The notes beneath the pieces were generated by a model. That model saw only the letters and a list, made by a program, of their open reading frames with translations. It was not told where the DNA came from and did no database searches. A stretch of 40,706 bases of DNA from Saprospiraceae bacterium (GTDB lineage: Bacteria > Bacteroidota > Bacteroidia > Chitinophagales > Saprospiraceae), in the NCBI GenBank assembly GCA_022448945.1, contig JAKVCV010000029.1, forward strand, positions 1-40,706, given 5' to 3'. A program made the position numbers and the translations under genes. Below, in pieces: positions 1 to 40,706 of the stretch (its first letter is position 1; every line of letters starts with the position of its first letter).

Positions 1-1173
1 CTTGAAAAGAAAAAGGCCAAAATAAAACACGATGAAGTGCAATCTGATCCCGGTGGCGGACCAAACCTTACTGTAGGTACCAATAAAGATGGAAGTGTTT
101 ATGGTGGCTTGTCCTATAAGTCAGATGAAGGCAAGGAAGGCGGATTTACAGTGGATAGTGAGGGGACTGTAAATATTAAGGTCGGAAAAGAGACTAAAGG
201 TGATGATGGAAAATCCAAAGTAGGTCTTGAGGTAAATACAAAAGGTGAATTTAAGGGTACTGCAGAGCATGAATTCAAAAGCGGGATCAAGGGAAGTGCT
301 GAAATTACCAATGATAAATTAAAACTTGAACTGGGCAAGAAGTGGTCTATGGAGACACCTTCTATTTACTGGCCTATCATCCCTTCGACAAATCCAACTG
401 GTATTGGTTTATTTATTAGCGGACGGTTGAAAGGAACTGCAGGTATTGCTGCCAGTGAAGAGGTTAATTGGACAGAAGGTATGTCCAAGATTGGCATTAA
501 TGTAAATGGTAGTGTAACAGGCTCTGTCAGAATTGGTGCAGAAGTAGTTGGTTTCCTCGCTGTTTCAGGTGAATGTTCTATCACTACCTCTTTGGCAGGA
601 AATGGTTATCTGGTTTACAAAGGTGGCGACGATCTTTCTCCCGAAGCATCTGTAACTGGTGGTCTTGATTTTAATCTTGATCTCATTCTCGGGCTTTCTG
701 AACCTATTATACAAAGTGCTATTAAGGTTGGTGTAAAAAGATCGCAACTGGAATTGAAATATCCGATCAGCAAAAAGGAGCTTTTAAAATTCCAGGGTTG
801 TAAACTGCAGGATGGTGAATTAATCGTGCCTAATAAATGGCAGGATGCCTTTACCGCAGGTAAGGATTTGCAACCTATCATTGATGGAATCAATAGTTGT
901 CTGGACAGCATAATGGAAGTCTGGAACTCTATTGCTCATTGCTTTAATGAAGCATATGAATTGGTTGATGGAGCAGCAGAGTACTGGAAAAAACATGGTG
1001 TAATTGGTACGCTTGAAGATTTTGCTAATGAGTTAAATGACTATGTTGATGAAAAAATTGAAGGTACTCCTGTAGGAGAAGCCAAAGATTTCTGGTCAGA
1101 AAAAGGGTTTACCGGTGGCCTTAAAGAATTTGGAGACGAAGTAGGGGACTTGTGGGATAGTTTTTGGGATTAA
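1..1173 (+). CDS. Partial glycine-rich beta protein, probable member of the tagged island family (5' end outside window)
   Basis: The frame is open to the left edge, so the true start lies outside the window; the GTG at 37 is in frame but is probably internal. The 12 codons before it read LEKKKAKIKHDE, which resembles the end of the tag helix in the gene at 8607 (LEKKEQSKIHSEQ). This suggests that the same N-terminal helical module was cut by the window edge. The body (about residues 15-260 of the visible part) is a run of glycine- and lysine-rich short beta-like segments with alternating polar and hydrophobic residues. The last ~110 residues are helical and amphipathic with many Trp and Phe (the protein ends in WDSFWD). 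There is no signal peptide in the visible part. I do not recognise the family. A membrane-active or shell-type beta structure is possible but unproven. The next island gene follows after 69 bases. Confidence 0.8.
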   Translation, partial: LEKKKAKIKHDEVQSDPGGGPNLTVGTNKDGSVYGGLSYKSDEGKEGGFTVDSEGTVNIKVGKETKGDDGKSKVGLEVNTKGEFKGTAEHEFKSGIKGSAEITNDKLKLELGKKWSMETPSIYWPIIPSTNPTGIGLFISGRLKGTAGIAASEEVNWTEGMSKIGINVNGSVTGSVRIGAEVVGFLAVSGECSITTSLAGNGYLVYKGGDDLSPEASVTGGLDFNLDLILGLSEPIIQSAIKVGVKRSQLELKYPISKKELLKFQGCKLQDGELIVPNKWQDAFTAGKDLQPIIDGINSCLDSIMEVWNSIAHCFNEAYELVDGAAEYWKKHGVIGTLEDFANELNDYVDEKIEGTPVGEAKDFWSEKGFTGGLKEFGDEVGDLWDSFWD

Positions 1174-1242
1174 ACATTGAATAGTTATTCCAATAAAAGT
1201 TAACCCTTGAATTCATAATTAAAAAATTTAAACAAAATAGAT

Positions 1243-1554
1243 ATGTCAGTTGATATTCAAAAAAAGGAAGAAAAACTCAATAGATTAAAGAAAGTTTTAG
1301 AGGAGTTTATAAAACAGTCTACAAGTGCTGAAGACGATTCACCTTTTGTGCTAGATGCCAAAGAGGAAGCTCAGGTAAAGGATTTGTGGGATAAAATCCA
1401 AAAAATGGAAGCTAGAATAGCTGAGTTAAAAGAAAAGGGCGCAGATTCAGAAAAAGCGTCTTCGGATATAAAAGCCGTTATCGATAAGATGAAACAAAAA
1501 ATTAACGAGCTTGGTGAAAGGATATCTCAATTGAGAGATAAATTAAATAAATAG
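1243..1554 (+). CDS. Small coiled-coil protein, tag module almost alone
   Basis: A 103-residue, almost entirely helical, highly charged protein with no signal peptide or membrane segment. Residues 1-65 align by pattern with the N-terminal module of the downstream genes: a first helix, a loop (about 25-36, here longer and without the D-G pair), then a second helix with E41 and the spaced hydrophobics of KDLWDKIQKMEARIAEL. Residues 66-103 form a further helical pair rich in Lys and Glu (KQKINELGERISQLRDK). It carries no cargo domain. It could be an adaptor, plug or chaperone for the larger proteins sharing the module, but this is inference. No terminator is seen between it and the gene at 1652, so the two may be cotranscribed. 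Confidence 0.8.
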   Translation: MSVDIQKKEEKLNRLKKVLEEFIKQSTSAEDDSPFVLDAKEEAQVKDLWDKIQKMEARIAELKEKGADSEKASSDIKAVIDKMKQKINELGERISQLRDKLNK

Positions 1555-1651
1555 TTTTTAAGTTTAAATTTGTTTGTTGATTATCCTAGATATATAAATC
1601 ATATAGTCAACAAAAATTTAGAATTACCATAAATCAAAAGTAAACTAGAAA

Positions 1652-3259
1652 ATGAGTGAAAAATTAGATAAACTACAGGATGATCTCCAGGTTATGAAAA
1701 GTCAGCTGGATCGTTATTTGAAATTATTTCAGGCTGATGGTTACATAACCCCAAAAGAGATGGAGCGACTCATTGAAATGCAAAATTATGTAGAGACAAT
1801 TGAATATAAAATTGCAGAAATAAATATTAAAAATCCATCAAATAAATTATTGAGTGAGGAAGAAACTGAAAAGGCAATACAAGTAAATAGTAAACATAAA
1901 GCAGATACTTGGAAGCTCATTGGAGACGTTTTGGGTGTTCCCGGAATTTTAGATGCTACTTTAGTACAGGCACTTGCAAAATTTCAAAAAGCCAAAGGAC
2001 TCGAAATTGATGGAATGGTTGGCGATTATACTTTTCAATGGCTTTCGCTTCATCCAAGTGGTAAGGGTAAAGCACTTGGAAAATTAGTTAAAAGCGAACA
2101 TGTCATGTATTTAGGGATGAGAGGTGTCTCCCGTAAACGCGAAGCAGCTGTTGTTACTCAAACCGTAGGGTCTAAAAACGCAACTATAATTGAAGGTAGT
2201 GTAGAAGAAAATAAAATTGACGTTGAAGGTGAATTAGTAGATTTGGAAACTTCTGACGGATTGGATGCTTTCTTGGATTCATTGGTTAATGTCAATGAAG
2301 CTGAAAAGGTGATTTTGAAAGAGGTTATTGAGAATATTAGAAATAATGCTAGAGATGAAGTCTGTAATTTTGTTAGACAAATGAATGAGGCTGAAAATGG
2401 AAAAAAATTGTTTAAAAGATTAGTTCTTTCGGGGCACAGTGATGGTTGGTATATTGTAGGTGATGACAATGAGGGATCTTATACATTTAAAGATATTGCC
2501 AATATTGGTAAGGTCTTTTCAAATGCATTTAAACAAGTTGAAGATTTGCAGATTGCCGGATGTAATACAGGGCAGGAAGCCAAATTAGATCAGCATTTGA
2601 AAATGTTTCCCAACCTAAAAACAATATGGGCATATGCGGATTTTTCTCCAAGTCCTGATACAGGTAGTAAATACCATATAAAAAAATGGCTTAAAGGAAC
2701 TGAGGGAAGAGGAGATGCAAAAATTGATGCTGCTCGTAAGGATGTTTCCAATGATGGAGGCAGTAAAGATAAAAATATAGCAACATATAAGGTTGACTCT
2801 GATGAATATAAAACGGATCATTCAATGTCGGGCTGGGATTTGCAAAGAGTTTCTGATGAATTATGGCCGGTTGAACACTATTATACAGAAGCGTTTTTTT
2901 ATGGGAAAATAAATAAGGCAGGTTTGAGGGATTTACAATCACTTTTGCAGAATTTTACTGGACGTCCTGAAGCTAAATCTCATTATAATTTTCAAAAATA
3001 CTTGAAAATGAATACCCATGTTTTACTTCTGCGTCATTGGCCACAGTATAATCATCACTTTATGCAAAACCATGGAACAGATGTTAATAAGGGGTACAAT
3101 GAGATAGGTAGGGAAGTTCCGAATTTTGAAAAGATGACCAGAAAGGAAACACTTGACGAAATTAAACAGTTCCAGCCTAAAGGAGAAGATTCTGAGGCAA
3201 CGAAATCCTTGTTGGTAGATATTCTTGAAAAACTTAACGGAGACAGTACTTGGATTTAG
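1652..3259 (+). CDS. Tag + peptidoglycan-binding-like + putative caspase-fold (clan CD-like) protein, copy 1
   Basis: 535 residues. Residues 1-62 are the helix-loop-helix tag (loop LFQADGYITPKE). Residues ~70-132 resemble a PG_binding_1 domain: the stretch ALAKFQKAKGLEIDGMVGD has the FQ-x3-GL-x2-DG-x2-G pattern. Residues ~150-345 look like a His/Cys unit: RLVLSGHSDGW places His262 after a hydrophobic strand, and LQIAGCNTGQ places Cys304 after another strand 42 residues later. This order and spacing is what clan CD peptidases (caspase, gingipain, CHAT) show. A conserved block follows (FPNLKTIWAYADFSPSP, then a W-x4-T-x-GRG element). The C-terminal ~150 residues are helical and unknown. There is no signal peptide, so export would need a dedicated machine. 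It is a close paralogue of the gene at 3418, with both putative catalytic residues at identical positions. Peptidase activity is inferred from motif layout only. Confidence 0.88.
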   Translation: MSEKLDKLQDDLQVMKSQLDRYLKLFQADGYITPKEMERLIEMQNYVETIEYKIAEINIKNPSNKLLSEEETEKAIQVNSKHKADTWKLIGDVLGVPGILDATLVQALAKFQKAKGLEIDGMVGDYTFQWLSLHPSGKGKALGKLVKSEHVMYLGMRGVSRKREAAVVTQTVGSKNATIIEGSVEENKIDVEGELVDLETSDGLDAFLDSLVNVNEAEKVILKEVIENIRNNARDEVCNFVRQMNEAENGKKLFKRLVLSGHSDGWYIVGDDNEGSYTFKDIANIGKVFSNAFKQVEDLQIAGCNTGQEAKLDQHLKMFPNLKTIWAYADFSPSPDTGSKYHIKKWLKGTEGRGDAKIDAARKDVSNDGGSKDKNIATYKVDSDEYKTDHSMSGWDLQRVSDELWPVEHYYTEAFFYGKINKAGLRDLQSLLQNFTGRPEAKSHYNFQKYLKMNTHVLLLRHWPQYNHHFMQNHGTDVNKGYNEIGREVPNFEKMTRKETLDEIKQFQPKGEDSEATKSLLVDILEKLNGDSTWI

Positions 3260-3290
3260 CAATTGTAACGTCTTTATAATATAAATTTAA

Positions 3291-3325
3291 AAAATCCTCA
3301 GATAGGAGTATCTGAGGATTTTTTT
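3291..3325 (+). terminator. Rho-independent terminator after caspase-like copy 1
   Basis: A perfect 12-base stem (AATCCTCAGATA / TATCTGAGGATT) with a GGAG loop runs into a T tract. It lies 32 bases after the stop at 3259 and separates the two paralogous genes into different transcripts. Confidence 0.92.
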
Positions 3326-3326
3326 C

Positions 3327-3359
3327 TTGAATTTCTACATAGGTTAACTATTATATTTG
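3327..3359 (+). promoter_or_regulatory. Candidate Bacteroidota promoter for caspase-like copy 2
   Basis: TTG at 3327-3329 and TATATTTG at 3352-3359, with a 22-base spacer, fit the -33/-7 pattern (TTG, TAnnTTTG). It starts right after the terminator of the preceding gene and leaves a leader of about 55 bases before the ATG at 3418, so the second paralogue can be expressed on its own. Confidence 0.5.
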
Positions 3360-3417
3360 ATATTATATTTCTCAATTAAAACTTAACTACCTAGGCGTTG
3401 AAAAAGCATAATGTTAT

Positions 3418-5025
3418 ATGAGTAAGAAATTAGAAAAACTTCAGGAAAATATTACTGAGATAAAAAAAGAATTAGATCGTTATTTGTCAATGATTAAGGA
3501 TGAAGCATCGTTTTCTAATGACGAGGTAGGTCGTTTAATTGAAATGCAAAATATGGTTGAAGCCATAGAATATCGCATTGCAGAAATAACGATTCAAGAT
3601 CAAACAATAACTATTCTTACAAAAGAAGAGGTGCAAAAAGCGCTTCTTGTAAATAAAAAATATAAGAACAATATTTGGAAGCAGATAGGTGACGTTTTAG
3701 GTGTGCCAGGTGTCTTGGGGCCTGTTATGATAGAGTCCTTGGCCAAATTTCAAAAAGCAAAGGGGCTTGGGAAGGATGGAATATTAGGAGATTTTACGTT
3801 TCAGTGGCTAGCTTTACATCCAAGTGGAAAAGGTAAGGGATTGGAAAGTCTAATCAAAAATGAAGACGTCTTATATATTGGTATGCGTCATGCCTCGCGC
3901 AAAAAAGAAGGAGCAATTATAGAAAATACTGTGGGTAAAAAGCATTCTACATTAATTCTAGGATCTCAGCAAGAGAATAAAATAAAAGTGGGAGAGGGAA
4001 TGGTTGATTTGATGAGTAATACTGGAATGGATGCTTTTTTGAATGCTCTTATAAATGTTAGCGAAGCAGAAAAAGCGATTCTTAAACGTGTTATTGATAA
4101 TCTAGTAGGCAATAGTAAAGATGAAGTTGCTACATTTATTCGTCAGATGAATTTAGCCGAAAATGGCAAAAAACTTTTTAAAAGATTGGTACTTTCTGGG
4201 CACAGTGATGGTTGGTATATAATAGGGGATGGAGAACAAGGCTTGTTTAAATTTGATGAGTTAAAAACAGTAGGTGATGTTTTTCCTAATGCCTTTAAGC
4301 AGGTTGAAGATTTACATATTGCAGGTTGTAATTCAGGTCAAGAGTCAAAATTGGATCAACATTTAAAAATGTTTCCAAATTTAAAAACCATATGGGCATA
4401 TGCAGATTTTTCTCCAAGTCCCCGTACAGGCAGTAGATATCATATAAAGAAATGGCTTAAAGGTACCGATGGCCGTGGTGAAGATAAACTTGAAATTGCA
4501 CGAAAAGATGTTTCTAATGATGGAGGTAGCAAGGATAAGAATGTTGCAACATACAAGGTAGATTCTCAAGAATATAATACAGATCATACCATGACTCAAT
4601 GGACTATTGATAGAATAATAAGAGAAATTAAGCTTAATGAAAAATTTTATCACGAAGCCCATCAACAAGGAAAAATGAATATGGCTGGTTTGCGTAATTT
4701 GCAATCTGCATTACAAGCATATTTGGGCAAGCCTGAAGCAAAAACTGACTTTTACTATCAGGATTTTTCCCCAATGAATAAGAACGTACTTCTTTTACGT
4801 CATTGGAAACAATATAATGAGCACTTTATTAAACATTTTGGTAAGCAAATCAAAAGAGGTTACGATGAGATCGGTAAGAAAGTGCCTGACTTTATAGGTA
4901 TGACAAGAGCAGAAACAATTAAAGAATTTCGATTTTTTAAAGCAACGGGCGATTTGTCTATCAAAACTAAAGAGTTGATCTATTATTACCTTATTGAATT
5001 GGAAGGAGAAAGTACCTGGATATAA
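3418..5025 (+). CDS. Tag + peptidoglycan-binding-like + putative caspase-fold (clan CD-like) protein, copy 2
   Basis: 535 residues, exactly the length of its upstream paralogue, with no obvious gaps over the motifs I compared. The tag (1-62) has a degenerate loop (IKDEASFSNDE, the D-G pair lost). The peptidoglycan-binding-like part (~70-132) has FQKAKGLGKDGILGD. The putative catalytic residues are His262 (LSGHSDGWYI) and Cys304 (HIAGCNSGQ). The following block FPNLKTIWAYADFSPSP is identical to copy 1. Divergence is highest in the tag loop, around residues 60-80 and 160-240, and in the C-terminal helical part (~390-535). The His and Cys surroundings are nearly invariant, which argues for selection on that site. 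There is no signal peptide. It has its own candidate promoter and terminator. The two copies may be variants with different targets; this is inference. Confidence 0.88.
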   Translation: MSKKLEKLQENITEIKKELDRYLSMIKDEASFSNDEVGRLIEMQNMVEAIEYRIAEITIQDQTITILTKEEVQKALLVNKKYKNNIWKQIGDVLGVPGVLGPVMIESLAKFQKAKGLGKDGILGDFTFQWLALHPSGKGKGLESLIKNEDVLYIGMRHASRKKEGAIIENTVGKKHSTLILGSQQENKIKVGEGMVDLMSNTGMDAFLNALINVSEAEKAILKRVIDNLVGNSKDEVATFIRQMNLAENGKKLFKRLVLSGHSDGWYIIGDGEQGLFKFDELKTVGDVFPNAFKQVEDLHIAGCNSGQESKLDQHLKMFPNLKTIWAYADFSPSPRTGSRYHIKKWLKGTDGRGEDKLEIARKDVSNDGGSKDKNVATYKVDSQEYNTDHTMTQWTIDRIIREIKLNEKFYHEAHQQGKMNMAGLRNLQSALQAYLGKPEAKTDFYYQDFSPMNKNVLLLRHWKQYNEHFIKHFGKQIKRGYDEIGKKVPDFIGMTRAETIKEFRFFKATGDLSIKTKELIYYYLIELEGESTWI

Positions 5026-5029
5026 TATA

Positions 5030-5056
5030 AAAGCGCAACAATTCTTGCGTTTTTTT
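5030..5056 (+). terminator. Rho-independent terminator after caspase-like copy 2
   Basis: Stem AAAGCGCAA / TTGCGTTTT (one G-T pair) with loop CAATTC, followed by a T run. It begins five bases after the stop codon. Confidence 0.8.
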
Positions 5057-5102
5057 GTTTAGTAATTGTCAATTCTAATTTCATGTTTTATAATGTATAC
5101 AA

Positions 5103-5561
5103 ATGTCCTTATATCAATTTTTTCAAGAACAAAAATTAAATACTACGATAGAAGAAGCCTGGGATTTTATTTCCGCTCCTAAAAATTTACAAAAGATCAC
5201 TCCGGACTATATGGGTTTTAATATTGTTACACCAAATCTACCGAATAAAATATACGAAGGAATGCTTATTCAGTATAAAGTGCGCCCCTTATTAGGGCTT
5301 AAGATGAATTGGTTAACAGAGATTACACAGGTTAAGGAACTTAAATTCTTTGTGGATGAACAACGAATAGGTCCATATTCGATCTGGCATCATCAGCATT
5401 TTTTAGAGCCTTTAGATCAAGGAGTTCTTATGAAAGATATTGTAAGCTATGTGCCACCTTTTGGCTATTTGGGCGACATTGCTAATACCCTTTTTATTAG
5501 AAGAAAACTCGACTCAATATTTAAATATAGAAAGGAAGTCCTTGAAAAATTATTTAACTGA
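5103..5561 (+). CDS. SRPBCC-family ligand-binding-like protein
   Basis: 152 residues with the layout of small START/Bet-v1-like SRPBCC proteins common in Bacteroidota. These begin with a strand, then the N-terminal helical segment (TTIEEAWDFISAPKNLQKITP), a central antiparallel sheet (around GMLIQYKVRPLLGLKMNW and the FVDEQRIGPYSIWHHQHF strand), and end with a long C-terminal helix (RRKLDSIFKYRKEVLEKLF). Members bind hydrophobic ligands in a cavity; the ligand cannot be told here. The protein lacks the tag module of its neighbours, has no signal peptide and is probably cytosolic. It stands between two island genes, with a terminator upstream of it. It may be a bystander or an accessory gene. 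Family assignment is from overall pattern and the WDFIS...L.KITP start. Confidence 0.85.
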   Translation: MSLYQFFQEQKLNTTIEEAWDFISAPKNLQKITPDYMGFNIVTPNLPNKIYEGMLIQYKVRPLLGLKMNWLTEITQVKELKFFVDEQRIGPYSIWHHQHFLEPLDQGVLMKDIVSYVPPFGYLGDIANTLFIRRKLDSIFKYRKEVLEKLFN

Positions 5562-5659
5562 TATAAACTTAGTTATTAATGATAGTTCCATAATTTTATG
5601 TTTATATTAGCTATTGATCTAATTAACATAAATATGATTGATAGCGCTTGCTCAATAAA

Positions 5660-5893
5660 ATGAAAAATCAAGAACACAAAATAGACGAGAAAAAGGCTGA
5701 TTTAAGAGAGGCGCTTGCCGCTTATGCGCAGTTTTATTCCCAATGCAATATTGATGGCTCAGTAGGGCCTGATGAGGTGAAAAAACTCAAGGAACTTCAG
5801 GAAAGAATAAAAGTCTGTGAACAGGAATTGAAATTATTGGTTGATGAAATTGCAAAGAATGATACGGGGCTTACTGATGATTTCGAAACATAA
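5660..5893 (+). CDS. Tag-only small helical protein
   Basis: From the ATG at 5660 this encodes 77 residues; an in-frame TTG at 5648 would add four, and I prefer the ATG. The whole protein is the helix-loop-helix tag: a first helix from about 6 to 26, the loop QCNIDGSVGPDE with EF-hand-like spacing (N, D-G, V, E at loop positions 3, 5-6, 8 and 12), and a second helix KKLKELQERIKVCEQEL. A short acidic tail follows (TGLTDDFET). There is no signal peptide or membrane segment. It is the shortest form of the module in the window and may show what the minimal unit is. A strong terminator follows, so it is the last gene of its transcript. Its function is unknown; an adaptor or regulator of the tagged proteins is a guess. 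Confidence 0.75.
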   Translation: MKNQEHKIDEKKADLREALAAYAQFYSQCNIDGSVGPDEVKKLKELQERIKVCEQELKLLVDEIAKNDTGLTDDFET

Positions 5894-5925
5894 ATAGCGA
5901 TCTGAATATTTTTGATTTATATAGC

Positions 5926-5954
5926 GCTACAACTGATGTTGTAGCTTTTTTTTT
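5926..5954 (+). terminator. Rho-independent terminator after tag-only gene
   Basis: A perfect 8-base stem (GCTACAAC / GTTGTAGC) with loop TGAT is followed by nine T residues, about 32 bases after the stop at 5893. Confidence 0.92.
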
Positions 5955-6336
5955 GTGGCAATTAATGTCATGAATTGTTCAATTTTTAAACATAAAAAAT
6001 AAGTTTTATTTAAAAATATAGGACTCAAAAATCAAAAAAAAAGATAGATATAAACTTGATTGAGGAGATATATTTTTATCTGAAAAATTCCAATTATTAA
6101 GAATAAAAATTTGCATTATTCTATAATTGCAAAATATATATTGATTTTTAGTGCGATTTGTCGACTACATCAACACAATAGATTGCCAGATTTTATATTA
6201 AAAAATTAAGTATATCGGTAACGAATCTATAGAATTTACATTAAATATTGTATTCGATTGAATACGTTGACAAACACTAAAATGCTCAAGTTTTACCTGA
6301 GTATATTTATTTAAAAAAAATCCAAATATTATAAAA
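5955..6336. other. AT-rich intergenic stretch
   Basis: About 380 bases without a convincing gene. It is very AT-rich. A perfect inverted repeat GTATTC-GATT-GAATAC sits at 6250-6265, directly before a TTGACA-like hexamer at 6267-6272, about 70 bases before the ATG at 6337. It could be an operator-like site for the gene at 6337. No clear TAnnTTTG promoter box was seen. Confidence 0.4.
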
Positions 6337-6918
6337 ATGAAAATGAATTTGAAAGCAAAAGATTTTGCTAAAAAAGATGAGTTAAAAAAATCATTAAGTA
6401 CCCTATTAAAAAAACCACTTCAGGCTTTGATGGATGGTAAAGTTGAAAAACTACCTTTTTGTTATGAAGTAGATTATTTTGGTTCTGACGAAGGATTTAT
6501 GTCAATCGGTGTAGCCAAAGAAATTGATAAAATGTTTAAAACCAAGAGAGCTAAAGGACAAGGAACTGAAGGGAAGATAGATAAGAAAAAAGTGGCTTAT
6601 GGAGTAGTAAAAAAGAACGCTGAAGGAATGCTTGAGTTTTGTGTGTTGGGCGGAATGATGAAGCCAATGCAGGCTAAAAAAGTGATCAAATCTATTCCGA
6701 TCTTAAAGAAAAAAGTAGGGGATAAATTTGTAATCGCTAAAGGTGAAGTTGTTACTGAAAATACTGAAGCAAAAACTGAAGAGAAAACAGAAGCAGCTAC
6801 GGATAACAAACCAGCGGGTAAAAAATTGACTCCTGAGCAAAAAGAGAAGATTAAGGTTAACATGACTAAGATCGATGCTAAATTAAAACAAATCGCTAAA
6901 GCACTAAAAATTGCATAG
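6337..6918 (+). CDS. Lysine-rich protein of unknown function inside the island
   Basis: 193 residues, strongly basic. An in-frame ATG at 6343 is a possible alternative start (MKMN versus MN). Residues 1-130 look like one compact domain with alternating strands and helices (LPFCYEVDYFGSDEGFMSIG, KKVAYGVVKKNAEGMLEFCVLGG). A low-complexity Ala/Glu/Thr/Lys linker (about 138-165) follows, and then a helix (LTPEQKEKIKVNMTKIDAKL). This last helix begins with a TPxE start and has spaced hydrophobics like the second helix of the tag in the neighbouring genes, but it lies at the C-terminus and may be only coincidentally similar. There is no signal peptide. I do not recognise the family. A long AT-rich leader precedes it and a structured intergenic element follows. 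Confidence 0.8.
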   Translation: MKMNLKAKDFAKKDELKKSLSTLLKKPLQALMDGKVEKLPFCYEVDYFGSDEGFMSIGVAKEIDKMFKTKRAKGQGTEGKIDKKKVAYGVVKKNAEGMLEFCVLGGMMKPMQAKKVIKSIPILKKKVGDKFVIAKGEVVTENTEAKTEEKTEAATDNKPAGKKLTPEQKEKIKVNMTKIDAKLKQIAKALKIA

Positions 6919-6932
6919 TAATTTTGTTTAAA

Positions 6933-7016
6933 TGGGAACGGTGGTTTATATCTAAAAATCCATAGTTCAATGATATTATAAACTATCAAAAAACGATTTT
7001 TAATCGATCGTTCCCA
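6933..7016 (+). repeat. Nested inverted repeats forming a long potential RNA hairpin
   Basis: Three nested, mutually compatible arm pairs occur: TGGGAACG 6933-6940 with CGTTCCCA 7009-7016, AAAAATC 6954-6960 with GATTTTT 6995-7001, and ATAGTT 6962-6967 with AACTAT 6981-6986. An alternative pair GTTTATA 6944-6950 with TATAAAC 6977-6983 competes with the inner stems. The element fills most of the gap between 6918 and 7059. There is no T run after it, so it is not a classic terminator. It could be an mRNA-stabilising or regulatory structure, or a remnant of a small mobile repeat. Confidence 0.5.
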
Positions 7017-7058
7017 GCCTAAAAATGTATTTTAAATTAATAACAAATTAAGAGAAAA

Positions 7059-8225
7059 ATGAGTCAAAAAATAGAAAAATTAAAAGAGCAGATATCAATA
7101 ATGAGAACAGAGTTGGAAAGGATAGGTAATCTATATAATTCTGATGGTGATATTGATGCTGGTGAACAAGACCATCTAAATTCTATGATGGAAACTATAG
7201 CAATGTGTGAGCAAAGATTGAATCAAGCTATAATTAATAATTCAAGATCTAGGCTTCCAGAAGATATTGTTGCTAATGAATCTGAAAAAAATCCTGAATA
7301 CATATATGACACTTTTGGTGGAGGAACATATACAGTGAAAAAAGGTGATTCTTTATCAAAAATTGCCACGGGAGTATATGGTAACAGAGCTTACTGGCCT
7401 CTTTTGAGAGATGCAAATAAAGATAGGGTTAGAAAAAATGGAAACTTAATTTTAGTAGGTGCAGTTTTGAATGTACCCTCAGTTGAAATAGCTGTTGCTT
7501 GTTCAGATCAGGACCAGTCTATACCTGATGATTTAAATGATGAATATAACACTTCACCTGTAGAGTTGCCGGAAAGTAAACCAGTAATACCTGCGGATGG
7601 TTATGAAGGAGGAGATGGAGTTGCCACAGAAGTTTGTAACCCTATTCTAAGATTTGAAATGCCTTCAACACCAATGTTAAATGCTGTTACTCCTTTAGGA
7701 ACTGCACAAGTTACACTTGATGGTTGGGTTCAAGTTGAAGATGGATCACCGTGTAATATCTTTGAATTTAGTCCTACTGGCTATAAGGCAACTGCTACTC
7801 AAGTTTTTGATAATTTTAAAACTGGGTGGAGTATTAAACAAGCTACAAATGGCGGGGCAACTATTACACATAGCATTGCCGGTAAATATTCAACTACTAA
7901 AGTTTCTGTACTTCCAAATGGATCGTTGAAGTTTACCTTTGAAGCTAAACCAGTAGAATATAAAAAAGGTAAATGGAAAGCTAAAGGGACTATAGGAATA
8001 TCATTGATTATTACTCCTGCACCACAACCTCTCCCCGAACCGATTGTTGTTCGTGAACCAGTTAGAGTTCGTGTTCCAGAAATAGGTAAATGGGAAGCTG
8101 TTGGATTACTTGCGTTGGCTGGGCTTACAGTTATAGTTGTAACAATTGACCCGATACCTGGCGATGAAGTTCCTGGTTATGCTGCTGCAGCATCTTGGTT
8201 TGGATTGGCAGTTACTGCTTTTTAA
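7059..8225 (+). CDS. Tag + LysM protein with C-terminal hydrophobic pair
   Basis: 388 residues. The tag is at 1-62 (loop LYNSDGDIDAGE, the best EF-hand-like match in the window). A LysM domain lies at about 90-141 (YTVKKGDSLSKIATGVYGN, then WPLLRDAN and LILVGAVLNVPS). LysM binds peptidoglycan, and short LysM units also occur at the base of phage tails and contractile injection systems. Residues ~185-320 look like a beta-rich domain of unknown family. A proline/arginine linker (PLPEPIVVREPVRVRVPE) leads to two hydrophobic segments at about 347-363 and 373-388, the second being the extreme C-terminus. There is no signal peptide. The C-terminal pair could insert in a membrane, which would suit a pore- or anchor-type effector; that is inference. 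A hairpin follows the gene. Confidence 0.88.
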   Translation: MSQKIEKLKEQISIMRTELERIGNLYNSDGDIDAGEQDHLNSMMETIAMCEQRLNQAIINNSRSRLPEDIVANESEKNPEYIYDTFGGGTYTVKKGDSLSKIATGVYGNRAYWPLLRDANKDRVRKNGNLILVGAVLNVPSVEIAVACSDQDQSIPDDLNDEYNTSPVELPESKPVIPADGYEGGDGVATEVCNPILRFEMPSTPMLNAVTPLGTAQVTLDGWVQVEDGSPCNIFEFSPTGYKATATQVFDNFKTGWSIKQATNGGATITHSIAGKYSTTKVSVLPNGSLKFTFEAKPVEYKKGKWKAKGTIGISLIITPAPQPLPEPIVVREPVRVRVPEIGKWEAVGLLALAGLTVIVVTIDPIPGDEVPGYAAAASWFGLAVTAF

Positions 8226-8280
8226 TGTGAAAGTAAGTCAATGACTGGATAAAAAGTCACATTTTGTATAGATGTTTAAT

Positions 8281-8313
8281 ATAAAACCTCACTATCCAGA
8301 GTGGGGTTTTATT
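8281..8313 (+). terminator. Hairpin terminator after the LysM gene
   Basis: A 12-base stem (ATAAAACCTCAC with GTGGGGTTTTAT, one T-G pair) and an 8-base loop lie 55 bases after the stop codon. The T run is short and interrupted by A, so termination may be partial. Confidence 0.65.
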
Positions 8314-8394
8314 ATGCTCAATCAAACTTGATTTTAGAAAGGTACTTTTATACACATCAAATACTGATATTGAAAAGAACAATTGAAAAGAAGT

Positions 8395-8499
8395 ATGTCT
8401 GCATTAGGAGCAAAATTTTGTGAGGGAATTAGCTTGGGTCAAAATGCAACAGATTTTATTGGCTGGTTTGATAGTAAAAAAAAGGCTTATAAATCTTAA
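8395..8499 (+). CDS. Possible 34-residue ORF
   Basis: ATG at 8395 to TAA at 8497-8499 encodes 34 residues starting MSALGAKFCEGISLGQNA and ending in a Lys-rich tail. A purine-rich stretch (GAAAAGAAG) lies right before the ATG. The composition is protein-like, but the ORF is short and lies in a gap between two island genes. It may be a genuine microprotein, the remnant of a lost gene, or chance. No family is recognised. It is included because it otherwise leaves a 381-base gap (8226-8606) holding only the hairpin at 8281 and a promoter-like box. Confidence 0.3.
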   Translation: MSALGAKFCEGISLGQNATDFIGWFDSKKKAYKS

Positions 8500-8509
8500 A
8501 AATAAATTG

Positions 8510-8517
8510 TATTTTTG
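8510..8517 (+). promoter_or_regulatory. Candidate -7 box for the helical tagged gene
   Basis: TATTTTTG matches TAnnTTTG and is followed by CA. No good TTG box lies about 20 bases upstream, so the call rests on the -7 element alone. It would give a leader of about 80 bases before the ATG at 8607. Confidence 0.35.
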
Positions 8518-8606
8518 CAGGGAATAAATATAAGAAAATATTATATATATATTTATTATAGTGGGGTGGGGTGTTAAACTTAAATGTTAAATTAAAAAAT
8601 TGAAAA

Positions 8607-9968
8607 ATGACAGATCTGAAAAAGTTAAAATTAGACTTAGTTGAAATAAAGGTTTTTATAGAAGGGTTGAAATTATACTATACTTATGATGATGGGCTAT
8701 TCGATATTGGAATTGATAAAGAAGAACAAAAGCACATCGATAGAATGGAGGCATTGATGAAGAAGATTAAGAAAAAAATAACACAATTAGAGAAAAAAGA
8801 ACAAAGTAAGATCCACAGCGAACAAGCTAAGTGTAAGGCAGTAGTAGGAAAAGATGAAAGCTTAATAACAGTATTAGACGCATTAGAAACACAACGCAAG
8901 ACGGTAGATCGATTATATAAAAATGTAGGAATCTTAAAAGATAACTGGTTGGGAAATATATCTAAGGTTGCCTCTAATTGTATGTCTGCTAAAGGAACTT
9001 TTGAGACTTTACTAAAAGAACAAAAAAAGGCAGAAGACAAAGCACAGAAATCAGAAGCAGCACTGAAAGCATTAGGATTGACATTGTTTAATTTAGCAGT
9101 GCCATTTGCTGCAAATGTTTTAAGTCATCAAGTCTCCAAATTGATCACAAAACCTGCGACGAGTGCAAATTCCAGAATAAGTGGTTTTGCACAAAAAATA
9201 TCAGGGTTAAATGCTGAAGAATTGAGAGGAAAGTATGCAGAAGAATGGGCAGGAGTCATTACTAAAGTGAAGAATGTGAAATTAACGACCAGAGCTAATC
9301 CTGATCAGGAACCCAATAAGCCTTCTGTTGACCAAGCATTTAGTTTTGTGCATAAGTGGTATTCCACAACTTATGAAACATTTTCAACTGCCCGACAAAA
9401 AATGCTGGACCTACTATCCAAATTAGATATGTTGGATGTTCAATTAAAAATTATAAAAAATTCGGATATTGGAACTTCTGATTTTGCTAAAAAAGTAGCA
9501 TCTGTAGTCTCTCAGGTTTCTTGTAAAGGTATCGCTGCAGAAGTTGGGCAGCTGCAAGGTTCTATATCAAAATTGGCTGCACCAACTTTAATGAAGGATA
9601 GCGGGATGCATGAATTATTTTTGAAATACTATCTTCTTAAATGGTTACCGGCTTTATCTTATGTAGAGGTTAAAACAGTAACAGATTACTCTAACCCTCA
9701 AGATACTATTTTAGTAGGGGGAGGAATGCGTACAATATACGGAACTAAAAAGGTTTACGAAACAGAGTATAAAGATGTATTAGCAAACGAAATACGTAAA
9801 TATTTGAAAAAATATGGTGCTTCTGGTAAATTATTGGATTTTAAAAATGGAAAATGGTTTTCAAGTGAGCCGGAGAATGATATAAAAGGGCTTATTAGTT
9901 GGGGGAATAAAAAGTTGGAGACTGATTTTGGAGATCCTATCTGGAAAAAGGCATTGGGTTTGGTGTAA
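8607..9968 (+). CDS. Tag + long helical protein with one hydrophobic helix
   Basis: 453 residues. The tag is at 1-66, with a loop two or three residues longer than in the others (YDDGLFDIGIDKEE) and a second helix ending KKITQLEKKEQSK. Residues ~85-150 continue as charged helices. A hydrophobic stretch lies at ~152-171 (LGLTLFNLAVPFAANVL), and helices rich in Lys, Ser and Ala follow to ~350 (including LLSKLDMLDVQLKIIKN). A mixed C-terminal part (~350-453) has strand-like segments. Long helices around one central hydrophobic hairpin or helix are seen in alpha-helical pore-forming toxins, but I cannot assign such a family. There is no signal peptide. Protein-like sequence continues after the stop in another frame (see 9967-10089), so the present C-terminus may result from a frameshift. 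Confidence 0.85.
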   Translation: MTDLKKLKLDLVEIKVFIEGLKLYYTYDDGLFDIGIDKEEQKHIDRMEALMKKIKKKITQLEKKEQSKIHSEQAKCKAVVGKDESLITVLDALETQRKTVDRLYKNVGILKDNWLGNISKVASNCMSAKGTFETLLKEQKKAEDKAQKSEAALKALGLTLFNLAVPFAANVLSHQVSKLITKPATSANSRISGFAQKISGLNAEELRGKYAEEWAGVITKVKNVKLTTRANPDQEPNKPSVDQAFSFVHKWYSTTYETFSTARQKMLDLLSKLDMLDVQLKIIKNSDIGTSDFAKKVASVVSQVSCKGIAAEVGQLQGSISKLAAPTLMKDSGMHELFLKYYLLKWLPALSYVEVKTVTDYSNPQDTILVGGGMRTIYGTKKVYETEYKDVLANEIRKYLKKYGASGKLLDFKNGKWFSSEPENDIKGLISWGNKKLETDFGDPIWKKALGLV

Positions 9969-10089
9969 TGGTATTTTAACATTTGATTATACATTGGATA
10001 AAGATGTTAAAACTAAAGATGGAAATTGGTCCGTTAATTTCCCACAGGGAGAGTGGTGGTCATTTAAATTGGAAAATTATTCAAAATAA
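9967..10089 (+). pseudogene. Out-of-frame C-terminal tail remnant
   Basis: Directly after the TAA at 9966-9968, the +1 frame reads NGILTFDYTLDKDVKTKDG and then a Trp-rich end (NWSV, GEWWSFKLENYSK) before TAA at 10087-10089. It has no ATG start, looks like real protein, and is followed 16 bases later by a good terminator, as a gene end would be. The simplest reading is that the gene at 8607 once continued into this frame and a one-base indel near 9955-9967 (in or close to GGGTTTGGTG) shortened it. Alternatives are a sequencing error, programmed frameshifting, or the remnant of a separate domain. Confidence 0.5.
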
Positions 10090-10104
10090 AATGTAATTAT
10101 TTTC

Positions 10105-10137
10105 AATCTCCTCACAATTTTGTGGGGAGATTTTTTT
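10105..10137 (+). terminator. Rho-independent terminator at the end of the island
   Basis: Stem AATCTCCTCA with TGGGGAGATT (one T-G pair), a short CAATTT-type loop and a seven-T run. It lies between the island and the convergent gene ending at 10148. Confidence 0.88.
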
Positions 10138-10147
10138 GTGTATTGCG

Positions 10148-10447
10148 TTATTCCCTCAACTCATGGATGCTAACAACTGACCATGCTTCAGCTTTCGCAG
10201 CAAAACCAGGTTTCGTAAGGTTCCAGGTCTCTTTAAAGAAATTAGAATTCCGATATTTGTTTAGTGATGCTTCACTGTCCCAAAAGCTATGTGAAAAAAT
10301 AATACATGGGTTTTTGGTATCTTGTAAAACTTGTAAATAAGTACATCCTTCAAAATTTCGGATCTTTTCTTTTCTTTTATTTAACTCACTTAAAAAATCT
10401 TCTACGACTTCTTCTCTGAATGTCATTTTTACGAATCTGATTAGCAT
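10148..10447 (-). CDS. Antibiotic biosynthesis monooxygenase (ABM)-fold protein
   Basis: 99 residues with the dimeric ferredoxin-like ABM pattern. The protein opens with the strand MLIRFVKMTF, then a helix (VVEDFLSELNKRKEKIRNF), a second strand with GCTYLQVLQD, then the usual PCIIFSHSFWDSEASLNKYR element in which the W-D/E-S-x-E/A-x-L/F pattern of the family is visible, and HxS-type C-terminal residues. Members include quinol and heme-degrading monooxygenases and many uncharacterised stress-type enzymes; the substrate cannot be given. It is transcribed towards the island and divergently from recQ, from which 321 bases separate it. It is likely cytosolic. Confidence 0.82.
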   Translation of the reverse strand: MLIRFVKMTFREEVVEDFLSELNKRKEKIRNFEGCTYLQVLQDTKNPCIIFSHSFWDSEASLNKYRNSNFFKETWNLTKPGFAAKAEAWSVVSIHELRE

Positions 10448-10768
10448 TTTTATGATTTTAAAATATGATTTTTTATGCCTCTATTGTCAATACAATAAAA
10501 AACCATATTGATTGAACGTTTGGATTAAAACCGAAGTGATTCTAGCTTTATTTATAATTGATTAACAGCCAAAATTTTAATGGAAAATTACATTGTTATT
10601 TTTGAATTACAGTGTTATTTTTTGTATTTTCATCCGAATTCCATCAAATGGGCTGTTTCCCCCCAATAATTTTCATTTAATTATCAGTTATAATCCGCTT
10701 TTTGGTCTTAAATTTGTATGTCCTTCTTCAAAAAGAAAACAATAAAATAATAAAAACTCTATAAGAGT
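10448..10768. other. Divergent promoter region between the ABM gene and recQ
   Basis: A 321-base AT-rich gap without a gene. It holds a two-copy direct repeat (10587-10624) whose copies contain TATTTTTG-like boxes, and a TAAATTTG box at 10709-10716 that could be the -7 element for recQ (ATG 10769), though no matching TTG box is seen about 20 bases upstream of it. Confidence 0.4.
10587..10624 (+). repeat. Two-copy 19-base direct repeat upstream of recQ
   Basis: ATTACATTGTTATTTTTGA at 10587-10605 is followed directly by ATTACAGTGTTATTTTTTG at 10606-10624, with three differences. Each copy contains a TATTTTT(T)G element resembling the -7 box. It could be a regulator-binding repeat or doubled promoter, or replication slippage. 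Confidence 0.5.
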
Positions 10769-12979
10769 ATGGAAATACTAAATATTAGTTTACACGATTC
10801 GCTAAAAAATTTCTTTGGCTTTGATAAATTCAAAGGTACACAGGAAGAAGTTATTCAAAGCGTTATCGATGGACATGATACTTTTGTCATTATGCCCACA
10901 GGGGGAGGGAAGTCTTTATGTTATCAGTTGCCTGCTTTGATGGCCGAAGGGACGGCATTGGTTATTTCACCACTTATTGCTCTAATGAAAAACCAGGTAG
11001 ATTCAATTCGTTCTTTTGCAGAATCTGATTCTATTGCTCATTTTCTTAATTCATCACTCACACGAACACAAGTTAAAACCGTTAAGAAAGATATTACAGA
11101 TGGTAAAACTAAACTGCTGTATGTCGCTCCTGAAACTTTAACAAAAGAAGAGAATCTTGTCTTTTTCTCTAATAACAATATTTCTTTTATTGCTATTGAT
11201 GAGGCACATTGTATTTCTGAATGGGGCCATGATTTTCGACCGGAATATCGTAAGATCCGATCTATGATAGAAAGGATGAACAAGAAAATACCATTAATTG
11301 CTCTTACTGCTACGGCAACCCCAAAGGTTCGGGTAGATATTATTAAAACACTCAGAATGCAATCTCCAAAAGAGTTTGTATCATCATTTAATAGAGACAA
11401 CCTTTATTATGAAGTGCGCCCAAAGGGAAAGAAAGAAGATGTGATGAAAAACATTGTGCAGTTTGTAAAAAGCATGCACAAAAAATCGGGTATCATTTAT
11501 GTGCAAAGTAGAAAAGCTACAGAAGAAATTGCCAAAATTTTAAGGGTTAACGATATTAATGCTGCACCATATCATGCTGGCCTTGATGCAAAAGTCAGAA
11601 GTGGCACTCAGGATGATTTTTTAATGGAGAATATAGATGTTATTGTTGCTACAATTGCATTTGGAATGGGTATTGACAAGCCTGATGTGCGTTTTGTTAT
11701 TCATTATGATATTCCTAAAAGTATTGAAAATTATTATCAGGAAACTGGTCGTGCAGGCAGGGATGGTCTTGAGGGAAAATGTGTTGCTTACTATTCACAC
11801 AAAGATATTCTTAGGCTCGAAAAGTTCTTGCGGGACAAGCCTGTTGCTGAACGAGAAATGGGTAGTCAATTACTTGCTGAGATTATAGCTTATTCTGAAA
11901 CGCCTTCATGTAGACGTCGTTTTTTATTACATTATTTTGGCGAAGAGTATGAAGATCCCAGTTGTAATGAACATAAAATGTGTGATAACTGTAAGTTTCC
12001 CCGAGAAACTGTAGAAGCAAAAGAAGATGTCCAATTGGTATTAAAAGCAGTAGATCAATTACTTCAAAATTGTCATATTAATGAAATTGTAGATTTTGTT
12101 GTTGGCAATAAAACAAGAAATGTCCTGGATTTTAAATATGACAAATTATCCTTATTTGGGTTTGGTAAAGAAAAAGATACACAATATTGGAACTCTATTA
12201 TTAGACAATCATTACTCAATAATCTTTTGCGAAAGGATATAGAGAAGTATGGAATCATAAAACTAACCGATACAGGTTATTTATTTATAAAAGAACCAGT
12301 TTCTTTTTCTGTTGCCTTAAATCACGACTTCTTAAAAGAAGCCGCAGAAGCCGAAGATGCCGCAATTGCTGCCAATACATCTGTTTTAGATAAGACCTTG
12401 TTTAATATTTTGATTGGAGTACGAAAGTCTGTTGCACAATCTAAAGGCGTACCGCCTTATGTCGTTTTTCAGGAACCTTCAATTGAAGAAATGGCAACAC
12501 GATACCCACTTTCAATTGACGAAATGAAACATATTTCTGGTGTTAGTGAAGGTAAAGCTCGTCGTTATGGACGTGATTTCATTAAAGTTATTCAACAATA
12601 TGTTGAAGATAATGATATTATTCGTCCAGTTGATTTTGTTATTAAGTCTGTAGCAAAAAAATCAAAAAATAAGGTTACTATTATCCAAAGTATTGACAAA
12701 AAAATACCTTTCGATGATATTGCTGATACACTAAGAATCTCAATGGAGGATCTACTACATGAAATGTATATTATAGTTAATTCGGGCACAAAATTAGATA
12801 TTAAATACTACATAGATGAAGCTGTCGATGAAGAAGTCTATGAAGATGTTATCGATTATTTTATGGAAGCAGAATCAGATTCTCTTGATGAGGCTTTGGG
12901 GGTTTTGGAAGAAGATGATATATCTATGGAAGAAATTGCTTTTGTTCGTCTGAAGTTTTTATCAGATAAAGCCAATTAA
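10769..12979 (+). CDS. recQ: ATP-dependent DNA helicase RecQ
   Basis: 736 residues, the usual length for RecQ in Bacteroidota. The protein is a 3'-5' superfamily 2 helicase acting in recombination and repair of stalled forks. Motif I is PTGGGKS at 43-49, motif II is DEAH at 144-147 within AIDEAHCISEWGHDFRPEY (the RecQ aromatic-rich loop follows), and motif VI is in YYQETGRAGRDG. The zinc-binding domain has Cys at about 380 (SCRRRFLLHYFG) and the CNEHKMCDNC cluster at about 400-409. Winged-helix (RQC) and HRDC domains follow, the HRDC at about 540-615 (MKHISGVSEGKARRYG). The C-terminal ~100 residues are acidic and helical, as is common in this phylum. It is a single gene with a terminator at its end. 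Confidence 0.98.
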   Translation: MEILNISLHDSLKNFFGFDKFKGTQEEVIQSVIDGHDTFVIMPTGGGKSLCYQLPALMAEGTALVISPLIALMKNQVDSIRSFAESDSIAHFLNSSLTRTQVKTVKKDITDGKTKLLYVAPETLTKEENLVFFSNNNISFIAIDEAHCISEWGHDFRPEYRKIRSMIERMNKKIPLIALTATATPKVRVDIIKTLRMQSPKEFVSSFNRDNLYYEVRPKGKKEDVMKNIVQFVKSMHKKSGIIYVQSRKATEEIAKILRVNDINAAPYHAGLDAKVRSGTQDDFLMENIDVIVATIAFGMGIDKPDVRFVIHYDIPKSIENYYQETGRAGRDGLEGKCVAYYSHKDILRLEKFLRDKPVAEREMGSQLLAEIIAYSETPSCRRRFLLHYFGEEYEDPSCNEHKMCDNCKFPRETVEAKEDVQLVLKAVDQLLQNCHINEIVDFVVGNKTRNVLDFKYDKLSLFGFGKEKDTQYWNSIIRQSLLNNLLRKDIEKYGIIKLTDTGYLFIKEPVSFSVALNHDFLKEAAEAEDAAIAANTSVLDKTLFNILIGVRKSVAQSKGVPPYVVFQEPSIEEMATRYPLSIDEMKHISGVSEGKARRYGRDFIKVIQQYVEDNDIIRPVDFVIKSVAKKSKNKVTIIQSIDKKIPFDDIADTLRISMEDLLHEMYIIVNSGTKLDIKYYIDEAVDEEVYEDVIDYFMEAESDSLDEALGVLEEDDISMEEIAFVRLKFLSDKAN

Positions 12980-13010
12980 CAATAAAGGTCAAATTATATT
13001 CTCGATAAAA

Positions 13011-13040
13011 AAAAGACCATGTATGAGATGGTCTTTTTTT
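13011..13040. terminator. Bidirectional terminator between recQ and the T9SS cargo gene
   Basis: Stem AAAAGACCAT / ATGGTCTTTT with a 7-base loop, with an A run before it and a T run after it, so it can work for both convergent genes (recQ ending at 12979 and the minus-strand gene ending at 13063). Confidence 0.9.
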
Positions 13041-13062
13041 TATTTCATATTTCTCTATATAA

Positions 13063-14223
13063 TTATTTAAGGATTTCTAATTTTTCTCTTTTAAGAATTT
13101 TCCCGTATCGATCTCGTAGAATTAAGACATATGTGCCATTAGGTATATTTGAAATGTCTAATTGCTGGTTTTGGTCCAAAATATGTTTTTTAACTATAGC
13201 AACACGCCCTAAAATATCAGTAAGATATAAGTTATAACCGCCAAAAGGAATATCAGACCCTATGTTGATATTAATAACTTTTTCTACAGGGTTTGGAAAA
13301 ATATTTACATCTATTTCATCCAAAATATAGTCTATCCCTATTGTTCCTGTCGTGTCTAGTAAAAATTCTATGTTGGTTACAAAAGTTTCAGTACTGTCCA
13401 TAGTTAAACTTACTAAAGGTTGTTTGATGCCTTCGCTCAAGAAATCATATCGGACAACTGTTCCACTTGTTGGAAAAGGTAATGAACCTGCTATAAACGA
13501 TGTTGCGTCAAACCAAGAGCCTCCTACTGGTAATCCAAATGGGGGAGGTATATATAATTCAATTTTGAATTCAAAATCTGATATAATTTTTTGTCGAAGT
13601 ACATTATGAGTAGCATGTGTCATCACACAGGTTCCATATGCATCAACACTTCGGGTTTCATCTCCTTCAAGTGCAAAACGTATCGAGTCAAAATCAATCA
13701 CTCCACCTGTGAAAGAATCAATTAAAGGGCCCAAAAAAGGGACACTATCAATATGAGATGCATTTGCCCATTGGTAACTGTCTGTATGGTTGTTTGGATA
13801 TGTTAGTGGCACTTGCTGAGTCACGTGAGGGTCGATGAAAGGACTGATGAAGGAAAGGCCAAATACTTCAACACCACCACCAATTCGTATTACCTGATTG
13901 CTAGTAACATCTACATATGCAGTACCGCCAAAGCTTCCTATAAAGGATTGGAGAATATCTGCACTTGGAAAACTCGCAAATGCAGCGCCTGAAGAAGCAG
14001 CTTTTATGGTATCATAATTCGTATTTATCGCAATTAAACCTGAAAAATCCCAGGTTGATGGTGATGCGCTTGCTGGTGTTACATTAAGCAGTGAATCAAC
14101 AGCCGTTGTTGTCTGGATTATATCTCCAGCCTGAGGAAAACTATTGCTTGTATACGTTATTTGCGCAGATACAGATACTAAATAAAAAACACATATCAGG
14201 TTTAGTAAGAAGAATTTTTTCAT
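13063..14223 (-). CDS. Secreted protein with T9SS type A C-terminal sorting domain
   Basis: 386 residues. An N-terminal signal peptide (KKFFLLNLICVFYLVSVSAQ) targets it to Sec. The last ~80 residues are a type IX secretion sorting domain: NIFPNPVEKVININI, then a DILGRVAI-like strand, DISNIPNGTYVLIL and a basic end (KREKLEILK). Known cargo of this type crosses the outer membrane through the T9SS and is released or anchored at the surface. The middle (~22-300) is beta-rich and opens with PQAGDIIQTTTAVD; I do not recognise an enzymatic domain. Similar unknown cargos are frequent in this phylum. It is transcribed convergently with recQ. Confidence 0.93.
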   Translation of the reverse strand: MKKFFLLNLICVFYLVSVSAQITYTSNSFPQAGDIIQTTTAVDSLLNVTPASASPSTWDFSGLIAINTNYDTIKAASSGAAFASFPSADILQSFIGSFGGTAYVDVTSNQVIRIGGGVEVFGLSFISPFIDPHVTQQVPLTYPNNHTDSYQWANASHIDSVPFLGPLIDSFTGGVIDFDSIRFALEGDETRSVDAYGTCVMTHATHNVLRQKIISDFEFKIELYIPPPFGLPVGGSWFDATSFIAGSLPFPTSGTVVRYDFLSEGIKQPLVSLTMDSTETFVTNIEFLLDTTGTIGIDYILDEIDVNIFPNPVEKVININIGSDIPFGGYNLYLTDILGRVAIVKKHILDQNQQLDISNIPNGTYVLILRDRYGKILKREKLEILK

Positions 14224-14268
14224 ATCAATAATTATAAGAATAAAAACATTAAGATAGTATTGTCACTT

Positions 14269-14301
14269 CAAAAATACACTTTTTTAGCGGTTTACTTGCA
14301 A
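14269..14301 (-). promoter_or_regulatory. Candidate promoter of the T9SS cargo gene
   Basis: On the minus strand, TTG (14301-14299) and TATTTTTG (14276-14269) are separated by 22 bases, fitting TTG...TAnnTTTG. It would leave about 40 bases before the ATG at 14223. Confidence 0.45.
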
Positions 14302-14379
14302 TAATTATTTAGAATAACAAGATTTGAAAAAAAATGTGTTAATTCTATGATGTTTTCGTAACTTGTAGTAACCTAAGAA

Positions 14380-14859
14380 ATGACATTTGACAGCTATCAT
14401 TTATTAGAAAGAGCATTTTGTTCAATTAAATTACCTGATATGACGATTGAAACAGTAAAAACATTAATATTCTTATGTGGCATTGGACATATAGTACTTT
14501 GTTTTGTTAGTGCGATCATACCTAAGGTGTTAAATTGGAAAGAACACCTAAAAGATGTTCAGCCGCTTATCCGACAGATGTTTTGGACTTATGCTGCATA
14601 TATTTTGGTGATCAACTTTTGTTTTGGGGTGGTTTCTGTATTGGGCACAGAAGAATTAGTTAATGGGTCTTTTTTGGCAAAGTGTATTAATTTGTTTATT
14701 GCCGTATACTGGTTTGCCAGGGTTTTGATTCAGTTTTTCTATTTCGATAAATCAGAAGCCCCTGAAGGATTAATGTTTACTTTAGGAGAAATTGCTTTGG
14801 TGGGATTGTTTATTGGTTTTACCTTGGTTTATTCCTGCGCATTCTACTATAATTTCTAA
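14380..14859 (+). CDS. Small multi-pass membrane protein upstream of MBOAT gene
   Basis: 159 residues from the ATG at 14380; an in-frame ATG at 14440 (MTIETVKTLIFL) starts at the first membrane segment, giving 139 residues, and may be the true start. Four hydrophobic segments are visible (around TLIFLCGIGHIVLCFVSA, YAAYILVINFCFGVVSV, CINLFIAVYWFARVLIQF and IALVGLFIGFTLVYSC). No enzymatic motif is recognised. The next gene begins 11 bases after its stop and encodes a membrane acyltransferase-like protein, so the two are very likely cotranscribed and may act together in lipid or ester synthesis. Their partnership is inferred from spacing only. Confidence 0.85.
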   Translation: MTFDSYHLLERAFCSIKLPDMTIETVKTLIFLCGIGHIVLCFVSAIIPKVLNWKEHLKDVQPLIRQMFWTYAAYILVINFCFGVVSVLGTEELVNGSFLAKCINLFIAVYWFARVLIQFFYFDKSEAPEGLMFTLGEIALVGLFIGFTLVYSCAFYYNF

Positions 14860-14870
14860 TCTAAAGCGCC

Positions 14871-15845
14871 ATGGATTTTATTCTGATTTATTTGTTGAGT
14901 TGGGCTATTTTCCTTCTAATAATAGGCTATATCTTACCTTCTATTAGGAACAAAATTATTGCCAGAATTTCTGCATGGGCAATTATTCTTTCTACTACAT
15001 TTTTTTCTATACTGATTACTGCAGACCAAACTGCATTGTATCGAATGGCAGCCATCTGTTCCCTTCAGTTGATATCTATGAAGACCATTGTAATGGTAGA
15101 GACTTATTCGGGTAAGCCTAAATTGAATATAATTCAATGGCTTTGTTTTGCCGGAGGATGGTTTGGTATGCGTCCAGTTTTGTTTGAGACTCTATTGACA
15201 AAATCTTCATATAAAGCAACTCCGTTGTTATTCAAAAGTATCTCTCGCATCATTCTGGGAATGGCATTACTTATGGGGTCACATTTAGTAGAAGAAAATT
15301 ATTATCATTCGTTTTATACGTCTGACCTTCTTATGTATGCAGGAATGAGTTTTATCTTACATTTTGGAATTTTGAACTTGAGTACTGTACTTTGGCGTAG
15401 CTTGGGAGTTGATGTTATAGAATTATTCTTAGAACCTGCAAGGTCCAGATCATTAAAAGAATTTTGGGGAAAGAGGTGGAATATGGCATTTTCTGAAATG
15501 ACGGCATTGATTATTTATAAACCATTGGTAGGGAAATATGGGAAAAACACAGCAATGTTATCTGCTTTTTTGGTTTCCGGAATTTTACATGAAATTGCAA
15601 TTTCATTTCCAGTAGGTATTGGATATGGTTTCCCTTTACTCTTTTTCGTTATTCATGGTATTGGAATGACAGCAGAAAATATGAGTCCATTTGTAAAAAA
15701 AATAATAGAGCATAAATTTTTATCTCACTTTTGGGTTTTTGCCTGGTTGCTTGTTCCAATGCCATTGCTTTTTCATTCAGGATTTACTGATTTAGTTGCA
15801 AAACCTCTGAGATATTTTTTGCTTAGTATTATTGGAGTTTTATAA
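14871..15845 (+). CDS. Wax-synthase-like membrane-bound O-acyltransferase (MBOAT)
   Basis: 324 residues with about eight hydrophobic segments. The stretch KEFWGKRWNMAFSEM has the FW-x-x-RWN signature of the wax synthase/MBOAT_2 group, and the conserved histidine follows about 45-50 residues later in FLVSGILHEIAISFP, inside a membrane segment. Members transfer acyl groups to lipid alcohols or other hydroxyl acceptors in the membrane. The acceptor here cannot be predicted. It directly follows the small membrane protein at 14380 as a two-gene unit. The short YSGKPKL loop near residue 80 and GGWFGMRP are also typical of this group as I know it. Confidence is high for the superfamily and moderate for wax synthase likeness. 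Confidence 0.85.
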   Translation: MDFILIYLLSWAIFLLIIGYILPSIRNKIIARISAWAIILSTTFFSILITADQTALYRMAAICSLQLISMKTIVMVETYSGKPKLNIIQWLCFAGGWFGMRPVLFETLLTKSSYKATPLLFKSISRIILGMALLMGSHLVEENYYHSFYTSDLLMYAGMSFILHFGILNLSTVLWRSLGVDVIELFLEPARSRSLKEFWGKRWNMAFSEMTALIIYKPLVGKYGKNTAMLSAFLVSGILHEIAISFPVGIGYGFPLLFFVIHGIGMTAENMSPFVKKIIEHKFLSHFWVFAWLLVPMPLLFHSGFTDLVAKPLRYFLLSIIGVL

Positions 15846-16066
15846 TAGCAGTTGGGCTTAAAGCAATTTTTGTTTTTTGCCAAATCAAATCAGAATGGTT
15901 CCCTAGACTATATGAGAAGTGGATCAATAGCATTTTAGACTTGAGTTTATCTTATATTTTACCTGTTTGCTGCATCGAATATCAGCCAAAGTAATCAAAT
16001 TATTTAAAGTACTTTTTGGCTATTTTAAAATTCCTATTAAAAACCTGTTAATTATTTCGTTCTTTT

Positions 16067-16097
16067 TTTGATAGTTCCCTAAAGATATTTATCTTTG
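16067..16097 (+). promoter_or_regulatory. Consensus Bacteroidota promoter of rplU-rpmA
   Basis: TTTG at 16067-16070 and TATCTTTG at 16090-16097 with a 19-base spacer match the phylum consensus (TTTG, 19-21 bases, TAnnTTTG). The ATG of rplU follows 44 bases downstream. This is the strongest promoter match I saw in the window, as expected for ribosomal protein genes. Confidence 0.85.
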
Positions 16098-16141
16098 CAC
16101 ACTCAAATTTGTGATTTGTATTAAACAATTTAACTAGAAAA

Positions 16142-16447
16142 ATGTACGCAATAGTAGAAATTAATGGACAACAGTTCAAAGTGGTTGAAGGTCAGGAGAT
16201 CTTTGTAAACCGCTTAGAAGCTGCTGAGGGTGATCAAGTTACTTTTGATAAAGTACTCCTCGTAGCGAAGGAAGGTGACTTCCAGGTTGGTACACCAACT
16301 GTGGCCGCAAAGGTAGAAACTACTGTTCTTGAACAAGTAAAAGGTGACAAAGTCATTGTGTTCAAGAAAAAACGCCGCAAAGGGTATCGTCGCAAAAACG
16401 GACACCGTCAGCAATTCACAAAAATTAAAATTGATAGCATTGCATAA
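16142..16447 (+). CDS. rplU: 50S ribosomal protein bL21
   Basis: 101 residues, standard length. It begins with [14 protein letters not shown], the usual bL21 start, and has the C-terminal basic motif ([20 protein letters not shown]) that binds 23S rRNA. It is followed 50 bases later by rpmA, the conserved rplU-rpmA pair, with one strong promoter in front and a terminator behind. Confidence 0.99.
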
Positions 16448-16497
16448 TGCTGGATCTTATTATTTAACCTTAGTCAACAACTTATAAATTTATAATC

Positions 16498-16746
16498 ATG
16501 GCTCATAAAAAAGGTGTAGGTAGTACGGATAACGGACGTGATAGTAATAGTAAACGTCTTGGTGTCAAATTATTTGGCGGCCAGTCAGCTATTGCAGGGA
16601 ATATCATAGTTCGTCAACGTGGCACTAAATTTCATGCTGGGAATGGTGTGGGATTAGGTAAAGATTTCACAATCTTTGCGCTTAAAGATGGCGTTGTAGA
16701 ATTCAAGAAAGGATTCAAAAATCGTACGTTTGTACACGTAGTATAA
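16498..16746 (+). CDS. rpmA: 50S ribosomal protein bL27
   Basis: 82 residues. It starts [20 protein letters not shown] without the cleaved N-terminal extension known from Firmicutes; the flexible basic N-terminus reaches the peptidyl transferase centre. The central [18 protein letters not shown] is typical of the family. It is the second gene of the rplU-rpmA operon and ends before a strong terminator. Confidence 0.99.
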
Positions 16747-16762
16747 ACCTACTATAAAAGAT

Positions 16763-16803
16763 AAAAAGCCATCTGACCAATTACGTGTTAGATGGCTTTT
16801 TTT
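16763..16803 (+). terminator. Rho-independent terminator of rplU-rpmA
   Basis: A stem of about 15 pairs (AAAAAGCCATCTGAC with GTTAGATGGCTTTTT, one G-T pair) with a 9-base loop runs into a T tract, 16 bases after the rpmA stop. Confidence 0.92.
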
Positions 16804-16879
16804 GATTATCAGAAATGTAATTCTCGATTATTAGTGATATAGGTTATGGTTCTAACCTAGTTATAAAATAATTTTAATA

Positions 16880-18184
16880 ATGAGTAATATTGTTGCAATA
16901 GTTGGACGACCCAATGTTGGTAAATCAACATTCTTTAATAGAATGCTTGGAATGCGTAAAGCTATTGTTGATGATGTCAGTGGAGTAACCCGTGATAGAC
17001 AATATGGTTCAACATACTGGAATGGACAACAATTTATGGTTGTCGATACCGGAGGATTTATCGGAGATTCTGATGATGAATTTGCGGCTGCAATTCGTGA
17101 TCAAATACAAATTGCCATAGGAGAAGCACAAGTTGTTATTTTTATGGTTGATGTTGCTACCGGAGTAACTGACCTGGATGAGCAGGTCGCTGAAATGCTA
17201 CACCGTGCAAAAAAAGACATTTTACTCGTTGTTAATAAAGTAGATAATGCTGCCAGGCATCTTGATTCTCACGAATTTTGGTCGCTTGGTTTTGACAAAA
17301 TGTTCCCTATATCTTCTAACTCTGGTAGTGGAACAGGTGATTTACTCGATGAAGTTGTCCGTTTGCTTCCGCAGAATGAATTGATTGAAGAAGATCTACC
17401 CAAATTTGTAATTGTAGGACGGCCTAATGCCGGGAAATCATCTTTTACAAATGCACTGCTCGAAACGGATCGTAGTATTGTTACTGATATTGCAGGCACT
17501 ACTAGAGATAGTGTTCATGCCAAATATAGTAAGTTTGATAAAGAATTTGTACTGATCGATACTGCCGGTTTGCGCAAAAAGAAAAATGTTTCTGAAGATC
17601 TGGAATTTTATTCTGTTATGCGCGCTATTCGCTCCTTGGAAGATGCAGATGTTTGTATTATAATGCTTGATGCTACTAAAGGTATTGAAGGGCAGGATCT
17701 GAATATTTTTCGATTGGCTATTAAAAATAATAAAGGGGTAGTTTTGCTGGTTAATAAATGGGATTTGGTAGAAAATAAAGAAACGAATACTGCAAAGGAT
17801 TTTGAAGATAAAATTAGAGAAAGAATTGCACCTTTTGATGATGTCCCTATAGTCTTTATTTCTGTGCTTGAAAAACAAAGAATATATAAGGCTATCGAAG
17901 TAGCATTGGATGTCTTTGAAAATCGTTCCACCCGTATCAGCACTTCAAAACTTAATGAATTTGTGCAGGAAATTGTATCGGCGCACCCACCACCACCTCA
18001 TCGCGGGCATTTCATTTCCATAAAATATGCTACACAAATTCACACACCATATCCTGCATTTGCCCTGTTTTCTAATTATCCAAAACATATTAAGGAACCA
18101 TATAAAAATTATCTTGAAAACAGATTCCGGGAACAATGGAATTTTACAGGATCACCAGTTGTATTTTTCTTTAGACAAAAATAA
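16880..18184 (+). CDS. der: Ribosome-assembly GTPase Der (EngA)
   Basis: 434 residues with two tandem GTPase domains and a C-terminal KH-like domain, the hallmark of Der. Domain 1 has GRPNVGKS at 8-15, a DTGGF G3 motif and NKVD. Domain 2 has GRPNAGKS near 180, DTAGLRKK and NKWD. The protein ends in GSPVVFFFRQK, the usual KH-domain end. It binds the 50S subunit and is needed for its maturation, which suits its place after rplU-rpmA, though the terminator between them makes it a separate transcript. Immediately downstream is an AT-rich imperfect hairpin (around 18208-18240) with a later T run that may end the transcript. Confidence 0.98.
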   Translation: MSNIVAIVGRPNVGKSTFFNRMLGMRKAIVDDVSGVTRDRQYGSTYWNGQQFMVVDTGGFIGDSDDEFAAAIRDQIQIAIGEAQVVIFMVDVATGVTDLDEQVAEMLHRAKKDILLVVNKVDNAARHLDSHEFWSLGFDKMFPISSNSGSGTGDLLDEVVRLLPQNELIEEDLPKFVIVGRPNAGKSSFTNALLETDRSIVTDIAGTTRDSVHAKYSKFDKEFVLIDTAGLRKKKNVSEDLEFYSVMRAIRSLEDADVCIIMLDATKGIEGQDLNIFRLAIKNNKGVVLLVNKWDLVENKETNTAKDFEDKIRERIAPFDDVPIVFISVLEKQRIYKAIEVALDVFENRSTRISTSKLNEFVQEIVSAHPPPPHRGHFISIKYATQIHTPYPAFALFSNYPKHIKEPYKNYLENRFREQWNFTGSPVVFFFRQK

Positions 18185-18307
18185 TTTTATTAGAATTTTT
18201 ATATCTTTTTCTTCTAAAAATAGAAAAGAAAAATCTCTTCGCTTTTTTTAGTTACAATTCGATAATATTTATTATTATAACAGAATTGAAAACTAAAATA
18301 TCAAATC

Positions 18308-19225
18308 ATGTTAGGAACCATTCTCATTCTCATCTTTACGGTTATTGTAGTACCTGTTATGTCTTTTTATTATGGAACGCCTTTGAATGATATACAGGAA
18401 GCCCTTTTATGGAAAAGCGGTATGATCGCATTCGGAATTGCTATATATTGTTTTATAGTAGGGGAGTTGACAAAAAATAATAGCCAGACAGATAAACTAT
18501 GGAGTACAGCACCAATTTTATATTCTTGGTTAATTACAGTTGATGGTGGATTTAATGATAGAATGATTCTTATGTCGGTATTAGTTACTATTTGGGGGCT
18601 TAGATTGTCGTATAATTTTGGACGTCGTGGTGGTTTTACCTGGAAATTCTGGGAAGGCGAAGAAGATTACCGATGGGAGGTGCTCAGAAAGAGGCCTGGG
18701 TTTAGCAACAAATGGATATGGATGCTATTTAATTTGTTTTTTATCTGCCTTTATCAACATGCATTAATTTTTCTTTTTACTGTTCCAATAATTACTGGTT
18801 TGAGTGCTAGTGCACCTGCTTTAATTTGGGCTGATTATGTCCTTGCTATAGCTTTTCTTGTGTTTGTTGTAATTGAAACAATTGCAGATCAACAACAGTG
18901 GGTATTTCAAAATGAAAAATATAGGCGTATAAATGCTAAAGAAGAACTAGGTGATTATGCACATGGATTTGTACGTACAGGTCTCTGGAGTATTGTTCGT
19001 CATCCGAATTATTCGGGAGAACAAGCAGTTTGGATAGTTTTCTACTTATTTAGTGTTATTGCAACAGGAGAATGGATCAATTGGAGTATTGCAGGATGCT
19101 TATTACTTTTAATTTTATTTAAAAGTAGTTCGGATTTCTCTGAAGAAATAAGTGCCCAAAAGTATCCTGAATATGAAAATTATCAGAAGAAAGTTCCTCG
19201 ATTTATTCCTTTTACTAAGTTTTAA
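18308..19225 (+). CDS. DUF1295 family membrane protein (steroid 5-alpha-reductase / ICMT-like)
   Basis: 305 residues with about seven hydrophobic segments. The C-terminal part carries the family signature: GLWSIVRHPNYSGEQAVW, where the RHPNY motif is shared with steroid 5-alpha-reductases and isoprenylcysteine methyltransferase-like proteins, and the ending KYPEYENYQKKVPRFIPF. The middle holds RRGGFTWKFWEGEEDYRW, typical of DUF1295. These enzymes bind a cofactor (NADPH or SAM) at the membrane and act on lipids; the exact reaction is unknown. It is convergent with the gene ending at 19262 and has no visible operon partner. Confidence 0.88.
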   Translation: MLGTILILIFTVIVVPVMSFYYGTPLNDIQEALLWKSGMIAFGIAIYCFIVGELTKNNSQTDKLWSTAPILYSWLITVDGGFNDRMILMSVLVTIWGLRLSYNFGRRGGFTWKFWEGEEDYRWEVLRKRPGFSNKWIWMLFNLFFICLYQHALIFLFTVPIITGLSASAPALIWADYVLAIAFLVFVVIETIADQQQWVFQNEKYRRINAKEELGDYAHGFVRTGLWSIVRHPNYSGEQAVWIVFYLFSVIATGEWINWSIAGCLLLLILFKSSSDFSEEISAQKYPEYENYQKKVPRFIPFTKF

Positions 19226-19261
19226 CTTTTTTAATGCGCTTATAAACATTCAATTGATAGC

Positions 19262-21826
19262 TTAGAATGCAAACCTAAGGGTAACGCGAACGGAGAAAAA
19301 TTGAGCATCACGGTTGTCAAGATATGTTAATCGCCAGAGTGCATCAACGCGTATAAATTGCAAAATATTTTCTATTCCTACACTTACTTCTGCATAAGGC
19401 CCTTGGTCAAAAGTCCCATAAAAGGGGCCTTCTGAAAAAGGAACATTACGGTGTTTTGACCTTTGTATCGATCTGTCATAATGATTAAGTCTATTGGCGT
19501 CTTTGTTTTGTTGTGACAATGTGCCCCAGGACAAGCGGATTGCATTGACAAGTCGCCATTTCAAATATTTTCTGATAAAAGGAATCCTGTTTAAAATAAA
19601 TCCATCCCAATGATGTTCAATACGAGCATGTACAAAAAAGTCACTGACAAATTCAAAATTGTTCATGCTATTGAACGACGTTTTGTTGTAGAAATATGCT
19701 TCATTTCCAGGATGTGTTTCAAGTAAAAGATAAGGAAGTACACCAAAGATTTTTCCGCATTCTACCTGATATTCCAACCAACCAACAGGACTTATATAAA
19801 ACCAATGTTTAAGGCTTAGTCGAATTTTGTGAAATTTAAATTGTGAATTCAGAATTCCTCTAACACCCATTGTGTAGGTTAGATCTATAATCGGAAATCT
19901 AGAACCTAGACTAAGATCTTTAAAAGGACCTGCAATTATTCTTTCTTTGTAAGCGAAACGAGCCTTTAAGACAATTTCTGTTGATCTTATCTGAGTTATT
20001 GTATCAGGGTTTAAAGGGTTCTCTTCATTGCGTTTGAGGAATTTAAAATTAAGACCACCAAGTTTAGTGTTTTCGTATCCCACTGGGTTTAACCTGCGAT
20101 GTATTATAGCAATCTTATTTGAAAAACCTCTCTTCCAACTATGTTTAAACCATATTTTTCCTTCCTGAACATACATCATTTTTTGAGGTATCGGTCTTCT
20201 TAACCAGCCTGCAAATAAACTTTGTGTTTTTCTTTCTTCAGAATTTCTGTTTTCAAAAGTTACATCATTGATAAAACTCATGCCAATAGCAGATCTTCTA
20301 TAGCGGTTAAATACATACTGGGAATTAAATCCATATTTCCATCTTTTGTCTTTAAATCCATAACCTGCGTATGCATATACCTGAAACTTTTTACTTAGTT
20401 TATTACTAGTTCCTATACCTAAGCTTAGACGGAACCCTTCTACATCGTTCCATGTCATTAGGTTTGAATAAGGCCCTACTTTTATTGGTCCAAAAACTTT
20501 ATAACCATTTATGACAATTTCAGCAATTTCAGCAATGGTCTTGAAAACAGGAATATTTTGAATACTATCGACCATTTTGTAGACACCCTCCTCATTTTTT
20601 GTCAATTTTTCATGTCTGTTATCAGTCCAAAATGTATCAGCTTTTTCTAGTTTATCATATTTAATATCTTCCGGATCTTTTTTGAGGTATAATTCTTTCC
20701 CATTTTCTTTGTTTATTTCAAAATTTTTAAAAGACAATGTTTTTCTGCCAATAATTCCCAGGCCCTTATCTTTCTTATTAGTGGAAAAATCAATAACAGT
20801 TTTTTGCTTTAATGGTATCCATAACTGCTCCTCTAAAAAATCATATTCTTGATAGATTATAATCCGATTGACTAGGTTTACATTTGCCTCAGGATTCATG
20901 CGCATATTAACAAGTATAAGTGCATAATCATCCATTGAAACCCAAAAATCTCCATAAAAAGTATTACCGGCTTTGTCCTTGGGCTTAAATTTTAATTTAT
21001 AACTCCATTTGCCTTTTACCCACGTACTATCCATTATGTAGTACTTATAAAAGGTAAGGCCAGCACTTGAGAATGGGCTAATAAACTCTTTACCCAATAT
21101 TTTTATATTGTTGTTGTAGATATTATATTCATCGTTCATACTACTAATAAAATCTACAACGGTCTGGTTTTTTACACCACTTACTCTTTGCGCCTTTAGA
21201 ATGTTTTTTTTCTCTAAATTCTTTAAATGGTATGTGTCATAAATATTTTCAGATACATAAGCAGGTAAGAAAGGCTTGACATCTGATACTGTATCAATAT
21301 TTTCAAAGATGAATTGTAGTTTTTTAAAGATCTTCATATCTTTCATCTCTGGTGTTATATTAACAAGGTCTAATTCCACTTTTGAATAAACTTCAACATT
21401 ATAGGAATTGGCAACTTTTTCAATGTCATTTTGTTTTTTGTACTTATTAATCTGTCTGATAATGTTATTTGCTGGGTTTTCTCCTGCCATAACCACTACT
21501 TCTACACCTAATTCCATAGATGTAGAAATCATTCGAAAATTAATAACAAGTTCAGTACTATCTTTATTAATAACCTTTAATACATCATCATAGCCTAAAG
21601 AATTTGTAACCAAAGTATCCCCAATTGATGCGTCAAATTGTATGGTATAATTCCCATCAATGTCCGTTAAAACTCCAGTATTGCTACCCGATACGAAAAC
21701 GTTACAAAAGGGCATTGCTTCTTCAGTGTCATCGTCTATAACCTGCCCAGTTATAGTTATTGTTTGTGCATAGCACATTGTGACTATCATGAATAGTATC
21801 CAACTTAGAAATATCTTTTTCTTCAT
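19262..21826 (-). CDS. DUF5686 family outer-membrane protein with carboxypeptidase-like regulatory domain
   Basis: 854 residues. A signal peptide (KKKIFLSWILFMIVTMCYAQ) is followed by a CarboxypepD_reg-like beta sandwich at about 22-105 (ITGQVIDDDTEEAMPFCNVF, GVLTDIDGNYTI), the same module that precedes many TonB-dependent proteins in this phylum. The remainder (about 110-854) matches the DUF5686 pattern: a helical and mixed region (NNIIRQINKYKKQND) and a C-terminal predicted beta barrel with many aromatic-ended strands, ending in the typical terminal strand VRVTLRFAF. No TonB box or plug was seen. It is a surface or envelope protein of unknown job. Confidence 0.9.
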   Translation of the reverse strand: MKKKIFLSWILFMIVTMCYAQTITITGQVIDDDTEEAMPFCNVFVSGSNTGVLTDIDGNYTIQFDASIGDTLVTNSLGYDDVLKVINKDSTELVINFRMISTSMELGVEVVVMAGENPANNIIRQINKYKKQNDIEKVANSYNVEVYSKVELDLVNITPEMKDMKIFKKLQFIFENIDTVSDVKPFLPAYVSENIYDTYHLKNLEKKNILKAQRVSGVKNQTVVDFISSMNDEYNIYNNNIKILGKEFISPFSSAGLTFYKYYIMDSTWVKGKWSYKLKFKPKDKAGNTFYGDFWVSMDDYALILVNMRMNPEANVNLVNRIIIYQEYDFLEEQLWIPLKQKTVIDFSTNKKDKGLGIIGRKTLSFKNFEINKENGKELYLKKDPEDIKYDKLEKADTFWTDNRHEKLTKNEEGVYKMVDSIQNIPVFKTIAEIAEIVINGYKVFGPIKVGPYSNLMTWNDVEGFRLSLGIGTSNKLSKKFQVYAYAGYGFKDKRWKYGFNSQYVFNRYRRSAIGMSFINDVTFENRNSEERKTQSLFAGWLRRPIPQKMMYVQEGKIWFKHSWKRGFSNKIAIIHRRLNPVGYENTKLGGLNFKFLKRNEENPLNPDTITQIRSTEIVLKARFAYKERIIAGPFKDLSLGSRFPIIDLTYTMGVRGILNSQFKFHKIRLSLKHWFYISPVGWLEYQVECGKIFGVLPYLLLETHPGNEAYFYNKTSFNSMNNFEFVSDFFVHARIEHHWDGFILNRIPFIRKYLKWRLVNAIRLSWGTLSQQNKDANRLNHYDRSIQRSKHRNVPFSEGPFYGTFDQGPYAEVSVGIENILQFIRVDALWRLTYLDNRDAQFFSVRVTLRFAF

Positions 21827-22255
21827 TAGTGTTTATCTCTGGAATCTAAATGGTTTTAGGATTTCTTCAAATTAAGTAAAAATAATAGAAAGACACAACT
21901 ATAAAGAGCCTATAACTTATTATTAGGTAAAGAATAGGTTAAGATTGACAGTATTTTAATATGGATTTTGATTTTGATTTGATTTTTCAACTAAATTATT
22001 GTACCCATATAATATTTAAGATATCTTTATTTTATATGTTCATTGAATACCTTATGGACTGTATTTGTTTTTGATAAATTTGCCTTTTTGGGGTGCGAAT
22101 TGATATTAACTATTAAAATTTGACCTATCTCTGTTATTATAGGGATGTTATTGCTATAATAATACTATAATTGCTTAGCTTTAAACAAACACTAATTTTT
22201 TACGTTAAAGTAAAGGAATATTTTATCTTTTTTATTTCACATTTTAATCAGAACA
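21827..22255. other. Divergent intergenic region, AT-rich
   Basis: 429 bases between the DUF5686 gene (minus) and the TPR-like gene (plus), no coding sequence seen. It holds a short TTTTGAT-type run near 21964-21990, a TAAATTTG box at 22075-22082 that could be a -7 element for the plus-strand gene, and the inverted repeat at 22134-22162. Confidence 0.4.
22134..22162. repeat. Perfect 9-base inverted repeat
   Basis: TTATTATAG (22134-22142) and CTATAATAA (22154-22162) are exact reverse complements with an 11-base spacer. It lies downstream of the TAAATTTG box and within the probable leader of the gene at 22256, so it could be an operator or a leader hairpin. Its low complexity makes chance plausible. 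Confidence 0.35.
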
Positions 22256-22789
22256 ATGTCCAAATTAGCTAAAATAGTAGTTGTTCTTATATTTGCCGGA
22301 ATATTTTTTACTGCATATTCTTACTGGAAATCTAGTTATACATCCAATTTGGTCAATACGCATATTTATCAGGCTGATATGTCCAGATATGTTCATCGTG
22401 GTGTTTTAGATTTTGATACGGAAGGCAAGGAAATTTCATTTAATGACAGAATTGCTTCGGTAGATAACCGTTTTTTTAATGGTGAAAAGAAGGAGGCTCT
22501 GGCATTATATATTTTATTATTGAAGGAGGATCCTGGGAATATGTCTATTTTGTTGCGCTTGGGGATTATCTATCTTCAGGAAGAAGATTACACATTGGCT
22601 CAAGATAACTTAAACACAGTTTATGGATATAAAGAATCCGTATATGCCCTCGATGCTGCTTGGTTTTTAGCGTTGATGAATTATCAAAACAATAATATTC
22701 CAACTGTAAAAACACTTCTAACGGAGATTATAAAAGGAAGGGGAAATTATTTTATGGAAGCAGAAGAGCTTCTGGAAATATTAACTTAA
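22256..22789 (+). CDS. Membrane-anchored TPR-like protein
   Basis: 177 residues. An N-terminal hydrophobic segment (KIVVVLIFAGIFFTAYSYW) is not followed by a clear cleavage site and probably anchors the protein in the inner membrane. The remainder (about 75-177) shows tetratricopeptide-like helix pairs (ALALYILLLKEDPGNMSILL, LGIIYLQEEDYTLAQDNLN, AAWFLALMNYQNNN). TPR repeats mediate protein-protein contacts; the partner is unknown. Its stop lies 70 bases from the convergent glnS end. A TPR-type fold is inferred from helix periodicity and the PGN and Y-x2-A positions. Confidence 0.78.
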   Translation: MSKLAKIVVVLIFAGIFFTAYSYWKSSYTSNLVNTHIYQADMSRYVHRGVLDFDTEGKEISFNDRIASVDNRFFNGEKKEALALYILLLKEDPGNMSILLRLGIIYLQEEDYTLAQDNLNTVYGYKESVYALDAAWFLALMNYQNNNIPTVKTLLTEIIKGRGNYFMEAEELLEILT

Positions 22790-22858
22790 TAATTGTTAAA
22801 TCTCTCGGCTTAATAATTTGTAGCTATTTCAATATATTTTCTGATGATAATATTTGAA

Positions 22859-24538
22859 TTATTTTCCTTTTTGTTTTTTTGACCAAGAATCTTTTAGCGC
22901 TACTGTTCTATTAAATATCAATTTGCCATTTTTGCTATCAGGATCAACACAAAAATAACCAAGTCGCATAAATTGAAATATATCTCCTGTTAAAACATTA
23001 GCTAATCCGGGTTCAACAAAAGCAGAAATAGTTTTTAAAGATTGAGGGTTAAGAAATTCTTTAAAGTCAATATCCTTATGTCCTGTAGGGTTTTCATCTG
23101 AAAATAAACGATCATATATGTTTACTTTAGCAGGAATAGCATGTTCTATTGATACCCAGTGCAAGGTGCCCTTTGGTTTTATTCCGCTTTGATCATTACC
23201 AGATTTGCTTTCTGGGTAATATGTACAGTAAACTTCTTCAACTTCATTGTTTACATCTGTCTTAAAACCTGTACAGGTTAATATATAAGCACCTTTGAAA
23301 CGTACATTACGATCTACTGCTAATCTTCGCCATTTTTTGTTTGGTGTTTCAGTAGTGAAGTCTTCTTTCTCTATGTATATCTCGCGTGTAAAAGGAACAT
23401 TGCGACTTCCCTTAGTTTCATCCTCTGGGTTGTTTATGATAGTCAATTGTTCTGTCTTTCCTTCCGGGTAGTTTGTAATAATGACCTTTAGAGGATTTAA
23501 TACACCCATAACTCTTGAAGCAGTTTTATTAAGTTCATCACGGACAGATGACTCTAGTGATGATAGATCAATATATTGGTCACGTTTACTAACACCTGCA
23601 CGACGAATAAATGATTTAATAGCTTCAGGAGGGTACCCACGTCTTCGCATTCCAGAAATTGTTGGCATTCTTGGGTCGTCCCAACCACTCACAACACCTT
23701 TGTCAATTAATTCTTTTAGTTTTCTTTTGCTAGTAACTGTATAAGTTACATTTAAACGAGAGAATTCAATTTGCTGAGGTCTGTAAACTCCCAGCTGAAT
23801 AAGGCACCAATCATATAATTCACGATGAACTTCGAACTCTAGTGAACATAAAGAATGTGTAATTTTTTCTATAGAATCCGATAAACCATGTGCCCAGTCA
23901 TACATAGGGTAGATGCACCATGAATCCCCAGTATTATGATGTGTTTCATGTTTTATTCTATATATGACAGGGTCTCTCATAAGCCAGTTGTCGGCCTGCA
24001 TGTCAATCTTTAATCTTAGTGAACATGTCCCATCTTGATATACACCATTTTTCATCTTTTTAAATTCAAGCAGGTTGCTTTCTATGAGCGTATTTCTGTA
24101 TTTACTTTCAATTGCTTTTTTCTTTTCTTCATCCATGGTTTCAGAAGATGAAAAATCAACATATGCTTTACCTTTTTTGATTAATTCTACAGCATATTCA
24201 TATAGTTGTTCAAAATAATCAGAAGTAAAATATAACCGGTCTTCCCAGTCAAAACCCAACCATTTTATATCTTTTTTTATAGATTCTACAAAATCAATTT
24301 TTTCGGTAGAAGGGTTGGTGTCATCAAAGCGTAGATTAGTCAGACCACCGTATTTTTGTGCTAAGTCAAAACTAACACAAATTGCTTTTGCATGTCCAAT
24401 GTGCAAAAAACCATTTGGCTCCGGAGGGAAACGGGTGTGCACTTTTTGATTAAAGCGTCCATTTTTGTTGTGTTCCTCTACAATATGCTCAATAAAATTG
24501 AGGGTTTCCTTATCTTCTTCTTTGATATTGTGACTCAT
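22859..24538 (-). CDS. glnS: Glutaminyl-tRNA synthetase
   Basis: 559 residues, normal length for GlnRS. The class I signature is PPEPNGFLHIGHAKAI with HIGH at 46-49. The KMSKS equivalent is TVTSKRKL near 266-272, in the form typical of GlnRS rather than GluRS. DDTNPSTEKIDFVESIKKD and DWAHGLSDSIE are also characteristic. The C-terminal ~200 residues form the anticodon-binding beta barrels. It charges tRNA-Gln with glutamine directly, which implies that this organism does not depend solely on the GatCAB route. A CAAATTTA (TAAATTTG on the coding strand) at 24582-24589 could be its -7 box. The gene is divergent from the pyruvate dehydrogenase gene. Confidence 0.98.
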   Translation of the reverse strand: MSHNIKEEDKETLNFIEHIVEEHNKNGRFNQKVHTRFPPEPNGFLHIGHAKAICVSFDLAQKYGGLTNLRFDDTNPSTEKIDFVESIKKDIKWLGFDWEDRLYFTSDYFEQLYEYAVELIKKGKAYVDFSSSETMDEEKKKAIESKYRNTLIESNLLEFKKMKNGVYQDGTCSLRLKIDMQADNWLMRDPVIYRIKHETHHNTGDSWCIYPMYDWAHGLSDSIEKITHSLCSLEFEVHRELYDWCLIQLGVYRPQQIEFSRLNVTYTVTSKRKLKELIDKGVVSGWDDPRMPTISGMRRRGYPPEAIKSFIRRAGVSKRDQYIDLSSLESSVRDELNKTASRVMGVLNPLKVIITNYPEGKTEQLTIINNPEDETKGSRNVPFTREIYIEKEDFTTETPNKKWRRLAVDRNVRFKGAYILTCTGFKTDVNNEVEEVYCTYYPESKSGNDQSGIKPKGTLHWVSIEHAIPAKVNIYDRLFSDENPTGHKDIDFKEFLNPQSLKTISAFVEPGLANVLTGDIFQFMRLGYFCVDPDSKNGKLIFNRTVALKDSWSKKQKGK

Positions 24539-24720
24539 GTAATATTGTTGAATTTAAGACTGAATCAATAAAAATTTGTTGCAAATTTAGAACATTTTGA
24601 GTTCATTTAATAATTGTTCCTTAAAAGAATAGCTTCCTTTATTGTATGAAAAAAATATAAATAGTTTTCTTGTAACGATTTTCATTAAAAAAATAAAGCT
24701 TAAAATTGTAGAATTCGCAC

Positions 24721-24728
24721 TAGCTTTG
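24721..24728 (+). promoter_or_regulatory. Candidate -7 box of the E1-beta gene
   Basis: TAGCTTTG matches TAnnTTTG and is followed by T. The -33 box is not clear. It leaves about 75 bases before the ATG at 24806. Confidence 0.45.
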
Positions 24729-24805
24729 TAATTTCATACTTTCTATTTTTGTTGAAATTCATGAAATATTGATACTCAAAGTAAAATTATTAAAAATACA
24801 ATACT

Positions 24806-25789
24806 ATGTCAGTGAGAAAAATTCGTTTTCGTGAAGCCCTCAGAGAGGCAATGTCTGAAGAAATGCGTAGAGATGATAATGTATTTCTTATGGGAGAGGA
24901 AGTTGCAGAATATAATGGTGCATATAAAGTAAGCCAGGGGATGCTTGATGAGTTTGGGGAAAAGAGGATTATTGATACTCCAATTGCTGAATTGGGTTTT
25001 ACTGCTATTGGTGTTGGTGCAGCAATGGGTGGTGTGCGTCCTATTGTGGAATTTATGACTTGGAATTTTGCCGTTCTTGCTTTTGACCAAATTGTTAATC
25101 ATGCAGCAAAAATAAATTCAATGTCAGCAGGACAGTTTAAGTGTCCTATAGTTTTTAGAGGTGGAACAGGATCTGCCGGGCAATTGGCCCAACAGCATTC
25201 TCAAACTTTTGAAAGCTGGATGGCTAATGTGCCCGGTTTGAAAGTAATTTCCGTTTCAAATCCATATGATGCCAAAGGCCTTTTGAAATCTGCTATTAGA
25301 GATGAAGATCCTGTATGTTTTATGGAATCTGAAGTAATGTATTCTGATATGGGGGAGGTGCCGGAGGAAGAATACTTGATACCTATTGGTGTTGCAGATG
25401 TCAAACGTGAAGGTGCTGATGTAACCATTACCTGTTTTAATAAAATGGTCAAAGTAGTTATGGAAGCAGCGGTAGAATTGGAGAAAGAAGGTATATCAGC
25501 AGAAGTTATTGATTTGCGAACAATTAGGCCATTAGATGAGGCTACTATTATTAAATCTGTTCAAAAAACTAATCGCCTGATTTCTGTTGATGAGTCTTGG
25601 CCATTTGCTGGTGTGTCATCAGAAATAGCTTATAGGGTGCAAAAACATGCATTTGATTACCTGGATGCACCAGTAACACGTCTCAATAGTAAAGATGTCA
25701 GTATGTGTTATGCACCTACTTTAGTTGATGAATATTTACCCAATGTTGCAGATGTTATAAAAGCAGTAAAGGCAACAATGTATAGATAA
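24806..25789 (+). CDS. pdhB: Pyruvate dehydrogenase E1 component, beta subunit
   Basis: 327 residues, the usual length of a stand-alone E1-beta subunit. It shows the transketolase pyrimidine-binding fold with the thiamine-contacting Glu in FLMGEEVAEYNGAYKVSQG, and the family blocks RIIDTPIAELGFTAIGVGAA, PIVFRGGTGSAGQLAQQHSQ and VSVDESWPFAGVSSEIA. The C-terminal transketolase domain follows (EVIDLRTIRPLD). With E1-alpha and E2/E3 it converts pyruvate to acetyl-CoA. The other subunits are not in this window, as is common in this phylum, where pdhB often stands apart. A branched-chain 2-oxoacid E1-beta is less likely. Confidence 0.95.
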   Translation: MSVRKIRFREALREAMSEEMRRDDNVFLMGEEVAEYNGAYKVSQGMLDEFGEKRIIDTPIAELGFTAIGVGAAMGGVRPIVEFMTWNFAVLAFDQIVNHAAKINSMSAGQFKCPIVFRGGTGSAGQLAQQHSQTFESWMANVPGLKVISVSNPYDAKGLLKSAIRDEDPVCFMESEVMYSDMGEVPEEEYLIPIGVADVKREGADVTITCFNKMVKVVMEAAVELEKEGISAEVIDLRTIRPLDEATIIKSVQKTNRLISVDESWPFAGVSSEIAYRVQKHAFDYLDAPVTRLNSKDVSMCYAPTLVDEYLPNVADVIKAVKATMYR

Positions 25790-25838
25790 ATAAAATAGAA
25801 AGTTAATCTTTAGGCATTCTATTAATTAAATACTCAGA

Positions 25839-28811
25839 TTAAAAAATATCATAAAACTCTCGTTTTACAGGTACTTCTAGGAACCCTAATGAACCTGGTT
25901 TAACCCTGATAAAGAAATTCCAGGTTTGACGTTCTGGCTGCCAACTTAATCCCATTTGCCAGCAGTGTAGATCTCTTGAAAAAGTAAAATCAGGAAAGGT
26001 AATTCTTTCATCTTTAAAGCTATAGCCAATATTCCCTACCCTGATAGCCCACCCCTTAGATAGGTTAATAGATCCGGATAAAGTAAGTTGATGAGCTGTA
26101 ATAAGGGTTGTGTCGATACCATTTAGGTACTGGTTATTGATAATAAGATTATAACCTATATTTATAGAACGTATTAAATCAAATTGATTTTTGTTTTTGT
26201 CTACTACTGCCTTCTTTTTTTTGAATAGGCTTATAATGTCTTTAGATGTCAAGCTAGTTGATGCAGCAATCGCTATAGAAGTAACCCGCATTAATCTACG
26301 ACTTACATTGAATTCGAATGTATTGATCCTGGAATTGTTTTCAGGGTTAGCAGCATAAGGGTCAAAAGTTGCAGAAAATCGAAGATTAATTTTCTTAAAT
26401 AATGTAGTATATGTGTTAAAATTTAGAGGCGACATATGTAAAGAATCTGCAGCCAAATTTACATTTCCATTTAATGTAGCTGAAGGGATAAGAATAATTT
26501 TTTTATATGGTTCTTTACTTAACGTATCATGTTTTGCTTTATTAACTTTAGCTTCAAATCGAGCTCCCAAAGAATAAGTAAGTAAAGCCGTTTTTCCAGA
26601 AGGAGGAGTGTATGCAAAATAATTGTATCTTATTAGTTGTTCAGGGTAACGACTGTCGTATTGAACCGAATCATAATAATAATCATATGCATTTTCGTAG
26701 TTTGGCGACCAACTGAATCCAATATTAGGTGCAAAAATTCCACGAATTTGCTTTAATGCACCAATGTTGAAAATTCCTGTTGCATAAATTTGGGTGTTAA
26801 TGTTTAAACCTGCATTGAATTGGTGTGTAGTATAAAAACCATAATCTTTATAGGTTTCTACTGTTCCGTAAGAAATAGTATCAGTAATATTAGATTCATT
26901 TATGACAGGATTTGGATCAAGGTATTGTCTGTTTTGGTAGAAAAACCATTTTTGTGAGTAGTTTATTGTCGGTTGAACATTGATGAATTTGAATAATTTA
27001 AACGAGAAATTAATTCTTGGACTATGGGTAATACTGTAATTCATGTTTTTTATAGCTTCCTCTAATCCACCAGGTTGAAATAATGCTGTATCAGTAGTGG
27101 TTAGTGTATTGTTAGCAGACATTCCATAACTAAATCCAATCCTTTCATACCATTTTTGTGTTCCAGCAATGTTTTTTCGTTTAAATGGAAAAATTTGATT
27201 CATATTAAGATTGATCTGTGGGAAATTTATAGTCATAGCATTTGTTTGTGTATTTTGGCTATGAGATAATCGTGCATTGATAGAAAAAGGAGTTCCTAAA
27301 AAACGCTTGCTATAAGAAACATTAGAATTAAAAGTTGCTTGAAGTACACTATTCGCATCATTGAATGTATTTTTATAATAATCTGATGTTCCAAAATTTA
27401 TCGATGCCTGAAAACTTTGACTAGGGTGCGCTTGTGGAGATTGATTATGTGTCCATGAGAAATTAAAACTTTGTTGTAGGTCATATTGTGGTGTTCCTAG
27501 TTCGTCTATTTGAATACGTGTATATCCTAACTTTACGGCCCCACTTCCTTTATATCTGATATTATAATTTGATTGAAATCTGGTTCTTATAGAACCTCTC
27601 ATATAAAAATCGCCAGTAAGCTTTAAGTCAAAGTATTCACTTAAGCCAAGATAAAAACCAATTTCACGAATTCCAGGTCCTATAGTAGGAGAAAAGTCAA
27701 GGTCCATACTCAGGATTAAACCTGAACGTTTATTCTTGGTTATTGGAAAGAAACCAAATGGTAGTAATAAAGGAGTTGGAGAACCCATAATCTCCAGAAA
27801 AGAAGGGCCAACAACTATGAGTTTCCCCGGAATGATTTTTGCCTTGGATGCTCGTATGCCAAAATGAGGGTGTTGGTGATCACAGGTAGTATAAATGCAA
27901 CCTTGACTATATAGTATGTTTTGGGTGTTGTCTATAGTACTATCAGCATCTTTGCTGATGAATTTTGTCGCGTTGGATACCAAATAGCCATCACCTTGTT
28001 GTGTGGAAGCATCGTAAACTTTGCCTTTTTTTGTTTTGAAATTGAATTCTATTCTTCGGCTTGTAAATTGTTGAGATTTATCATCAAAAAATGGACACTG
28101 AATTTCATTTCCTAGACTATCCAATAAACAAGTTGCTGTAGCAACATTAGTTACAAAATCAAATTCTATATATCCGGCCTTTAGGTTGTATTGTTCATAA
28201 AAAACTTCAGCATTGTCGTACATATATACTTTGCGCCCAACCAAGTCGTATATCATAGAATCTGCAGATTCATATTGAACAGGTAAATCAATTGAATCAG
28301 GAGAAAATCTTATTATTTTATTTTCTGTTTTAACAATAGGATCAATTTTAGTTGCAGAATCAATAATATTTGAATCTAGATTGATATATGCACTTATCGA
28401 ATCTAATGGCATTTTAAAAACAGTGTCTACTTCTGGAATAGTATCATCTTTATTAGTTTCTTCTTTAATGGTCAATGGATTGATTAAGTCATTGGATGTA
28501 GAGTCGTTTTTAATTTCACGTTCAATAGAATAGGCAATACTAGTATCTGATTCTGTAGTATTAGTGTTATAATTATTAGAAATTAGAGTTTCCGATGTAT
28601 CTAAAATTATAACTGATTTATTCGAACTGTCTTTAACAGTATCTTTTTGTAAAATCCTTTTCTTTTTTGCATGAATTTTTGCTAGCCTATTTGCTTTTCT
28701 CGCTTCACAAGCCTGTCGAGTATGATAGGGGAAGCCACAATTTGAACAGAAAACTGAACAAAAGACTAAGAAAATTAAAAGCTTGTAATATTTTTTTAGT
28801 TTTAGTGTCAC
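25839..28811 (-). CDS. lptD: LptD-like LPS assembly outer-membrane protein
   Basis: 990 residues. The N-terminus has a hydrophobic export signal (YYKLLIFLVFCSVFCSNCG). A Ser/Asp/Thr-rich linker follows (about 50-175), then an OstA/LptA-like beta-jellyroll region (about 185-340) with paired elements such as VYMYDNAEVFYEQYNLKAGY and YLVSNATKFISKDAD. The remaining ~630 residues form a large beta barrel beginning with LLLPFGFFPITKNKRSGL, the usual start of the Bacteroidota LptD barrel. The protein inserts lipopolysaccharide into the outer leaflet. It is divergent from the cell-wall amidase and MlaD operon, a common neighbourhood in this phylum. The protein is distant from proteobacterial LptD, so the name rests on layout. 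Confidence 0.88.
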   Translation of the reverse strand: MTLKLKKYYKLLIFLVFCSVFCSNCGFPYHTRQACEARKANRLAKIHAKKKRILQKDTVKDSSNKSVIILDTSETLISNNYNTNTTESDTSIAYSIEREIKNDSTSNDLINPLTIKEETNKDDTIPEVDTVFKMPLDSISAYINLDSNIIDSATKIDPIVKTENKIIRFSPDSIDLPVQYESADSMIYDLVGRKVYMYDNAEVFYEQYNLKAGYIEFDFVTNVATATCLLDSLGNEIQCPFFDDKSQQFTSRRIEFNFKTKKGKVYDASTQQGDGYLVSNATKFISKDADSTIDNTQNILYSQGCIYTTCDHQHPHFGIRASKAKIIPGKLIVVGPSFLEIMGSPTPLLLPFGFFPITKNKRSGLILSMDLDFSPTIGPGIREIGFYLGLSEYFDLKLTGDFYMRGSIRTRFQSNYNIRYKGSGAVKLGYTRIQIDELGTPQYDLQQSFNFSWTHNQSPQAHPSQSFQASINFGTSDYYKNTFNDANSVLQATFNSNVSYSKRFLGTPFSINARLSHSQNTQTNAMTINFPQINLNMNQIFPFKRKNIAGTQKWYERIGFSYGMSANNTLTTTDTALFQPGGLEEAIKNMNYSITHSPRINFSFKLFKFINVQPTINYSQKWFFYQNRQYLDPNPVINESNITDTISYGTVETYKDYGFYTTHQFNAGLNINTQIYATGIFNIGALKQIRGIFAPNIGFSWSPNYENAYDYYYDSVQYDSRYPEQLIRYNYFAYTPPSGKTALLTYSLGARFEAKVNKAKHDTLSKEPYKKIILIPSATLNGNVNLAADSLHMSPLNFNTYTTLFKKINLRFSATFDPYAANPENNSRINTFEFNVSRRLMRVTSIAIAASTSLTSKDIISLFKKKKAVVDKNKNQFDLIRSINIGYNLIINNQYLNGIDTTLITAHQLTLSGSINLSKGWAIRVGNIGYSFKDERITFPDFTFSRDLHCWQMGLSWQPERQTWNFFIRVKPGSLGFLEVPVKREFYDIF

Positions 28812-28840
28812 CCAATTATTTAGATTAGGGATAGTGTATT

Positions 28841-28848
28841 CAAAAATA
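28841..28848 (-). promoter_or_regulatory. Candidate -7 box of the lptD-like gene
   Basis: CAAAAATA on the plus strand reads TATTTTTG on the coding strand. A TTG-type box is seen only at a slightly long spacing of about 24 bases (TTTG, 28876-28873). It lies 30 bases before the start codon. Confidence 0.35.
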
Positions 28849-29103
28849 TAAAATCAAGGTATTCTATTACCCCAAAAAACATGAGGTTAGTTTTCTATAT
28901 TCAATTTAAATATATTGTTTAAGCTTTGCTTATATTCAAAAGTACGATTTTATTATTGTATTTGTTATTAGAATTTTTGTTTAACGCATTCTTTAGTTCT
29001 TTTTAACGCTCTTTTAAAATCTCTTAGGCACAGAAGCTTGATAAACATAAAAAAGCTTTGTAAATTAGCAAACGCATTTTTCATCCGTATTTCGTTATTT
29101 TCT

Positions 29104-30357
29104 GTGAAAAAATTAACTTTTCTAACTATATTCTTGCTTGTCTGTTTGCCGTTCTTTTCTGAAACGGCTGGCTTTGATACCTCTAAACCAAACTATATGT
29201 TTACGATTGTAATAGATCCAGGGCATGGGGGTAAGGATAGTGGAGCATCAGGCAGTAAGGTATATGAAAAAGATATAGCGCTTAAAATTGCTTTAAAGTT
29301 AGGGAAATATATAGTCAGTAACCTATCAAATATACGGGTTCTATATACCAGAACTACTGATAAATTTGTGCCTCTTCATAATAGAGTTGCTATAGCTAAT
29401 GATAACAATGCTGATATTTTCTTTTCAATACACTGTAATGCAATGTTAACTAGACCTAGTCCCACCAATGGTTCAGAAACGTATGTTATGGGGTTGCATA
29501 AAGCTAAGGAAAATCTTGATGTTGCTAAAAGAGAAAACAAAGTAGTATTATTAGAACAGGATTACAGTAATAATTATGATGGTTATGACCCTAATTCTAC
29601 CGAAGGACATATTATGCTTAGTATGTATCAAAATGCTTACCTGAATCAAAGTTTATTGCTTGCTCAGAAGGTTGAAAATCAATTTAGTAATAATGTTAAG
29701 CGTAATAGTAGAGGGGTTAAACAGGCTGGGTTTGTTGTTTTGAGAACGACTGCTATGCCCTCTGTTTTAGTGGAGACAGGGTTTCTTTCAAATAGTGAAG
29801 AAGAAAATTATTTAAACTCAGAGAAAGGACAGGTATATATAGCTTCAGCTATGTATCGTGCATTGAAAGAATATACAAATATATTAGCAGAAAAAACGAG
29901 TGATCAATATAAGGCCGCTTCTAAATTACGGGTTAAAAATTTAGATTCACTACAAAACTCAGAAGAGAAAACAAAAAATGTTACTGGGGCTAAGTCACCT
30001 ATTAATACAGAATTACCAAAAACAAACAAACCAATATTATCATTTGATGAAGCTGATTCTCCTAAATCCTATCCCGCTAATTCTGATACTCAAAACACTG
30101 CCCCTAAAATAGTTTATAGGGTGCAGTTGGCTTCACTATCTTCAAAAGCCGATCTCAGTAATAAGAAGTGGTCTGGTGTTGATGGTCTTGAAAGTGTAAA
30201 AGTTGGAAATTTATATAAATGTTTAGTTGGTAAATATAATTCAATAGATCGTGCTATTCAAAGTCAAAAGTATTGGAGGCGTAATGGTTTTCAGGGTGCT
30301 TTCATAGTAGTTTTTAAAAATGGTAAGAAAGTTGCATTTTCAGAGGTTAATGATTAA
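29104..30357 (+). CDS. Secreted N-acetylmuramoyl-L-alanine amidase (Amidase_3) with SPOR-like tail
   Basis: I place the start at the GTG at 29104 because it gives a textbook signal peptide (VKKLTFLTIFLLVCLPFFSE); an in-frame TTG at 29038 would add 22 residues, and no ATG is available upstream of the catalytic domain. The 417-residue protein has an Amidase_3 domain from about 35 to 250 with the zinc ligands and catalytic residues visible in IDPGHGGKDSGASG, VYEKDIALKIA, FFSIHCNAM and VLVETGFLSN. It cleaves the bond between MurNAc and the peptide stem, acting in the periplasm. A linker rich in Lys, Ser and Pro follows, and the last ~75 residues look like a SPOR domain (YRVQLASLS, YKCLVGKYNS), which binds denuded glycan at the division site. 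First gene of an operon with two MlaD genes. Confidence 0.93.
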   Translation: MKKLTFLTIFLLVCLPFFSETAGFDTSKPNYMFTIVIDPGHGGKDSGASGSKVYEKDIALKIALKLGKYIVSNLSNIRVLYTRTTDKFVPLHNRVAIANDNNADIFFSIHCNAMLTRPSPTNGSETYVMGLHKAKENLDVAKRENKVVLLEQDYSNNYDGYDPNSTEGHIMLSMYQNAYLNQSLLLAQKVENQFSNNVKRNSRGVKQAGFVVLRTTAMPSVLVETGFLSNSEEENYLNSEKGQVYIASAMYRALKEYTNILAEKTSDQYKAASKLRVKNLDSLQNSEEKTKNVTGAKSPINTELPKTNKPILSFDEADSPKSYPANSDTQNTAPKIVYRVQLASLSSKADLSNKKWSGVDGLESVKVGNLYKCLVGKYNSIDRAIQSQKYWRRNGFQGAFIVVFKNGKKVAFSEVND

Positions 30358-30587
30358 AAAACAGAAAAGTTTGATTCAAAAAAATGCCTTTTTGTCTTGT
30401 TTGTTTTCTCTAGGCTACTTTCTATCTCAATAGTTACGATTAATTCAAAAGAATTTATTTACTTTGATGTTGTTCGAATAACAATTAATAGAATCAGACT
30501 TCATTTTTATTTTGGTTTGTAAAGATTGAAAACAGGTTGTTAGTCTTGTTTTTGTATGCCAAATATTATTAATGTAATTAACATCGG

Positions 30588-31604
30588 GTGATTTTGAAAA
30601 TATCCAAAGAGGTAAAAACTGGTATTGCAGGGTTTTTGGTTGTATTTCTTTCGTGTTATGTTTTTCTTTATTTGAAACGGCATAATGCTTTTTCAATTAA
30701 TATGATTATTACTGCTAAATGTCAGGATATCGAATTTTTAAAAAAAGGTAATCTTGTACTGATTAAAGGGCGAGATTATGGATATGTAGCAGCCACCTAC
30801 AAGGTAGGGGATGACTTGTATGTTGATATGGATATTGAAACTAGCGTTAAGATCCCACCTTCTGCCAAAGCTGTTATTTCGGAATTATCTTTATTAGGAG
30901 GTCGTACTATTTCAATAGTATATGAAGGATCTTGTACTGATGATTGTCTTCAATCAGGTGCTATTATACCCGGAGAAGTGTATACGATCAAAGAACAATC
31001 TGAAAATTTTGTTGGCCCTGGATTAAAAAAGTTTGGCAATTTGTGTGATTCTATGATGGGGCCTAATGGTTTACAAAATATCCTTGACAATGCATATAGT
31101 TCTATATCAGGACTCGCTAAAACTACTAATGCATTACAACAAAAAATGAAAGGAATGTCTAAAACATTGCCGTTAACGATTAAAAACTTTAAGGCATTGA
31201 CAGAATCTTTATTAAAAACCGATCAGAGTGAAATATCTTCTCCTGTTGAAGATGAAAAAGTGCAATTGGCCCTTGATTCTTTATTAGATAAAGTTGCTTC
31301 TCTTACACAGGATGATATTGATGCAATGACAAAAATATTGTATACTGCTGCTCAAAAACTCCCTGAATTACCTGCAAAAATTAATAAAGGGAATGATATT
31401 TTATTAAAAGCTGATAAAGGCTTAGACGATATTAATAATAAATTGGAAGTTATTCGTATTGATGAACCAGGAGCAATCTCCCAATTACTTTATGATACTG
31501 ATTATAAAGACAGTATTATTTATGAAATTGGAAAAGCTAACACTAAAATTCAAGATATTAGATTGAATCCTGAAAAAAATTTGACATTGAAAAAAAAGAA
31601 ATAG
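30588..31604 (+). CDS. MlaD/MCE family lipid-transport protein 1
   Basis: 338 residues from the GTG at 30588; the TTG at 30594 would give MKISKEVKTGI, which is closer to the usual start of this family, so the true start may be two codons later. An N-terminal membrane anchor (GIAGFLVVFLSCYVFLYL) is followed by an MCE beta-barrel domain (about 38-120) with the pattern GNLVLIKGRDYGYVAATY and PSAKAVISELSLLGGRTISI. A long helical tail rich in Leu and Lys follows (about 140-338). MCE proteins form rings that carry phospholipids between inner and outer membrane. The second MCE gene follows 60 bases later. No permease or ATPase is next to them here. Confidence 0.9.
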   Translation: MILKISKEVKTGIAGFLVVFLSCYVFLYLKRHNAFSINMIITAKCQDIEFLKKGNLVLIKGRDYGYVAATYKVGDDLYVDMDIETSVKIPPSAKAVISELSLLGGRTISIVYEGSCTDDCLQSGAIIPGEVYTIKEQSENFVGPGLKKFGNLCDSMMGPNGLQNILDNAYSSISGLAKTTNALQQKMKGMSKTLPLTIKNFKALTESLLKTDQSEISSPVEDEKVQLALDSLLDKVASLTQDDIDAMTKILYTAAQKLPELPAKINKGNDILLKADKGLDDINNKLEVIRIDEPGAISQLLYDTDYKDSIIYEIGKANTKIQDIRLNPEKNLTLKKKK

Positions 31605-31664
31605 AAGCGACTTAAAATCTTCTATTATTTAAATTATTTATTTATAATCAAAAAATTATTACAC

Positions 31665-32717
31665 GTGCGCAACGAAGTTAAAATAGGTATATTGGGTGTT
31701 TCTGCTTTACTTTTATTGTATTGGGGGAATAATTTTTTAAGGGGAAAGAATGTTTTTTCATCAGACATAGTTGCAAATGCTATCTTCACCTCTGTTGACG
31801 GATTAAATATTGCTGCTCCAGTAACCATTCATGGCTATAAAGTTGGTGCAGTAACTAATATTTCACCTACTGAAGATTATTCTAAAGTTATAGTCGAAAT
31901 CAATATTATTGAGAACACAAAAATTCCAAAAAATGCAAGAGCCGTTCTCGTCCAGCCATCTTTGATGGGAGGGAAAGAGATTTCTTTGCAGTTTGTAGGC
32001 AATTGTGGGGATAATTGTCTTGTTAGTGGTGAAACCTTACAGGGTGATGTGTCAGGAATGATAGATGGAGTTTTAGAAGTTGCTGATCCTTATTTAGGTA
32101 AGATTGATACCATATTAGGCGCAATTTCCAAATTGTCAACAGACGAGAATAAGCAACTAGATCAAACATTTAACGAATTACAATCGGTGATTTCCAATGT
32201 AAAGGTGCTAACAAATCTAGTTAATAATTTGTTGGTGAGCTCCTCTGTTAATATTTCTGTAGCGTTGTCTAATTTAAAAGAAATAACAGGTAACATTAAG
32301 AAAAATAATGGAGAAATTACAGGTATGCTTCAGAATATCAATTTAATAACTCAACAAGTAAAGAATGCTGACCTTGAAACTACCATAGGTTCGGCTAAAG
32401 GTGCCTTGGATAATATTAATGAAGTTGTTTCTGGACTTGAAGAAACATTAGGTAAAGCAAATGTTTTATTGGAAAATATTAGTAAGATTACAGATTTTGA
32501 AGCACAGGATGGATTAATAGCTACCTTGTTTAATGACAATAATTTTAAAGGTGATATTGATGAAGTTGTAGACAATTTGAATCGTTTGCTCCAAGATATT
32601 CGAATACATCCAGAACGTTATAAAACGGTTCTTAGTGGTAAATATAAACCTTATAAATCTCCTGATAATGATCCCAAATTAAAGGATGGGAAGGATCCTA
32701 AACATGAAGGAAGTTAG
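31665..32717 (+). CDS. MlaD/MCE family lipid-transport protein 2
   Basis: 350 residues from a GTG start (VRNEVKIGILGVSALLLLYW). A single N-terminal membrane segment precedes the MCE domain at about 37-115: FTSVDGLNIAAPVTIHGYKV and ARAVLVQPSLMGGKEISLQF are the two most typical blocks. The C-terminal ~200 residues are helical, with repeated N-x-L-x-x-I units, and end in a charged tail (GKYKPYKSPDNDPKLKDGKD). Its sequence is clearly different from the preceding MCE gene, so this is an old pair rather than a recent duplication, and hetero-oligomers are possible. It ends convergent to the gene at 32752. Confidence 0.93.
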   Translation: MRNEVKIGILGVSALLLLYWGNNFLRGKNVFSSDIVANAIFTSVDGLNIAAPVTIHGYKVGAVTNISPTEDYSKVIVEINIIENTKIPKNARAVLVQPSLMGGKEISLQFVGNCGDNCLVSGETLQGDVSGMIDGVLEVADPYLGKIDTILGAISKLSTDENKQLDQTFNELQSVISNVKVLTNLVNNLLVSSSVNISVALSNLKEITGNIKKNNGEITGMLQNINLITQQVKNADLETTIGSAKGALDNINEVVSGLEETLGKANVLLENISKITDFEAQDGLIATLFNDNNFKGDIDEVVDNLNRLLQDIRIHPERYKTVLSGKYKPYKSPDNDPKLKDGKDPKHEGS

Positions 32718-32751
32718 AAATATAATAACTGATTAACTTTTTAAAGGTCTT

Positions 32752-33336
32752 TCAGTAACCAGAAGGGATAAGCGTTGAAGGTTTTTCTAGAGATTTAAAA
32801 CTTTCATAATTGTGTACTATTCTGCTCATTTCTAATCTCGCTATTGGTTTCGTTTTTGGGACGATACAAATGTCAATACCATTGTAAACTTCACTGATAA
32901 TTTGAATTTTGTTTTTGTAGTTTTGGTAGTTTGTGTTTTCTGTTAGATTAACGGATATTGGTTTGTGGTACAGCATATAGATTTTGCCATTTGTTGCTAC
33001 ATTACTATTTGTAGCATTTTGCATTAACCCCAAATCTAATTCGATTGAGCTATTGTTGCTCAAGGTAATTCTACCCATTTCAAGTTGACAATAGCCTTCG
33101 TGTAGAATCCATATTGTGTAATTACCCTTTTTTAGTTTGCCAAACCAATAATTGCCAGCATGATCAGTTTTTGTTTTAGTTAAATACTTATTATCTTTCT
33201 TTAGTATTATTTTGGCATTTTGAAGTGTTTCTTTAGAGAATTGACAATACACCCTCCCGGTTATATATCCTGCTTGGCTATAACAAGTTGTCATTGTAGT
33301 AAAAAGAGTTAGTAAAATCACCAAAAAAGCTTGCAT
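32752..33336 (-). CDS. Secreted carboxypeptidase-regulatory-like domain protein
   Basis: 194 residues. A signal peptide (QAFLVILLTLFTTMTTCYSQ) precedes a CarboxypepD_reg-like beta sandwich at about 24-105 (GYITGRVYCQFSKETLQNAK, KTDHAGNYWFGKLKKGNYTI). The remainder (about 106-194) has no recognised domain and includes VNGID-like strands. Unlike the DUF5686 gene, it has no barrel, so it is a small periplasmic or surface protein. It is transcribed convergently to the MlaD operon and divergently from the HD-domain gene at 33452. The function is unknown. Confidence 0.83.
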   Translation of the reverse strand: MQAFLVILLTLFTTMTTCYSQAGYITGRVYCQFSKETLQNAKIILKKDNKYLTKTKTDHAGNYWFGKLKKGNYTIWILHEGYCQLEMGRITLSNNSSIELDLGLMQNATNSNVATNGKIYMLYHKPISVNLTENTNYQNYKNKIQIISEVYNGIDICIVPKTKPIARLEMSRIVHNYESFKSLEKPSTLIPSGY

Positions 33337-33451
33337 ATGATAAAGTTTAATTTATCGTTTTCTTCTTATATAACGAAAAATAAGTTATTATGTTTTTGTG
33401 TTCCCGATTAATTAGTATAACTGAACCTGAAGTTATTCATTTTGTTTTATA

Positions 33452-34114
33452 ATGTTAAAATTAGAAGTAAAAAAAACATTGACAGCCAAAGAATTGGAAC
33501 TAATGAAGTTGCGATTCTTGAAATTGTGTAATAAAATATCTCTACCTAGAAATATTGCATTGAATTATTTTAAACAACTTAAAGATCTCTATTGTCAAAC
33601 AAACAGATATTATCACAACTTGGTGCATATTTTCAATTTTCTGCATTTGCAAGATGTTTTTTTAGACAAAATAAAACAACCATTGTTATTTGAAATAGCG
33701 ATATGGTATCATGATGTTGTTTATAATGTCAAAAATAATGATAATGAATTGCAGTCATTTTTTTTAGTGCAAGATCATTTTGATAATTTTCTAGAATCAA
33801 AACAAATAATTTATATAGATCATTTAATTATGAGTACTGTTCGGCATTTTCCAAAAGCTAATCATTCAGATATTTTATATTTTCTTGATTTTGATTTGGC
33901 AATATTAGCAACTGATGAAGCTACGTATAAACTGTATAGTGATGCTATTTGGAAAGAATATGAAAGCTGTTATTCTAGGGAAATTTATGAAAAAGGTAGA
34001 ATAAAGGTTTTAAAAAACTTTTTATTACGCGAAAAGCTATACTTTTCTGAAGTATTCAACGAAGAATATGATAAAATTGCAAGGCATAATATTCTATTAG
34101 AATTGAACAGATAA
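33452..34114 (+). CDS. HD-superfamily metal-dependent phosphohydrolase-like protein
   Basis: 220 residues, all helical. The metal-binding pattern is visible: H55 and H59 in NRYYHNLVHI, H87-D88 in EIAIWYHDVVYN, a His in LIMSTVRHF and an Asp in YFLDFDLAILA. This is the layout of the predicted HD phosphohydrolase group that is common as a single gene in many bacteria and hydrolyses nucleotide-type phosphates in the few tested members of the HD superfamily. There is no signal peptide, so it is cytosolic. Its neighbours give no functional hint. The following 250 bases hold no gene. Confidence 0.85.
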   Translation: MLKLEVKKTLTAKELELMKLRFLKLCNKISLPRNIALNYFKQLKDLYCQTNRYYHNLVHIFNFLHLQDVFLDKIKQPLLFEIAIWYHDVVYNVKNNDNELQSFFLVQDHFDNFLESKQIIYIDHLIMSTVRHFPKANHSDILYFLDFDLAILATDEATYKLYSDAIWKEYESCYSREIYEKGRIKVLKNFLLREKLYFSEVFNEEYDKIARHNILLELNR

Positions 34115-34366
34115 AATGAAATTAAGTATTCACTATTTTTTCTAAATTAAATAGAACCAAAAGTGCAACTTAGTAAAATTATTTACGTTATGTGCTTTAT
34201 ACTATTGCATTCATTAGCTGTCTAAATAATAATATATAGAATCTTTTTATACTTTTAAAAAAGTAATTTAAGTAACATATTTCCTTTCTTTTTGATCTTT
34301 CAGGTTTTATTAATGCTTAATTATATTTTTGGTGGTCTTTTGCATATAATAAAGAATTGATAAAGC

Positions 34367-35023
34367 ATGAAATCTTTCCCTTTTTGGACAATTAAGTTTT
34401 TTAAGATACTAATTCTTACTGCAATATTTGGTATTACATTTATTTTTCTTTCTAATTATTGGGTTCTATCGAATACTAAATCAGGTATTTATAATGATGT
34501 TAATCAAATTGCATATAGTGATGTTGCACTTGTCCTAGGAACCAGTAAATCCTTTAATGGACGTGATGAAAACCCTTTCTTTACCAACAGGATACTCGCA
34601 GCAGCAGATTTGTTTTTTAAAGGTAAGGTCAAGCATGTTCTGGTAAGCGGAGATAATAGTTCCAAATTTTATAATGAACCGATGGATATGCGTAAAGCAC
34701 TTTTGAAACTTGGAGTTCCTGACACATGTATTACAATGGATTTTGCAGGGTTGCGTACCTTTGACTCTATTGTAAGAAGTAATAAAATCTTTCAACAAAA
34801 AAGGATTACAGTTGTTTCACAACAGTTTCATAATTACAGAGCATTGTTCATTGCAAGTTATTATGGTATAGATGCAATAGCTTATAATGCTGATTATCCC
34901 TCTAAGGCAAATTATAAAATCCTTTTCAGAGAAATCTTTGCACGTTCTAAGGCAATTTTAGATCTCTATTTCTTGCAAACTCGACCTAAGTACTTGGGGG
35001 ACAAGGTAAAAATCAGGGTTTGA
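34367..35023 (+). CDS. SanA/YdcF-like DUF218 membrane-anchored protein
   Basis: 218 residues. One N-terminal membrane segment (KFFKILILTAIFGITFIFLSN) anchors a DUF218 (ElyC/SanA/YdcF) domain in the periplasm. Visible blocks are DVALVLGTSKSFNGRDENPF, KVKHVLVSGDN, MRKALLKLGVPDTCITMDFA, LRTFDSIVRSNKIF and the ITVVSQQFHNYRALFIA strand-helix. The GTS and SGDN elements correspond to the conserved loops. SanA-type proteins influence envelope permeability and vancomycin resistance at high temperature in enteric bacteria; the reaction is not known. It stands alone between the HD gene and tpiA. Confidence 0.88.
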   Translation: MKSFPFWTIKFFKILILTAIFGITFIFLSNYWVLSNTKSGIYNDVNQIAYSDVALVLGTSKSFNGRDENPFFTNRILAAADLFFKGKVKHVLVSGDNSSKFYNEPMDMRKALLKLGVPDTCITMDFAGLRTFDSIVRSNKIFQQKRITVVSQQFHNYRALFIASYYGIDAIAYNADYPSKANYKILFREIFARSKAILDLYFLQTRPKYLGDKVKIRV

Positions 35024-35192
35024 TATCATTATTTTAAATTTTATATTATAAATTAATTTGTTGCTATCAAGAACAAATTGAATGTTTCTGTTTATGATCA
35101 ATATATTTATTTGAATCATACATATACTAACATGTTTTTTTAGTAAAAATAAACTTCAATTATCCTTAATTAAAAAATTGTTAAAAATTACT

Positions 35193-35200
35193 TATTTTTG
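35193..35200 (+). promoter_or_regulatory. Candidate -7 box of tpiA
   Basis: TATTTTTG matches TAnnTTTG and lies 87 bases before the ATG. No TTG box sits at the standard distance, so support is limited. Confidence 0.35.
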
Positions 35201-35287
35201 TTTCGAAATAGAAAAATTACCTTTTTCCTCTTTTTAGAGAATTACTGTTTCCATTTATAATGATTAATTAAAAGAAAAAAACAATTT

Positions 35288-36055
35288 ATGAGTCGTCAGC
35301 TGATGGTTGCAGGTAATTGGAAGATGAATAAAAACCTTATTGAAGCCTTTACTCTTGCTAGTGAAGTAATCTCTAAAGCCAAAAAACTTTCAGGAGCTGT
35401 TGAAATAGTTTTAGCGCCTCCAACACCATATTTACATACGATTAATAGCATGACTAAAGATCTTTCATATGTCAAAGTCGCTGCTCAAAATTGTCATTTT
35501 GAACAAAATGGTGCTTTTACTGGTGAAGTTTCTGCTGAAATGTTAAATTCAATGCAATTAGCGTATGTGATTATAGGACATTCAGAGCGCAGGAAATTTT
35601 TTGGTGAACATAATAATATTCTATCTAGGAAAGTTTCAGCAGCAATAAATGAAGGCTTAAAGGTTATTTTTTGTTGTGGCGAACCCTTAGATATTAGAGA
35701 AGCGAATACGCAACAAGGTTTTGTCCAAAAGCAGCTCGAAGAAAGCTTGTTTCATTTATCTGTAGAGCAAATGGAAAAAGTTGTGCTTGCTTATGAACCA
35801 GTATGGGCCATAGGTACAGGGAAAACTGCAACTCCAGCCCAGGCTCAATCAATGCATTACTTTTTGCGTAATTTAATTCGAGCAAAATATACGGATAAAC
35901 TTGCTGATAATTGTACAATTCTTTATGGAGGAAGTTGCAATCCATCTAATGCTGCTTCTTTGTTTGAAAACGTAGATGTTGATGGTGGTTTAGTAGGTGG
36001 TGCATCATTGCAATCTGATAAGTTTATTCAAATTGTTAATGCTTTAAGTAACTAA
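35288..36055 (+). CDS. tpiA: Triosephosphate isomerase
   Basis: 255 residues, standard length. It interconverts dihydroxyacetone phosphate and glyceraldehyde 3-phosphate in glycolysis. Catalytic and binding residues are visible: N10 and K12 in AGNWKMN, the electrophilic His in VIIGHSERRKFFGE, and the catalytic Glu in VLAYEPVWAIGTGKT followed by loop 6. The phosphate-binding element is in ILYGGSCNPSNAASLF and VDGGLVGGASL. It starts with ATG and is preceded by an AT-rich leader. A hairpin-like stretch lies at its stop codon. Confidence 0.99.
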   Translation: MSRQLMVAGNWKMNKNLIEAFTLASEVISKAKKLSGAVEIVLAPPTPYLHTINSMTKDLSYVKVAAQNCHFEQNGAFTGEVSAEMLNSMQLAYVIIGHSERRKFFGEHNNILSRKVSAAINEGLKVIFCCGEPLDIREANTQQGFVQKQLEESLFHLSVEQMEKVVLAYEPVWAIGTGKTATPAQAQSMHYFLRNLIRAKYTDKLADNCTILYGGSCNPSNAASLFENVDVDGGLVGGASLQSDKFIQIVNALSN

Positions 36056-36090
36056 AACTATAAAGTTATACAGTTTAAGCTATAGTTTTC
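36054..36090 (+). terminator. Possible terminator of tpiA
   Basis: AAAACTATA (36054-36062) pairs with TATAGTTTT (36081-36089) across an 18-base loop, starting inside the stop codon. The T-rich stretch after it is interrupted (TTTTCGTTTTAG), and the stem is AT-rich, so this is a weak call. Confidence 0.4.
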
Positions 36091-36256
36091 GTTTTAGTTC
36101 TTATAAAATGATTTTTTTTAAATATTAAATCACAAATCTATATTTTCTTGCGTTCTATATATGACTTACTTAATGTTTAGTTAACAAGATAATTTTTTTA
36201 CTTATAGACAATACTTTTTTACACAATAGCAGTATCCAATTTTAACACCTCTCAAG

Positions 36257-39200
36257 ATGAAAATCCTCCTTCCATTTCTTAGTAGAGTGAGTTTATTAAG
36301 CTTACTAATTCTATGTACTTACTTTTCTTCTTTTGCAAGCCATAATGTAGGTTGTACAATAACTTATACTTGCTTGGGGGCCAGTCAATATCAATTTACG
36401 ATGACTTGTTATCGAGATTGTAATGGTATTAATATGCCTGCTACTACTTCTCTTAGTTTTGATAATAATGGTAGTTGTGGAGGTAGTGTAGCTAATCTTT
36501 CAATGCCGAATGTACCTTCTTTGTCAGGAATAGATGTTTCTCAACTTTGTAATCCAGGGTCATCTTCCTGTCAATCAGGAACACAACAGGGGACAGAACA
36601 GTGGGTCTATCAAGGAATAACTACTTTGCCTGCTGGATGTACATGGACAGCTAGTTATGGTACCTGTTGTCGTTCTGGAGCAATAACAAACTTACAGAAT
36701 CCTAGTAGTCAAGGTACTTACGTTTCTACAACGGTTAATACAACCACTTTTCCTTGTAATAATTCAGTCCAATTTTCGAATTTACCTATTATTTATACTT
36801 GTGATAGTACTTTAACTTTTTATAATCCAGGTGCTTTTGACCCTGATGGGGATACATTAGTTTTTACTCTAGTGAATCCACAAGATAATCCTCCTGCTAA
36901 TATTCCTTATGTTGCTGGATTGGGTGTAAATAACCCTATTGAAATTGTCCCTACTACAACTTTCCAATTTGATCCAATAACAGGTGAAATTATTTTTATG
37001 CCAGCAGATAACCTTCCTCAGGTTGTCGTTGTTGCAATGCGAATAGATGAAATTAGAAATGGTGTTGTTATTGCATCTACTATTAGAGAAGTACAGATAG
37101 TAGTTTTGACAAATTGTAACAATGATGCTCCGCAGGTTGATTCTAATGGTGTCCAGGGGTCTGCTATTACTATTCTTGGAACAAGTCTGGAATTATGTAG
37201 AGGAAGTTTTTCTGAATTTAAACTTGTTATTGAAGATCCTAACGGTGATACACTTTCTGTAAGTAGTAACGTTGTTTCAGCTATTCCTGGTGCCGTAATT
37301 AATTATACTCTTGATACAACTGTTCCTGATTCTGTAATTATTACTTTTACTGTAAATTCAATTAATCTTACTCCGGGTGTTTACCCGTTTACAATCAACA
37401 TTTCTGATAACGCGTGCCCTGTTCCATCGGTCCAATTTATGGGATTTGCTCTAAAGGTATACGGAGCAAATTATACAAATACTGTATATTGTAGGAATGA
37501 TGTCGACCCTGTGCCTGTAATAATTGGGGACTCTTTAGGGGTCTTTAATCAGTTGTTTACTAATCCACCTGGTTTGGTAATGGATTCTATAACAGGTATT
37601 ATTGACCTAGACTCATCTGCTGTAGGCACATATGATATTATTTATACATTGGATTCTGTTTCTATATGCCCATCAGATTCTATAACAATAACAATTGTTG
37701 ATATACCTGATCCTTCTTTTAGTTATCCAAGTGCATTATGGTGTCGACAAGGGGTGGACCCTACTCCAGTTGTTACTGGTACACCTGGTGGAATTTTTTC
37801 TTCTGATGCGGGTGTTTCAATAAATCAGATTACGGGAGTTATTGATATATCTGCAACTACTCTTGGACAACACATCATATACTATGATGTTATCGGTGGC
37901 ACCTGTGCTTCTCAGGATAGTTTTATTATTGATGTAATGGAAATGGCTAACTTTGCCGCGACTTCAAGTCAATATTTTATTTGCCCTAATGTTATTGATA
38001 CGTTACAGCTCGGGATAAATGTAACATATAATGGGACAGCACCTCCTAATCAATCTATTTTGTGGTCACCTAATGTCAATATTTCAAATGTGAATATCGC
38101 AAACCCCGATGTTTATTTATTGACACCTCAAAATTATTATTTGACTTATAATGATAGTTTTTGTCCCCCAATGGCAGATACTATATCCATTACTGCACCT
38201 TATCCAACAGTAATTAATCCTACTTCAGATATTGTATTATGTAATGGGAATTCTGCACAAATTGGCGCTTCTGTAGCTACGGGTCCGGGTAATCAAAACT
38301 TTAGTTTTACGGGACCTACTCTTTTAACAGTAGAAGATACTACTTTTGTCCCTCTAAATATATCGGGTGTAGCACCTTCATTAATGAATTCTGCATTGAT
38401 TGCATCTATGTCATTATGTATGGATATATCGGTTAATGCTATTGGGCATCTTTCTATTTTCCTTATAGCACCCAGTGGAGAAACAGTACAGATAACAAAT
38501 AAACATGGAGGATTAGCTACAACATTAGTAAATGCTACATTTTCAACAGACCCATTAAACTTGCCTTTAGCGCCTTACGCAGCGCCTTTCCCATTTATGC
38601 CTGCCAATTCTTCATTTTTCCCTTTAGGAGGAATAACTGGATTTAATGGTTTTGTAGGTGCAACGACAAATGGGGTTTGGAACTTAATGATTGTTCATGA
38701 AAATGGAGGATTAAGCACACTGAATGGAACTTTGAATAATTGGTGTTTAAATTTTCAAGATTTGTCTTTTGCTACATTTGAATGGTCTCCAAATGATACA
38801 ACAATAACATGTACGCAATGTGATAGTCCTACTGTTAATCCAGTTGTAAATAGTACATATACCGTTATTGCAACCAATTTATTTGGCTGTACAGATACTG
38901 CAGCTGTTAATGTTGTAATGGATACAATTTTACCTTCTGCAGTAATTAGTTGTGGAACCCCTACTACGAATAGTGTTCTCTTTGAATGGGTTCCAGTTTT
39001 TGGTGCTTCTGGGTATACGGCTATTGTAGATGGCACTTCCCAATCTTTAGGTGCTAATGTAGATTCACTCCTAATTACAGGTCTTTCCACTGGGCAATGT
39101 GTTACTTTAGTTTTGATTCCACTTTCTGGAAATACTTGCGTTGATGGCCCCCCTGATACATTGGTTTGCTGTGCTTCAAATTGTACTTTAATTGATCCGT

Positions 39201-40706
39201 TGGTTATAAATGCTAATGGACCTACAACATTTTGTACAGGACAATCTGTTGTTCTCGATGCGGGGCCAGGATTTGTATCATATAATTGGTCTACTTCTGA
39301 AATTACGCAAGCAATAAGTGTAAACACTTCTCAATTGGTGTCAGTAACTACAACTGATAATAATGGATGTATTGATACAGGATCTATAACTATTTTAGTT
39401 GTTCCTGGGCCAGCTCCTACAATTATAGCCAATGGTATAACCTCAATTTGTGATGGTGATTCCATTACTCTTGATGCAGGAGCTGGCTTCAACAGCTATG
39501 CGTGGAGTCCTGCTGGTAACACTCAAAATATAATCGTATCCAGTTCTGGTATGCAGGTTGTAACTGTTACTGATGCAGTCGGCTGCGAAGGATATGACAG
39601 TATACTTGTCACTGTAGGAACACCCATACTGACGCCCATGTCAGGAAACAATATGTCTTGTAACGGAATCATTCCACCCGATGGTTCAGCAACTATTTCA
39701 CCATCCGGAGGATATGGAACCTATACGTATAATTGGAGTTCAGGCGGTCAAACAACTGCTACAGCAACTGGTCTTTCTGTTGGTTCCCATACGGTTACTG
39801 TAACAGATAGTCTAGGTTGTTTTTCTATAGACTCAATTACGATTAGTGAACCCACTTCAGTTACTGCAACAAGTAGCAGCACAGATGCTTCTTGTGGTGG
39901 TGCTTCTGATGGTACTGCTACGGCAGTAGGTTCGGGTGGAGCAGGACCATATACCTATGTATGGAGCACTCTGCCTGCACAATCCACAGCATTAGCCACC
40001 GGCCTGAATGCTGCAATTGGTATTTATACAGCTACAGTGAGTGATACAAATGGATGTTCTCAAATAACAACCGTTACAATATCAGAACCTTCACAAATGA
40101 CAGCCACAATAACAACAACACCTATAAGTTGTAATGGTGGTGATGATGGCATTGCAACAATTGTTGTAGCAGGTGGCTCGCCTTCTTATACCTTTGATTG
40201 GGGCAATGGGTCTACAACTTCAACTACGAGTCCTGGTTCTCCATTTGGAACAGCAGGGGTTCAAACGGTAACGGTAACTGATGGTAATGGCTGCACTATA
40301 ACAGAAAATTATACAATTACAGAACCATCGGCTTTAAACTTTACAATTGGAACTACCGATGCTTCATGTAATGGCTATTCTGATGGTACAGCAAGCATTA
40401 ATGTAAGCGGAGGCGTAGGTGGATTCACCTATGTATGGAACACAAGTTCTCAAACTACTGCTACAGCAACAGGACTTTTGACTGGATTGCATTGTGTGAC
40501 CGCCACAGATGCAAATGGTTGTTCAGTAGACACCTGTATTCAAGTAAACGAACCATCTGGCTTTAGCCCTCCTACATTCACCCCTTTAAATGTTTCTTGT
40601 TTTGGTGGGAATGACGGACAATTAAATGTAAATGTCACAGGAAGTGTTTCTCCTTATTCATACTTATGGAATATAAATAATCAAACTACGACAACAGCAA
40701 CAGGAT
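36257..40706 (+). CDS. Giant secreted SprB-repeat adhesin-like protein (3' end outside window)
   Basis: From ATG 36257 the frame stays open for 1483 codons to the window edge; I found no stop. A signal peptide is at 1-27 (LLPFLSRVSLLSLLILC, cleavage near FASH). A Cys-rich head follows (C33, C39 and the CYRDCNG element) with FDPDGD and EDPNGD calcium-type turns to about 430. Several beta modules follow, then a proprotein-convertase P-domain-like unit at about 704-834 (LIASMSLCMDISVNAIGHLS, FLIAPSGETVQI, GVWNLMIVHENGG), a FN3-like unit at about 894-972 and two Ig-like units with SICDGDSITLDAG-type starts (977-1121). At least five SprB-type repeats of about 78 residues begin at 1122, each with SCNG or SCGG near the start, DG, a W-S/N-T core, VTVTD-x-x-GC and an EP boundary. 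SprB is the gliding adhesin exported by the T9SS. The missing C-terminus probably holds a sorting domain. Confidence 0.93.
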   Translation, partial: MKILLPFLSRVSLLSLLILCTYFSSFASHNVGCTITYTCLGASQYQFTMTCYRDCNGINMPATTSLSFDNNGSCGGSVANLSMPNVPSLSGIDVSQLCNPGSSSCQSGTQQGTEQWVYQGITTLPAGCTWTASYGTCCRSGAITNLQNPSSQGTYVSTTVNTTTFPCNNSVQFSNLPIIYTCDSTLTFYNPGAFDPDGDTLVFTLVNPQDNPPANIPYVAGLGVNNPIEIVPTTTFQFDPITGEIIFMPADNLPQVVVVAMRIDEIRNGVVIASTIREVQIVVLTNCNNDAPQVDSNGVQGSAITILGTSLELCRGSFSEFKLVIEDPNGDTLSVSSNVVSAIPGAVINYTLDTTVPDSVIITFTVNSINLTPGVYPFTINISDNACPVPSVQFMGFALKVYGANYTNTVYCRNDVDPVPVIIGDSLGVFNQLFTNPPGLVMDSITGIIDLDSSAVGTYDIIYTLDSVSICPSDSITITIVDIPDPSFSYPSALWCRQGVDPTPVVTGTPGGIFSSDAGVSINQITGVIDISATTLGQHIIYYDVIGGTCASQDSFIIDVMEMANFAATSSQYFICPNVIDTLQLGINVTYNGTAPPNQSILWSPNVNISNVNIANPDVYLLTPQNYYLTYNDSFCPPMADTISITAPYPTVINPTSDIVLCNGNSAQIGASVATGPGNQNFSFTGPTLLTVEDTTFVPLNISGVAPSLMNSALIASMSLCMDISVNAIGHLSIFLIAPSGETVQITNKHGGLATTLVNATFSTDPLNLPLAPYAAPFPFMPANSSFFPLGGITGFNGFVGATTNGVWNLMIVHENGGLSTLNGTLNNWCLNFQDLSFATFEWSPNDTTITCTQCDSPTVNPVVNSTYTVIATNLFGCTDTAAVNVVMDTILPSAVISCGTPTTNSVLFEWVPVFGASGYTAIVDGTSQSLGANVDSLLITGLSTGQCVTLVLIPLSGNTCVDGPPDTLVCCASNCTLIDPLVINANGPTTFCTGQSVVLDAGPGFVSYNWSTSEITQAISVNTSQLVSVTTTDNNGCIDTGSITILVVPGPAPTIIANGITSICDGDSITLDAGAGFNSYAWSPAGNTQNIIVSSSGMQVVTVTDAVGCEGYDSILVTVGTPILTPMSGNNMSCNGIIPPDGSATISPSGGYGTYTYNWSSGGQTTATATGLSVGSHTVTVTDSLGCFSIDSITISEPTSVTATSSSTDASCGGASDGTATAVGSGGAGPYTYVWSTLPAQSTALATGLNAAIGIYTATVSDTNGCSQITTVTISEPSQMTATITTTPISCNGGDDGIATIVVAGGSPSYTFDWGNGSTTSTTSPGSPFGTAGVQTVTVTDGNGCTITENYTITEPSALNFTIGTTDASCNGYSDGTASINVSGGVGGFTYVWNTSSQTTATATGLLTGLHCVTATDANGCSVDTCIQVNEPSGFSPPTFTPLNVSCFGGNDGQLNVNVTGSVSPYSYLWNINNQTTTTATG

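Follow-up and report, generated by a model that had tools for sequence, protein, structure and literature searches.

Substrates of type VII secretion of the LXG/WXG100 kind carry an N-terminal helical hairpin ahead of variable toxins. RIX is a T6SS-effector domain of Vibrionaceae and Moritellaceae (PMC10435454); it is an arginine-rich N-terminal stretch of about 55 residues with two predicted helices and polymorphic cargo such as lysozyme-like and protease domains, its genes lie outside the T6SS cluster, immunity genes stand beside its antibacterial cargos, some members are cargo-less adaptors, and the domain is both needed and enough for secretion by the T6SS. MIX and WHIX are domains that mark or export T6SS effectors. 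In extracellular injection systems of the PVC type, N-terminal signal peptides of about 50 residues load cargo by way of the AAA ATPase Pvc15 (PMC11495950).

The window, a stretch of 40,706 nucleotides from a Saprospiraceae bacterium, holds six open reading frames (1243, 1652, 3418, 5660, 7059 and 8607) at the positions given by the sequence-only reading, which assigned to all of them one common N-terminal module, hereafter the tag. They stand among the following features:

1..1173, + strand: the C-terminal remainder of one more tagged protein, which the contig start truncates (the ORF list opens at a GTG at 37), with its tag across the contig break; a near-identical tagged protein lies at G000:C13:119-1039.
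1243..1554, + strand: bare-tag protein of 103 aa, in which the tag spans about 1243-1437 and another helical segment comes behind it; matched by profile A5 at E 8.8e-11, a profile that contains the protein's own row.
1652..3259, + strand: tag (about 1652-1825), PG_binding_1 (residues 97-131) and an unnamed domain, 535 aa, from Pfam and profile.
3418..5025, + strand: paralog of 1652 (60% identity over the full length), tag about 3418-3588, from pairwise comparison and profile.
5660..5893, + strand: bare-tag protein of 77 aa with an alternative TTG start at 5648, from ORF list and profile.
6337..6918, + strand: 193-aa protein of an adaptor-like family, itself with no tag copy, from family comparison.
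7059..8225, + strand: tag (about 7059-7232), LysM (residues 91-140) and an unnamed part with a hydrophobic C-terminal end, 388 aa, from Pfam and profile.
8607..9968, + strand: tag (about 8607-8798) and a long body, mostly helical by eye, 453 aa, from profile.

The first 70 residues of the six proteins were compared in 15 pairs with 1000 shuffles each. The score of ten pairs was equalled by at most four of the 1000 shuffles, and that of the other five (1243 with 5660; 8607 with 1243, 1652, 3418 and 5660) by 40 to 250. As these five are non-significant and four involve 8607, pairwise the weakest of the six, its membership rests on the match to 7059 (4 of 1000 shuffles reach the score) and on profiles that contain 8607. 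A profile of the six N-termini matched 11 further genes of the same genome, all outside the window (E 7e-16 to 5e-6), which is the non-circular test of the shared module; the proposed module is borne out, and its family is larger than had been claimed.

The six proteins had been described as carrying different cargo domains, but the window holds three distinct cargo types, not six, because 1652 and 3418 are paralogs and 1243 and 5660 are cargo-free. The LysM of 7059 scored above the Pfam cut-off, and the peptidoglycan-binding part passed in 1652 (24.9 against 23 bits) and fell just under in 3418 (22.4). The supposed His/Cys domain stands as a residue motif, H262 and C304 being identical in both paralogs, and matched no Pfam family and no PDB sequence; the best PDB match of the two proteins (E 0.049) covered the PG-binding part only. 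For the cargo of 1652 no match was found among 394 other Bacteroidota genomes or plasmid records, a search set outside the other Aureispira genomes. A phage origin was rejected: the cargo of 1652, 3418 and 7059 matches PHROG endolysin families via PG-binding or LysM, but no prophage genes were seen by eye in the loci read. A role in defence was likewise rejected: with PADLOC, 1243 drew weak coiled-coil-like matches and 1652 a single weak one.

The tag comprises about 60 residues with the consensus Y-x3-F-x2-D-G-x-I-D-x2-E-Q-x2-L-D-x-M-x3-I, in which D (95%), G (90%), E (98%) and Y (82%) are strongly conserved, and probably folds as helix-turn-helix, as judged from its sequence; helix 2 shows weak periodicity. 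No Pfam name applies to it, as had been anticipated, and a PDB sequence search with the tag gave a best E of only 0.012. The D-G-x-I-D-x2-E turn corresponds to the second half of the EF-hand interhelical loop, whereas the acidic positions of the first half are absent; with half a loop, EF-hand PDB chains at just E 0.05-0.94, and no EF-hand family in the set of 21 Pfam families to which 71 tagged proteins gave matches, an EF-hand was rejected. Those 21 families also contain no LXG or WXG family, in contrast to type VII substrates, and no PAAR, against the earlier suggestion of a PAAR-type adaptor.

Aureispira, the genus of the window's bacterium, comprises marine predatory bacteria. Profile searches found the tag in all nine Aureispira genomes, with 74 matches at E<=1e-3 that represent candidate genes or gene pieces, and in none of 51 other relatives; among 394 other Bacteroidota, nine genomes gave weak matches, all internal, which were dismissed as lying inside alpha/beta-hydrolase, response-regulator, SMC-like and CutA-like proteins (named by eye). 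Across these genomes the tag is Aureispira-specific, so the spread over Bacteroidota that had been expected was not found. It is N-terminal in 65 of the 71 proteins examined and internal in six, all of one family. A hydrophobic leader is missing from all 65, in line with the absence of signal peptides that the sequence-only reading had noted for its six, and from 51% of 433 other ORFs. A constant N-terminal tag, leaderless and ahead of varied cargo, is thus well supported, and the tagged proteins agree with polymorphic toxins in their constant N-terminus and exchangeable C-terminal cargo. The cargos include calpain-like proteases, TIGR02594/CHAP, muramidase, GH108, M15, PG-binding, LysM and OmpA-like domains. 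All nine TIGR02594 matches across the nine genomes fall in tagged genes; of the 33 Peptidase_C2 rows found across Aureispira, 24 lie outside them, which counts against an effector role. Members of the 6337-type family were all directly upstream of a tagged gene (8/8 in the loci read), and six of the eight seen carry an internal tag copy.

A small exported protein is encoded within 30 bp downstream of 18 of 59 tagged genes compared with 16 of 412 controls (p 2e-9), and of 14 of 51 compared with 13 of 350 after similar proteins were merged (p 3e-7); the other 41 tagged genes, all six of the window among them, have no such close neighbour. Like cargo is paired with like neighbour in part: similar neighbours stand beside six of nine calpain-type genes, two muramidase-type, two metalloprotease-like and three OmpA-type genes, and dissimilar ones beside two calpain-type genes and the OmpA-type pair of L061. 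Between two near-identical genomes one cassette difference was observed, where the DNA of a tagged gene agrees through codon 67 and cargo and neighbours beyond differ as a block. As to flanking genes, only G000 and G007 share groESL on one side and an ABM-like gene (named by eye) on the other; a different neighbourhood surrounds the ABM-like or recQ gene of G002-G006, and no ABM match came from G001.

The genus carries a contractile machine. Each of the nine genomes has one sheath-family match, the injection locus encodes sheath, tubes, hub, gp25 and baseplate proteins, with spike and PAAR in G003, and a subtype-iv T6SS is reported for Aureispira sp. CCB-QB1 (PMC11566945); among the papers listed, none gave an account of its effectors. 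A Pvc15-like AAA ATPase gene was not seen in a by-eye reading of the locus. Tagged genes had been expected near injection-system genes, but the injection loci of five genomes contain none, and in the closed genome G003 the nearest tagged gene is about 407 kb from the sole sheath match. A sheath match without the tag occurs in eight of 31 other relatives, so that outside the genus the two are untied. The proposal of an undescribed delivery tag is partly supported: the tag family stands, and since the tagged genes are unlinked to the injection locus, delivery by this machine is inferred.

The most probable explanation, held with fair confidence, is that the tagged proteins are polymorphic effectors which the Aureispira contractile injection system delivers into prey, with an undescribed tag that is RIX-like in action. 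The tag family, its N-terminal place, the varied cargo, the leaderlessness, the excess of exported neighbours, the partial pairing of like neighbours with like cargo and the one cassette difference are observed and support it. Effectors would be synthesised leaderless, the tube or spike would recognise the tag, and after injection the cargo may cut peptidoglycan or protein; for many effectors the adjacent exported protein, as candidate immunity, would shield the producer, and cargo and neighbour would be swapped together behind the unvarying tag. Bare-tag proteins would be adaptors, as would the 6337-type proteins. The tag shares with RIX (PMC10435454) its approximate length, N-terminal place (65/71), two predicted helices, polymorphic and similar cargo, genes outside the cluster, candidate immunity neighbours for some of the genes and cargo-free members; arginine is only 3.3% of its 3505 module residues, and turn motif, phylum and injection-system type differ, with export predicted. 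The likeness to MIX and WHIX is one of description, and that to PVC-type peptides lies in the short N-terminal stretch.

Alternatively, the tag could recruit such effectors to another release route (cell lysis, vesicles or an unnamed exporter), which is unlikely: it would suit the missing linkage and the tag-free sheath carriers, but unlinked tags on injected effectors have a precedent in RIX (PMC10435454). The tag might instead serve oligomerisation or regulation and, say, keep enzymes inactive while they are in the cytoplasm. Such a role would fit a module that is helical, charged, repeated, at times cargo-free and internal in the 6337-type family, but it is improbable given the N-terminal place before unrelated cargos and the exchange of cargo immediately behind the tag. 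A generic coiled coil with resemblance from composition, suggested by the many weak, noise-level Pfam matches of 1243 and the five non-significant pairs, is contradicted for the family as a whole by the strong columns, the 11-gene profile result, the genus restriction and the best E of 0.013 among 6400 shuffled modules, and hardly deserves consideration; the profile did not dissolve into coiled coils.

For delivery by the contractile injection system, a more specific and tentative proposal is that the tag is the loading signal of the predator's subtype-iv T6SS, a stand-alone hairpin whose turn would be the docking site, perhaps cation-dependent, and which would suffice to send varied cargo, the putative adaptors serving further cargo. 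Should the tag by itself be enough for loading, it would give a non-proteobacterial contractile system a short loading signal. The nine genomes offer 74 candidates, whole genes or pieces of genes, and many of these stand beside a putative immunity gene, so that the injected cargo of this predator and its loading become directly testable.

All six tagged ORFs proposed by the sequence-only reading were confirmed in the ORF list of the window, which is the entire contig C22 of the 4.35 Mb own genome. Their common N-terminus of about 60 residues held for most of them, with 10 of 15 pairs exceeding shuffles, but the gene at 8607 did so only with the one at 7059. A profile of the six N-termini (A1) searched against the own genome retrieved 11 further genes (E 7e-16 to 4.9e-6), and the row following these and the six had an E-value of 0.19. 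Across 64 modules (alignment A5) the conserved columns are D (95%), G (90%), E (98%), Y (82%), I (81%) and I (76%), and the consensus reads Y-x3-F-x2-D-G-x-I-D-x2-E-Q-x2-L-D-x-M-x3-I; the best E-value among shuffled modules used as control (n = 6400) was 0.013. By its sequence the tag is likely a helix-turn-helix. Proline constitutes 0.2% of module residues, and N-terminal of the turn hydrophobicity has a helical period with a best angle of 105 degrees, matched by 0.06% of shuffles; C-terminal of the turn the optimum lies at 99 degrees, yet 11.5% of shuffles equal it.

The tagged proteins examined number 71 (70 from the profile, one by hand). In 64 of them the module begins between residues 2 and 30, and in one more, whose start is doubtful, at residue 45, so that an N-terminal place applies to 65 of 71; in the other six, all of one family, it is internal (start at residue 110-237). 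The C-termini are varied as predicted, the non-tag parts forming 33 BLAST groups, of which the largest is probably chained via PG-binding repeats. Pfam matches comprise PG_binding_1 (14), Peptidase_C2 (9), CHAP (9), PG_binding_3 (8), OmpA (7), DUF2272 (6), Muramidase (2), GH108 (2), LysM (2) and M15/VanY (1), and TIGR02594 is matched by nine proteins. Over the nine Aureispira genomes all nine TIGR02594 matches are tagged genes (four of these in the G004/G008 pair), as are 9 of 33 Peptidase_C2 rows. The absence of signal peptides, noted earlier for the six genes, extends to the family: a hydrophobic leader was found in 0 of 65 tagged proteins vs 51% of 433 other same-locus ORFs, the scan beginning five residues ahead of the module and the comparison ORFs being called mechanically. 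None of the 21 Pfam families matched in the 71 proteins convincingly covers the module; a DUF533 match in one protein resembling the family of window protein 6337-6918 (6337-type; E 2e-4) may touch it.

Window 5103-5561, inside the cluster of tagged genes and 78 bp past 3418-5025, encodes a 152-aa protein that is SRPBCC-like by eye and matched no Pfam family. At locus L022 (1458-9035 region) a bare-tag gene, i.e., one without cargo, is followed on the minus strand by G000:C3:366336-367703 and 365411-366253; judged by eye, the gene directly behind it has a helical opening resembling a diverged tag (no profile match), and the next has an HNH-like motif.

Tagged relatives among named records come from Aureispira (Saprospiraceae), including Aureispira sp. 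CCB-QB1. Nine Aureispira genomes were compared, the own genome counted in, and a query of 16 own-genome rows (A2) matched in all nine and in 0 of 51 non-Aureispira genomes (28 from the family of Aureispira, 23 from its order). In a phylum-wide sample of 395 Bacteroidota the own genome matched, and 9 of 394 others had one weak match each, all internal to other proteins. The A5 census (E<=1e-3) gave 74 matches, namely 17 (own), 7, 7, 11, 5, 6, 9, 5 and 7, counts that are not all independent because G004 and G008 are near-identical strains, and for which the query already contains most of the sequences counted. They include G001:C47, G005:C283 and G006:C401, which are not among the loci read; six additional rows lie at E 0.003 to 0.008. 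Frames of 470-490 aa weakly matching the module's second half (E 0.003-0.007) were seen at G004:C1:294862, G006:C457:13, G007:C210:35525 and G008:C24:112570.

An exported-type neighbour, defined as the next ORF on the same strand, <=30 bp away, <310 aa and with a hydrophobic N-terminus, follows 18 of 59 tagged genes vs 16 of 412 others (odds 10.9, p 2e-9); after merging >=60%-identical proteins the figures are 14/51 vs 13/350 (p 3e-7). Such a close neighbour is absent in 41 of 59, including all six window genes. Mutually alike neighbours stand behind six of nine calpain-type genes, the one in the own genome being a non-exported protein with a weak link to the others (E 3e-4). The same holds for a pair of muramidase-type genes, a pair of metalloprotease-like genes (HExxH by eye) and a trio of OmpA-type genes, and a convergent neighbour is common to three of the PG-binding type. 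As exceptions, the neighbours differ at two calpain-type genes and at the L061 pair, and one calpain-type gene has none in view.

A cassette difference was found between G004 (L065) and G008 (L069). Their identity is 99.5% along 5,696 bp, a stretch that takes in a 6337-type gene and the tagged gene's first 67 codons (one mismatch in these 201 bases). They diverge from base 202 of the tagged gene, immediately behind the module, and regain 99.7% identity across 4,244 bp beyond the differing blocks. In G008 the tagged gene continues into a calpain domain, and a gene for a small exported protein follows; in G004 it has a short end, behind which come genes for a 286-aa protein and, in convergent orientation, for an exported protein. 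The blocks measure 1,586 and 1,751 bp in all. Tagged genes also occupy the groESL locus in three genomes, a pattern that looks like a preferred site for tagged cassettes: groES-groEL adjoins them in the own genome (C13:1-5394, window 1-10447), G005 and G007 (L096; L087). That C13 adjoins the window is supported because G007 has both flanks in common with the own genome. The own genome and G005 each have a groEL-adjacent protein, and these two agree at 77 of 144 positions in the N-terminal part, a likeness that does not continue behind it.

Each of the nine genomes has one match to the sheath family, some under the curated cut-off; that of the own genome scores 23.3 vs 31.4 bits, and the same protein exceeds the sheath C-terminal family's cut-off. 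The locus is as follows.

C19:14211-28587, own injection locus: Pvc16, sheath, three gp19-type tubes, CIS_tube, gp25, Baseplate_J

In G003 a spike with a Phage_base_V domain and a PAAR protein were confirmed, and Aureispira sp. CCB-QB1 is described as having a subtype-iv T6SS (PMC11566945, citing Lien et al., 2024). The expected proximity of tag and injection genes was contradicted: no module match (E<0.1) occurred in the injection loci of G000, G002, G003, G004 and, for part of the locus, G007, and in the closed genome G003 about 407 kb separate the sheath from the nearest tagged gene. The G003 locus carries 791-aa and 92-aa ORFs between baseplate genes (L134 6806-9569), the former matching no Pfam family. 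A GH18 (chitinase-type) gene lies immediately upstream of the own locus (G000:C19:11464-13647), and by eye G003 and G007 have homologs in the equivalent position.

RIX of Vibrionaceae and Moritellaceae, as presented in PMC10435454, is a known case of an N-terminal tag borne by unlinked T6SS effectors. The Aureispira tag would work in like manner, but falls outside the arginine criterion of RIX. No account of the tag appeared among the papers listed, and the key predator paper may contain a prior notice.

Beside what is established, i.e., the tag, its N-terminal place, varied cargo, absent leader, neighbour excess and cassette difference, a mechanism can be proposed in which the tag would dock on tube or spike of the injection system, tagged proteins would be injected and kin would be protected, putatively by the neighbour protein. 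Each of the eight 6337-type genes seen immediately precedes a tagged gene; the loci in question were chosen for tagged genes. By analogy to the adaptor role that the abstract of PMC10435454 describes for some RIX proteins, 6337-type and bare-tag proteins could be adaptors.
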